Shown piece after piece: positions 1-64,000 of a DNA stretch of 64,000 nucleotides; positions within the stretch are counted from its first letter, which is position 1, and each line of letters starts with the position of its first letter. The position numbers and the translations under genes were made by a program. Under the pieces are notes generated by a model. It ran no database searches. It was not told the origin of the DNA and worked only from the letters and a program-made list of their open reading frames with translations. Source of the stretch: Mesostigma viride (Eukaryota > Streptophyta > Mesostigmatophyceae > Mesostigmatales > Mesostigmataceae); the NCBI GenBank assembly GCA_009746045.1, contig RPFO01000819.1, forward strand, positions 684,382-748,381. Reading direction: 5' to 3'.

Positions 1-578
1 GTGACCATGCGGGGGGTTGTTGTTGTATAGTTACCACGACGGTTTCTTGCTAGCGACCATGCGCAAGCAACAGCAAGTGGGATGCACAGAACTGCCAATG
101 GTCCGGTGTCTAGAGTTTACGGTTCATGCCCCGGTAATAACCTGGATGGAGAAAGATGCCGATAGAACAAACTTGCCAAACAAATTTGGCAAGAGGCCAA
201 TCAATTTGACCATACATGAAGACCCCAGCCACCGTGGCAGTGGCCACCTAGGGACCTGCACACCCCAATCGGGACACCACAGCCAAAGGGACCACACGCC
301 AACGCCAAGGCTTCGCACGGCAACCCCTGGAGGACTTGGTTTCCGGTTTCTAGCGCCACCATCTCACGCCACGCAGTCTACGTGTTCAATCATTATTCCA
401 GCGCCATATCCCAAACCCACATGACATGAACACACACACACACACGATGAACTTCACACACTGGACACCAACAGGGCACCCCGCCCCAACTTGACGCCTC
501 TCGCACTGACACGGCTGACACTTCATGAATATTTATACTTACATGGATGTACGCATTTACACGGGTATAAACACTTAC

Positions 579-2600
579 ACAGATACGCCCATGCCGATCT
601 GCCCGTTGCTGTAGTCCCCCCCAAAGCCCTGGTACCCGCCACCATGATCCCACAGCTGCAATATAGTTGTCCCGGGCTCCGGCACCTTCTGGAAGCACGC
701 GTTCATGAAACGCGTGAGTGTGCCCGGGTCATCCATGTCCACCTCGCCCCAGCTGTCTAGCTGCTCCCAGAACGCGCCCCGCAGCTGCAGCAGCCGTGCA
801 GTGGAGAAGGAGGTGTCCATGTCGACATAGGCGCCCCCTGAGAGCCGCTTGATGGGGGCGGGGAAGGGGTTGGGGTCGCACTCGCGTTCGTGCTCGGAGA
901 ACTTGCACCGGTCGATGAGGACGATCATGGCGTACTGCTTGCCGCCGACACAGGGCATTCGTTCGGGCATGTGTGCAGCAGGGGGCGTGTGTCCAAGAGA
1001 GGGCGTGTGTGCGAGAGTGTGCATGTGTGTATTCAACATAGGGTATGCTTGTTGCAAGGGCAGCAACGTTTAAAAGGACATCTTTGCGAGAGCGGGCAGT
1101 CTTTGCAAGAACGACAGGCATTATCGCTATGTGTGGGGGGCTGGGGGGGGGACCCAAAGGAACCGATGCAATGACACAAGCATGACCCTAGTGTGCAACA
1201 TTGTGGGCGGGCAAAGATTGAAACTAGAAGGATCAAGGGCAGAAATGGGTTCATGCTAGCCTTCCAAGCAGCATCCCCGCGGGCTAGCATGAACATGCGA
1301 GCTGGGACAAAAACGTCAGGTAGCAAAAGCACAGCCTATGGGACGTCAGCCAGGATCATGTGGTGGCAAAGGGACAAGTCGATGCACATGGCAAATTCAA
1401 TGGCGGTGTGTGTGCGCGGGGTGTGGGGCGCATGTGTGTGTGTTGTGAGGAGGAAGGAAGGGGCACAGGTGGGCAATCGTTCGGGAGTCTCGATGGCAAG
1501 CGCAGAGGCATTAGCACTGGTGGCGTTGAAGGCATTAGCACTGGTGGCGTTGGAGGCATTAGCGCTGGTGGCGTTGGAGGCATTAGCACTGGTGGCGTTG
1601 GAGGCATTAGCGCTGGTGGCGTTGGAGGCATTAGCACTGGTGGCGTTGAAGGCATTAGCGCTGGTGGCGTTGGAGGAATACGCTTGCAAGGAAGAGGGGT
1701 AGCAATTAAGAAATGCAACAAATCAACTGGCGAAGCTCGTTTTGCTGACAAGCAGGGTTGCATGTGATGGTGGCGGGGGCCGTGGAGCAGTGAAAAAGTG
1801 GGGGCAGAGGTGGCCATTGTGGGTGCGGCGATAGCGCTGTGGCAGTGGCGATGGTGGCGGCAGTGGCAGCAGGGTTGCTGGTGCAGGCGTGGCGGTGGTG
1901 GCGGTGGTGGAAAGTGGGTGTAATGGTGGTGGCGGCAGTCTTGGTGTTGGTGTTTCCATGGCAGCCCACCACGGCCCATCCAAGCAAACGACCTGCATTG
2001 CCTGGCAGCTTCCTGCGCGCATGCCTGGATGCCTCCACGAATCCGTTTAGTGCCCCCCCCCCCCCCCCCCCCGCCCCCAGGAACGGAAAATTCAACCTAA
2101 GCACACGGTAGCACTGTCCCACAACGGCTGGGGTGTGAAATATTTTTATCGCCCAGCCCTCCATGCACTCTCAAGAGAACTCGCGGGCTTACCATAGATA
2201 GATCATAAGACCACACACATAGATAGACCACACACACATAGATAGACCACAAACATAGATAGACCACACACGTACATAGACCACACAAATAGATGGACCA
2301 CGCATGGAGGAGCCAACCTATTCAAGAGCACACATAGTAGCACTGCTATGGTGGCATGCCCACAAACTTTAACATGGTGCAAGCATAGCAGCTTTCTGCC
2401 ACTCAAGGGTAGTGCAAATCATGGAGAGTTACGAGTCCTATATGAGGGTTTTATTAGTAATCAAGATGCATGATTCTTGTCCTCTCGCGCCCACCTCTGT
2501 CAAGTTCCCGTGCCAGCTGGCAAACCCTCGGTACATCTCCGCCACGTCCAGTAGCGCCATGCCATCCAGGTTGTTGTCGCTGTGCACGTACAGCATGTGG
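579..2600 (-). CDS. Clostripain-type (C11) cysteine peptidase, partial, 2 exons seen
   Basis: Two in-phase exons on the minus strand. Exon 2495-2600 (acceptor GTGCGCAG, donor GAG|GTGGGC) encodes the N-terminal strand YVHSDNNLDGMALLDVAEM, matching the DNNL...EM start of C11 peptidases. Exon 579 to about 934 (acceptor near 935, donor GT|GTAAGT) encodes YAMIVLIDRCKF, then the GEVDMDDPGTLTRFM stretch and LQLWDHGGGYQGFGGDYS; the His of WDHGGG is the catalytic His of the family. The exons join in phase across a 1.56-kb intron that holds a 24-bp minisatellite. The catalytic Cys exon should lie further downstream on the minus strand, below position 579, and I did not find it in the window. The 5' exon (signal peptide) is also not found. 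Family inferred from motifs. The acceptor could also be three bases earlier. Confidence 0.62.
1505..1676. repeat. 24-bp minisatellite, about 7 copies, in C11 intron
   Basis: Direct repeats with core GCATTAGCACTGGTGGCG followed by TTGGAG or TTGAAG. Copies alternate at an A/G site (GCACTGG or GCGCTGG). The unit is a multiple of three, so several frames stay open and give spurious low-complexity ORFs. Confidence 0.9.
2200..2305. repeat. Short ATAGATAGACCACACA-type repeats
   Basis: Six or so imperfect copies of ACATAGATAGACCACA in a row. No coding signal. It lies within the intron of the C11 gene model. Confidence 0.7.
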
Positions 2601-2938
2601 CTGCGCACAAAAACCGGCACAGGGCCGAAAAATTCGTGAGGAACATGCGTAGCACAGGGGAAGGGAACTCATGAACACATGGCCTCCCGGTTGTTTTCGC
2701 TGTGCACGTACACAATGTGGCTGCAACGTGCTCATTAGCACAAGCGAAGCACACGGGCAGCACATGGCTGCGCACAACCATAAGAAGACACACAAACTAG
2801 CCCGCCACAGTTATAGTTAGCACGTGCGAGTGGGCGACCAGAACGTGGCTGCGCGCGAGGGCGCATGAGCGACCGAGGGGACGTCGTTGGTGGCGAGAAG
2901 AGGGAGCGCGCGCGACACCAGCACGTGGCTCAGCACAG
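2591..2938 (-). repeat. Degenerate copies of the C11 exon start
   Basis: On the minus strand the acceptor plus exon start GCGCAGCCACATGCTG (2591-2606) recurs in degraded form near 2711, 2762, 2840 and 2922, each as a (G)CAG-CCAYRTKSTG-like block. The copy at about 2690-2722 still resembles coding sequence over about 30 bases. This suggests local duplication of the exon edge. Confidence 0.5.
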
Positions 2939-2945
2939 CCACAAC

Positions 2946-5391
2946 GGCACCATGACCGAACCACCCACCATGACCGAACCACCCACCACGCGGCACCATG
3001 ACCGAACCACCCACCACGCGGCACCATGACCGAACCACCCACCACGCGGCGCCATGACCGAACCACCCACCACGCGGCACCATGACCGAACCACCCACCA
3101 CGCGGCGCCATGACCAAACCACCCACCACGCGGCGCCATGACCGAACCACCCACCACGCGGCGCCATGACCGAACCACCCACCACGCGGCACCATGACCG
3201 AACCACCCACCACGCGGCACCATGACCAAACCACCCACCACGCGGCGCCATGACCGAACCACCCACCACGCGGCACCATGACCGAACCACCCACCACGCG
3301 GCACCATGACCCACCACGCGGCGCCATGACCGAACCACCCACCACGCGGCGCCATGACCGAACCACCCACCACGCGGCACCATGACCGAACCACCCACCA
3401 CGCGGCGCCATGACCGAACCACCCACCACGCGGCGCCATGACCGAACCACCCACCACGCGGCACCATGACCGAACCACCCACCATGACCGAACCACCCAC
3501 CACGCGGCACCATGACCGAACCACCCACCACGCGGCGCCATGACCGAACCACCCACCACGCGGCGCCATGACCGAACCACCCACCACGCGGCGCCATGAC
3601 CGAACCACCCACCACGCGGCACCATGACCGAACCACCCACCACGCGGCGCCATGACCGAACCACCCACCACGCGGCGCCATGACCCACCACGCGGCGCCA
3701 TGACCGAACCACCCACCACGCGGCGCCATGACCGAACCACCCACCACGCGGCGCCATGACCGAACCACCCACCACGCGGCACCATGACCGAACCACCCAC
3801 CACGCGGCACCATGACCGAACCACCCACCACGCGGCGCCATGACCGAACCACCCACCACGCGGCGCCATGACCGAACCACCCACCACGCGGCACCATGAC
3901 CGAACCACCCACCACGCGGCACCATGACCGAACCACCCACCACGCGGCGCCATGACCGAACCACCCACCACGCGGCGCCATGACCGAACCACCCACCACG
4001 CGGCGCCATGACCGAACCACCCACCACGCGGCGCCATGACCGAACCACCCACCACGCGGCACCATGACCGAACCACCCACCACGCGGCGCCATGACCGAA
4101 CCACCCACCACGCGGCACCATGACCGAACCACCCACCACGCGGCACCATGACCGAACCACCCACCACGCGGCACCATGACCGAACCACCCACCACGCGGC
4201 ACCATGACCGAACCACCCACCACGCGGCGCCATGACCGAACCACCCACCACGCGGCACCATGACCGAACCACCCACCACGCGGCGCCATGACCGAACCAC
4301 CCACCACGCGGCGCCATGACCGAACCACCCACCACGCGGCGCCATGACCGAACCACCCACCACGCGGCACCATGACCGAACCACCCACCACGCGGCACCA
4401 TGACCGAACCACCCACCACGCGGCGCCATGACCGAACCACCCACCACGCGGCACCATGACCGAACCACCCACCACGCGGCGCCATGACCGAACCACCCAC
4501 CACGCGGCGCCATGACCGAACCACCCACCACGCGGCGCCATGACCGAACCACCCACCACGCGGCGCCATGACCGAACCACCCACCACGCGGCGCCATGAC
4601 CGAACCACCCACCACGCGGCGCCATGACCGAACCACCCACCACGCGGCGCCATGACCGAACCACCCACCACGCGGCGCCATGACCGAACCACCCACCACG
4701 CGGCGCCATGACCGAACCACCCACCACGCGGCACCATGACCGAACCACCCACCACGCGGCACCATGACCGAACCACCCACCATGACCGAACCACCCACCA
4801 CGCGGCGCCATGACCGAACCACCCACCACGCGGCGCCATGACCGAACCACCCACCACGCGGCACCATGACCGAACCACCCACCACGCGGCGCCATGACCG
4901 AACCACCCACCACGCGGCACCATGACCGAACCACCCACCACGCGGCACCATGACCGAACCACCCACCACGCGGCACCATGACCGAACCACCCACCACGCG
5001 GCACCATGACCGAACCACCCACCATGACCGAACCACCCACCACGCGGCACCATGACCGAACCACCCACCACGCGGCGCCATGACCGAACCACCCACCACG
5101 CGGCACCATGACCGAACCACCCACCACGCGGCGCCATGACCGAACCACCCACCACGCGGCACCATGACCGAACCACCCACCACGCGGCACCATGACCGAA
5201 CCACCCACCACGCGGCGCCATGACCGAACCACCCACCACGCGGCACCATGACCGAACCACCCACCACGCGGCACCATGACCGAACCACCCACCACGCGGC
5301 GCCATGACCGAACCACCCACCACGCGGCGCCATGACCGAACCACCCACCACGCGGCACCATGACCGAACCACCCACCACGCGGCACGGATA
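2946..5391. repeat. 28-bp minisatellite, about 87 copies (2.4 kb)
   Basis: Tandem array with core ACCGAACCACCCACCACG followed by CGGC(A/G)CCATG. The main variation is one A/G site per unit. A few units lack the CACGCGGCRCC part, shortening the period there. Because 28 is not a multiple of 3 and no unit holds a stop on the minus strand, all three minus frames remain open for over 850 codons. These are artefacts: the frames encode the same peptide cycle and none has independent support. Confidence 0.97.
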
Positions 5392-7242
5392 TAAGGAGCA
5401 TGTGGCAGACGCGCGCATAGAGCAAATGGCTGGGCAAACACAAGCGACTAGTGAAGTGCCGACCGCCATACAGTATAGCACAGGATGGCACAATATAGTA
5501 CACTATGGCACACTATAGCGCAGGATAGCAAACATAAATTGATTAACACGCAACAGCGTTACATGAGCAAACACACCCATAACCAACATCCCGCATTAGC
5601 ATAGTGGAGAGCAGGCAGATGTCGCCGTGAATGTATGGCTAGCAGCAGGAGCCAGGCCATAACTCAACGATAAAGTTAAAATTTGTGAACTTAAGAAGAA
5701 CTGGTAGAGACTTTTGTATGCGGGAGTTGATTGAATAAAGGGAGTAACTGCAATCTCTTCACTTCTGCTCTTTTGAGGCGAGCGAGTTTAACTATTTTTC
5801 TCTGACCTTTGTTGAAACAAGAGAGCCTACACCATGTGTCCAGTGCCGATCCCCGCATAATACAGCTTTATTAATATGCCGCTGCCATATGCCGATGTGT
5901 TCAAGTTACTACTTGGTGCCAATATCTTGCAAAATTTTATGTTTCCCTGGGGCAGACGGCCGATGAAGATGACAAGAAAAGAAGCATGCAGCAGGGACTC
6001 GAAACCTAGTCTCGCAAGATGGCCATGGGAAGAGCGCTGCTTGACTTCAGAGTACAGCTGCAACAATTAACGGGAGCGGGTCAACCATGTGATCATAAAC
6101 GTCAACGACAAAGTGCATGTACTGCAACCTAAACCGTATGCCGAAAAGTTTACGAAGCTTACATGCTTAATGACATTGTTGGGTAGTTGCCGCATAGCAC
6201 ACATGTTGTTATCATATGCGCAAGCAATCCTCCAAACAAACGCAGTTATCTCGACGGAACACAACATCACGCGCAACCCATATTGACATGACGCGCGCAG
6301 CAATTACAGAAAAACGAGTCGGAATATTACTACAACTTACAGAACAGGGCCCATTGACGAACTTGTCTGCATTAGGTGACGCCCTCCACCGTTGCGATAC
6401 TGGCGGCCGGCCAGGTTCCCAGCTTGGATTATTTGAGGCCGGCTTGCCGGACGAGCTTTGACAATGCAAATCGGCCTCATAAGGCAGTACAGGAGGAGCA
6501 GAAGCAAACTGGCCACGACAGGTGACATTGTCATTGCCTATGAGCGCAAGGATTCCATGTTTATTGTAAAAGTAGGCCGGCACGCATAACACGTCCAGCT
6601 GGTTTAACTTTTCCCGCAATGTTCCTAGTTGCATAACCCCTAATCATTTAGATGTTCTATGAAGGATCTACCAATAATTCTTCACGGTAGCGCCGCGCGT
6701 GCGTGAATGTATGCCATGAAGCTTCTTGAAATGATAACCATGAAGCTATTCATCACAATTGACGCCTGTATTTGCGAAAAATATCGTCTGTGGCATGGCA
6801 TTATCATTATATCGCTGCATGCATGGTATTCAACTGCGAACACTCTCAGTGCGGACAGTAATTATGCTTGCGCGCAAGATTATCTCATGTGGTCGTTATT
6901 GGCTTCGTCAAAAATAATTACCTACGCCTACTCGCCTAGCCATATGTATTTTTCGGCCCAAAGTTTTACAGATCTGTAAAATGTAAATAGCTCTTTAGAA
7001 AACTTATTCCGGGGAAGTGGGTGTTGTTCATTTCCATTTAAACCGGGGTTAATACCTAATTAGTTATAACCAAGGTATGCCACAACTCACAAGCCCACAA
7101 ATAGCCAAAAGCCTAGTCGAGCCTAAATTAGGGTGCCCGCATTAATAAAGTCTAAAACTTATTATTTTTTCCGGGTAAATGGGTATTTTTATTTTAAAAC
7201 TTATTATTAAAAGCGCGCGCGCATACAGTAGAAACAACAACA
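5392..7242. other. Intergenic, no confident gene
   Basis: AT-richer than the flanks. One minus-strand ORF (6212-6634, 140 codons, first residues MQLGTLREKLNQLDVLC) has some coding look but no family I recognise and no supporting splice sites, so I do not call it. At 7165-7200 the sequence CCGGGTAAATGGGTATTTTT is the reverse complement of the LINE 3' tail seen at 61575-61598, so a small LINE end lies just upstream of HSF. Confidence 0.6.
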
Positions 7243-7339
7243 ATGTTCAACAACAACACAACAACAACAACAACAACAACTAAACAGCTTCAAGCACGGC
7301 GCGGCGCTCCAAGAACTGGCGCGGGCCACGTGACTGCGG

Positions 7340-7433
7340 TCCGTTTTCTCGCGCCAGCCATTTTTTCTCATGCCAGCCAATTTTTGGCGCCGCAGCTGCC
7401 GCAGCCATTTTTCTCGCGGAAGCCATTTTTCTC
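7340..7433 (+). promoter_or_regulatory. Repeated GCCATTTTTCTC motif cluster upstream of HSF
   Basis: GCCA(A/T)TTTTT followed by CTC or GGCGCC occurs four times in under 100 bp just before the preferred HSF ATG (7456). The stretch TTTGGCGC at 7383-7390 fits the E2F consensus TTTSSCGC. If translation started at the in-frame ATG at 7243 this segment would be coding (a low-complexity, Thr-rich leader), which I think less likely. Confidence 0.3.
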
Positions 7434-7455
7434 AGACAACCCCACACGCTGTACG

Positions 7456-9882
7456 ATGGTGGGTTCAACTCACGAGTCCAACACAGAAGATCTGTCCATG
7501 CAAACGGCCAACGAAGAAAGCCATGCCAGAGAAGAAAATTCGCAGTCCCCTGCTTCTCTTGGTTCGAGCCCAGCTTCAACCACGCAAACAAAGCCCCCTC
7601 ACATAGCACCTTTCGTCAAGAAGATTTATGCGATCGTCAATGATCCGACTACGGATCCAATAATCGTTTTTGGCCCCGACGGAAAGAGTTTTACAGTGCT
7701 GAGCCGTTATGAATTCGCGCAACAGGTGTTGCCAAAATATTTCAAGCACAATAAGTTCAGCAGCTTCGTCCGCCAGCTGAACACCTATGTAAGTGCCTGT
7801 TTCTTTCCCCGCGGCTTACAACGTGCTTCAGCCAAGTATTGTTCTGACGTTGTAGGCATCGGTGCTGGAAGCTTCGAGTTGCAAATAGAAACATTTGTAC
7901 TTGTCTTGGTTCAGGTTTACTCTTGCGCTAGTAAAAGAGCCTCTCTGTGGCTTGTCCTTTCTTGGCCTTAGTTAAACGCCTATCTGGCGCTTACCATTTC
8001 TGGTTCCATTCGGTTGCTATAGCACGTCTCGTTGATCAGGATGCGTAACCAAATATTGTTCTGACGTGGTAGGCATCGGTGCTGAAAGCTTCGAGTTGCA
8101 AGTAGAAGGGCTTGTAACAGCCTCGCTTTAGATTTGCTCTTGCACTAGTTGAAGAGCCTCTCTGTGGCTTGTCCTTTCTTGGCCTTAGTTAAACGCCTCT
8201 CTGGCGCTTACCATTTCTGGTTCCATTCGGTCGCTATAGCACGTCTCGTTGATCAGGATGCGTAACCAAATATTGTTCTGACGTGGTAGGCAACGGTGCT
8301 GGAAGCTTCGAGTTGCAAGTAGAAGGGCTTGTAACAGCCTCGCTTTAGATTTACTCTTGCACTAGTTGAAGAGCCTCTCTGTGGCTTGTCCGTTTCTTGG
8401 CCTTAGTCAAACACCCCTCTGGCTACTATCCTTGTTTTCATTCGGTGGCTATTGCACGTTGCTTTGATCAGGATGCTTACTATGCTTATGCTTATCAAAT
8501 GCCTTTGTCTTCTTCCCCTGTTGGCTGTGCATCCTGTGCGTCCTTGCACCGTGGCCGTGTTCTTGCAGGGGTTTCGCAAGCTCCCCTCAAAAAACCCTGA
8601 CCATGACAAGTATTACCACCCCAGCTTCCAGCGCGGCCAGTACAGCCTGCTCAAGTTTGTCCAACGCAGCGACAGCAAGCAGGCATCCTGCAAGGTGCCT
8701 GCCTCCCAGCCTGCCTCTCTCCCTACCCTAGCACCTGCCCCTGCGCCTGCCCCTGTGCCTGCCCCAGCGCCTGCCCCAGCGCCTGCCCCCGCACCTGCCC
8801 CCGCGCTTGCCTCCCTTTTCGAGCCGCATGGCAACGGCACGGCGTATGCGGGCGCCAGCGAGGCCGACCTGGCGGCCAAGGTGCACCATCTCGAGTGCTT
8901 GCTGGCTTGTATGGCAGCGCACTTGGAGGAGCAGGAGCGCGTGCTGCGGGACACCGCAGAGATGCTCCGCACGATGCAGCATTGGGCGTGGCAGGTGGCG
9001 GCGCACTGCAACCAAGCGGTGGCCGAGGCCTGCAAGGGGATGGGGGGGGCCCACGCGGCCTTGTGGCACCTGTTTTTTCCCGGACAAGCCTTGTTGGACC
9101 AGCTGTCCCCCTCGTCACCGTTCGACCTGCCCGCGTCCCTCCGCAGCAAGGTCCCCCCCCCCACAACCAGTTCCTTCTGCGAGCACCCGCGTGATGAAGC
9201 CATGGATGGCAAGCGCGTGCAGCTGGAGCCGGCGATCGCCCACCTAGGTGGAGCTGGCAGTGATGGTGCTGGCACTTGTGATGATGCAGGCCAGTGCCGG
9301 GCAGGCGGCACGCACGCGTGGTTCAACGCCCACCCCGGCAGCAGTAGCGATGCACCACCCCAGGGGGTCCAGATGGAGGCGGGTGGTGTCGCCGTGTCCA
9401 TGGAAGAGGCCGGCGGGACCGTGCCTGTTGCTGTGGTTGGCACCGGCCACCTGGCAGAGGATGGTGATGGCAGCGCGGATGCAGACCCGATGGAGGAGTT
9501 GGAGCGGTTCGTTGACGAGGCGTTCTTGGACCTGGTGGTCCCCCTGGACGCCCCCATGCCCACGGACAACCACGCGCCCCTGCCTTTGCCTGGGTCGGTG
9601 GATGTTGTGACAGATGGCAGCGTGATGGAGGTGTCGGGCGCGCAGCTGCTGCTCACCATGCACTTGGTGATGGACATGCAGCCAGACGTGGTGATGGGCA
9701 TGCATGCACAGCAGATGCCAGAGACAAGCACGCAGTGCCAGCGGTTCGTCCCGCAAGGTGGGCCGGAGATGGTCCAAGTCAGCGCAGAGATTGACCAAGT
9801 CAGCACGGGGGATCTGGCGTGGTCTGGGGATGAGGGCATGTCTGACGATGAGCTGCGGGCTCTCTTTTTCGGCCCATTGTGA
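7456..9882 (+). CDS. HSF: Heat-shock transcription factor (HSF), 2 exons, 548 aa
   Basis: Nuclear activator of heat-shock genes. Exon 1 is 7456-7788 (donor TAT|GTAAGT) and exon 2 is 8569-9882 (acceptor TTCTTGCAG), joined in phase 0. The intron falls inside the DNA-binding domain, between FVRQLNTY and GFRKLPSK. The winged helix-turn-helix DBD spans about residues 49-149, with PFVKKIYAIVND, the recognition-helix motif KHNKFSSFVRQLNTY and YYHPSFQRG. A (PA)n linker follows, then a coiled-coil HR-A/B-like segment (about 207-265, AAKVHHLECLLACM...). The C-terminal half is acidic with aromatic/hydrophobic patches such as EELERFVDEAFLDLV (about 420) and SDDELRALFFGPL at the very end, typical of activation motifs. 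The start at 7456 (ACGATGG) is preferred over an in-frame ATG at 7243. Family assignment is firm; the paralogue class is not determined. Confidence 0.93.
7838..8485 (+). repeat. Three tandem copies of a 217-bp unit in the HSF intron
   Basis: The landmark TATTGTTCTGACGT recurs at 7838, 8054 and 8271 (spacings 216 and 217). Each is followed by GGAAGCTTCGAGTTGCAA, CTCTCTGTGGCTTGTCC and TTCCATTCGGT. The third copy runs almost to the branch-point region before the exon-2 acceptor at 8568. Confidence 0.9.
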
Positions 9883-11330
9883 AGGGGACAATGCCCCTTT
9901 TGTGGCGAAGGGGAGGCTCTCGTGTCTGGATGGTTGTCTGCGACGCCAGAGCGCTTCGTCTGGTTTTTGGGGTGGTCTGGCTTTTGGGGTGGTTCGGTTT
10001 TTGGGACCTTGTTTCCTGTTTGCGTGGGGGTGCCTTAACAAAGCCTATGGCGCCCGTTGACAAGGACCTCCTCATGGGGCAGAGGGCAGTGTGTGGGGCA
10101 GTTGCGGGGGCCAGTGGCTGCCACCAGCATCTGTGAGGCAACCAAGAGTCAACCAGCCATGTATATTTGGCCTGAGCTCGCCCCTGCTGGGCGTTGCCTG
10201 TGTGACGAGCGTGAATGGCCATGACACGCGACAGCTGGTCGCCGCCACCGGGTCATGCCCCATGAGTCGCTGGTGGTGTGTCACTGTACATATTACAATG
10301 TACATATTTCGGGAGAAAAGACAGCAGAAAGATCTGATAAAAACAGAGCTGCAAAAATGCTTTATAGGTTGAACTGTGACCTGCTGTGCGGCACGGTTCA
10401 AAGTGTGGCGGCATGGAAATTTGCCCCAGGGGCGTATGCAGCGTGCCTGAGTTTTCCCTCTTGGCGTTGCCACGTCCGAGGTCCCTGCCATTTTCTTTGC
10501 AGCAGGGAGGATTTGCGAGTGCCTCGGCCAGACCACGGAGCCCTACCCGTGGGGAAAGAATAAGTCACGCCATGCCAGGGGGCTGCTGGCTGCTTGTGTG
10601 CGGCGGTGGCAGCGATGGCATACCCGCGATGGCATGTGTATTATAGGTTGTTTCTTACTTTTGGAATTAGATCAACAGGCCGCGGTCAGTTGTTTTATGT
10701 ATCAGTTAGTCTGGCTGTGGCCAGCATGCTTCTTGCTTCGCAAAGCAAACAAATTGGTCATGACAGTGTGTAGTGCAGAAATGTAGATGTTGAGCTAAAA
10801 ATTTTAGTTCCCTTGTGAGCTGGGTGGCGCACAAGATGCACCCTCTGCATCTTCCAGGGTTATGGATGCAATATGAGTCCATGACACCCATGGTAATTCT
10901 TTATATTGATCCAATAAGTGAGACAACCGATGGTCGCCCCTGCCTTTCCTCCTCTTGTAGCGTTTGCTACCAGTGAGAAATGCAATTTGTCGCTGGCTCC
11001 ATATATTTTATTGATGATATTTTTCTTGATTTACACGAAACGGCATGTGAAGTTCTTTCATAATCGAGAAGTATGCGATCGCTCATGCGCGTCGTGTCAA
11101 CACATCCATGACCAAGATAGACCTGTAAATATTCATATTTCTGAGGCAAACTGGATGGTTCCAAGGACGGTCAAATAAACAACCTTGGGAAAGCTTCAAG
11201 CACGGCTGGTACTCACATGCAAGCTAAACTACTTTATGTGAAAATTATAACATGACTCCGTTGGGAGATCATGTAGCACGTATTCCTGATATTGCTGGAT
11301 GGATGGGGGTGGGCGGAGCCGCGAAACCGA
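9883..11330. other. HSF 3' flank and intergenic region
   Basis: Begins with the probable HSF 3' UTR (TTTTGGGGTGGT-rich). I see no further exon, RNA gene or convincing ORF. A LINE 3' tail (GTTGGGAGATCATGTAGCAC) starts at about 11260. Confidence 0.55.
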
Positions 11331-11560
11331 ACTAAGCTAACTCTAAGCTAATTCTAAGCTAATCTAGAAAATCCTAACTACTCGACTCAGCAAAGCGCCC
11401 CTTCCTCCTGGGGGGGGGGGGTGCCCACCGGGGCTGGCGTGTGGGCCTGGACAATCGTCTGCCACCTCTTCTTTTTCTGCATAGCAGTCCAAGCAAGAGA
11501 GGAGGAGATGCGGAGTTCAAACTTAGCTGGGACCACTGGGTTGGCCAGCAACTGCTGTGC
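11255..11560 (-). mobile_element. Non-LTR retrotransposon 3' end (fragment)
   Basis: Read on the minus strand this is the C-terminus of LINE ORF2 (pattern W..IVQAHTPAPVGTPPPPRRKGRFAES) followed by the 3' UTR with TTAGGATTTTCTAGA, AGCTTAGTTCGG and CTCCCAACGGAGTCATG. The same 3' UTR recurs at 43640-43710, 44090-44180 and 45360-45430, which defines the family. Confidence 0.7.
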
Positions 11561-11594
11561 ATATCAAGGAGACAACCTGCTGTGCATATAGTTC

Positions 11595-11835
11595 ATGCAA
11601 AAATCCTTGTCCCCGGCCATGGCTCTCACTGGTAAGGGCAAGCCGCGGGGGGTGACCCCCCTTCCCCGCTCGCGGGGTAAGGCTGGCCCCTCCCCATGGC
11701 TCCTCACCTTTGACACCATGGCGGATAAGATAGAGCTCCTCAAGCGTCCCAAGCGGCTTGGGGGGACCTCCTACACGCTGGACGACGACTTGACCTTGAC
11801 GCATGCGCAGCAACAACGTCAAGGAAGCGATTGTT
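11595..11835 (+). pseudogene. LINE ORF1 C-terminal fragment
   Basis: Encodes GKAGPSPWLLTFDTMADKIE and then YTLDDDLTLTHAQQQR, aligning with the C-terminal domain of the fuller ORF1 at 28678-30085 (FDSPADKVSF, FTVDDDLTLAQQQRRR). It is cut off at both ends and abuts the RNase-H-like fragment at 11887. Confidence 0.7.
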
Positions 11836-11886
11836 GCGACACAGGGGGTCGAGTGGTCGTGACGGACCAAGGCGTGTCGAGGTAAG

Positions 11887-12185
11887 CGAGTCGTGCGGCT
11901 CGTGGACTCCAGTGCTGTGGTGGGGGCGTTTGTCAGAGGGCGGTCGCCTTCCTACCGCCTCAACCAGCTGGTTCGGCGCTACTGCGCTCTGTCACTGGCT
12001 GGCGACATGCAGAGCCACTGGATCTGGGTGGCTACCGACCACAACCCAGCTGACAAGGCCAGTCGGCGCGGCGCTTGGATTCCTGACTTGACCCGGTGTG
12101 GTGACGTGCATCCCAACCCTGGGCCTGAGGGGGCGCGACGCCCTCGGGACTTGGCACTTTTCAAAAAAAAAACCTCTGACAGGCG
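11887..12185 (+). pseudogene. Retroelement RNase-H-like fragment ending in a 2A-like motif
   Basis: The frame reads LVDSSAVVGAFVRGRSPSYR, LNQLVRRYCALSLAGDM and IWVATDHNPADKASR. This is the pattern of RNase-H-type domains in DIRS/Ngaro-like retroelements (DS..VVGA..KGRS, NPAD..SR). About 15 residues later comes RCGDVHPNPGP, which fits the DxxxNPGP core of 2A translational-skipping peptides found in some non-LTR elements. An A-rich tract follows at 12164-12173. The parent element is not otherwise visible. Confidence 0.5.
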
Positions 12186-12193
12186 CCATAGGT

Positions 12194-13671
12194 GAGCACC
12201 GTGAGGACTGAGGACCGGGACCTTGAGGAGCATGCGCTTGCAGTGCTTGCCCAGGTCCTTCGAGTGCAAGTAGGTCTTGAGCGACCGATGCCTAGCCCAG
12301 GCGGCAGGCCGATGCGGATGTCCACATCCTCGGCGGTGTCAGGGAGCATGCTCCCCGGCAGTTCGGAATTAAGCGATCACGGAACTCGACCTCCTTCCCG
12401 TCTAGCAACCGCAGCAGTGGCGGGCGACTGGTAGCCCCAATCACCATCGCCTTGAGCAGTTTTGACGCTAATCTCCAACCCCACCGCCCGCGCCTCCAAG
12501 CCCAGACAGTCCAGCCAGGTCTGAATGTGCTCGGGGCGCTCGATGAGGGTGGTATCATCCGCATATACCAGGTCGGACAGGCGGTAGCCAGGGCCACCGC
12601 CGCCATATTCGCGATCGTTAAGGATGTCCAAGCTGGCCAGGCTCGAACCCGAGCAGTAAAGCGTGCACGTGCCTGGCGCATGACGTGATCCACCACGATA
12701 ATGAACAGGTATGGGGACAGGACACAACCTTGCCACCGACACCCCGTGGTGAAGGGGGAATGGTGAGGTGGTGCCCTCCGACCGCAGTCCGCACTACTGC
12801 TTGTGAACCCTCATACAGCCGGTGAATGGCAGCAATAAACGTACTACGCTGGGGGCACACGGTCCAGACTCCAGAGCTAAGATGGCCCAAAGAGCCTCCC
12901 AGAGGACCGTGTCGAAAGCCTTGTTATAGTCAACAAAAATGAAGACCAGCGGAAAAACATCAGGGCGAATGCGACGCACCTCCTCCATCAACCGGCGCGC
13001 CACAAATACAGCCATGACAGTGTTACGGCCACGACGGAAACCCATCTGAGACTCATCCAGGTGCGGGTCCAGCGCGGCGTGGAGCCTGTGCAGCATCATG
13101 CGCATGAAGACCCTCAGCGCGGCGCTCTGGAGGCAGACACCCCGATAGAACTTTACCGGGGTCAGCAGCAGAGCCCTTCGTGTACAGCATGACTCGGATG
13201 GCTGTCTGCCACTCAGCAGGCGGAGGCTCATCAGAGAGCAGGACACGGTTGCAGAACGCCAGCAGAAGCTCCCTCACCGCCAGGTCAGGGGTCTTCAGCA
13301 GCTCAGCCGAAAGGTGGTCGACCGGCACCGACCGCCGCGTCGTACCGCAGGCGAGCAAGGGCGCCGTCCAATTCCTCCAAAGTGAAGGGGTGGACGACGT
13401 CGTTGGTGGCAAGGCAGCCCTCCTTCAAGGCGGGGACTTGATCATAGTCCGCGGCCGAGTAGGGGGGTGCAGGCAGCGGGGGAGGTCTGGCAACGCCGAG
13501 ACGGGCGGCCGTCTCAGGGTGAAGCGGCGGGGGAGGGGCGCGGGCCCCACCTGTCAAGGAAACATTGTGGGCCAACCAACCATCGGTCAAGGCTAACCGA
13601 TGCCGCGCCGTCCCCCGTGTGCTCCACTGGGGTGCGCTGCCGCCGAATGCCGCAGGGTAGCACATGGCCAT
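12194..13671 (-). pseudogene. LINE ORF2 reverse transcriptase, frameshifted
   Basis: Pieces in several minus frames read in order: PFTLEELDGALARLRYDAAVG, HLSAELLKTPDLAVRELLLA, RVFMRMMLHRL...DESQMGFRRGRNT, then VFIFVDYNKAFDTVLWEALW (motif A with catalytic Asp), YRLSDLVYADDTTLI (YADD box) and GLEARAVGLEISVKT. At least four frame changes are needed, so it is dead. The C-terminal part is missing: homology stops at about 12194, next to an unrelated fragment. Confidence 0.85.
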
Positions 13672-13689
13672 GCCTAGCTAGTCAATCAC

Positions 13690-14106
13690 GGAAAGTCCAC
13701 AGGTGGCGGCCCTGCCGCGCGCGGCCTGGGGCGAGCCAGGTGAGGACTTGTAAACGTCCAGGCCTGGGCGGGCTTGGTGCAAGCTAGTCTATCTGATGTG
13801 TCTACCAGTGATCTGTGCGGGCCAGACCTGTGCCCGGCTAGGCCCAGGTGCCTGTGCCTAATCTTGAATGTGGGAAACATATGGCAAATCAGTGTACAAA
13901 TCCTCATTACTAATGTGCAAACCAAAGGGGATATTAAGGGCCTTGTGCAGCATCTTGGTGACGTTAATTGCCGTCGAGTTGTTGCTCCAGCTCCTGCCGT
14001 TAGTGTCCAGGTCTAGCTCGACACGGCGCTGTAGGTCAGGATCGTCAGAATGACGACCTTGAAGAGGTGCCGCTTGACGATCCGGGGTAGGGCGGGTTTG
14101 CTCCAC
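13690..14106 (-). pseudogene. LINE ORF2 C-terminal fragment, second family
   Basis: Reads NVTKMLHKALNIPFGLHIS, DLYTDLPYVSHI and, in another frame, LGLAGHRS...VDTSDRLACTKPAQ. The same C-terminus is cleaner at 30198-30632 (RQRRLGLAGHLARTDQVDT). Aligned with 44325-45185 (VYRMLRQALNVGFSERPSS, RQRRIAFVGHLARTSQVDT) it is a related but distinct LINE family. Confidence 0.65.
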
Positions 14107-14449
14107 CAGCGGCGGTGGTCATGGAGTTGCGCCCACGCCATGCCTCTTTGTCGTCAGGTCGTCCAGTTGATCCTTGTCGTCAGGTCGTCCTCGCAGTAGG
14201 GAAGCCAACTGCCGAGCAACTTGAAGCGGCCGAAGTCCGCACCTTAGCTGCTGGAATACATAGTGGTGCAGGTGCACTTTGTGCACCCAGAGCAGGTGTA
14301 GTTTACACCCTACCCAAGTGCAGGAAGTAGCCCAGAATGTATTAAAAGCCATATTCTGATTTGGCACGCCGCAAAGGTGAAAACCATTTGCGTTCAGTGC
14401 CGGTCCGTGGAAAACGCGGAAAAACGCGATCTGCAAATGAATCCAGGCC

Positions 14450-14560
14450 GGAATCGAACTGGGGACCTCTCGCACCAATTTTGCTGACTATAGGACGGAC
14501 GTCTCCGGATCCTAAGGCATCGCCAACTGACACCTACAGTCATCCGCAAAAGTTCTCCTT
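14450..14560 (-). repeat. tRNA-like SINE head (copy 1)
   Basis: On the minus strand TCAGTTGGCGATGCCTTAGG resembles a D-arm/A box and CAGTTCGATTCCGG resembles a B box, but the stems do not pair into a cloverleaf. A related block (GATGCCTTCGGATCAGGAGAC, CTATAGTC) lies at 19838-19900. It is best read as a degenerate tRNA-derived SINE, not a working tRNA. Confidence 0.4.
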
Positions 14561-15147
14561 TCCGGGGAGTGATGCAAGCCTTTCGGATTTGGTACTAGAT
14601 AAATCATTCGAGATCTGTGTGTAGGAGTAAAAGCCATCTGCCCCTTCTCAGGGATATGTGCTACATGTACTCCCAACGGACGTTGTGTTCCATATTAATA
14701 TCATTTAATTTAATGAAACATAAGGAAAGCCCCGAAAAGAGAAAGAACCCCAAAAGAAAATAATAATACAATGATATTATATACACTATGATTATAATAC
14801 TATTGTTCCATTTTGTCTGCAGTGTGACAACTTTTTTTCCTATTGAAGGTCTAGACAGCTACTATTGAAACTAGGGTACGGTATACAAAATGCTGTCAGA
14901 TAGACTTTGCCTTGCATGTCAACACCATGATTCATGCTCACCCAAAGACTTTTCCGACATCCACAGCAGGCAATCATGCCCCGTGCGCAGGGTTTGCTAT
15001 ACATTAAGTGAGGCAACTATTCCTGGCAACATGGCGGTCCAACGTTGCCAGAGGATTGGAGCAGTTGTCGTATGTAAACTGTATATACAATAAACTGCCA
15101 CCCCCGCGTCCTTGTGCCAGGTTGATGCATAAGAGCACGCGGACTCG

Positions 15148-15232
15148 AACACGCGGACAAGATAACGGCAGGCTCGAGCTACCATGGTCCGGATTCTCCC
15201 GATTTCTGGGCTGCGCTGGTTGTCTCCTTGAT
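15148..15232 (-). repeat. Interspersed ~90-bp tRNA-like repeat (copy 1)
   Basis: Shares ATAACGGCAGGCTCGAGCTA and CAGATTCTCCCGATTTCT (C/G variant) with 55330-55425. On the minus strand TGGTAGCTCGAGCC is A-box-like and GTGTTCGAGTCC is B-box-like, separated as in tRNA-derived SINEs. Confidence 0.5.
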
Positions 15233-15558
15233 AAGAGCAACCATGCATCTCGACAGGAGTGGCTGCTGTGCATGTTCTGTCCGGCCTTCCTTTTCCTTGT
15301 TCTTCTATCACATGCAGCGTCCACCTCTATGCTGTGTTTTGTGAATCCAACCTCTCGCTGGTTGGATTCACATGAATGTTACAACTCCCCTGGAATACAG
15401 AGTCACCGATTCCAAAATTCCGATACCAAAATTCTAGTGGTACCGCCTGCCTGGCGCAGGCTGCCTCTTTGGACAAAACATGACATCGCGTCGGCTGCAC
15501 GCGTGGCACACTGTGCGCCAATGCCCCGAGCACGCACCACACCAATTGCTGACCCGTC

Positions 15559-17089
15559 TCAGCACAGCTTCAAGTCTATTTCGTACGTGCACACGAGGTC
15601 GGGGCACTCGCATGCCGCATACTTCTTCTCCATCCATCCCAAAAAACCATCCTCCAGCACCACCGGCTGAATGCCCTCCAGATCATGAGCGTGCTTGGCC
15701 ACTGCCTCTGCAAATTTCTGCGCGCACTTGGGGCCACGCACCTGCAAGGGTGGCGCATGACCGGTAACCATAAATTAAAAGGATAGGTGAATATAGTAAT
15801 TAAAACATAGTTAGTCAAGGATCCCAGGAAGATAACTCTAAAACACCTTGTATCCTGCGACTCTCCCAACAAGGGCATGGGCGTACTGGACCACAGAGTG
15901 GCGTGCTATCCAGTGAGTATAGTAGAGTAGAGTATACAGTTAGAATAGTATGCACACTATTGAAAGAAGTGGCTATGTGTATTCAGATTTGACCTGGTGA
16001 GGAATGAACTATGCCGCTACACAAACATGTGAGTGCTTCCCAACCACGCCTGCAATCGATCAGCTGGGGCCATAACCCCCGGTTCTTTTTTATGCTCCTC
16101 AAGCTGATGCTGGCCCAGGTCACTAACCGCGAATCGCTTGACATGAGACTCCAACATAAGCTATGCATTATAGATAATCTGATTGGCTGCACGCTCAACA
16201 CAAGCAACATGTGCTCCGTGGTTGACTGTCTGGATAACTGCAAGTTCCAACATGGAAGTTGGCTACTGTATCACAAACACGTGGACCAATGAGCACGTTT
16301 CACTTACCTGCGAGTATGAGCAAAAGAAGATCACATGCCCAGGGCGGGCATCCTTGACGACTTGCAAGAGAGTAGGGATGCTGTCCTCAAATGTCTTGCT
16401 TGGAAAATGTCTGGAGCCTGCACCCAGAAAGAGCAAAGGAAATGAAGCAGTCACCGGGGTAAGAATCAGAAAGAGTTCCTCGCGCGTATATGAAGAAAAT
16501 GTCCCAGGCAGCAGGTGGTCAGGGCCGTGCATTGCATACCTTCATAAAGTGGCAATTATATCGATCTGATCGGGCAGCAGAAGCACACGTATTGCTTCAT
16601 CAGGTTACCAACTTGACCGTACGAAACGTCGGCCGCGGGCAGCTAGAACAATGGCTCTGGGCGGCAGAAAACTAGGCACGCGAAAAGGAATATAGTAGTT
16701 TCAGCCTAGATGAGCAGCAGGCCTAATAATGTGCTCAACACGAACTGTTATAGCGAAAAAAGCCTTCCAATCTCACCATCAGGAGGTGATTCTAGTTCAT
16801 CGGCAGCAGCTTACCAGGAATATGTCCACTGTAAGCTCGCTCTTCGTCCCTGCAAGACCAGCCAATACAATATGATCCGAGTCAATCCTAGCGCGAAGGG
16901 CTGCAGCGCCCGTGCAGACGGTGCAAGTGCCGATCGAAGTGCCGCGTGAGGAGAAATTCATCCTATAACAGCTTTTCAGTCAAGTCAAAAAGATTATACA
17001 AACCTGCAATCGACGAACAGGCAATCATTCGCTCCTTTGGTCGACAAGATGTCGATGACCTTGGCGGCGGCAAATACAGGCAATTTCAT
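15559..17089 (-). CDS. CDC25/ACR2: Cdc25/ACR2-type rhodanese phosphatase (arsenate reductase-like), 4 exons, 137 aa
   Basis: Small single-domain rhodanese enzyme of the plant CDC25/ACR2 type (tyrosine phosphatase or arsenate reductase). Minus-strand exons, all in phase with GT-AG introns: 17004-17089 (ATG at 17089), 16815-16849, 16308-16417 and 15559-15741. The spliced protein reads CLFVDCR|DEERAYSGHIPG|SRHFPSKTFED, then HVIFFCSYSQ|VRGPKCAQKF and VVLEDGFLGWMEKKY, ending with C-x-C-x4-C (CECPDLVC), the probable zinc loop. The catalytic loop is CSYSQVR (C-x5-R), spanning the exon 3/4 junction. The residue before Cys is Phe where the usual motif has His. Length fits the family (about 130-150). 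The 35-bp exon 2 is unusually small. Promoter sequence is shared with the divergent gene at 18586. Confidence 0.9.
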
Positions 17090-17739
17090 CTGTGCTTGCA
17101 GCTCGGCGGCGCTGTAGTCAATTGCAATTATCGGTCATGGAGTAGTATTCCCGCGGGTTCCGACACATGCGTGCAATAAACTTGCAAACAGTGTACTCTT
17201 TCGAGCACAATCAAGGTCCACGAAATTTGAAAAGACCGTAATGTTGATGAGCATGAATTCGCTTCCTGCGCGGGTATTTAGGATTTCAACGCGCTGGCAA
17301 CGTCGACACAGCTAACCTAGTGGCTGTACCTGCGCTGGACGAGGGAACAAGTTACGCCCTGGCAGTTGGCACACGGCAATTGTGGGCGAATTGCAATCAC
17401 GTCTTTTTGTCGTGCCACTGTTGAAGCGAATTTCCCGAGATTCTGCCGCCCGAGTTGCTGCCAAGCGGCGAGATTCTCGTCAACATGCCATGAAAAGTTC
17501 AAGCCAGAGCCTGAACTTAACGACAAACCACTACATCTTCGGGTATTTGTGCAGTCCTGGCTGGTAAGTTCAGAAGATTTCGAGTGGGTACGCGGCTGTT
17601 CAGAACATCACTAATTGGAACCTGCTTGGAACAGGCTTGGCAGTTGGCGCAGAAGCAGACATTGGTGCCCGCAACCCCTGGGTCTTTATGTACATACATA
17701 CAATGTTGCCGGCCTTTTTAACCTGTCACCTGCCACATC

Positions 17740-18145
17740 ATTCACGCTGAGTAACCAGCTGGTCGCTGATTGGAGCTCTGATTGGTATTAACTACTTACC
17801 CATTTATTTATTAGAGATTTATCTGGCGGAGCCAATTTTCGGAAGAACCGTTAGGTTCGCCAGAATTGGCGAAGCTTATAAGGCCGTACACGTGAGAAAA
17901 CATAGGAATAGGGGATGAAAATCCGTCAATCCATCCATCCATACATCCACCGAATTTGTCCCGAATTTGCAAGCATAAGGGTGAGGTTCTTCCGAAAATT
18001 GGCTCCGCCGTAGAGTTTCAACGGGCAAGTTGCAAACACGCACGTTACTTGATATAATTATATGTGAGTAGATTTATATAATTATGTAGGTCTCCATACA
18101 GGCTGTATTGGTAAATAAAGATACCCATTTACCCCTGATTTACCC
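17740..18145. mobile_element. LINE 3' ends with an embedded MITE
   Basis: 17752-17815 (GTAACCAGCTGGTCGCTGATTGG to TTACCCATTT) and 18108-18140 (TTGGTAAATAAAGATACCCA) both match the 3' end of the LINE at 61520-61602 (GGGTAACCAGCTGGTCG, TTAATAAAAATACCCATTTA). The inverted-repeat element 17825-18009 sits between them. Confidence 0.55.
17825..18009. mobile_element. 185-bp MITE with perfect 25-bp terminal inverted repeats
   Basis: The left end 17825-17849 begins GGCGGAGCCAATTTTCGG. The right end 17985-18009 is its exact reverse complement, ending AATTGGCTCCGCC. The interior is non-coding. No clean target-site duplication is visible. Confidence 0.8.
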
Positions 18146-18585
18146 AGGATTCTAATTGGAAGTAGGTACTCGCAGCCCCTGCCAAACCAGTACGTTTGAA
18201 TTTCCCCGCGCCTGGCCGCGGCCGTTGAAACTCGCATACGAGGGCAAGATAACCGAGGTAAGAACTTGAACAATACGCCATCGCCAGTAGATTGCCCCTT
18301 CCGGCTTCCGCTGACTACGAGCCGTGTCTAGAACAGACACGTTGATACTGATAAGAGACTACCGCGAAAAGCTGGAAGCTGTTTAAAGATTCATAATTTG
18401 CTTGGTTTGGGTAACCTGACTTTGCGTAATCGGCTATGGAAATGCCTACCACAGACGGTATGTCGCATACTGTAGGAAGTTGTTTTGAAGGGGTAATTTA
18501 AGGGAGAAATATATTCTTCTCAATAATAGAAGCGAAAAGGATTCACCTGTGGACGCTCCTCACGTTGTCTTGCACAACAGCCTAA

Positions 18586-21500
18586 ATGGAGTCTCGCTCG
18601 TTACGTGAACGGAAGCCTGTAAATTACGTTGTCGACATAGCAAGCCCTAAGCCCGAGCGGCAAAAGAAAAGGGTGGCGCCCGCAAAGGAAAAAGAAAATG
18701 TGTTGGCTAAAGACAAATCCTCCAAGGACAAAGAACATGATCATCGCCATGATGACCGCGTCAAGCATGCGACAGCAAACCCCCACGATCGCGACGACAG
18801 CGCGACGCGCGCACCTACATCGGACCACGCTGTTGCTCCTGCCGCTAAGGACGCACATGATGGAGCCAAAAAATCTACCGTTACCGCGTCTGCCCCTGCA
18901 AGCTTAGAACAAGCCTCGGGGCAGACAGGCAAGTCATTAAGGACAGAATTGCCTCTTCAGGCGGCTACAAACAGCGTGGCGCCTTCGGTACGGCCAACCT
19001 CAAAAGGGAAACGGAAGAAAGGAGGGCAGGTCTCACCAATGGTGGCAGCAAAGGCCGCTGAAGCCTCCGTTCACGACATCACGGGAGATGATGGCGACGA
19101 TGACCTGGTCAGTTTGGAAACTGCCTTCTGAGGGCATGCATATGGAAGTACCTAGTATGTTTATCTCTTTACAAGCACTTGGCAGCAACTGTTTGTCTAG
19201 CGCCCTTTTTGCAGCCCATTCGACGACCATCTCGCCCCACCTCACGCACGTCCAAGCCAGGACGATTCACATGGACGCCCTCCCCGTTCTCTGGCCCCCC
19301 TGCAATGCTACCAAGTAATAAGGGGGCACGTCGTGACCCGGTACCCACAATAGTAGCCACATGAAGCAGGAGACCTCTCCTGCATTATGTGGCTACTATT
19401 TGGACGTGGCAGGAATGTGATTCACACGAACAACACACAAACAACACACAAACAACTGCCATGTCAGTGGGGCACTCAAGCCACACTGCCCATCATCCCC
19501 GCTTCCTTTCTCTCTGTGACCACGAGGGTACTGAATTCACGTAGCAGTTGCGCCCAAGTGTATCAGTGTATACACAGCAACCGTTCCGTGGCGCATGCTG
19601 CCCTGCCCCCTCTGCTGACCATGCACGCGCTTGGCCCCCTCTCAATGACTACCCGCACTCCGTCGCTACCCTCTTGCTGACGACCTGCACTCGTCACCCT
19701 CTTGCTGACTCCCGCAATTGGCTCTCAGGTGCTTCCGACGTCGTCCAAGAAAAGGAAGGCGACCCCCGCAGCGGCTACCGGCCGTAAAGCTCCAAAAGGT
19801 ATGAACCGTGAAAACTTTAGGAGACACAGGACCTCTGGTACAATTTCGCGACTATAGGGGTCTCCTGATCCGAAGGCATCCCAAACTATAGCCCAACTGC
19901 GAAAAAGGCTCTTTACCGGAGAACGGTGCCAGTGTGTCTGAAATTCCCCAACATATACCAGCGGACATAATCTAATTGTGCTAGCCTCAGGGGGGCGAAT
20001 GTGAGCAGCACTACTGGCTGGGGCACGTAAGGACGGTGACTCCAGGTTGACCACGGCTGAACTCTGGACCTCCGACTAGCGTCAGCAGCTTGTAGCCGGT
20101 CAGTCTACAGTACCCCTGTACCCTGTGCGGTGGTGTACGTAGGACCGTTTCCTTATGCACCCCTGTACCCTGTGTGGTGTTGTACGTAGGACCGTTTCCT
20201 TACGAGCTCTGCTATCGGTGCCTGCTGGTGTACCGCCATGCCCTCTTCCTTACCCTCCCTGGCCCCCCCTGTCATGCCCCTCGTCGAGCCGCCTCTCCCC
20301 TGGCCCCATGCTGCCTTTCCCCTCGCCCCATGCTGCCTCTCCCTTGCCTCTCCCCTTGCCTCTCCCCTTGCCTCTCCCCTCGCCTCTCCCCTCGCCTCTC
20401 CCCTCGCCTCTTCCCTGGCCTCTCCCCTGGCCTCTCCCCTGGCCTCTCCCCTGGCCTCTCCCCTGGCCTCTCCCCTGGCCTCTCCCCTCGCCTCTCCCCT
20501 CGCCTCTCCCCTGGCCTCTCCCCTGGCCTCTCCCCTGGCCTCTCCCCTTGCCTCTCCCCTTGCCTCTCCCCTCGCCCAATGCTGCCTCTCCCCTTGCCTC
20601 TCCCCATGCTGCCTCTGACCTTGCCTCTCCCCAAGCTGCCTCTGCCCTTGCCTCTCCCCTTGCCTCTGCCCTTGCTGCTGCTTCCCTTGTCTTTTTCCCG
20701 TGCCTCTGCCTGCGACTAAATCTTCCGGTACACCCCCCCTTGCTGCCCGCATACCTGGGGGCAGCCAGACCATGGGTGTCGACCGGCATAGAATGTAGCT
20801 CCAGCCAACAGCAACATCTCGAAAGGGATCCCCTCTCTGGACACGGACAGTTGGGGCATGCCCGGGCAGGACGCAGCAGCTAACCGCATTATAATATGAC
20901 GCGTCATGATATGCACTATAATATGATATGCACTATAATATGACATGCACTATAATATGATATGCACTATAATATGACGCGTCATGATATGCCGCGTTCT
21001 CGTCCAAGCCCAGACTCAGGCAAACCGTCCTGCCCAGACCCTGCCTGCCATTCCTTTAGAGTGGTTGAGGTTGCTCTGCTTGGGAGAGCAACCCTGGTCA
21101 TGAGCGTGTGCAGGAACTCCCTCCTTGCCTTCTAGCCTCAAACCCCTCGTCGCTAAGGAACTGTGCATGGTGACTTGCGCTTTGGTTACTTACTCGCATG
21201 CTTACTTGGCCGTGTGCTTACCTGAACACGTACTTAAATAGCCACTTACCAGGACGCATACTCTCTTTTCAACCCCCACCCTTTGATGCCCTCACGGCTC
21301 ATGGCTCCCCACGACGCAGCCACGGCACCGTCGGGTGAGAAAGCAGCCAAGGCCTCCCATGCGCGAGCTGCTGCCATGGCGGCAGGTCCTAACACCCCAA
21401 CGGCACCTCACGCGGACGCGACCGATGGCCAGAAAGGCCTGCCCCAGGGTGTCCCTGCAGTAAACTGCCAGGCCAACTCTTCCCAGCCATCTGCGGCCAA

Positions 21501-24500
21501 CGCGGGCAGCCCCATGGTGACAAATGCCAGCATGGTCGCGGTGACGGATGCAGGCACCATCGCAGTGACGGATGCAGGCGCCATCGCGATGACCAACGCG
21601 GAGCGCGAGGAGCTGACCCAGGTGAGGGGAGGGGGGCAGAGCTGACCCAGGTGAGATGGATTACCGCTTTGCCATGCAGATGGCAGTATTGCTGGGCAGA
21701 TGGCAGTGTCGCGGTGTCACCATGCCGCCGCCCTGACCTAGCTGCGCGTCGCAAGGGTTGTTTCGTACGTGCTGTTTCATGTCAATTACTGTCCATCCTA
21801 CTCCCGCATGGGGCGCGGTGAAGCGGGCGGCAGGGTGTGAATCTCTCGGCTGCGCCTCATCGCAGTGCTTCCTGCGTGTGTCTCGCCATCATCCCTCGTT
21901 GCTACTCCCCAGCAGCCGTCAGGTAGGGATGGCACAGCAGCCACCCGTATCATGCTTGTGGCCACCCACGGCTATCTGCACCGGCCCCTAACATCGATCT
22001 CACCCTCGTGGTCATCCACGTGCCATGACTCTGGCCCTGCATTTTTACGTGCATCAACAGCTACAAGGTGGGACCCATCGTCATGCCTCGTAAACCCTTG
22101 CAGGTGGTCGTGTGCGATGGGGCCTAGTCATGGGCTACCCCTTGCGGTCTGATGTCCCCTTGTGGCATCGCCTCTAACTCGGTGTCGCCGCGATGCCCCT
22201 CTCCCCTGCCCGTCCCCCCTGGTGCTCTTTACCCCCAGCTGCGCGCACTGTATGACCAACTTCAATGCCGCTTCGAGAAGATGAAGGTGGGGGCTCCATA
22301 TGCGTATTGTGTATGCCATGTCAATACGATGCAATGGGTGATGCAATACTTTGTAATGCAACATGTCGAGCAATACAATGACATGTGACTTTGCCATCAC
22401 CATGCATGCAATCAGATGACATGGGACTTAGCCTTGCATATGGACGTGATGGGATGGCATGATGTGGGACAGTTCCAGGTTGATGGAGGTGCGTTTCCTG
22501 CTGCCCCGACACAGTGGTGAATGCGGATGTGGCGGATGATGGGTACAACATGAGTGATGTGTCTAGTGCAGTGGGGTGAACTGATTAATAAATCATGTAA
22601 GTCTGGTAGAGCCAGTGGATGTCCCCACATCTCCTTTCTCCCAGTGGCTTTTCTCCCTTTTGGCATTGCATGCGAGCATGGCTCGGACTGCAGCGCCTAA
22701 CTCATGTGCTTGCTGGCATTATATCCATTTATGTGCACCGTTGGCCCAGTCACGCTACTGTGGGGCATGGCCACACGGCGGTCGTGCATGCTTGCGGTGG
22801 GGCATGGCCACACGGCGGTCGTGCATGTTTGCAGTGGGGCATGGCCACACGGCAGTCGTGCATGTTTGCAGTGGGGCATGGCCACACGGCGGTCGCGCAT
22901 GCTTGCGGTGGGGCATGGCCACACGGCGGCCGTGCATGTTTGCAGTGGGGCATGGCAACACGGCGGTCGCGCATGTTTGCAGTGGGGCATGGCCATACGG
23001 CGGTCGCGCAAGTTTGCAGTGGGGCATGGCCACACGGCGGTCGTGCATGTTTGCAGTGGGGCATGGCCATACGGCGGCCGTGCATGCTTGCGGTGGGGCA
23101 TGGCCACACGGCGGTCGTGCATGTTTGCAGTGGGGCATGGCCACACGGCGGCCGTGCATGTTTGCAGTGGGGCATGGCCACACGGCGGCCGTGCATGTTT
23201 GCAGTGGGGCATGGCCACACGGCGGTCGCGCATGTTTGCAGTGGGGCATGGCCACACGGCGGCCGTGCATGCTTGCAGTGGGGCATGGCCATACGGCGGT
23301 CGCGCATGCTTGCGGTGGGGCATGGCCACACGGCGGTCGTGCATGTTTGCAGTGGGGCATGGCCATACGGCGGCCGTGCATGCTTGCGGTGGGGCATGGC
23401 CACACGGCGGTCGCGCATGCTTGCAGTGGGGCATGGCCATATTGCGGTTGTGCATGCTTGAGTTGGTGCATGCTTGTGGATCCAACGATGGGGGCGGGGG
23501 GTGTGATGGGGCCGCCGCCATGGTGAGGGACCGAGCTATCGCCGAGGGAGGCGGAGGGACCAGGAGAGGAGTGCGTGAGAGCCACTGCTGGAGCCGCTTT
23601 GTGGTGTTCTTCTTTCTCCCCATCACGCCCACCCCCGCGCCGATGCCGATGCCCCCGCGCATAAACCCACACGCTCAGATGTCCTACGCGCTTAGGCACA
23701 CATGCCCAAACATGGACACCCACTCCACATGCCCATACCCACACGTCCATACCAATGCGCCCACACCGACGTGCCCAAGCCCACGCGGTCAAATGACATC
23801 GCTCCACGTCCGCGCCGCCGCACCAGGCCTAAAAGCCGCGATGCCAGCGATCATGCCCCTCTCATGCCACGTACTGCATGGTCCATGCACGCATACTTCC
23901 TCCTGCCACTTATACTTCCTCCACATGGTCCATGCACACATACTTGGTCCTGCCCACCCCCGCAGGCACTCAAGATCGCCGAGGTTAACGACCAGCACAA
24001 GGTGCTGACGGAGCACGTGCAAGGTGGGTCACAGGACAGGCTGAAGGAGAGCTGTGCCGGGAGCTGTGCGCATCCACCCCGTGGTTGGGTGTGGCATCCG
24101 CATGGCCCATCACAGCTGCCCGTACACTTTGTACACAACTATTGAACATTATTCCATTAAAAAACGAGTAGAGCGTGCACATTGAGCTACAGCATCAGCC
24201 TAGAAAAGGTCGCTGCGTTTTTGGTCTCTGGAAACATGCTGTCTGCTAGGGGCCGTGGAGCGAGGGTGGTCCTATCCCTGGCTGGCTAAGCCATCTTGAC
24301 AGCACCGCGGTCCAGTCGATGGCACACATCGCCGGGCGCTATGTCCGTGAGAAAGGAAGATTAACTCCTGTGCGCCACCTCACTTCTTCCCGTCCTTCCC
24401 CAGGCTGCCCTTCTTTGTGTATGTGCATGCCTCTGCGTGTCAGTGCATGTGTGTGGGTGTGGGTGCATGAGTGCGGTCATGGTTGCATTTGGATGCGTGT

Positions 24501-27247
24501 TCATGCATGTGGATGTGTTGTGCATCGTGCGTCCATGTGTTGTGCATACGCGTGCGTGCTTGTGCATGTGCGTGCATGCATGTGCAAGCGTGTGGATGCA
24601 TGTTTTGTGCATGTCGATGCGTGCGCACGGGTGCCTGCAACAGCCGCAAAAGACCTGTGGGCGCAGCGCCTCAAGGAGCAAGAGCGGTTGACCCAGCTCA
24701 CCAGCCAGCAGGCGGTGGAGGAAACGGAGAGCAGGCAAGTGGGGGGTGAAGGGCGAGGAGCACATGGGTTAAGTGGAGCAGAGCACCTGCAGTGTTTTTC
24801 TTTGCGGCCCTACCACGAATGGGGCTGGCAAGGGCTACAATCACCCGCACTAGCCCACAACCAAAACATGTCTACGTTCCCATGCAGGTGGCAAACTGCC
24901 CGGGTCCACGAGTAGATAGCGGCAGCATTGGCAAGCGCAGAGTGCATTGTTGGGGGGGCAGGCGCACACACACTGTCAGGGGGGTGAGGTTTGGGTAGCA
25001 CTTGAAACGCGCTGCATCCATGCCGTGTGCGGTCCAGCCACGGCAGGGCATGCGCGCCGGCAACTGCGTTAGGTTTGTGGCTAGACGCATGATGCGTGGG
25101 TGACATGCAGAAGCAGTATTGTGTAGGGGGCCATCTCTGCTTACTTGCCCAAGGCTAGTGTTACCCCTTGCTGCCCCTTGCCGGCCAGCCTGCCTCCCTG
25201 CCGGTGCCTGGAACTTGAAGATATTCTTGGAAACCTTGTGAGAGCGCCGCTGCTCCTCGTCTGCCTCCCTGCACTGTCTTGTCTTCCTGCGATGCGGCTC
25301 GCTTTGCCTTTCATGCGCACCACGCTCAGAAGCCAGCATTACTGGGCTGCTGCTCAGGCGTGCGGTCTTGCATGGGCACCCGCATGTCATCATTTTTGCA
25401 ATGGCCCTCCTGTGTGCCTAGCAGCTAACGCACACCCCCCTTTAGCCGTCTCTGCTTGGGGGTTGGACGTGGGTGCTTGCTGTCTGACATGTGCTTGCTG
25501 ACTGACGTGTGCTTGCTGACTGACGTGTGCTTGCTGTCTGACATGCGATTGCGACGACAGGGCCAAGGCCCTCCAGGAGGAGGTCTCATCGCTGCGGGAC
25601 GCCCTGTTCATGATGAGGGCCGAGAGTGCGTGACCCGAGCACAACATGTCTTGCACCCTCACATTATCCCCCCCCCACGATTTCGCAAGGCAACCCTTGT
25701 TTCCATACTTGTTGCATTGCACCACGATCATCCATCCACCACTGTGGATGTTGACAACCAACGCACCATCCAGCCACGGACATCGATCGGACAGTCAAGC
25801 CATCGATACACAACGCACGAAACCCCCCCAAGGATAGCCCTTGCACGCGGCACAGTCTGCTCTTTGCTCACACGCGGTACAGTCTGCCCGTTGCTTGCAC
25901 GCGGTACAGGCTGCCCATTGGCAATGGGTTATTTGTGTTGGCGCATCCACCGTTGGGCACTGCTTGACGCGGCATGCCCACATAGTGGCTTTCCCCACAA
26001 AGAGCCATAGGTGGCGTGCCCACTTGCTCGTTGCACCTCCCTCACTGGCACAACAGCGCGCTCACTTCTCTGTAACAGCCAGTCCTTCCTAGGCTGCGTT
26101 TTCCGATGGGTGTCTGCCCCCGCATGCCGCTACTCCGCCATTATTCATGAGCCAGATGCACTGCATTGTAGCCAGAAATTCACATAATATAATTCAAACA
26201 TTGAAAGCCTTTGAAATGTTTTTCTTCTAAGGGCTGCATGCCGTGCAGTCCTAGTAAGTTGATGGTATACAACGTGGCAGTCGCTGCAAACTGGGAGTGC
26301 GGCTCCCCGGTGGTTCCACTGATCCACTCACTACATCCGTGTTCCCTTGCACGCATGCATGCCCACGTGCAGACATTGAGCTGCAAACCGCGAATGTGGA
26401 CCTGCGCGCGCAGCTGACCCGTGCCGAATTGATGCTGCGGCAGTACGAGGAGGCCAGGGCCAGGGAGGGCAGGGCACCACCGCAGCCCAATGCTGCTCCT
26501 ATCATTATAACACCGCCGCCCGACGCTGCGCCAATGATTGAAGCACCACTGCCCAACGCTGCTACTATTGACGCGGGTACCATCATTGCTGCTATCATGG
26601 ACGCAGATGGCTTGGGCCAGGCGACACCCACTCCGGGTGCAGCCACGCCCGCAGGTGTGCCTGCAGCGCTAGCACCCAGCAGTACTGCAACTGACGAAAC
26701 TGCTGATGGCATGTGGGAGACAGGTTCCGGGGCAACTGCCCAGGAGCACGCGACGGGCAACGGTAGCGCCTTGGCTGGTCATTCCGTGCCCGGTCGGTGT
26801 GCCACCGATGCAGCGTCCCCATCCAAGGAAATAGCAGAGGGCATTGGGGCTGGGAATAGCCATGCACCACTTGTCATCGGTGACGCCGCAATGGTCCATG
26901 ATGGCGAGTGCGCTGCCGCGGGCAGTGACTCTCTGGCGTATTCCCCCGCCAGCCTTGTACCGTTGCTCCCAGGGTTTCAAGTCACGGAGCTGGGTGTCTG
27001 CAGGGGCTACCGAGGGGCCCGCTTCTGCCACGAGGCATCGCAGTATCAATTTGACCTGTATGAGCCTGTGCAAGTGCCAGAGGTGTACCAGCGTGTCAGG
27101 AACCAGGTGTATTATGAGCTGGTGTCTGCGGGCACGGTCATGTTCACAGAGGAGCATTCCTGTTTTGCTGACTCCCTCGAGGTTGCGAGGGATGCGGCAC
27201 CTGCCCTCTTCGCGTGCATTCTCAAAGTGGTAGCGGGGCTCAGCTGA
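18586..27247 (+). CDS. Nuclear coiled-coil protein, 8 exons, 676 aa (monopolin-like architecture)
   Basis: Eight exons join in perfect phase: 18586-19107, 19729-19798, 21320-21621, 22239-22286, 23966-24023, 24644-24734, 25561-25625 and 26373-27247. All introns are GT-AG except intron 6, which has the canonical GC-AG donor AG|GCAAGT. The N-terminal third is charged and disordered ([19 protein letters not shown], the NLS-like [16 protein letters not shown]). Exons 3-8 together make one unbroken coiled coil of about 130 residues ([16 protein letters not shown] ... [20 protein letters not shown]), strong evidence that the splicing is right. An Ala/Pro/Thr-rich linker and a C-terminal globular segment of about 90 residues follow ([15 protein letters not shown] ... 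[10 protein letters not shown] ... [10 protein letters not shown]). NLS, coiled coil and a small C-terminal domain resemble Csm1/Pcs1 monopolin subunits, but that is inference. I recognise no definite family. Confidence 0.82.
19838..19935 (-). repeat. tRNA-like SINE head (copy 2), in intron 2
   Basis: Shares CTATAG and the GGAGAC, GATCC/AGG and AAGGCATC blocks (plus strand TCCTGATCCGAAGGCATC) with 14480-14520. Degenerate; no cloverleaf. Confidence 0.35.
20336..20672. repeat. 12-bp GGCCTCTCCCCT minisatellite in intron 2
   Basis: About 25-28 copies of CCTCTCCCC(T)(G/C/T)G, pyrimidine-rich on the plus strand. The unit is a multiple of three, so long Leu/Pro/Ser (plus) and Gly/Glu/Arg (minus) ORFs appear; I reject these. 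It sits within the 1.5-kb intron 2 of the coiled-coil gene. Confidence 0.9.
22757..23460. repeat. 37-bp minisatellite, about 19 copies, in intron 4
   Basis: Core GCATGGCCACACGGCGG followed by (C/T)CG(T/C)GCATG(T/C)TTGC(A/G)GTGGG. 37 is not a multiple of three and units are stop-free, so long cyclic ORFs of 220-434 codons arise in several frames on both strands. They are artefacts. The array lies wholly inside intron 4 (22287-23965) of the coiled-coil gene. Confidence 0.95.
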
Positions 27248-27355
27248 GGGGGCCAATGATGCCACGGCAAATCAACCTATGCTACCGCTTGTACAAGGGC
27301 ATCCCCGGATTGTTCTAGAATGCGGTGGGGTGGCATCAGCTTTAACGTTATACTA

Positions 27356-27665
27356 CAGTCATCCCCGCGTTAAGTTACGATTCTCAAGGTTACGGCCCCG
27401 TGTTAAGTTACGATGCCCAGATCAATGGCAGCGTGTACCTGACGGCCCACCTTACGCAAAACATCTTGCCGGAACAATGGACTTATGGCACTTCGATGCT
27501 GCAGCTGGATCGGGCTTGACGAGAGCTGTCGATTGCCATATATTAGTCCGTCAGAGGAGGAGGGGGTGGGCTGCTAGCCTAATTCTACCGCAAAGGTTTC
27601 GTCCGCACGTAAAGTTACGACGCCGTGAATTTGGAGGCGATCGTAACTTAACGTGGGCATGACTG
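27356..27665. mobile_element. 310-bp MITE with 26-bp terminal inverted repeats
   Basis: The left end 27356-27381 begins CAGTCATCCCCGCGTTAAGT. The right end 27640-27665 read in reverse begins CAGTCATGCCCACGTTAAGT. 24 of 26 positions match. A second inner pair (GTGTTAAGTTACGATGCC at about 27400; CACGTAAAGTTACGACGCCG at about 27605) lies inside. Non-coding. Confidence 0.75.
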
Positions 27666-28490
27666 CACTATTCTTATGTCGAATCCTCAATATCTGGAGG
27701 TGCACGACACATGGCCCCATTTGGAGGTCATACAGCGGCACGAATATAGCGAGATGCTGGACAGCGAAAATTGATGTGTGCTCCGAAGAGTTGGGCACAC
27801 CCCAGAGATGTGCCATCACTGCAACCAACCAACAATGATGGCTCTCAATCTGAACGCTTGAGAAATAATGCTACCCACTTGCCGCGTTCAATCCAGTGAA
27901 GCTTGGGACACAATCAACCCTGCTAATCAACCCAGTAAAATGGAACCATCATCACCTCATCAGACAAGCGTGGCAAGTTATGTAACTATAACTAGATATG
28001 GACACGAGATAGAAAGGGTAACCCTCGCTGGCAGGGTCAGCTAGCTTTCATCTAGTGTAACATTGAAATCATGGTGTCTACACCTCACAATTTGGGTCAG
28101 CTACCTGTTGCACATCGATACATTGGTACGTTGTTTATCAGCGCATGGAATCTTGACCGCAACGAAGACAATATGGCGGGGGCCGGCCGCTGGCCAGTCA
28201 TGCATGCATGCGCCCTATAGGTCCTGGATCGATGCTTAGCATGCATGGAGCTGTCAGTGATTCATATGCAATATCAGTCAGTGCTTCATCGTCAGTAATC
28301 GTCAGTGATTCATTAGCAACAAGCAATATGGTTCGATCCCCTCCCCCCCCCGAATCGACACAGTCCAAGGACAGTTGCCTTGGATACGCATGCAAATGGG
28401 CCCATGCGCAGCAATTGTAATGTTTTAATTTCAATACATGGCCTAGTGGGCAAGCCCCCTCCCCCCAAGCGGAAGGGGCCTTTTGCTTAG
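27666..28490. other. 3' flank of the coiled-coil gene, no gene
   Basis: No exon, RNA gene or convincing ORF. GTCAGTGATTCAT-type short repeats occur at 28250-28312. The segment ends in GTAGTTAGGATTTTCTAGA (28492-28510), a fragment of LINE 3' UTR, so the next LINE follows another LINE end. Confidence 0.55.
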
Positions 28491-28677
28491 TGTAGTTAGG
28501 ATTTTCTAGACTCAGGCGACAGCCACGAGCCACGAGCCACGAGCTAGGTAGCCATGGCTGTCGGAGCTCATAACTTTCACGTTTGAGCACCGAATTCAGC
28601 TGTGAATATCACAATCGCTTCGTCTTTCTCAGACGCACATGCTGATATAATTTTCCGAAGCTATAACGCACTATACG

Positions 28678-30085
28678 ATGAGCAAACGCCTCTCGACGCA
28701 ACGCAGCCTGGCGGCTGCGCTCAGCAATGAAAATACGTCTGCAGCCCCGGCTGCAGCTTCGCCAACCGGCCCAGACGGCAGCGGCGCCACTAGCCAAGCT
28801 CTAGTGGTCGCCCAGCCCCCTGCTGAGCCCGCCTCGCCCGCAGCGTCGCCTGAACCCAAGCGCAGTCGCTCTGCCGAGCCGAGTTGGATAGCGGCCGACT
28901 TTGTCGCCGAAGCCAGCCAGCCCGGCTTCCTTGACACGCTTACCACGGAACGCATCCTGGTCTGCGTGTTTCAGGGAACGCACGCCTCGCTTCTTGCACT
29001 ATGCAAGCAGCTCTTCAAACAAGGTCGCCTCTTTGACCCTCGCTGGATTCGTATCTCCTGTTTCGACACCATTCCCAGCCTCCACCGCCCCTACCTCCAG
29101 CATGTCGCTCTCTTTTCCCTCCTTGGACGCCCCATCGGGGAGCTTTGGCCCCCCAAGCCTCTCACCACCACCTTAACCGAATCCTCCATCCGCTCACTCC
29201 TTAAGGAGGCCCTCGAGGAGCACGTGGACCCCATTGCTGCAGATGTGGCGGCCATCGGCGGCACGCTGACTGCCGAGCTTCCCCTCCTTTCCACCGCCAC
29301 CTAGCTCCACCATCTCCACCGCCACCTCCACCCTCCTCGCCTCCTCCACCGCCACCACCTCCACCTCCGACGCCATCACCGCCCAGCTCCGTGACATCGA
29401 CCACCGTCTTAAGGACAACGCCATCGCTATCGAGGTTCTGCAGAACACGGCAGGCCTCACCGCCCAGGCGGTGAAGGACATTGCCGCCAAGCCAGCCCCG
29501 GCTGGCCTGGCCGGCGATGCTCCTCCCATCACCACCTGGGCGGACATGCTTAAGCAACATACCACCTCCACCACCTCCGCCGTCGCAGCCCAGCTCCAGC
29601 GGCAGACGCTTGACCTCCGCGAGGAGGCCGAGCTCTCCAAGCGCAGCCTCAACGCCATCCTCAAGAACTTCGACCTGGTGGAAGGTGAGAATTCCGAGAA
29701 GCTTGCACGTGCGTTTGAGAGCAAAATCCTTGCACGCATGGGCCTCCTTGGTGAGATTAAGCTGACCGCCCACCGCCTCCCCCGCGCGCGGGGTAAGGCA
29801 GGGGCGCCTCCGCTTCTTCTCATCTTTGACAGCCCAGCGGACAAGGTTTCGTTCCTCAGACGCCGCAAGCGGCTCGCGAACACTCCCTTCACCGTGGACG
29901 ACGACTTGACCCTGGCGCAGCAACAACGGCGACGGGAGCTATGGCCGACCTACCTCCAGCTCCGGCAGACCAAGGCGGGCCAGCCGGTGTACTGGAAGGG
30001 GGCGGACATCTACGTCGGCCACAAGCCCTGGCACGCGACCCCCTCGACCACCGCGGCCCCAGCGACTCCGGCAGCCCCAGCCTAG
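28678..30085 (+). pseudogene. LINE ORF1 (about 469 codons, one frameshift)
   Basis: Two overlapping frames make one ORF1 with a break near 29300. The N-terminal part (MSKRLSTQRSLAAALSNENT) is disordered and Ala/Ser/Pro-rich. The middle is helical (TAQAVKDIAAKPAPAG, TWADMLKQHTTSTTS). The C-terminal domain (ILARMGLLGEIKLTAHRLPR, FDSPADKVSF, FTVDDDLTLAQQQRRRELWP) resembles the RNA-binding CTD of L1-type ORF1 proteins. The minus copy at 41950-42960 lines up along the N-terminal and middle parts, and 31462-31828 along the C-terminal part. Confidence 0.75.
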
Positions 30086-30197
30086 GGGAATACAGCAGCA
30101 TGCAGTAGTGTAGAATAGATAGACAGTGGCCTTGTACATGCCCGCCTACTACAGGCACTATACCAGCCTAGCCCAGCCTTTTTAGTCATGTACATGT

Positions 30198-30632
30198 GTG
30201 CCTATGCTGATCATGTACGCTGATTTGCCCTATGTTTCCCACATTATTAGGCAAAGGCGCCTGGGCCTAGCTGGGCACCTGGCCCGCACAGATCAGGTAG
30301 ATACATCAGATAGACTAGCTGGCACCAAGCCCGCCCAGCCTGGGCGATATGTCCTCACCTGGCGTGCCCCCGGCCGCGCGCGGCAGGGCCGCCACCCGTG
30401 GACTTTTCGTGATAGACTCGGCATGGACATGTGCTACACTAGACGTGACGGGCTCACCCCCGGGCAGCCTCCTGGTTTGTCTGTAATATGGAGGCAGATG
30501 GTGCGCAAGGATAGATGGCAAGTAGTGATGAAGGAGACCACCCCCAAGCCTGTGGGGGCTCCGCGTGTGACCAAGTATGGCATTCATAGCGATTCGGGCC
30601 GCGGTGCCCACACCCCTGTAACTAGGACCTAG
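30198..30632 (+). pseudogene. LINE ORF2 C-terminal segment
   Basis: Open frame with YADLPYVSHIIRQRRLGLAG and SVIWRQMVRKDRWQVVMK, the post-RT tail of ORF2 also seen at 44325-45185. No RT motifs precede it. Confidence 0.7.
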
Positions 30633-30916
30633 ATAGCTTATACCATCCATTCCATCCCATGTTCCCCTCCCACTGAGGACTTATGCTCACGTGACGCAGT
30701 CACGTGTCTATTAATTAATTAATTAATTAATGTGTGCCTATGATGAGCCACCCTCCAGATGATACCTAGCTTTATTTAAGTATGCCGTGCCCATGCAGGG
30801 GGTCATGCACTCCCTGCTGAGAAGCCATGCCCTAGCTTTTTGTATAGCTCAGTGCTGATCTTTTCCACCTATGACAGGCTCCCCTTAGCTGGGTGTTGCC
30901 TGAAACTCTGGGTGTT

Positions 30917-31172
30917 GCAGGTGCCCTAGTGCACCTAGAGCAAGTGTTGTTTACATTCCCACCCTAATGCAGGAAGTAGCTTAGAATGTATGATAGGCCA
31001 TATGCCCCTTCTCTGGGCTATTATTATTATTATTATCAACATCACTCCGTTGGGAGTAGATGTAGCACATAGCCCTGAGAAGGGGGCATATGGCTTTTAA
31101 TACATTCTAGGCTACTTCATGCAAGGGTGGGAATGTAAGCTACCCCTGCTCTAGGTGCACCAAGGCACCTGC
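30917..31172. repeat. Foldback element: ~104-bp inverted arms, 48-bp loop
   Basis: The left arm 30917-31020 is the near-exact reverse complement of the right arm 31069-31172 (right arm: AGAAGGGGGCATATGGCTTT, GGTGGGAATGTAAGC, CTCTAGGTGCACC). Each arm is one copy of the module found singly at 43925-44035, 53670-53800, 55605-55710 and 14250-14360. The loop contains ATTATT repeats and the CTCCGTTGGGAG palindrome. Confidence 0.85.
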
Positions 31173-31461
31173 ACCCTCATGGTCTATCACGCTATGCCCG
31201 GGTAAGGGGGGAGCATGCCTGTGAGGGAGGAAGATCATCATGGCTATACAGGAGCTAGGACATGGCTTCTCGACAGAGAGCATCTCTCTGCATGGCATAG
31301 CATGGCTAAATTCTTAATGCAACATCCATGGGGGTCCCATTATAGACAAAGCATGGCTAAATGTTGAAGGCATCATCCATGGGGGCCATTATGGGCGCAC
31401 ATGCGCGTGGGCCACATGCTAGGCTAAGCCTTACTAATCTACACTACTGGTATATATATTC

Positions 31462-31828
31462 CTAGTCTGAGGTGGCAGGAGGGGGCTGCCAGGGCTTGTG
31501 GTCAACGTGGATGACCGCCCCCCTCCAGTATACCGGCTTCCCCCTTGCGCTCTGCCGGAGCTGAAGGTAGGTCGGCCATAGCTCGCGTCGCCGTTGTTGC
31601 TGGGCCAGGGTCAAGTCGTCGTCCAGCGTGAAGCGAGTCTCCGAGAGCTTCTTGCGGCATTTAAGGAACGCCAGCTTGTCCGCCATGTACTTAAAGGTGA
31701 GGAGCACGGGTGCCGGGCCAGCCTTGCCCCGCGCGCGGGGGAGGCGGACAGCCGACATGTCCAGCTCACCAGTGAGTAACATGGGGGCAAGAATGGCGCG
31801 CTTAAATGCCTCAAGAAGGCTCGGAGTT
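31462..31828 (-). pseudogene. LINE ORF1 C-terminal half, split from 41950-43130 by the transposon
   Basis: Minus-strand frame MLLTGELDMSAVRLPRARGK ... FTLDDDLTLAQQQRRRELWP is the ORF1 CTD. Homology to the intact ORF1 (28678-30085) stops exactly at the transposon edge (31828) and resumes on the far side at 41950. Confidence 0.85.
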
Positions 31829-31854
31829 GTTGCGCTGGATTAGGACAAATTGCG
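31829..31854 (+). repeat. Left terminal inverted repeat
   Basis: GTTGCG followed by CTGGATTAGGACAAATTGCG, then a subterminal ATTTAGGACACTTTTGATGCC. The 26 bases are the exact reverse complement of 41924-41949. Confidence 0.95.
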
Positions 31855-32552
31855 AAATTTAGGACACTTTTGATGCCGACTCAAGATAATAAGTTGATTT
31901 GGGTCCCTTTTACGGGCCAATATGTGGCTGACATTGATTCCCTACGTATTCAACTGTTTTCAACCTATTTGGTACCACCCTGCAGGACATTTACCGGGTG
32001 ATGCTCGTGACGGTGCCCTTCATGATGTCATGCTTACTTCCATATAATGCATGAGCGTGGACACGATGACTTTAATGCGCGGAACGTGATTGTATTTGCC
32101 AGGGAAGTGTACCATGCATGCAGTAATTTCATACAATCTTCTCGCATAATGCATGAAGTCCTCCCCGGGCATGGAAACATTTCAATACCAACAATGAATT
32201 TTGAGGTAGTGATGTAGCATGCATGCACTTGGGTGTACTGTCAGAGCTATTGGTGCTAACACATGCCGCCAATTATAATGGCCAAGGTGCATGTATAATA
32301 TTTTAAAATGTCCAAAGAGACATTGTTGGGCGTGCATGGCTAATAACGCCCTTATTATCAATCAGTCCAATATCCTGGACTAGACAGCTCCGCGGCTTTT
32401 GCGCCGAGTTCCTCTTGAACAAATTATACTCTAGCCTACCATGACCGGGACGCCCAGATAATTAATAGCATGTTGCATCCGTGCAACACATAGCCTAGAT
32501 ATAGTGTCAATGGAATGCCATATCAAGAAACGGTTGCTTCACATGAAAACGG
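31855..32552. other. Left non-coding arm of transposon
   Basis: No ORF of note. AT-rich, with several TGCATGCA-type palindromic stretches (32115, 32220). Ends at the stop codon of the PHD/polyQ gene. Confidence 0.6.
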
Positions 32553-34795
32553 TCAGTAGTAACGAGGTTGCGGCAATGGTGCCGGCTGCCATGCCAATGT
32601 CATCGAGGGAGGCTGCTGCCAAGCGGCAGCCGCTGATGTCGCCGGTGCCGGTGGCTGTTGGTACCATCCCGCGGCTGCAGTTGCTGGTGGCTGCGCGTAT
32701 GGTGCCGGCGTGTATGGTGCCGGCGCATACTGTGGCTGCGTCAACGGTGCCGGCGCGGTTGCCGGTGCCAGGACCTGCTGGTACCATCCTAGTGCTTGTG
32801 CCGGTGGCTGCGCATACGGTGCCTGGGCGGCTGCCGTTGGTGGCGGGTAAAGCGGTGCCGCCGCGGGTGCCGGTGGCGGCGGGTAATAAGGCGGTGCCGC
32901 CGCGGGTGCCGGTGGCGGCTGGTAAAGCGGTGCCGCCGCGGGTGCCGGTGGCGGCGGGTAATAAGGCGGTGCCGCCGCGGGTGCCGGTGGCGGCTGGTAA
33001 TAAGGCGGTGCCGCCGCGGGTGCCGGTGGCGGCTGGTAATAAGGCGATGCCGCCGCGGGTGCCGGTGGCGGCGGGTAATAAGGCGGTGCCGCCGTGGATG
33101 CCGGTGGTGGCGGGTAATAAGGCGGTGCCGGCACGGCTGCTGGTGGTGGCAGGCAAGGCGGTGCTGTCGCCGGTGCTGGTGGTGGCAGGGCTTCTGGCGG
33201 CGGGGCCTCGGCTGCCGGTGCCTGCTGCTGCCGCCTCCCCTGTCGTTGCTGCTGCGGCGGCGGCTGCTGTTGCTGTTGCTGTATTTGCTGCATTTGCTGC
33301 AGCAGCAGCCGCTGCTGTTGTTGCTGCTGTTGTTGTTGCTGCTGCAACTGCTGCTGGAGTTGTCGGTGCTGCTGCTGGACCTCTTGCAGAAGCTGGGCCT
33401 GCTGCTGTTTCATACCCTCCAGTTGTGCCTGCACTTCTGTTGGTACTCGCGTTGTGCCGGGCAGGGCCTCCTGCAACGGCTGCGGCCCCGGGCGCCGTTT
33501 CTCCGGCTGGCGCTTCTTGGCATCTGGGGGGGGGGCTGGAAGGCCTGCTTGGCGGTGATTCGCTTCGCTCGCCCTAGCCCGGCGTTGGTGATATCCGTGA
33601 GCGGTGCCGGTGCCGCATCGGTCATGGTGGTGTCTTGTGTCCGCCGTTCTCGGGATGGCGTATCAGGAGAACCACACAGATCCATCGTGGCCCGCTGCGG
33701 GAATGCGTTACTGAGCAGGATGCTTGGGACGGGCGCATTGCCCATCAGGGCAACTAAATTGGGCTCGTTCTCCTGGGCCCACGTCAAACACTCCTGCATT
33801 TCATCATTCCATGCGTTTGCAGGGATGGATTTACCCGGAAACGTTACACCAGGGACATCGCACCACTTGGGAGGGTTGTTGGCCACGATGAGTGCCACTT
33901 GGTTGTGGAAGTGGATGCCGGTGGGTGCGGGCCTGGTCATGGAAGGAGTAAACGAACATAGCAACGACTTGTAGCTCGAATTCTTCGTTTCGCGGGCTAA
34001 CAGAGCGCTCATGGTCTTGTTTTTCCAGCCGCCCAAGATGATGCCGACATTTTGCCTCCATGGGTGAAGGTTCACGACGGCCCGAGCCATGATCCCGCAT
34101 TCGGCCCTAAAACCAGGAACCCCGCCCCCCACAGATATGGTGCTCTCATTTCGACCTTGGACCGGCATTGTCTTGAGCACCGGTGGATCAGGTGAAGGAA
34201 ATTTCAATGTCATCTTGGCATCCTCCAGCTCGGAGCGACTGAACCCTTTGCCACGCTCGTCGGCCGGGGTACTTTCCATCACGTTGTCAATGGAATTGTC
34301 CCCCGTCAGGTCGGAGGAACCCAGGTGTGCACCACGGCTGGCCGGATCGTCATCGCCACTGTCGACCATCTTGTCGTCACTGTCATTCTTGTCGTCACGG
34401 TCCTTTTTATCCCCGGCAACCTTGCCCTTCCCGCCCAAATTACTATGAAGATCTACCATCCCCGCCAGGTCATCCTCGGAAACTGGAGCATTAAAGTTGA
34501 TGCCGGCCGGGAGGGGGGGACGTGGGTTGTTGCCGACATGATGAGTCGCTTCCTGGTCTTGCTTGGACGACCCAGCAAAACATTCGGGGCACATCCATTC
34601 TGCCCCTTCTTCAGCACTTGGGTCCTTGAATAGCCCCGTGCATATCCCATGGACGTGCTTTCCACACGACCCACTGCATGGGTGATTGGCGCCACTCAAG
34701 AGCTCCTCCTTAGAAACGCCATCCTCGGATGCTCCGCCTCCCAATTTCCTACACTTTTCGCCTGCAAAGCAGGCATCACCGTTGCTCTCTGACAT
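32553..34795 (-). CDS. PHD-finger / polyQ-proline-rich protein of the transposon
   Basis: Starts at ATG 34795. The N-terminus is a PHD-like zinc finger: ACFAGEKCRK, ANHPCSGSCGKHVHGIC, EWMCPECFAG (C-x5-C, C-x3-C, H, C, C-x2-C). An acidic linker (DKKDRDDKNDSDDKM) and a conserved-looking middle domain follow (ECGIMARAVVNLHPWRQNVG, SMTRPAPTGIHFHNQVALIV, NEPNLVALMGNAPVPSILLS). At a run of ten C (plus-strand G, 33526-33535) the frame must shift to continue into DAKKRQPEKRRPGPQPLQEA, a polyQ coiled coil (MKQQQAQLLQEVQQQHRQ) and APPYYPPPPAPAAAP repeats ending PQPRYY. The shift is probably a homopolymer indel or sequencing error. It is divergent from the transposase gene, so the two could share control. 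Role unknown; chromatin targeting or an accessory transposition factor is inference. Confidence 0.7.
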
Positions 34796-34949
34796 TTATT
34801 ACTCACTTTTCCGCAGCACTACTCATTGCTTCCGGCATTATCGCCAACAATCGTTTAGCCGCACCGAATACCATCGTTTCCGGCGTTAAATTCATTCCAA
34901 GACGGAGGCACTGGCTGGAGCCCCGGCTCAGGCGGGAGATCCGGCGTTT

Positions 34950-35575
34950 GAATGAGGTGACAGTTGCGGATCCCAGGCATTATAGTATCTCCGAAGCCAG
35001 GCTTCGTGTCCGTTTCCTAGTACAAGGCATCGTATCTCAGACAAGTATCGCAGACAAGGTTTTCCCCAGCGGAGGCCAGGCATCGTATCGCCGCGGACAG
35101 GTTTTTCCATAGCCGAGGCAGGCAACGTATAAATTATTCCCCAGCCGAGCCTGCCGAGGCCAGGCATCGTATCTCCGCGGACAAGGTTTTCCCCAGCGGA
35201 GGCCAGGCATCGTATCTCCGCGGACAAAGTTTCCGTAGCCGACACAGGAATCTTATAAAATATTCCCCAGCCGAGCCTGCCGAGGCCAGGCATCGTATCT
35301 CCGCGGACAAGGTTTTCCCCAGCGGAGGCCAGGCATCGTATCTCCGCGGACAAGGTTTCCGTAGCCGAGGTAGGAATCTTATAAAATATTCCCCAGCCGA
35401 GGCCAGGCATCGTATCTCCGCGGACAAGGTTTCCCCAGCGGAGGCCAGGCATCGTATCTCCGCGGACAAGGTTTCCGTAGCCGAGGCAGGCAACGTATAC
35501 AATATTCCCCAGCCGAGGCCAGGCATCGTATCTCCGCGGACAAGGCTTCCCCAGCGGAGGCCAGGCATCGATACA
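34950..35575. repeat. Higher-order tandem repeats between the divergent transposon genes
   Basis: Units of GGCCAGGCATCGTATCTCCG plus CGGACAAGGTTTTCCCCAGCGGA alternate with (G)GTAGCCGAGGCAGG and a TATA-like block (CGTATAAATTATTCC, CTTATAAAATATTCC, CGTATACAATATTCC), giving a super-period of about 115-130 bp, 4-5 times. It lies exactly between the two start codons. Confidence 0.85.
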
Positions 35576-35991
35576 GTAGCTCGACCTAAACTGTACACTG
35601 TAACCTGATGTGCGTGAGAGGTACGCCGAAGGCATGATGATTGTCTGTCAAGCAACGCCACGCTGTCATCAGTGCTATTACAATGTCTTAAAGAGGTGCT
35701 GCAGGTGAGACAACCGGCTGCTAATAATCTGCTGTAGCGTTTGTTGTGCGAATTAATTTTGCAGGGGACGAATCATTGGTATGAAATGCGGATGCTATTA
35801 AATGGTGACAGAAGCAGACAGGACCTAGACTAGAGGTGGCCAATCTACGTGACATAACCAGTTGTGGCTAGGTAGTAATGGTAGGGTAGCTGCGTCCAGG
35901 TACCTTGGTTTGAAGTTTCTAGTATCGCAGTCTGTTGGGAATCCAGGTTGTTGCGTTTACAGATAGGGAGAATGCTGACGGAGTAGGCACA

Positions 35992-38900
35992 ATGGGCGAT
36001 GACGCAGTGGATCCGGATGTGCTAATGTGGGATGGCAGATTAGATGACGGGTGGGATGCCGACGATCCAGATTACGAATTTTCATTCCACGATGGCGTAC
36101 AGGAACCGCCAACTGAAGCCAAACGTCCTGGCAAGCAGAGATTAGACGCGCTTCGTGAGCAGAAGCTGGCTGCTGTTACGGGCGACATGGCGAAGCGGTA
36201 TTGTTGCACAGAGCAGCGCTGCCTTCACCAGTTTAACAGTTACCTCGTAGACCACAGGACCTGGACAGCCGTGCGCCAGGAATTTTACAGCCATCCTGAC
36301 AAGGCGCGCATGGCAACCCTGGCTGACATCATCCGATCAGGTGGGGTAGGCAGCATTGAGGTGAAGCCCCCCGGCCCAGGTGGTCAGTACCACCACATCA
36401 GATTCAAAAGTCCATTGCATGTGGATGTGCACGTCGACGGCGCCACGCGCACCATCAGCGGGTGTGCGACTGCAATCCGCAAAGTGTTGGGCGTGGAGCC
36501 AAAAACCTGGAACAAGGTGGTGAAGGGGGTCGCCTACAGCAAGCAGTTTTTCGATGCGGTGGACCGTGACACCCTGACCAGTCATGGATTGCCGGGTGTG
36601 TGCCACGAGGAGACTCCGCGCCGGACGCCTGTCGCTGGGCGCTCTAGTGCCACGGAGTACGCTGCTACCTGGATCTGCCGGCTGGTGAGCGAACTGGGGG
36701 ACAGCGACCCCGCCCACCCGGATGTTGCCTACATGGATGTTATCCCCATCACCGACATGCACCAGCTCTACGTGGCCGATGCCAAGCTCGAGTTCCCTGG
36801 AGATGAGTATAATAGAGGCCGCTCGATGATCCTGAAGTACCGGGCGTTCCATGAGGTGTGGACCGCGTTCTGCGAGGGCAACTACTTCCAGGGGTCGCCC
36901 AAGGTCATCTTGAAGACGAGCGCCAAGAACGTCGGGCAGTGCGCGACCTGCGTCGAGTTGCGGCACCTGCACACCCATGCGTCGGACAAAGCACAGCGGA
37001 ACTACATCGCTCATCTCACCAAGGCACACCTCGCCCTGGTGAGGTTTGCGCGCCAATTGTACTGGCAACGGCGCGACTTGGCCCTGCTGATGCTCTTGTG
37101 GATTTCACTCTGCATTGACAAGATTGACCATGCGAAGACGTACTTTCCTAAGCTGGTCAACGGCCCATCCTCCTGGCAGTCCCACGCGAAGAGCATGGTG
37201 CAGTTTTCACTCTTCTGCGTATGCGCGCACGCGTACAAGGCATTCTGGTTTCCCGTCCTGCCATGCGTGCTCCTAGATGAGGGCCTCTCAGGTAGCGTCA
37301 CTGTCACGATGCTGATGCACGTGTTACTATGCATGATACGTGATGCCCCGTGGAGGCGGCTCGGCAATAGAAGCATGCCACGCTGCCTAGTCCTGCAAAT
37401 GGACGGCGGTTCTGAAAACCGCAACTACACAGTCCTTCTCTGGGCGTGGTGGCTCGTCCATGTGGGGCTCTTTGACGTGGTGGAGATGCACCGCATGCGG
37501 CGAGGGCACACGCATGCAGACTGTGACCAAAAGTTCGGGGTGCTGGTCGGGTACATGGACCACGGCGTCGGCGCGAGAGCAAAGAAGTCCAACATATTCC
37601 CCACGATGGAGAGCTGGGAGCAAGCAATTCGAGACGCGTTCCACGGCATCAGCAACGCCACGGTGCCAGAGGGCGTGGATGTGCAGTGGCTGGGTGAGGT
37701 ATACGATGTCCAAGCGTTCCTCGTGTGGCTGAAAGCCTCCAAGTTCGAGAAATGGTGCAGGTCACGCGACTGGTGCGCCGCGGTGGGGAAGGAAGAGTCT
37801 GAGAAAGTAGGGCAATCTATGAAGCCGCACCATGTCGTGTTCTTCAAGGTGGTGGGAAATGACGAGGTGTGGATGGCGTACCGCTTCACCGAGTCAAAGC
37901 GAACTCCATGGCAGCCCGCTGGGGTGCGCGATGAAGACGCGCCGCGGAGCGGCAGGGCACGCATGCACCCCTACAAGCACGACGACGCGGGGAAGCCTCT
38001 GTTCGGGGTCCGCGTGGTGGATCCGGACCTGGTCGCTAATTTGGAAGACACTCCCAAGACGGCGCCACTCGACATGCGCTTTTTTGACAGGGAGCTCGTC
38101 AAGATCCAGAACGCGGTGGCATCCCTGCCCAGCAGCTGGCAGTCCTTCTTCAATGCCACGGACATCCAGCCCACCGTCAAGTTTTTGAAGGAGGCTGAAC
38201 AGTTCCCGGACAAGATGCCCAAGAAGTTGCAGCCTTTGCCATGGCCAACGCGTGCAGAAATCGCAGCAATGCGTGATCGTGAGGCTGCCGCGGCTGCGGC
38301 TCAACCGGCTGTGACCCAAGCGGACATCACAACAGCCCTCATTGACGAGGCGGCGCTCCGGGCAGCGCCGTTGGTAGACCCTGTCTGCCACGATGGTCGC
38401 ACGCGTGCGGAGTGGGTGGAGGAAGACCGCGCGTTTGGGGCCAAGGTGGCATTCGAGGAGCGCCTCAAGGGCGTGCAGGCTGGCTCGCCTGTTATATACA
38501 AGCATCCCAATGCCGACATGCTCTGCAACTCTGAACTGCCATGGACCCCTGTACTGTACGGGGAGGTGAAGGAGGTGCATCAGGGCAGCGAGGAGGGCGC
38601 TGAGCCTCATCTTGAGGTGTACGTGTACCGCGCCAAGCACTTGCGCGACTCGTGGCACCCATGGATACCTGACGTGGCTGTATGGCCGCATCCACCATCT
38701 GCCAACGTGGACCGCCACGTGGTGACCATCCCGGCATCGGCCCTTGTCCTCACCCATTGGGCGCCACCCAGCAAGCGGAAGTCCCTTCCCGTCCGCTCAG
38801 TGTCCTTGGATGCTAAGAAGAAGCTCACCAAGGACAGTTGGAACGCGCTCAAGCTGGTGCCATGTGACGCAAGTCGCCCTGCTATCGACTGGCAAGCGGT

Positions 38901-39367
38901 CTCCACCACAGCGGGTATGAGGCGCCTGACTGGAACACGCTGGGAGGACATTTTGAAGGCGGTGAAGAGCGGCGGGCGCTGCCTGGTGGGGCAAGTCGTG
39001 TGCCAGTGGGCAATCAAGCACGTGCGAGACGAGCATGGCAACCTGGTGAAGAACCAGAAGGAGAGGTTCCATGGCCGCGTCGCGGTCGTCAATACCCAGC
39101 ATGACATGGTGGGCCTATTCTGGGGTGCGCATTGGGAGGAAGAGGCCGTGAGCACCGTGGCACTCCCTGAGCTAGGAGGAGTGATCTGTGCATGCCCAGG
39201 TGTTAAAGTCCCTGAACTTCAGGCATCCGAGATCGCCAGGGCTGAAGACTACCTACGCGCACACGCCGCCGGCGCGCCGGCTGCCAAGCCTACCAACCGT
39301 TCGCGCGCGCGCGCCCGCGGCGCGCAGGCTGCTGCTGCGGAGGAGGCGGGTGGGGTTGACGAGGACG

Positions 39368-39457
<90 letters not shown>

Positions 39458-39495
39458 GTGAGGAGGAGGAGGAGGAGGAGGAGGAGGAGTCCTGA
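35992..39495 (+). CDS. DUF7869-like protein, putative DDE/RNase-H-fold transposase, 1167 aa
   Basis: First ATG of the open frame is at 35992 (MGDDAVDPDVLMWDG). The N-terminal region has RYCCTEQRCLHQFNSYLVDH, then a Cys pair (GQCATCVELRHLHTH) that may bind zinc. The core is ISLCIDKIDHAKTYFPKL (Asp 376/379), then RCLVLQMDGGSENRNYTVL (Asp 471) and HRMRRGHTHADCDQKFGVLV (His 506, Asp 510/512). This D ... D-x4-N ... GHTHxDxDQxF series matches the eukaryotic domain I know as DUF7869, and the spacing fits an RNase-H-like fold. The C-terminal part (about 680-1100) has DNA-binding-like basic stretches, then RSRARARGAQ, (D)n and (E)n tracts. The frame ends at TCC TGA. It is intronless, unlike its neighbours, as expected for a transposon gene. 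The transposase role is inferred from context; no catalytic test is possible here. Confidence 0.72.
39370..39456. repeat. (GAT)n microsatellite coding for polyAsp
   Basis: About 29 GAT triplets inside the end of the putative transposase ORF, followed by (GAG)n. Prone to slippage, relevant to the frame break at 39493. Confidence 0.95.
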
Positions 39496-40282
39496 GGAGG
39501 AGGAGGAAGAGGAGGGGGAGGATGACGATGAGGACGAGGATAAGGATGATGATGATGATGATGAGGAGGAGGAGGAGGAGAAGGACCGCTCACGCACATG
39601 CACCCGCGGCGCGCCGGCTGACAGGGCTAAGAACCGTTCGCGCGCGCGCACCCGCGGCGCACAGGAGGAGGAGGAGGACAAGGACGAGGAGGAGGAGAAG
39701 GACCGCTCACGCGCACGCACCCGCGGCGCGCCGGCTGGCAGGGCTAAGAACTGTTCGCGCGCGCGCGCCCGCGGCGCACAGGAGGAGGAGGAGGACAAGG
39801 ACGACGAGGAGGAGAAGGATCGCTCACGCGCACGCACCCGCGGCGCGCCGGCTGGCAGGGCTAAGAACCGTTCGCGCGCGCGCGCCCGCGGCGCACAGGA
39901 GGAGGACGAGGAGGAGGAGAAGGACCGCTCACGCGCACGCGGCGCGCCGGCTGGCAGGGCTAAGAACCGTTCGCGCGCGCGCGCCCGCGGCGCACAGGGG
40001 GAGGAGGAGGACGAGGAGGAGGAGAAGGACCGCTCACGCGCACGCACCCGCGGCGCGCCGGCTGGCAGGGCTAAGAACCGCTCGCGCGCGTGCGCCCGCG
40101 GCGCACCGGAGGAGGAGAGGGAGGAGGAGGAGGAGGACCGCTCGCGAGCATGCGCCAACGGCGCAGAGGAAATCGAAGAAGAAATGCCGCGTGGCTTGCG
40201 CCGCACGCGGGCAAACAAGGCTCAGGTCTTGTCGGATAGCGACAGTGGTGGCGAGGCACCAGCGGAGGCATTGGAGGCGTGA
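39494..40282 (+). CDS. +1-frame C-terminal extension of the putative transposase (262 codons)
   Basis: Directly after UCC (39490-39492) the stop UGA (39493-39495) can be bypassed by skipping one base. The next frame runs EEEEEEEGEDDDEDED and then about six repeats of KDRSRARTRGAPAGRAKNRS followed by RARARGAQ and acidic runs, ending SDSGGEAPAEALEA. The repeat unit is the same motif as in the upstream frame (GAPAAKPTNRSRARARGAQ), so the two frames belong to one protein. Either a programmed +1 shift or a one-base indel separates them. A third option is an intron with donor at GATG|GTGAGG (39457). Confidence 0.55.
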   Translation, partial: EEEEEEEGEDDDEDEDKDDDDDDEEEEEEKDRSRTCTRGAPADRAKNRSRARTRGAQEEEEDKDEEEEKDRSRARTRGAPAGRAKNCSRARARGAQEEEEDKDDEEEKDRSRARTRGAPAGRAKNRSRARARGAQEEDEEEEKDRSRARGAPAGRAKNRSRARARGAQGEEEDEEEEKDRSRARTRGAPAGRAKNRSRACARGAPEEEREEEEEDRSRACANGAEEIEEEMPRGLRRTRANKAQVLSDSDSGGEAPAEALEA

Positions 40283-41923
40283 TCGTCTTGGTCTTCAATC
40301 AGCACGTGGTAGTAGTTTTTTTTTTTGTCGCCGTGCAATTTTGCTTTCTTCATATGTGATGTGTGCCATGGACATTTCTCCGGCTGGCTTTCTGCATAGA
40401 TCTGACACGTATTGGATTCACTGGCAACATATCTTGTATATTACCATATACAATTGACAATGTGTGTTGTTCTTGTCTTTATCCTGCTGTTGCGGCTGTT
40501 ATATGCTGTTGCGGTTGTACCACTGTCCTGAACTCATTCCCTTCGTGCCATTCACGCTACCGTGTTTGCTACTGCCACTTATGCTCCGTGGTTGCCCATT
40601 GCGATTCCAGGGATCATGGATGGGGCCAGTGCTGAGGAGGGGGGTTGCACGTGGAATACGTCTCTGGTGCTGCAAGCATTATTAGCTGCATCTTCACGTG
40701 TCGCTGTTTTTTATTCTTGCACATCATGGCTGGTGGGGCCTGCGGGGGGCTGGGCTCCGACATATTTTGTGGCATATATGCCAAACCATTATTATGTTTC
40801 ACCGTTACTTCCCTCCCACCTGCCTCGGCCTTGTGTGCCAGGCAGGGGACGAACCGGTTTTACTGACATGCGTGACTGAAGCGGTGTCGGGACGTAGTAT
40901 TCCACAGGGAGTGGCAATGTCTCTTCGAAGCCACTGGGTTAGATCAGATGCCCGGGCCAGGGTTGCATTTCCAGGCCTGTATGGCTGGCTCCCCTGCATG
41001 GCTAGCACTTGGATCTCCCAAATTTGATCAGTCAACTGATTTGATGCTTTGACAACTACAATGAAGTTATAATGGCTGGGTCACCAATGATGTTATGACT
41101 CGTTGTCATCACTGCAAGCAATGTGCTATAGTTGCTGCAACCCTCGCGCACTTGCAATGGCCATTGAACATGCGTTAAACCACTATGCGCCAATTTGCTC
41201 TTGCCGCGTGCCGTAACTGCCCGAGTGCCACGGTCTTACATCATCCTTGCTACCGGTGCTATTGCGGACACACTCGTGATTCATGCACTGAACCGTTGTT
41301 TGCTTCTGGCACTATTGCGTTTTTATAAACCGCGTAGCTAGCTAGCTGCTGCCGTCGCCATTAGGCGGGGCGATGATGCTCGTTGCCGCTCCTTGATTCA
41401 ATTGGTGCCCACTGCGGTTGCTCCCAAGTAGCATCCATCTTTGGTTCAGTTTGTTGTGATCAGTCGAGACGCATGGGAGCTTGATCCAACACATGCATTG
41501 TTGGTATATAACATACTCCGCAAAGCCGCGAAGCCGCGACCCTGTGCGTTAGCTAGCAGACCTGGCGGCACCTGTGATCCTAATACATGGCATAATCCCG
41601 CGTGCAAACTTTGCCGGACTCAGCATGGTCTCTCCACTGAATTGATATTGATACATGCATGAAAGATGTTTATTTCAGCCAGACAATGAATTATGAATGC
41701 ATTATATGTATTATAATCATAGGATCTCAGCATCTTCAATCATGATGCCATGTCGGAGACAGTGTGTATAGCAAATATGCATTACAGCATGGAATACTTT
41801 CCTTGAAACACAAGCGCTGATTAAAATTTCTTGACAAAACTTGTTAAAACATATTCTGAAATGCTCCTGGCATAAAAAAACCATGTTTGCCAACTTTTCA
41901 TTTAGGACACTTCTGATGCCTTC
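40283..41923. other. Right non-coding arm of transposon
   Basis: No ORF with coding features and no splice-bounded exon that I can see. The 3' UTR of the putative transposase presumably begins here (T-run at 40318-40326). A tandem CTAGCTAGCTAGCTG sits at 41336. The subterminal segment TTTAGGACACTTCTGATGCC (41901-41920) matches the left subterminal motif but in inverted orientation relative to the terminus. Confidence 0.6.
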
Positions 41924-41949
41924 CGCAATTTGTCCTAATCCAGCGCAAC
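41924..41949 (-). repeat. Right terminal inverted repeat
   Basis: CGCAATTTGTCCTAATCCAG followed by CGCAAC, the exact reverse complement of 31829-31854. Confidence 0.95.
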
Positions 41950-43130
41950 CACTCTCGTGGAGGTCTCACCTGCCTGCTGGTCGAAGTGCTTGACGATGAC
42001 ATTGTGGCTGCGCCGCGCGATGTCGGCTTGGAACCTCGCGAAGGTCGAGGGCTTGTTGCTTGAGTTGTGCCGAGATGGTGGAGGTGGTGGAGGTGGTGTG
42101 CTGCTTAAGCAAGTCCGCCCAGGTGGAGGGAGCATCGCCGGCCGGGCCAGCAGGCGCCGGCTGGGCGGCGAGGTCCTTCACCGCCTGGGCGGTGAGGCCG
42201 GCGGTGTCATGCAAGCTCTCAAGGGCGTTGGCGGTGGCTTGAAGGCGGTGGTCGAGGTCGAGGAGCTGGGCTTTGATGTCGGCAGTGGAGGCGGAAATGG
42301 CAGTGGAGGTGGAGGCGGCGGCGGTGGAAATGTGAGGAAGTTCAGCAGTCAGCGTGCCGCCGATTGCTGCTATGTCGGCAGCAAGGGGGGTCACGTGCTG
42401 CTGAAAGGCTTCCGTGAGGATGGAACGGAATGCGGGGGCGGAGATGGATGGAGCCCAGATCTCGCCGTCAGACTTCTGGAGAAGAGAGTTGAGGACGGCG
42501 CCGTTGGAGTTGGGGGCGGGGACACCCGAACATCTGGCTGATGTTGTGCCAGCGTCGGCCGTCGTCGACGAGGAGGCGTCCAGTGGCGTGGAGATGGAGG
42601 CACAGGTCGTAAAGCGAGGCGTAGTCCCCGAAGAAGATGTGATGCATAGCCTCACTCGGAGAAATGGTGGTCCAGTCGTAATCATCGACCTGGAAAGGTT
42701 GGGGCCGAAAGCGCGGTTCCGAGAAGCGTGTTTCCGCCCAGCGTGGCCCTCCAGTTTTGTCGGCGGGGCGGGCGCGTTTAGGGTCAGGCGATGCCGATGG
42801 CGAGGCATTGAGGCCGGGAGGTTGCTGGGCGACCACCAGTGCACGACTAGTGTCACCGCTGCCTGCCGGATCTGGCGAAGCGGCAGCCTCAGCTGCCGCA
42901 TTGTTGAAGGCGAGCGCATCCGCCAAACTGCGTTGCGTCGACGGGCGTTTGCTCGTCATATATTGCGTTTTAGATTCGGAAAATTATATCAGCATGTGCG
43001 TCTTAGAAAGACGAAGCGATAGTGATATTCACGACTAAATTCGGTGCTCAAACGTGAAAGTTATGAGCTCCGACAGCCATGGCTACCTCGTGGCTCGTGG
43101 CTCGTACATCCGTCAGCCATGCATATTGGC
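41950..43130 (-). pseudogene. LINE 5' UTR and ORF1 N-terminal half, split by the transposon
   Basis: On the minus strand: 5' UTR (43115 to 42960, ACGCACATGCTGATATAATT), then MTSKRPSTQRSLADALAFNN, a frame change near 42480, TAQAVKDLAAQPAPAGPAGD and TWADLLKQHTTSTTS, stopping at 41950. It continues at 31828 on the other side of the transposon. About 80 percent like the ORF1 at 28678. Confidence 0.85.
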
Positions 43131-43198
43131 TATGTCGTGGCTCGTGGCAAGGGCTCTGTGGCTATGTGCTACATATACTCCCAACGGAGTTATGTTAC

Positions 43199-43232
43199 AA
43201 TTCAATTCAATTCAATTCAATTCAATTCAATA
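43199..43232. repeat. (AATTC)n pentanucleotide repeat
   Basis: Six copies of AATTC at a LINE 3' tail position (after CTCCCAACGGAGTTATGTTAC). Confidence 0.9.
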
Positions 43233-43275
43233 GCTTAGAGTTAGCTTAGTTCGATTACGCGGCTTCGCCCACCTC

Positions 43276-43590
43276 CACCCATTAAATTAAATTAAATTAA
43301 ATTAAATTAAATTAAATTAAATTAAATTAAATTAAATTAAATTAAATTAAATTAAATTAAATTAAATTAAATTAAATTAAATTAAATTAAATTAAATTAA
43401 ATTAAATTAAATTAAATTAAATTAAATTAAATTAAATTAAATTAAATTAAATTAAATTAAATTAAATTAAATTAAATTAAATTAAATTAAATTAAATTAA
43501 ATTAAATTAAATTAAATTAAATTAAATTAAATTAAATTAAATTAAATCAAATTAAATCAAATTAAATTAAATTAAATTAAATTAAATTAT
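43276..43590. repeat. (ATTAA)n expansion, about 60 copies
   Basis: Almost pure ATTAA pentamers with two ATCAA variants at 43546-43558. It follows LINE 3' UTR text (GCGGCTTCGCCCACCTCCACC), and short ATTTA/TTTAA tails occur at the same point at 45418-45434 and 14697-14715, so it looks like an expanded LINE 3' tail. Confidence 0.95.
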
Positions 43591-43639
43591 AACATGCCTC
43601 CGTTGGGAGATCATGTAGCACATATTCCTTGATGGATGG

Positions 43640-45440
43640 TGGAGTGGAGAGAGCCGCGTAATCGAACTAACCTAACGCTAATCTACCTAGTCTAGAAAAA
43701 TCCTAACTACCCTACTCATCAAAACGCCTCCTCCTCTTGGGGGGAGGTGGCTTGCCCACAGGGTCGGGCGTGTGAGCCTTGACAATCTTCTGCCCCCACG
43801 TCTTGTTCTGCATGGCAGTCCAAAGAAGGGAGAGAGAGTGGATTAAAAATTAAAATTATAACATGCCTCCGTTGGGAGATCATTAATTAGAAACATAACT
43901 CCGTTGGGAGTACATGTAGCACATATCCCTGAGAAGGGGCATATGGCTTTTAATACATTCTGGGCTACTTCCTGCAAGGGTGGGAATGTAAGCGACCCTT
44001 GCTCTAGGTGCACCAGGGCACCTGCACCCTCATAATCTTCACACTATGCCCAGCTAAGGGGAGTATGCCCAGCTAATGGGAGATCATGTAGCACATATTC
44101 CATGATGGATGGGTGGGGTGGAGAAAGCCGCGTAATCGAACTATCCTAACTTCTAAGCTATCTATTCTAGAAAATCCTAACTACACTACTCATCAAAGCG
44201 CCTCCTCCTCTTGGGGAGAGGTGGCTTGCCCACAGGGTCGGGCGTGTGAGCCTTGACAATCTTCTGCCACCGCGTCTTGTCCTGCATGGCAGTCCAAAGA
44301 CGGGAGAGAGAGTGGATGCAGTGCTCAAACTGGGCTGGGACCACTAGGTCGTCCAGCAACATCTGGATGTAGTTCGTGACAGTTTTCCCTACCCTTTTGG
44401 GAATGCCCTTGGGGCCAGGCCAGGTCAGAATGTGTCGCCCTGGCTGGCCAAGCCGCCGGCTGGGGGCCGGACAGACCAAGGGCGGTGTCGACCTGGCTGG
44501 TGCGAGCAAGGTGTCCTACAAATGCTATCCTACGCTGCCTAATCTCGTCCGAAATACGAGGCATACCATGATACAAAGACTCTGATGACGGGCGCTCGGA
44601 AAACCCTACGTTAAGGGCCTGTCGGAGCATCCTGTAAACCGTGCCGTTGAGCCTAGCTGCCAGTTTGGGTGTGATTGTCCACGCCTCGGCGCCATACGTG
44701 AGCACCGTGAGGACGAGGACCTTGAAGAGCATGCGCTTGCGGTGCTCGCCCAGGCCCTTCGAGCGCCAGTAGGGGTTGAGCGAACGGAGCCTGGCCCAGG
44801 CCAGGCCGATGCGGGTGTCCACATCGTCTGCAGTGTCAGGAAGCCAACCCCCCAACAGCTTGAAGCGATCGCGGAACGGGACCTCCGTCCTGTCGCGCAG
44901 GCGCGGCAGCGGTGGTGTACTGGAGGCCCCAATCACCATCGCCTCAGTTTTGACACTAATCTCCAACCCCACTGCCCGCGCCTCCAGGCCCAGACAGTCC
45001 AGCCAGGTCTGAATGTGCTCGGGGCTCGCGATGAGAGTGGTGTCATCCGCATAAATCAGGTCGGCAAGGCGGTAACCAGGTCTAACCCGGCCGTGCTCTT
45101 TCTCGTTAAGGATGTCCAAGCCTGGCTCGAGAGAGTGGATGCGGTATTCAAACTGGGCTGGGACCAGTAGGTCATCCAGCAACATCTGGGTGTAGTTCGT
45201 GACATGTTTCCCTACCCTTTTGGGAATGCCCTTGGGGCCAGGCCAGGTCAGAATATGCCGCCCTGGCTGGCCAAGCCGCTGGGGGCCTGCCAGACCAAGG
45301 GCGGTGTCGACCTGGCTGGTGCGAGCAAGGTGCCTACAAATGCTATCCTACGCTGTCTAACCTCCACCCATCCAGCAAGGAATATGTGATACATGATCTC
45401 CCAACGGAGTCATGTTATAATTTAATTTAATTTAATGGCC
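43640..45440 (-). mobile_element. LINE 3' part with nested partial duplications
   Basis: The ORF2 C-terminal coding block (44186-45185) and its 3' UTR (44090-44180) are flanked by second partial copies of the C-terminus: 43728-43850 (CCTCCTCCTCTTGGGG, GGTGGCTTGCCCACAGGGTC) and 45120-45360 (TTTCCCTACCCTTTTGGGAA). The module 43925-44035 is inserted between them. Confidence 0.75.
44325..45185 (-). pseudogene. LINE ORF2, end of RT and C-terminal domain (286 codons open)
   Basis: Longest clean LINE frame in the window: RLADLIYADDTTLIASPEHI (YADD box of the RT), LGLEARAVGLEISVKTEAMV, GLAWARLRSLNPYWRSKGLG, RMLFKVLVLTVLTYGAEAWT, RQRRIAFVGHLARTSQVDT. The upstream RT motifs are absent, so it is a 5'-truncated copy. 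Confidence 0.85.
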
Positions 45441-46396
45441 TAGTAGCTGGCCTCAACCTAAATAGTATATATCAGCCGACCAGCATCAAGAAAAATTGGC
45501 TCATCCTATTGCGGTCTACAATGTTTAGTTAGTCTTTTCCGTCAGTGCACACGCCAATATGACATCCGCACACTTCGGTACGTCACGTGCAGTCCACCCA
45601 CATTTGATGCCGGTGCCATACTAGTCTAGTTGTGAGTGTTCAGGGTTCATACTAGTCTAGTTGTGAGTGTTCAGCATTGCAGCTGTGCTAGCTTGCCTTC
45701 GGGCATGAGAGAGGACCAGAGTCCCTCCCCCCTTCTTGTTGTGTACCACAAAGGGATTCAAAGCACTAGAAATTCGCTCTGCCTTTCCTCAAGGTGCCCG
45801 CGTGTTCTAATGCTATGCAGGCTCCTGAGCAGCCATCTCCCTCGACATATCACGGTCGTTGCACAACCTGAATATATTTGTTACTTGTAATGCCAGAACC
45901 TGATATTAATTGTTAACTTGATGCACCATTACAACAGCATGCCTTGCAATTATAGCGATCGATGTCAGGAGCATGCAATTAAAACAAGGCGTGAATGTCA
46001 ACTTCACTATCCGCGTTCCATTCTGCCAGCCAAACCCGTCTGAATCTCTGATGCGATGAAAACTCTATCATAGCTCAGCGGAAAGCGCAAATTAAGGGCT
46101 TTTTATACCAATCTACAGCACTATGAAGTCCATCGTAGCTTTACTTGAAATGGTTGGGCTTTCGAACTTTTTGGAACCACGCCCAAGTCCCGACTCCCCT
46201 ACTGAACAATTACTCCCGACTCCCGAGTTCCAAAACCCGTCGGAGGCCCGACTACGTATGGCACTGCAACGCTCTGTCAGTATGCCACGTGTCTATAGCA
46301 CCTACAATCCAGAACGTATCCGTTGGAGATACCGTTTCACCCATCTGACGGTCGTAAATCGGTGGGAGAGTAAATGGGTGGGAGAGATGAGCATTC

Positions 46397-46399
<3 letters not shown>
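45441..46399. other. Intergenic, no gene
   Basis: A 28-bp direct duplication (TACTAGTCTAGTTGTGAGTG) at 45620-45675. Otherwise I see no coding or RNA features. Confidence 0.55.
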
Positions 46400-46457
<58 letters not shown>

Positions 46458-46625
46458 GTCCCACGCCGCACATGGGCAGCAGATGGAGATACCGTATGGT
46501 ACACGTGTAAACGTTTCTTGGTACGGCTGCATCTACACTCTACGGCTGTTCAGTGTCCTGGCCCTCGGCCGTTTCCAAATCTCTGCTGCCCATGTGCGGC
46601 GTGGGCAACAACAACAACAACAACT
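46399..46625. repeat. Inverted repeat flanked by complementary (GTT)n and (AAC)n
   Basis: The left arm has (GTT) x ~19 then CCCACGCCGCACATGGGCAG (46459-46478). The right arm has CTGCCCATGTGCGGCGTGGG (46580-46599) then (CAA) x 6. Both the unique 24 bases and the microsatellites pair across a ~93-bp loop. Confidence 0.85.
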
Positions 46626-46805
46626 CTACTGTACAGTACGGCATGAGCCCGTCGTGGATCCTGGGGCCCTGGCTTTATCGTAGCCTCAATTTCTCTTGTC
46701 TGGCTGTGCATGATCGAGTTCGACAAGGGCAGGCCCACTTCGGGTGTGGCATCTCCGCGAAAATTCGCGTACGAAGGAATATGTTGAGGAATAATACGTT
46801 GTGCT

Positions 46806-47032
46806 GTAGGAATCATGTTAAATAGATGCCGAAGCCGTGGACTCGATGAAATTTCAGGCCTTGTCGAAGCCTGGTCGAAGTAAGGAAACGCTTATGTCCA
46901 GGTGGCAGCGCGTCCGAGCTCCAAAGGCATCTCAGCCATTCTAATGCGCATCTTGGGCATAATTCGCTGAACTTCAACGGAATCAGTATGGAAGAATGTA
47001 GGAATCACGTAATTAGATGCCGAAGCAGTGGA
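46806..47032 (+). promoter_or_regulatory. Direct repeat upstream of the PhoX-like gene
   Basis: GTAGGAATCATGTTAAATAG ... GCCGAAGCCGTGGA (46806-46841) recurs as GTAGGAATCACGTAATTAG ... GCCGAAGCAGTGGA (46998-47032). The second copy ends 4 bp before the TATA box, so the repeat may be a duplicated promoter block. Confidence 0.45.
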
Positions 47033-47036
47033 GGAG

Positions 47037-47043
47037 TATATAA
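47037..47043 (+). promoter_or_regulatory. TATA box of the PhoX-like gene
   Basis: TATATAA, 108 bp upstream of the ATG at 47151, with no ATG of another frame between that would give a longer ORF. Confidence 0.6.
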
Positions 47044-47150
47044 CGCCGACCTTCCCCGCCATGGTCCCCACGACGCCGAATTCGACCTCCATTGTGAGTT
47101 CGTGACCCGCCGCCGCTCTCCGTGTCGTGGCGACACTCCTCCCAACAAAC

Positions 47151-49078
47151 ATGTCGAGGTTATTACCCTACCTGATCATCCTGTGCGCGCTAGCCGCTTC
47201 CACAAGCCATGCGGAACAGGCAACGTTTGGAGAAGCGCGCGATGCTTTGCTGACGCAGCGTGCGATGGAGCTGTTCGGCATCCAGGAACCCCTTGTCGCG
47301 AACACCCCGTCATCGGGCGGCTTCATGCATCGCCAAGTGGGCCAAGTGGGAAGCGATCTGGTCGTCGCGGCAAAGGGGCTACAAGTTGAAATTGTCTCGC
47401 GAGTTGTCGGGCAATCTGCAAGCATGCTTGCACCGTGGCCCCATGGTGCCGAGGAGCCGACTCACATGATGCTTACGATCGGCGGCCGCCAAGGGTACAC
47501 ATCTTCCGGGAAGCTGCGCGCCAGTGTTCAATCCGTCGACCTCGCAACGGGGGAAGTTAGGACCATCCTCCGCGGGCTGGACCGAGCCAACGGCATCCGT
47601 GCAACCGCTTGGGGAACCCTGTTGGTGACCGAGTCGGTGAATGACGGCGCCGCCTACGAGATTCTCGATCCGCTGCACGTGCATGAGCTGTCGGTGATTG
47701 ACCGCGAGACGGGCGAGATCCAAGACGCCAACGGTACGTCGAGTTTGCTGCCGTCGCTCTCCTGCTCATTTGCCTGCTCTTGTCGGATCTCACACAGTCT
47801 GGTGTTGATACAAAGCGTGAGACAAGCTCTCTGAGGTAGACAATGTGTATCCTGTAATTCTGCCGCCGTTGCACTGATATCCTGGTTTTCCGCACATGCC
47901 TCTACATGCATTTCTTCAATACCCCCTGACGTATGCGTGCCTTGTACATGCCTCTGCTTGTCTGGCTCCTCCTTCCCCCCTGGCCAGGTGTCGTCGTGAC
48001 ATCACCCGCCCGCAAGCTTGCCTCCCTGCCCACCATGTCCTGGGAGGGCGTCGCGGTGCTGGACAACGGTGTGGTGTATGCTGGTGACGAGCACCGCCCA
48101 GATGACCACGACATTGGCAGCGACGTCGAAGGCGGCTCCCTTTTCAAGTTTGTGCCTGAGCGCCCTGCGCTCCTGGGCCTCACCATCAGCCAGCTGGAGG
48201 ACAGCCCGCTTGTGTCTGGGTCGACCTTCGCGCTCGCTGTTTCTTGCATCCCCCGCAGCAGCGCTGGCTTCCCCCAGTACGGCCAGGGCTGCCAGACTGG
48301 GCAGGGGGCGTGGGTCAAGGTGGACCCCGCCTCTGCGCGTAGGGATGCATTCCTGAAGGGTGCCACTGGGTACTATCGTCCAAGGGACATGCGGCGTGAC
48401 ACGCGCCATGCGGGCCCTGGTGTGCGCCTTTGTGTAGCTAATGCTGGTAATGTGGTTGCGGAGAATTTCGCCGAGGTGCTGTGCGTAGTGGACCACTATC
48501 CACTGGGTGATGGGAGGCAGGGTACTGTCAAGGTCAACGTGCAGGAGTACCAGGCGGTGTCGCCGGGCACGATGGGGTGGGCGACTGTGGGCCGATTTGT
48601 GCTCGGAGATGCTAGTTTTAACTCCATGGATGACCTGGCCTTCCAGCCTGGGACCGGGAACCTGTTTGTGGTGGAGGAGCAGGACGGTGGCGACATCTGG
48701 ACATGCTTGCCAGATGGACCTGACCGGGATCTGGAGAGCGACGGCTGTGTCCGCGTGCTCACGGTTCAGGACGGGCTTACTCAGCCCACCGGGCTCGTGT
48801 TCACCAACGGCGGGCGTGTGGCGTACGTCAACCTGCGGCGCAACGAGGGCGCGCTGCCGTCTCTGCACATGACAGCGGATGGGTTTGGGACGGACGACTT
48901 GTTACGAATCACGGGGTGGAAGGTCCCTGCTGCCTCCGCAGGGGCTGCTCTGCGGGGTGATGCTGGCAAGGACGCTAGCAGTAGTGAAACTGAGCAGGCA
49001 GTGGAGCAAGGTGGTGGTGTTGGTGCCGTGCTTGCGGCTGTACAGGACACAAAGCGCCACCGGAAGACCCTGCTTTAA
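47151..49078 (+). CDS. PhoX/DUF839-like secreted phosphatase, 2 exons, 557 aa
   Basis: Exon 1 is 47151-47733 (donor ACG|GTACGT), exon 2 is 47988-49078 (acceptor TGGCCAG), phase 1, making ...IQDANG|VVVTSPARK. The N-terminus MSRLLPYLIILCALAASTSHAEQ is a signal peptide (cut probably after SHA), so it acts outside the cell or in the periplasmic/wall space. The body has the repeated beta-propeller strands of PhoX-type DUF839 proteins: SWEGVAVLDNGVVYAGDE, GSLFKFVPE, GAWVKVDPA, YYRPRDMRRDT, NSMDDLAFQPGTGNLFVVEE and TQPTGLVFTNGGRVAYVN. The family includes Ca-dependent alkaline phosphatases used for phosphate scavenging. I cannot confirm the metal-site residues, so activity is inferred. The last 50 residues are a Ser/Glu/Gly-rich tail. 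Confidence 0.8.
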
Positions 49079-50241
49079 GGGCGTGTATAGTAAAGCACCA
49101 GGCTCATTTTTTGGCAGGCTGCAGTTGATGAACAAAACAAAAAGTTTACTGTTTTGTGTTCCTACATGACATGGGTGGTAGGGCTGCCCTTGTGTGGCAC
49201 TGGGTTTAGTTCTGTTGTAGACGGCTGTGATGCCCATTCTTCTGGGTAGCAAAGCAGTTGAAACAGACATTGCAACACCCTGGACTGAATTGAGTCAGTT
49301 GTACTATTTTGTGAAATAGGGCGAGAGCCATACAGAAATAAGTTGGATGCCCTTTATTTATTTTAGATATATAGAATGAGTTTATGATTTGCTATATTCA
49401 AGCGTAGGTAGGTACTAGCTAGCCTGACGTTTAACTTTCCATCGAATAGTGTGCCGAAGTGCAGACGCATGATGACATGTGTATATGGATATTGTGTTGT
49501 CTCTTTGATATGGATATTGTGTACATTTGTTTTGATAATGGAAATTTACGTAACTGAACACTACTGTCTGTCAGTCCTGAACAAATGCCTTATTCAACAA
49601 TCTTGTATTCTCATATGTAATATTTTGTTCTTTATCTCATTTCACTGTTATCATTTTGTTACTTTTTTATATTAATATTTTACTTCTTTTCTTTTCTTTT
49701 CTTCTTTTTTCCCTCCTTTCCCACTTCTCTTTGTGCATTAACTCCTCTTTTACTCTCACTGTTATGTTGGTACATCCTGTCCATTTTTCACTGCCTACCC
49801 CTTTTCACCTTAATTACATTTTTTCATCAAGGAGTGAGCTTGAGGCTGTTGGATAGGAGAGCCCCGGCCGGGTACCACGGGCGCTAAAAAATCGAACTCC
49901 TGACCCATACTCCAACATCGCCTGTGCCTCACCACATCACAGCGATGACCTCTTTCTTTATTCCAATTTTGTTTTTGTTATAATTATTACTCTTTACATT
50001 GTCTTTATTTATTATTGTTCGTATTATTACCATTTACATTTTCTTTTCTTTTTTCTTTCTTTCCTTTTCCTTTTTCTTTTTCCCTTTATAATGTATACTC
50101 CTCACTTTTCATTTTAGCCCCTTCGTGTATGTGTATGCGTTCCCTCTTTTCCTTCTTAGTTTTTGTTGTTTTTGTTGCTGCTGGTGGTGGTGGTGGTGGT
50201 GGTGGTGGTGGTGGTGGTGTGTGCGTGTATTAATTAATGAA
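49079..50241. other. PhoX 3' flank, T-rich intergenic, (GGT)n
   Basis: 49079-49320 is the probable 3' UTR. 49650-50120 is strongly pyrimidine (T/C)-rich on the plus strand. 49855-49935 has a weak tRNA-like B box on the minus strand (GGAGTTCGATT), with no cloverleaf. 50181-50220 is (GGT)n. No gene. Confidence 0.55.
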
Positions 50242-52536
50242 TTAAGGGGAGGGGACACCCCTAAAGGGCACTTTTCTGGAAACCATACCTATGCATGTGC
50301 TAAAAATCCAATGATGATTGGGGACCATTAATATGATTAAAAAAAAAAATTCCAGCCACTTGGGGGGGGTGCTAGCCCCCACAGGGCACCGGTAACGCGC
50401 TAAAAATAGAAAAAGACGCTATTCTAGTCACATTTTTCCTAGGGCAGTGGGCAAACATATTGGGACCAAATCATATATTCCCATATAGTTCCCTGACTTT
50501 TGAGAAATGCTACCTAATTTTGAGCACAAAATAATCATGTTTACACACATTGATGGATTTTCCCGCAAAAAGGGTACTTTTTTAATGAAAAAAAAAATTA
50601 TCAAATCATAAACACATGGAATAGGGCCAAATCATATATTCCCAAATACTAGAGGTTGGGGGACATGCAGCCCCAAATTTTCAGGTCATTCTGACAAGCG
50701 CAGCCCTATTTGATGGATATTCCTAGATTGCCACCTGTGACGAAGCTAAGGGAGGTTTTAGCTAGTATTTAACCACACTAACACCCCTTTATACATCTAA
50801 GCCTCATGAAAACTGGCCAAACCACATACTACCATTCTCTGCACATATGGTACCTCCTATGTTCAAGGTTTGACGCCATTCTGACAAGAACTGCCCAAGT
50901 TACAACCATTCCAAGACGGCCACCCATGTAGACGCTACAAGGAAATTAGAGTAACCATTTAGCCACACTAGCACCTCCTTCTTCATCAAAGACATCTGCA
51001 AACTGACCAAAGCACACATAATCAACTCTTGCACGCTGACGGCAACGCATGCTCAATGTGGGGGGTCATTGCGACAAGAACTGCTCAAGTTGATGGGTTT
51101 CCTATATGACCACATGACAAGGCGCTAAGGACCACTCAGTAAGTTAGTGACCCCACAGTGCCACTTAATATGCCATCCAACATGCACCAAAACCATGCAG
51201 AGTATGTTTACAAAGTACAAAGGGGTGGCCACGCACCTCATATGTCTTCATCATCCCTCCAGCATGGCCAGCCTTGTAAATATGTGCATAGCCTTGACGA
51301 TGGTAGCCCTAACATGCCTAAGCGGCATTTCCTATGTTTCTCCAAGGTTAGAGTGTAAGGTTGATGCCAACCAAGCTAATCAACACAACAACACCTCCTA
51401 AACTGTCCTCCCCGGCATGGATGACAAACTGGGACTATGGAGGGCAAGGAACCAAGTAAGAACATGGTATATATAGCTTGCATGCAGTCATGCATGTCAA
51501 CCATGGTTGGCCCAGCACATTGTAGTCTTGTCACATCATCATAACAAAGGAAAGCTCAAACAACCATTGGTGCCAGCTATCTACATGCAGTCACACAAAT
51601 GCAATATCTCCAACATCATCATCACTATAACACTTCCATCCCTGCACGATAAAATGCAAAGAAACCATTGGCGGCCCTTCACCGCATGAGCGCTGTGATG
51701 CCGCTGCGGCCTGTGAGGAGAGGGTGCGTCACTCTCAAACAACAAGAAGCGTCCATACGCACAACATCCTTGCCAGAACACGTTTTATGAAATGCCTTAT
51801 ACCTTCCCGAAGAGCTATAGGCTGCGACTGAAGCGGCCCTGATCACGACATCAACGAAAACAATCTAAAGCTGCCAGGTATTCGACAACACAACGGCAAG
51901 CGACGGCGAGCTAGCTGGCGGAAACTGCCCAAAAAGAACGCAAAAAACCTCGAACGATGAGCTCATAGAAGAAAGCACCGATAGCAGATAACGTTCGCGA
52001 CAAATCTGTACCTTGCCCTCGTAAATCCCTCGCCCAGGCGCGCAACAACAGCCGTTCTTCCATGGACAGGTCAGACACGCACTGCGCAGGTCTGAACAAT
52101 TACTTACCGATAATGGCCGAAAATCTGGCAAAAAGCACCAGCTCGGTTTAGAATTCGATGCAACCGATATTAGTGCCTGCTTCAAGGTCAGAACAGCCCC
52201 CAAAACCGCTATTTTACAGCCGCTATCATGAATTCTATTTCATTCCGCGCGACCAAAAAATTCAGATTACCCACCATGCCGATGGCATAAAAAAACAACA
52301 GCGATATTGTAAACCAGCTGATTTCCGCCACAAAATAACATCATAAACTCATCTCCTTTTAGATTCGAGTAAAATTTTTGCATTTCGCCTGCCCTAGTGT
52401 GGTAGTTTCGCCTGAACGCAGTCGCCATGGCCACTTCCGCAAGGGGTGCGCGCACCGTGCACGTGAAATTTGTGACCTTCGGCTCCGGCGCGAATTTTTT
52501 GGCGCCAAAAAATTCGGGGGTGTCCCGTCCCCTTAA
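50242..52536. mobile_element. 2.3-kb TTAA-flanked element with terminal inverted repeats (non-autonomous)
   Basis: TTAA at 50242-50245 and 52533-52536 flank inverted ends: GGGGAGGGGACACCCCTA at the left, GGGGACGGGACACCCCCG reading inward from the right (15 of the first 16 match). Insertion at TTAA is typical of piggyBac-type elements, but no transposase is encoded. The interior (50450-51120) contains about three degenerate repeats of 190-200 bp (TGACAAG(A/C)(A/G)C(T/A)GC, CCACACTA(G/A)CACC). A 24-bp palindrome centred on TTGGCGCCAA lies at 52491-52514, next to the right end. Confidence 0.7.
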
Positions 52537-53490
52537 TTAGACTCGTGCTCCCGTTGGGGAGTCACGGAGCATTAACCCCGATGGATGGATGGATGGGTGC
52601 AACATTCCTACCGGTCTAATCTATCTACATTGGCTACGTACTACATCTATCTAACAGCATTCTAATGACAACATCTATCTAGGCAGCCGCACGCTGCCCG
52701 AGGGGGAGCTATCTGGCGTGCCTCCCGCGGGATTGCACACGCGGGCGCTTCCCCACTGGGGGGGGCTCATTGTCCTCTATGACCTGGGCCCACTTGGCCT
52801 TGTCCATCATCTTCTTCCAAATCACGGAGAGGCCGAGGCCCCCCATGTGTGCGTGTATGTGTGTGTGTGTGTGTTTTCCCTATCAATCTTACTTGTTACC
52901 CGGCTCTGTCTCCCTCCATGCAGGTCTTCCCAGAGATAGCCACGCGGCTCCCGCGGCCTTCGCGTCTTTCCTCTCAGACAACTACCCTAGTCCTTCCACG
53001 GCGTTGGATCGCCAACCGTCCGGGCATAGTTGTCTCACTTCACTGTGCCCTGACCACTCCTTTGGTCTTGGTGTCGATCTTTCCTCTCAGATGACTACTG
53101 TTGTCCTCACATGACGTTGGACCGCCAGACGTCCAGGAATCGTTAATTAGTTGTCTCACTTAATTGTTGGATTAGTTGTCGCACAATTAAACTCGTGCTC
53201 CCGTTGGGGAGTCACGGAGCATTAACCCCGATGGATGGATAGATGGAGGGGTACACGCAATCCTACCGGTCTAAGCTATCTACAAAATCAGTCCTACTCC
53301 GCTATAACTATGGTGCCCGCGACCCTAGGGGTCTTGTCTAGCATGCTTCCCACGTGTGCAAACCCGCGGCTCCTCCACTGCAGGCCGGGGGTTGTTGTCC
53401 TCTATCTATGACCTGAGCCCACTTGGCCTTGTCCATCATCTTTTTCCAAATCATGGAGAGGCCTAGGCCCCCCATGTCCTCTACAAGCTG
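52537..53490 (-). mobile_element. Two LINE 3' ends in the same orientation
   Basis: 52537-52845 and 53188-53475 are parallel copies: tail AGACTCGTGCTCCCGTTGGG / AAACTCGTGCTCCCGTTGGG, GATGGATGGATGG, then minus-strand coding for LINE C-termini (IWKKMMDKAKWAQVIEDNEP). Between them are two copies of a ~100-bp block (GACAACTA, CGTTGGA(T/C)CGCCA, CGTCC(G/A)GG, TTGTCTCACTT). That block also occurs at 57270-57365. Confidence 0.65.
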
Positions 53491-55738
53491 CTCTTTGAAG
53501 GTGCGGGCCTTGCGGCGCCTAGCTAACCTGGCTGAACCCAGCCCACGTCGAGGAGGTGCCTGCCCGGCTGCAAGCGGGGCGCAGCCCCATGCAGAGGGGC
53601 CACGTGAGGTGTCTACCTGGTCAATTAATTAATTAATTCATTAAGAACACACCTCTGTGGGGAGGATATGTAACACATATCCCTGAGAAGGGGCATATGG
53701 TTTTCAATACATTCTAGCTAGGCGACAACTGACCTGCAGGTGGTTGGTGTAAACTGCCACCTACTCGGGGTGCACAACTGAGGTGCACCTGCACCACCAT
53801 GTACACTACTTCCAAGCAGCTGTGCAAAGTTGCGGACATCAGTGGGGTGGAAGATGATCATGGCTAGGCAATGGCTTGGGCATGATGGCGTCTCAGCAGA
53901 GAAGAGTGGCTCTCTGCATGGGCAAAGCATGGCTGACTCGTAGCGGATGCACAGTACTTAAGGCTGCCCCATGGTCCAGAGCCCACAGATAGGCTTGGAA
54001 CACGCACATTTAGAGGCACTGGTTTGGGAGAATATAAAGGCCTCTCCCGGAGCCTGAGGGGTTTTAGAGGCATAATAATTTCGCAGGGTTATAACCCACA
54101 ACCCCCCTGCATGGTCTACCTGGTTGGTGCGAGCTAAGTGCCCTACTAGGAATAGTTGTATCAGGAATCCTTACACTTATATAAAGAGGACTTGATGACT
54201 GTTTGTCGCCTAAACTCAAGTGAATCGTGATCATTGGGAAAAAAAGCATTTCGGGTGTACTCGATCAGGAGATCGACGGACGAATCCCAGCTGATGCAGT
54301 ACGCGCGAAGCGCCAAGCGAGCGGTCGCTTCAGCGGCCTCTTCTCCGGTCCGAGCGCAGCGAAGGAGCACGTTACGACCCGGCCTCTCCGGAGCGAAGCG
54401 AAGGAGCATGTCCCTACTATGAAAAAGGGCCGGAAGGAATTTCAGGCGACGGACAAACGGGCAAATACCTAGCAACGGGCAATGTCGGCGAGGGACGGAA
54501 GGAGTTTCAGCGGCGACGGGCTTCGGGCCACTAGTTAGCCTCGGGCCATTTCAGCAATTAAGGGACGAAAATGATGAAGGGTGATTGACGGGCCACTACT
54601 TAAGCCCCGGGCCGACTAGCCATGCAGTTGCCACAGGCCACAGGCAACTAGCCACGGGCTATTTAAAATTTCAGCGACGGAGGGACGAAAGGAATTAACT
54701 TGAAATTCACAATTTCCTCTTGCATCTCCATAATGGAGATGCAAGGGACCGACACTGACGGCAGGCCCGGGGGCCACCGCCTGCCTGAAACTCTGACACG
54801 GGACATTCAGACTTGCCTAGGGTGGCCACGGCCTCAGGCCATGACCACGGCCTTATTAGGCTGGCCCCAGCCCACCATTGCATGCTCCTATATTTAATAT
54901 TGCATGCATGGCAAGCAATATTGTTCTACTAATTAAGCTACTAAGTACTTGGCTTGTAGAGATTCTACTTCCGGTTAGTAGTACAATCCAGAAACGGGTT
55001 CATTCCTACAAGTATTGCTTGAGATATGAGCAAGATACTGATTTCTACTACATTCTACTTGGATTCTGTGATTCTACGGCGGTTCTTCAAACTCATGTGA
55101 CGCGTGGCGTACGACGTCTTGTCACAGTACGTGTACGATCAGAACATTTAATCGCCGACACTGCGGTCTAATCAATGCTATTGAATAGACGTGACACTTA
55201 GTGACAGGGCTTGTGCGACAAGACATTGATGTGACTATTTATGGACAATTAGCCGAGATCTGTACGTTGGTTCAGAGCTAGTGAAGGACTGCAACATATG
55301 TATAGTATATTGATCATCCTGCCGGAACGACTCGAACACGCGGACGTACAAGATAACGGCAGGCTCGAGCTACCATGGTCCAGATTCTCCCGATTTCTCG
55401 CCTGCGCTGGTTATCTCCTTGATATGTTGCAGTACGTCCTTCACTCGGAACTCGGTCCGCGCAACAGAGATTAATTACTTAATGAATTGAGAATTTAGCC
55501 AAGCTCTGCCTATGCATGCATGCAGAGAGTCACTCTCTGATGAGAAGAGATGATGATCTTCCACCCCGCCTATGTCTGCGCCCCCCGTAGTAGGTGCCGG
55601 AATACATAGTGGTGTTCATGCAGGTGCACTTTGTGTACCCAGAGCAGGTGTAGTTTACACCCTACCCTTGCAGTCCTGAAGTAGCCCAGAATGTATTAAA
55701 AGCTCCACATGCCCCTGCTCTCTGATGAGCCTCCGCCT
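53491..55738. other. Intergenic, repeat debris
   Basis: 53655-53800 is a copy of the module found as arms at 30917-31172. 54330-54720 has short repeats with GAAGGAG, GGGACGGAAGGA(G/A)TTTCAG and GCCACGGGC. 55281-55444 is a MITE. 55605-55710 is another module copy. No gene recognised. Confidence 0.55.
55281..55444. mobile_element. ~164-bp element with imperfect terminal inverted repeats and a tRNA-like core
   Basis: The left end GTGAAGGACTGCAACATAT pairs with the right end ATATGTTGCAGTACGTCC plus TTCAC (a 4-base insertion). The core is the ~90-bp repeat also found at 15148-15232, with B-box-like GTGTTCGAGTCG on the minus strand. Confidence 0.6.
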
Positions 55739-56985
55739 GCTGAGTGGCAGACGGGCCGGGCATCCGAGTCATGCTGTACAAGAAGGGCTCTCTGCTGCTG
55801 ACCCCGGTAACCGATCGGGGTGTCTGCCTCCAGAGCGCCGCCGGCGCTGAAGGTCTTCATGCGCATGATGCTGCACAGGCTCCGCGCCGCGCTGGACCCA
55901 CACCTGGATGAGTCTCAGATGGGTTTCCGTCGTGGTCGTAACACAGTCTGTCATGGCTGTATTTGTCGCGTGCCGGTTGATGGAGGTGAGGTGCGTGGCC
56001 TTTGCCCTGATGGTTTGCCGCTGCCAGGTCTTTATTTTTGTCAACTACATCAATTAGTTTGGCACGGTCCTCGATCTGGGAGGCTCTTTGGGCCATCCTA
56101 GCTCTGGACCGGATACCACCAGCGTTTATTGCTGCCATTCGTCGACTGTATGAGGGCTCGATCACAGGCAGTAGTGCGGACTGCGGAAGGCACCACCCCA
56201 CCATTTCCCCTTCACCACGGGGTGTGCGGGCAAGGTTGTGTCCTGTCCCGGCCCATATCTGTTCATTATTGTCGTGGATCACGTCAAGTGCCGGGCACGT
56301 GCGCGCTTTACTGCTGGTTCGAGCCTGGCTCGGACATCCTTAACGAGCGCGAGCACGGCGGGGTCGGCACTGGCTACCGCCTGGCCGACCTGATTTATGC
56401 GGACGACACCACCCTCATTGCGCGCCGGCCCCGAGCACATTCAGACCCAGTGGCTGGACTGTCTGGGCTTGGAGGTGAGGGCCGCGGGGTTGGAGATTAG
56501 TGTCAAAACTGAGGCGATGGTGATTGGGGCCTCCAGTCGCCCACCGCTGCCGCGACTGCTCGACGGGACGGAGGTCCTGTTCCGTGACCGCGCTAATCAA
56601 ACTGTTGGGGAGCATGCTTCCTGACACTGCCGACGATGTGGACATCCGCATCGGTCTGGCCTGGGCCAGGCTCTGTTCGCTCAACTACCTACTGGCGCTC
56701 CAAGGGCCTGGGCGAGCACTGCAAGCGCATGCTCTTCAAGGTCCTCGTCCTCACGGCCTGCTTATACGTATGGCGCCGAGGCGTGGACACTCACGGACAC
56801 CCTGGCGGCTAAACTCGACGGCACGGTTTACAGGATGCTCCGACAGGTCCTGAATGTAGGGTTTCCCAAGCATAGGTCATTAGAGTCTTTGTACCAGGGT
56901 ATGCCTCGTATTAATCGGACGACATTATTAGGCAGTGTAGGATAGCATTTGTAGGACATCTTGCTCGCACCAGCCAGGGGTGGTT
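55739..56985 (+). pseudogene. LINE ORF2 reverse transcriptase, frameshifted, 3' end cut by second transposon
   Basis: Order of motifs across shifting frames: KVFMRMMLHRLRAALDPHLD, ESQMGFRRGRNT, YRLADLIYADDTTL (YADD), GLEISVKTEAMVIGASSRPP, then LNSTARFTGCSDRS. Homology stops at GCACCAGCCAGG (about 56985), where the intact family continues with TCGACACCG; the second element's terminus follows. Confidence 0.8.
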
Positions 56986-57030
56986 TTACCGGATTAGGAT
57001 ACATTTTTTTGTCTAGGATACATTTGATGC
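56986..57030 (+). repeat. Left terminus of a second transposon of the same family
   Basis: CCGGATTAGGATACATTTTT, then TCTAGGATACATTTGATGC. Compared with 31834-31877 (CTGGATTAGGACAAATT, TTTAGGACACTTTTGATGC) both blocks and their order are conserved. It sits exactly at the LINE breakpoint. I found no matching right end before 64000. Confidence 0.6.
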
Positions 57031-57754
57031 ACTGTGCAGTTTTCAGATGTGTTTGTGGGGGTTGATTGCGCCTAGCATGCATTTTATTGAAGCAATGAGT
57101 TTCCCAAGATATACATTATATAAACTAAGACAATTGACCCATTAACGCAATGAGACAACATCAATGAGACAACATATGCCAATTGAAGGCTGCCCGCAAC
57201 TTTATTCCAAGTTCATTATTATATGATTCCAAGACCGTACATCTTCAAGATATAGCACTACAGACACCCACGCGGCTTCCGCGGTCATCACGCTCCTCCT
57301 CCAAGACAACTCAACCTTACAGGACGTTGGGCCATCATACGTCCGGAATAATTGTGTCACTTATTACATAACCAAACTTTTTGAGGGATCGCCATGGTTG
57401 CATGGTTTCAACACATGCGCCCTGCACTCATGTGCATCAAAGGTGTTGCGTAGTGCCAACTCAGTGTCAAAGAACTGATTCAATAATATTTCCCGTATGG
57501 CCATGAAGGCCCACATGAGTTAAACATGGCCGAGAGTGATTGCATCATCCTTCTTGGCGACATCGGTCTTGACGACGTCGATGGGGAAGACGGCAGCACC
57601 TGCATGTGAACAAAAGAATCCATGAACTGTGGCATCCAAAGGCAACAACATATTAGCATCCCATTGAACACGAAGCCACGCTGACCCGGCCATCCAGCCG
57701 CCCACGCAGCCACAGAGCCAGCCAGCCACGCAGTGACGCACCCACCCAGCCACA

Positions 57755-58490
57755 CATCCACGCATCCACGCACCCCGCCACCCCCCCCCCCCCCAGCCAA
57801 CCACGCAGCCACGCAGCCACGCAGCCACGCAGCAGCGCAGCCACGCAGCCACACAGCCACGCACCCTCCTTTCCAGCCACGCAGCCACGCAGCCACGCAG
57901 CAGCGCAGCCACGCAGCCACACAGCCACGCACCCTCCTTTCCAGCCAAGCAGCCACGCAGCCACGCAGCCACGCAGCCACGCAGCCACGCAGCAGCGCAG
58001 CCACGCAGCCACACAGCCACGCAGCCACGCAGCCACGCAGCAGCGCAGCCACGCAGCCACGCAGCAGCGCAGCCACGCAGCCACACAGCCACGCACCCTC
58101 CTTTCCAGCCACGCAGCCACGCAGCCACGCAGCCACGCAGCCACGCAGCCACGCAGCCACGCAGCCACGCAGCCACGCAGCAGCGCAGCCACGCAGCCAC
58201 ACAGCCACGCACCCTCCTTTCCAGCCAAGCAGCCACGCAGCCACGCAGCAGCGCAGCCACGCAGCCACACAGCCACGCACCCTCCTTTCCAGCCAAGCAG
58301 CCACGCAGCCACGCAGCCACGCAGCCACGCAGCAGCGCAGCCACGCAGCCACACAGCCACGCAGCCACGCAGCCACGCAGCAGCGCAGCCACGCAGCCAC
58401 GCAGCCACGCAGCCACGCAGCAGCGCAGCCACGCAGCCACACAGCCACGCACCCTCCTTTCCAGCCAAGCAGCCACGCAGTCACACAGTC
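57755..58490. repeat. 8-bp CAGCCACG array (intron of PHD/polyQ pseudogene)
   Basis: Units CAGCCACG with CAGCAGCG and CAGCCACA variants. A longer punctuation GCACCCTCCTTTCCAGCCA recurs about six times, giving a higher-order pattern. Stop-free on the minus strand in all frames, so the long WLRGCVAA-type ORFs are artefacts. Confidence 0.95.
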
Positions 58491-58699
58491 ACACAGTCAA
58501 ACCCCCCTACACCCCCCCCCCCACACACACACCCACCCCACCCACTCAACACTACACGAATGACTCACAAAGAACTGCTGCACCACCGATGATCCCTGCG
58601 GGAACTGCTCTGCTGCCGACGGTCCCTGCGAAAACTGCTGCAGTGCCGACAATGCCTGTGGAAACTGCGACATTGCCGACGCTGCCTGCGGGAACTGAA

Positions 58700-58700
58700 G

Positions 58701-58772
<72 letters not shown>

Positions 58773-58809
58773 AGTTGTTGCTGCAGTTGCTGCTGCAGTT
58801 GCTGCTGCA

Positions 58810-58853
<44 letters not shown>
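58700..58853. repeat. CTG/CAG trinucleotide repeat coding for polyQ
   Basis: (CTG)n on the plus strand with regular CAGTTG interruptions (58772-58812), encoding QQLQQQLQQQ on the minus strand. Confidence 0.95.
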
Positions 58854-58854
<1 letters not shown>

Positions 58855-59384
58855 GCTGGACCACTTGTTTCTGCACCTCTTGACGCAGCTGCAAACCAAG
58901 CTCTTCAACCTTCTTGCTTTGGTTCTCCATAGCTCGTTGCATCTCTCTCATCGTCTGTTCCACGCCCACCAGTACGGGGGTCGGCGGCGGAAGCGGCTGG
59001 GTACGCTCTGGCTGGGTGCGCTCTGGCTGCCGTGCAGGACCTTGCCACATCGGCCGGCGCATTGGTGGTTTGCACCGGCCAAAAAATCTACTTTCATGGC
59101 ACCAGATTTCTTTCCTAGCACCCATTTTCTACAATCGTCCCCGGCATAACACAAATCAATCAATTCGTCCATGTCATCGCTTCGGCTATCAGCATCGGGC
59201 ATAGTTCCCGTGGCTAGTGCCCATCATTCTTTCCACCTTGAGCGGGGCGAAGTCACGAATTCAAGCGCGAAGTGCATTTGAATCAAGCGGGAACTGGGTG
59301 ACACTGCTTGAAGACGTGCAGCTCCAAGGCATGCAAATGATGCAATGTATGAAAGATACGATACGCAAAGTTCAGGTGTTCAGG

Positions 59385-60381
59385 TGAAGCCGTGAAGACG
59401 TGGTGAAGACAGGTGAAGACGCGGTGAAGACGTGAAGACGTGAAGACGTGAAGACGTGAAGACGTGAAGACACGATACGGCAAGTTCAGGTGAAGTTCAG
59501 GTGTTCAGGTGAAGCCGTGAAGACGTGAAGCCGTGAAGCCGTGAAGACGTGGTGAAGACAGGTGAAGACGCGGTGAAGACGTGAAGACGTGAAGACGTGA
59601 AGACGTGAAGACGTGAAGACACGATACGGCAAGTTCAGGTGAAGTTCAGGTGTTCAGGTGAAGCCGTGAAGCCGTGAAGCCGTGAAGCCTGAAGACGTGG
59701 TGAAGACAGGTGAAGACGCGGTGAAGACGTGAAGACGTGAAGACGTGAAGACGTGAAGACGTGAAGACACGATACGGCAAGTTCAGGTGAAGTTCAGGTG
59801 TTCAGGTGAAGCCGTGAAGCCGTGAAGACGTGAAGCCGTGAAGACGTGGTGAAGACAGGTGAAGACGCGGTGAAGACGTGAAGACGTGAAGACGTGAAGA
59901 CGTGAAGACGTGAAGACACGATACGGCAAGTTCAGGTGAAGTTCAGGTGTTCAGGTGAAGCCGTGAAGACGTGAAGACGCGAAGACGTGAAGACGTGAAG
60001 ACGTGAAGACACGATACGGCAAGTTCAGGTGAAGTTCAGGTGTTCAGGTGAAGCCGTGAAGCCGTGAAGCCGTGAAGCCTGAAGACGTGGTGAAGACAGG
60101 TGAAGACGCGGTGAAGACGTGAAGACGTGAAGACGTGAAGACGTGAAGACGTGAAGACACGATACGGCAAGTTCAGGTGAAGTTCAGGTGTTCAGGTGAA
60201 GCCGTGAAGCCGTGAAGACGTGAAGCCGTGAAGACGTGGTGAAGACAGGTGAAGACGCGGTGAAGACGTGAAGACGTGAAGACGTGCATGCAAGGTATCA
60301 AAGATACGATACGCCGCAAGTTCAGGTGAAGTCGTGAAGACGTGAAGACGTGAAGACGTGAAGACGTGAAGACGTGAAGAC
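59385..60381. repeat. 8-bp GTGAAGAC array with ~180-bp higher-order period
   Basis: Base unit GTGAAGAC (variants GTGAAGCC), interrupted periodically by ACGATACGGCAAGTTCAGGT and GTTCAGGTGTTCAGGTGAAG. The composite repeats about six times. The array resumes at 61603-61626 beyond an inserted LINE. It occupies the same position (upstream of the PHD/polyQ gene) as the tandem spacer 34950-35575 in the first transposon. Confidence 0.95.
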
Positions 60382-61602
60382 GGTGATTGGATCAGTTTTT
60401 ACCCAGACGGGATCACATCCACATGCAAAGGTCTGGTCCGGGGAGTGTTGCCTCCGGCCGGAATTCAAGTCCAAGTGGCCGACACCCTTCCAGGCCACAA
60501 TGGTTGCCTCAATCAGTTGGCGACTTTATGTGTCTGTCTTCCAGCCCACCAATGTCACCGTATCCGGATGGTCCCGTGGTTAGTATCAAGGTCCTGCATG
60601 TTCCAGCCGGACCCCACGACCCCGGCGGAGGCCATCACTTGGTTACACGTAGGCAATACGAGATTGGATACTTTACCATTGGACCCCCTGGAATTTGGCT
60701 GGACCCTGACCAAGGGGATGTCTAGGATCAGCAAATGTCTTTACGAGTACACGGCAGAATGGGGTTATGACATTTTATTGCACGAGAACCATAAGCTCCA
60801 CCCTGGCCGCCCACGATGGGGCTTTCAATGGCCTGGATATAGTTGGATTAAACTTATCACCCTGGCGGTCGATCACCCTTTGGTGGACCGCAGAGCGACC
60901 GACATTCAACATCTTTTACTGCACAGAGCCATCGGGGTAAACGCGACCCTCAGCAGCCGGTTTCACCACGATGCGACATGCCTGTGCACCTTCCCTTCGG
61001 AAACAATTGAGCACCGCTTTCTCTACTGCCAAGTGAGCGGGGTGTGGCAATGGTTGTTTAACGTATGGTCCGCATGGACCGCGCTACCACATTCCACACT
61101 AACGCTATCCGTGCGTTGTATCATATTCGGTATGGCGGGGACCCCCGGGGAGGAGCTATCCGACAGTCAACTAGCCTGGGTATGGCTCCGAACTAATATG
61201 CTATACGCGATCTGGACTATCCGGAACGAGACGGTTTTCAAAGTGCGGCACGAATACACCAAAGCCGCCGTTGTGAGGCGGTTTATCTTCCTCTGGAACT
61301 CAGCAATGCGTCGCGCTTGGCTCTTGGCGCAAGAACAATACAAGGTGTGGGACCCCGGGCCCAACAATGACAGGCCCAGCCCCTTGGAGCTCTTCCATGC
61401 TCTCCTGGGACGCAACAGGGTGTTTACTTGCATTCCTCACGGTGACCTTACGCGCGTCACTTGGCTCCCCTGGTCACACAATGCTCCTTTCTAAACCTTT
61501 CACCTATCACACTACCCTCAGAGGGTAACCAGCTGGTCGATACGTGGTACCTCTTCACCTAATGATATTCCTATTGGTTAATAAAAATACCCATTTACCC
61601 GG
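60382..61602 (+). mobile_element. 5'-truncated LINE inserted in the GTGAAGAC array
   Basis: Open frame 60382-61494, no ATG needed: DWISFYPDGITSTCK at the breakpoint, later HLLLHRAIGVN, then CLCTFPSETIEHRFLYCQVSGVWQW, the C-x-C ... H ... C zinc knuckle of the RT zinc-binding (zf-RVT) domain at the end of ORF2, then AIWTIRNETVF. The 3' UTR ends TTAATAAAAATACCCATTTA followed by CCCGGAAAA. GACGTGAAGAC array sequence directly flanks both ends. This is a different LINE family from the others here. Confidence 0.85.
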
Positions 61603-61734
61603 AAAAGACGTGAAGACGTGAAGACCAGGACTGTCACGTGAAGACTGGGACGTGAAGGCAAGTTGCAGCACTCGGCCGCTGCAGTCGCACGCAGGTAGAA
61701 ACGAGTATTGCTGCTTGAATCTGTCAAGACCCCA

Positions 61735-62020
61735 TCGAACGTAAAACAGGTTTTTCGTAAAGAAATCCGATTTGTGGGCGGGCTTTACATATTGCTTCTG
61801 TCCAAGCACTACCGGATGTAAAACAGTATACTTCTTGAAGAAATAAGTTGGGGCTTTGTTGGGCGTCACATTTGACCGGTGGGCGGAGTTTCCTGCTTCT
61901 GTGAAGGCGCCATCGAATGTAGATCAGTAGATTTTCTAAAGAAATCTGAGTTGTGGGCGGGGCCTTTATTGCTTGTGTCCATCCACCACCGGATGTAGAA
62001 CAGTAGACTTATTGAAGGTG
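61735..62020. repeat. Two diverged copies of a ~180-bp direct repeat
   Basis: Blocks GTAAAGAAATCCGATTTGTGG, TTGTGGGCGG, CTTTA, ATTGCTT, TGTCCA, CACCGGATGTA(A/G)AACAGTA occur at 61757-61836 and 61937-62015. Non-coding. Confidence 0.6.
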
Positions 62021-62158
62021 AATCACGATACAACAGCTGTAGTTGACAACATCATGACCGGCACATCTTTCCCCCACCGCTGCTCAACCCGGTCCCCCCC
62101 AAACTCCTCCACACTTGCCCACCTTTCCACCCTCCTCCACGGCCCGTTGTGTTTGCAG

Positions 62159-62934
62159 GCGTTGGCACAAAGGGAGGAGGCCGTGCGAGCCGGGAAACTC
62201 ACGGTATGGTTTGATTTCTAGTTTTGTATTAGGACCCTAGGGTAGCTATGTTATATAGGCATGTCTGACAGCATAGCTCACCATTTCATTACCATGGGAT
62301 GCTGAGCATACCATTTCCAGAGAGGTAAGTCAGTCACTCTTCGCAGTTGACAAGTCAGAGAAAGCAATCAAGTGCAGCGTTCACAACTCTTGCCGCTCGT
62401 AACCTTTTGTCTGCCCGGTTTGGCAGCTCCCTGTCTTTGCTTTCTCTCGTATTTCTTTCTTTTGTCTCTTTTCTACATCTTTCTTTGCTAATTCTTGAAT
62501 ATATGATGCTATTGTAGCATCCTTCTAGCGCGGATCGCTCTTAATATCCTTCTCGCGCACGTTTCCTCGCTTTTTCTCATGTAAGAGCGTCTTCCCTGCC
62601 CATGCAGCGTGTACCTGGTGTGTGTGGCTCTGCCTTGCCAATCACAACTGACCGACATGCTGGTCAGGCACTGCAGGTCGTTGCCCTTGCGTGTGTGAAC
62701 CTGCTGTTTTGGCTGTTCCCATGGCCGCTGCGTGTGTCCGTGAATGATACCATGGGAGGGAGACTTCTCCCATGGGTCCCCTTCGCTGACACTCGTGATG
62801 TAGGTTCGCGTCGACTTGTTTCTCTCACTGTGCCCATATTGGCCTCGCACGGCTTTGTCTCTCATTCCTTGTTTGCATGCGGCGGCGTGTAGACCATCAT
62901 CTTCATCCGAGACCGCAACAGCAAGGGCCAGGAG
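62159..62934 (+). CDS. CFAP299: CFAP299-like flagellar protein, two internal exons (partial gene)
   Basis: Exon 62159-62203 (acceptor GTTTGCAG, donor ACG|GTATGG) encodes ALAQREEAVRAGKLT. Exon 62893-62934 (acceptor GTGTAG, donor GAG|GTGAGT) encodes TIIFIRDRNSKGQE. Both are phase 0 at each end, so the join reads AGKLT|TIIFIRDRNSKGQE. This segment resembles, from memory, the strongly conserved part of CFAP299 (C4orf22), a cilium/flagellum-associated protein, where (V/I)SGYIDYAHRLK should come next. That exon is not seen before 64000, and the upstream exons are not found either. The exons are tiny, so the family call is moderate. Confidence 0.5.
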
Positions 62935-63109
62935 GTGAGTAATTGCTGAGGGCATGGCTCCTATCCCTTGATGAGTCTAGCGCCATGTACCACCCTCTAT
63001 GCCTGCATATAGGTGACGCATTGAAAATGCAAGCATCTTACTAGAAGTAGCACGGGCCTCCGAGGTGAGATTTTGCGCAGGCCTCATGATCCCAATGGAC
63101 CTGCGAAGC

Positions 63110-64000
63110 GCATGGCGCGCATGGGCGGCCGGCCGGCGCAGCTGGCATGCGGCGGGGCGGGGCTGTCGACGGGCGGCGGGGCAGGGCCGTCGGCGCGCGG
63201 GGGGCCAGCGGCGCTGCCGGTGCGCGCGGGCGGCGGGCCGGCGCACCTGGCATGCGGCGGGGCAGGGCTGTCGACGGGCGGCGGGGCGGGGCAGTCGACG
63301 GGCGGCGGGGCAGGGCCAGCGGCGCTGCCGGCGCGCGTGGGCAGCGGGCCGGCGCAGCTGGCATGCGGCGGGGCGGGGCTGTCGACGGGCGGCGGGGCAG
63401 GGCTGTCGACGGGCGGCGGGGCAGGGCCGTCGGCGCGCGGGGGGCCAGCGGCGCTGCCGGCGCGCGCGGGCGGCGGGCCGGCGCACCTGGCATGCGGTGG
63501 GTCGGGGCTGTCGACGGGCGGCGGGGCGGGGCAGTCGACGGGCGGCGGGGCAGGGCCGTCAGCGCGCGGGGGGCCAGCGGCGCTGCCGGCGCGCGTGGGC
63601 GGCGGGCCGGCGCAGCTGGCATGCGGCGGGGCGGGGCAGTCGACGGCGGCGGGGCGGGGCAGCCGGTGCGCGGCGGGGCGGCGCCGTCGGCGGGCGGCGA
63701 GGTGGCGCAGCCAGCGCGCAGCGAGGTGGCAGCGGCGGCGCAGCCTGCATGCGGCGGGGCAGGGCTGTCGACGGGCGGCGGGGCGGGGCAGTCGACGGGC
63801 GGCGGGGCAGGGCCGTCGGCGCGCGGGGGGCCAGCGGCGCTGCCGGCGCGCATGGGCGGCGGGCCGGCGCAGCTGGCATGCGGCGGGGCGGGGCTGTCAA
63901 CGGGCGGCGGGGCAGGGCCGTCGGCGCGCGGGGGGCCAACGGCGCTGCCGGCGCGCGTGGGCGGCGGGCCGGCGCAGCTGGCATGCGGCGGGGCGGGGCA
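63110..64000. repeat. GC-rich tandem array running off the window
   Basis: Composite repeats of GGCATGCGGCGGGGC, GTCGACGGGCGGCGGGGC, GGGCCGTCGGCGCGCGGGG and GGCGGGCCGGCGCAGCTGG with a super-period of about 120-250 bp. The minus-strand Pro/Ala/Arg ORFs are cyclic artefacts. It probably lies in the next intron of the CFAP299-like gene. Confidence 0.85.

Follow-up and report, generated by a model that had tools for sequence, protein, structure and literature searches.

The window analysed here, a 64,000-nucleotide stretch of the genome of the streptophyte green alga Mesostigma viride, contains a LINE interrupted by about ten kilobases of DNA with inverted termini, which raises the questions of what kind of mobile element this insertion represents and which of its proteins may drive its movement. 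The evidence presented below, drawn largely from searches of the 440-Mb M. viride assembly (2243 contigs), favours, with a probability of about 0.86, a class II DNA transposon that is, or was until recently, autonomous, and in which a protein with the Pfam domain DUF7869 is a DDD transposase and a PHD-like protein is a conserved second component.

A preliminary description of this locus, made from the sequence of the window, placed a complete DNA transposon at 31829..41949 on the basis of perfect 26-bp inverted repeats (31829-31854 and 41924-41949). These repeats are present, but they reach 5 bp further on each side, to give termini of the form GAGTT.../...CACTC. The bounds in Table 1 follow from 15 paired copies, all of which share GAG plus two bases outside the 26 bp (TT on the left and TG on the right in 13 copies, GT at both ends in two), with 3-bp repeats directly beyond in 13 of the 15. 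Nor do the diverged LINE bases of 9-11 bp earlier seen to overlap at the edges constitute a target duplication, an exact 3-bp duplication, TCG, being found instead directly beyond the termini. When the flanks are joined, one LINE frame reads through the junction, with another part of ORF1 located in another frame, and a LINE copy at 29845-29554 aligns across the junction without a gap (69.6% identity over 296 bp). The view that a single LINE ORF1 was split by the insertion is thereby upheld, and two unrelated LINE halves are very unlikely.

Table 1. Coordinates of the element, its genes and its insertion site within the window.
Feature	Position	Strand	Basis
LINE ORF1, part downstream of insertion	31462..31823	-	sequence, joined-flank reading
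Target-site duplication TCG, left copy	31821..31823	.	exact 3 bp
Complete DNA transposon, 10,131 bp	31824..41954	.	ends common to paired copies; 3-bp duplications in 13/15 pairs
Left terminal inverted repeat, 31 bp	31824..31854	+	30/31 identical to right repeat
Subterminal motif TTTAGGACACTTTTGATGCC	31858..31877	+	sequence; related motif in family A ends
Glutamine/proline-rich frame, probably 3' part of PHD-like gene	32553..33476	-	open frame; in family A finger and polyQ share one 916-codon frame
Divergent PHD-like protein, 461 aa, Cys/His finger about 34580-34771	33410..34795	-	family A homology; finger pattern in 3 families
Putative transposase with DUF7869, 1167 aa	35992..39495	+	PF25273 at residues 436-577, E=2.7e-14; related in families A-E
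Putative DDD core: codons D376 (37117), D471 (37402), D510 (37519), D512 (37525)	37117..37527	+	invariant, all rows of alignments A3, A5, A6
Conserved C-terminal region (residues 604-1089) of putative transposase	37801..39258	+	51% identity over 487 columns to family A; partial alignment in B
Acidic and Arg/Ser-rich repeat tail	39350..40282	+	open reading frames
Subterminal motif TTTAGGACACTTCTGATGCC	41901..41920	+	sequence; near-copy of TTTAGGACACTTTTGATGCC, direct orientation, right end
Right terminal inverted repeat, 31 bp	41924..41954	-	30/31 identical to left repeat
Target-site duplication TCG, right copy	41955..41957	.	exact 3 bp
LINE ORF1, part upstream of insertion	41955..43130	-	sequence, joined-flank reading

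Further copies with the same termini, which the preliminary description had suggested looking for along with empty sites, are abundant. A search of the genome with the left end (201 bp) gave 38 matches, among which 15 span the full 201 bp with 96-100% identity, and one with the right end (300 bp) gave 35. Thirteen of these 15 full-length matches, together with two copies from a close subfamily, make up the set of 15 paired copies, all with different flanks; C1802 and C1635 were excluded because a paired right end was missing, and the left flank of C1635 is that of C2074. Exact 3-bp duplications of variable sequence (CCA, TCG, TGG, ATA, TTC, TTG, ATG, ATT, CTC, CAT, AAT, ATA and ATG) flank 13 of the 15 pairs, and no such duplication occurs in C1690b (GTG/AGT) and C1502 (CAT/ATT). 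Given the base composition of the window, a chance match is expected with p=0.016 per pair, and 13 of 15 with p=5.6e-22 if the pairs are independent. Among the collected loci, relatives included, 47 of the 49 ends with distinct flanks start with GAG and two with GAC.

To identify empty sites, the two flanks of each of the 15 copies were joined, any duplication being retained only once, and the joined sequences were set against the window and the collected loci. A paralogous site spanning the junction was found for four of the 15, three of which are close matches with an uninterrupted junction: that of C1524 (99.3% over 297 bp, with a second site at 98.9%), that of C1406 (88.0% over 233 bp in one LINE copy and 79.2% over 240 bp at 42570-42809, within the LINE of the window itself) and that of C1446 (92.3% over 273 bp, at 44838-44569 of the window). 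The fourth is the window's own site, represented by the LINE copy at 29845-29554 described above. Two more distant copies of the C1446 site carry small indels within about 25 bases of the junction. Terminal inverted repeats in many copies and a target duplication of fixed length (3 bp in 13 of 15) with corresponding empty sites are features of class II elements; the element is real and has moved in the past. Movement appears to have been recent: among the copies compared with that in the window, eight right halves aligning over 1.8 kb are 99.4-100% identical to it, while five left halves are 97.3-99.7% identical, with L004 at 90.8% and L008 aligned over 283 bp only. Six end pairs (C2111, C1881, C1855, C557, C1646 and C1567) are situated just 2.55-2.60 kb apart, too close to accommodate the large gene, indicating that these are internally deleted relatives which must be moved in trans.

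Within the element, two divergent genes are encoded, as the preliminary description had noted. Its assignment of DUF7869 to the product of the larger gene is borne out by the Pfam profile (PF25273), which scores 53.6 bits against a curated cut-off of 26 bits. The frame of this gene ends at 39495 in the window copy, and an open frame of 1384-1508 aa is found in seven of 13 family copies. This genome holds no fewer than 150 DUF7869 matches that exceed the cut-off (150 scored of 275 candidates), and 14 control genomes hold none. Only one relative was found outside this genome, L118, a eukaryote-like locus in a MAG with a DUF7869 score of 81.7 bits. Four aspartates, D376, D471, D510 and D512 in the numbering of the window protein, are the only acidic residues invariant in 7/7 and 9/9 rows of the alignments, L118 included, and a CxxC pair upstream of this core is likewise invariant. 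The residues proposed earlier as a catalytic cluster (Asp 376/379, 471 and 510/512) are thus conserved, save for D379 of the DKIDHAK motif, which is not retained in groups D and E. An upstream aspartate, D239, is also invariant in an eight-row alignment of proteins from this genome alone. In L118 the DUF7869 match begins 17 residues past the first invariant aspartate, and the catalytic unit would accordingly consist of DUF7869 together with some 20 residues that precede it. Comparison of the families shows nearly saturated synonymous change (dS 1.4-2.3), with amino-acid change restrained (dN 0.37-0.47). At E values up to 10, neither the window protein nor four relatives that match DUF7869 hit any Pfam transposase family, and no transposase model was matched by the eight other open frames of the window's element. 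Two of these eight frames show weak matches to repeat or low-complexity models. The two structural models obtained are of low confidence: one (mean pLDDT 48) and another of the homologue L118 (mean pLDDT 58, pTM 0.54) did not yield an RNase-H fold, strands 2 and 3 being missing, nor any significant fold match.

The second gene is read away from the putative transposase gene, and in families A and B, as in the window family, its frame begins with a Cys/His finger. The window protein and its family A counterpart are 28.5% identical over 354 columns (E=1.4e-23). The pattern C..C-x3-C-x4-H-x2-C..W-x-C-x2-C is invariant in all three families, and the second cysteine of the first pair is present in two of them, being missing in B. 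Glutamine-rich frames are located downstream of the finger, in the same frame in A and in separate frames in B and the window's element. The PHD finger is the best Pfam match for each of the three partners (E=0.0046 for the window protein, 0.061 and 0.1), all below the cut-off. The protein called PHD in the preliminary description is accordingly termed PHD-like here, with most of the Cys/His positions of a C4HC3 pattern conserved in the three families.

Five further groups of DUF7869 proteins, families A to E, are encoded in the genome, with 22-59% identity to the core of the window protein, and bounded element ends were delineated for A and B as well as the window family. The family A and B proteins are about 50% and 35-38% identical to that of the window, respectively, and both families have GRG-type ends, 3-bp duplications (6/6 copies in A, 1/1 in B) and the same divergent gene pair, one member encoding a DUF7869 protein and the other a PHD-like protein that includes a glutamine-rich stretch. 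The family A copy C1945:352141-363350, 11,210 bp long, ends in perfect 29-bp repeats and is flanked by the duplication TCT, and five further copies are flanked by CAG, CAT, ATG, TTG and TAA. The left ends start with GGG in five of the six copies and GAG in one, and family A ends carry GGATTAGGATACAT and TTTAGGATACATTTGATGC, which show a clear relationship to GGATTAGGACAAAT and TTTAGGACACTTTTGATGCC of the window's element. Among 40 left ends scored of 277 candidates, 34 show identity over the full 200 bp and six over 198; the 40 right ends scored of 275 are each identical over 200 bp. Although some family A ends lie on short contigs and may be assembly duplicates, the family looks to have been recently active. 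The family B element, in C1, measures 9,397 bp, starts with GAGGGGATTCATA and is flanked by CGG, the boundary of this single copy having been set with knowledge of its flanks.

The occurrence of the same gene pair in mobile families with bounded ends, the lack of any other recognisable transposase in the window's element and the four invariant aspartates make it very probable that DUF7869 forms the core of a DDD transposase, and the domain probably supplies the cutting activity in a group of mobile elements. The putative catalytic triad would comprise D376, D471 and either D510 or D512 (DD38D or DD40D), presumably within an RNase-H fold. The DUF7869 protein would bind the 31-bp inverted repeats and the subterminal repeats and then cut the element out in a cut-and-paste manner, after which its ends would be joined to the target with a stagger of 3 bp between the two strands; repair of these staggered joints would leave an exact 3-bp duplication of variable sequence. 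The PHD-like/polyQ protein would most likely be a chromatin- or end-binding accessory, which may help in target choice or in assembly of the transposition complex.

One alternative is that the DUF7869 gene is a passenger of elements that an unrelated transposase, supplied from another locus, mobilises in trans. The deleted relatives attest that movement in trans occurs, and DUF7869 catalysis is itself deduced from sequence, yet this explanation appears improbable given that DUF7869 and PHD-like genes recur together in three families with different terminal repeats, that the acidic residues are kept despite low overall identity and that no other transposase model was matched in the window's element. 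Still less credible is the capture by repeats of host proteins with a non-transposase function. It would agree with the cataloguing of DUF7869 as a domain of unknown function and with its presence in a M. viride gene model, P0001, but this model is itself a family B product, sharing at least 375 consecutive identical residues with a frame of the C1 element, and the 150 or more DUF7869 matches in this genome likewise speak against it.

A DUF7869 transposase remains the preferred reading, and a more serious alternative concerns only the rank of the element. It could be a diverged member of a described superfamily, such as Zator or an outlying CMCT lineage, or be held in Repbase under another name, so that only the link to Pfam is new; this is a tenable, if lesser, possibility. 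Likeness between the transposases of different superfamilies is often too weak for Pfam, and 3-bp duplications are also made by EnSpm and by Zator, a relative of the prokaryotic ISAzo13, in the accessible portions of the literature (PMC10045372, the IS481EU paper, for Zator). The Zator/ISAzo13 comparison rests on the shared 3-bp duplications and on Pfam matches, among which no Zator- or ISAzo13-type model appeared at E up to 10. The EnSpm/CACTA and CMCT elements resemble those described here in their 3-bp duplications, terminal inverted repeats and large, multi-gene structure. According to the accessible text of PMC12730594 (Kojima 2025), most CMCT elements end in CA..TG, and their transposases share C(2)C and H(3-4)H motifs located between the second D and the last acidic residue. 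The termini found here are instead GRG..CYC (GAG..CTC in the window family, GGG or GAG starts in A and a GAG start in B), and neither a CxxC nor a C(2)C..H(3-4)H arrangement was seen by eye in alignment A3 within the stretch of 38 or 40 residues that separates the second aspartate from the third, taking D510 or D512 as the last catalytic residue.

Zisupton elements generate 8-bp duplications. The Kyakuja-Dileera-Zisupton (KDZ) group is similar in its large elements with complex transposases and has been reported from green algae (PMC8226300, in part), but Kyakuja, in the section available of PMC12730594, has 7-bp duplications without terminal inverted repeats, as opposed to the 3-bp duplications and 29-31-bp repeats observed here. 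Likenesses to the PIF/Harbinger (PHIS) elements are the 3-bp duplication, seen in their classic members, and the presence of a second gene, which is tail-to-tail in Ectocarpus; Harbinger duplications follow TNA or ANT patterns (PMC12477816, accessible part); among the 20 duplications read here, by contrast, TNA (TAA) and ANT (ATT) occur once each, and no Harbinger model was matched. Identity with CACTA/CMCT, KDZ or Harbinger is thus at odds with the termini, motifs, or duplication length or pattern tested. The word DUF7869 is absent from the open literature searched, and no account of the element was found in the available parts of that on superfamilies, PHD fingers and M. viride, the repeat account of the genome paper, as far as accessible, stressing LTR elements (Liang et al. 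2019, PMC6947507).

There is about an even chance that these elements form an undescribed eukaryotic DDD superfamily with a DUF7869 catalytic core, recognisable by termini of the GRG type, by duplications of 3 bp and by a divergently encoded PHD-finger/polyQ partner through which chromatin would be read when targets are chosen. Other annotated DUF7869 proteins would in that case represent either transposases or genes derived from them by domestication. In M. viride the group is far from negligible, as seen from the at least 150 domain matches and the at least 34 identical left ends of family A, and the shared PHD-like partner suggests a DNA transposon using histone reading, which is directly testable. 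The Pfam entry for DUF7869, of which the large protein is a member and which in L118 misses the first invariant aspartate, carries no function and would gain a testable one. Alongside the 23-24 DNA-transposon superfamilies counted by Repbase, as given in the accessible text of PMC12730594 and PMC10045372, the element is a candidate new superfamily, set apart from CACTA/CMCT, KDZ and Harbinger by the features tested.

Of 13 copies of the window element's family, seven carry open transposase frames of 1384-1508 codons. In the window element, the end of the putative transposase frame, at position 39495, falls within a GAT/GAG microsatellite. The acidic tail of the protein appears to differ with repeat length, and it may switch the frame from copy to copy. 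Minisatellite-like repeats with CCAGGCATCGTATCTCCGCGGACAAGG units lie between the two divergent genes, at the place expected for a promoter that both would share. Two copies, L001 (contig C2074) and L006 (contig C1635), have left flanks identical over 40 bases and so derive from a duplicated or haplotypic region rather than from two insertions.

In the related family A (loci L089/L090), the transposase has two conserved halves, matching residues 41-602 and 604-1089 of the window protein, with ~1.8 kb of tandem repeats in an open frame between them; this stretch would be either an intron filled with repeats or a very large repetitive insert. The inverted ends of family B are long, at about 800 bp, and are composed of repeats at ~173-bp spacing. 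Outside the M. viride genome, the DUF7869 protein of locus L118 (CAILMA010000604.1) is spread across several frames on a contig assigned to a Bacteroidetes MAG. This contig, which also codes for a gag-like zinc-knuckle protein, is probably eukaryote DNA misbinned into the MAG.

Positions of repeat tracts, inverted ends and parts of the putative transposase
Feature	Sequence	Position
End of the putative transposase frame	window	39350-39495
Minisatellite-like repeats	window	35030-35570
Putative transposase, C-terminal part	window	37801-39258
Family A tandem repeats	L094+L089+L090+L095	10215-12001
Family B long inverted end	L093	~2818-3631
Family B long inverted end	L092	~1909-2714

Between the window family and family A, the putative transposase is 51% identical over 487 columns in its C-terminal part, a conservation equal to that of the core, and this part has no Pfam match. 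Judged by the look of its sequence, the part (GRVAVVNTQHDMV..FWG) may resemble a Tudor-like barrel.
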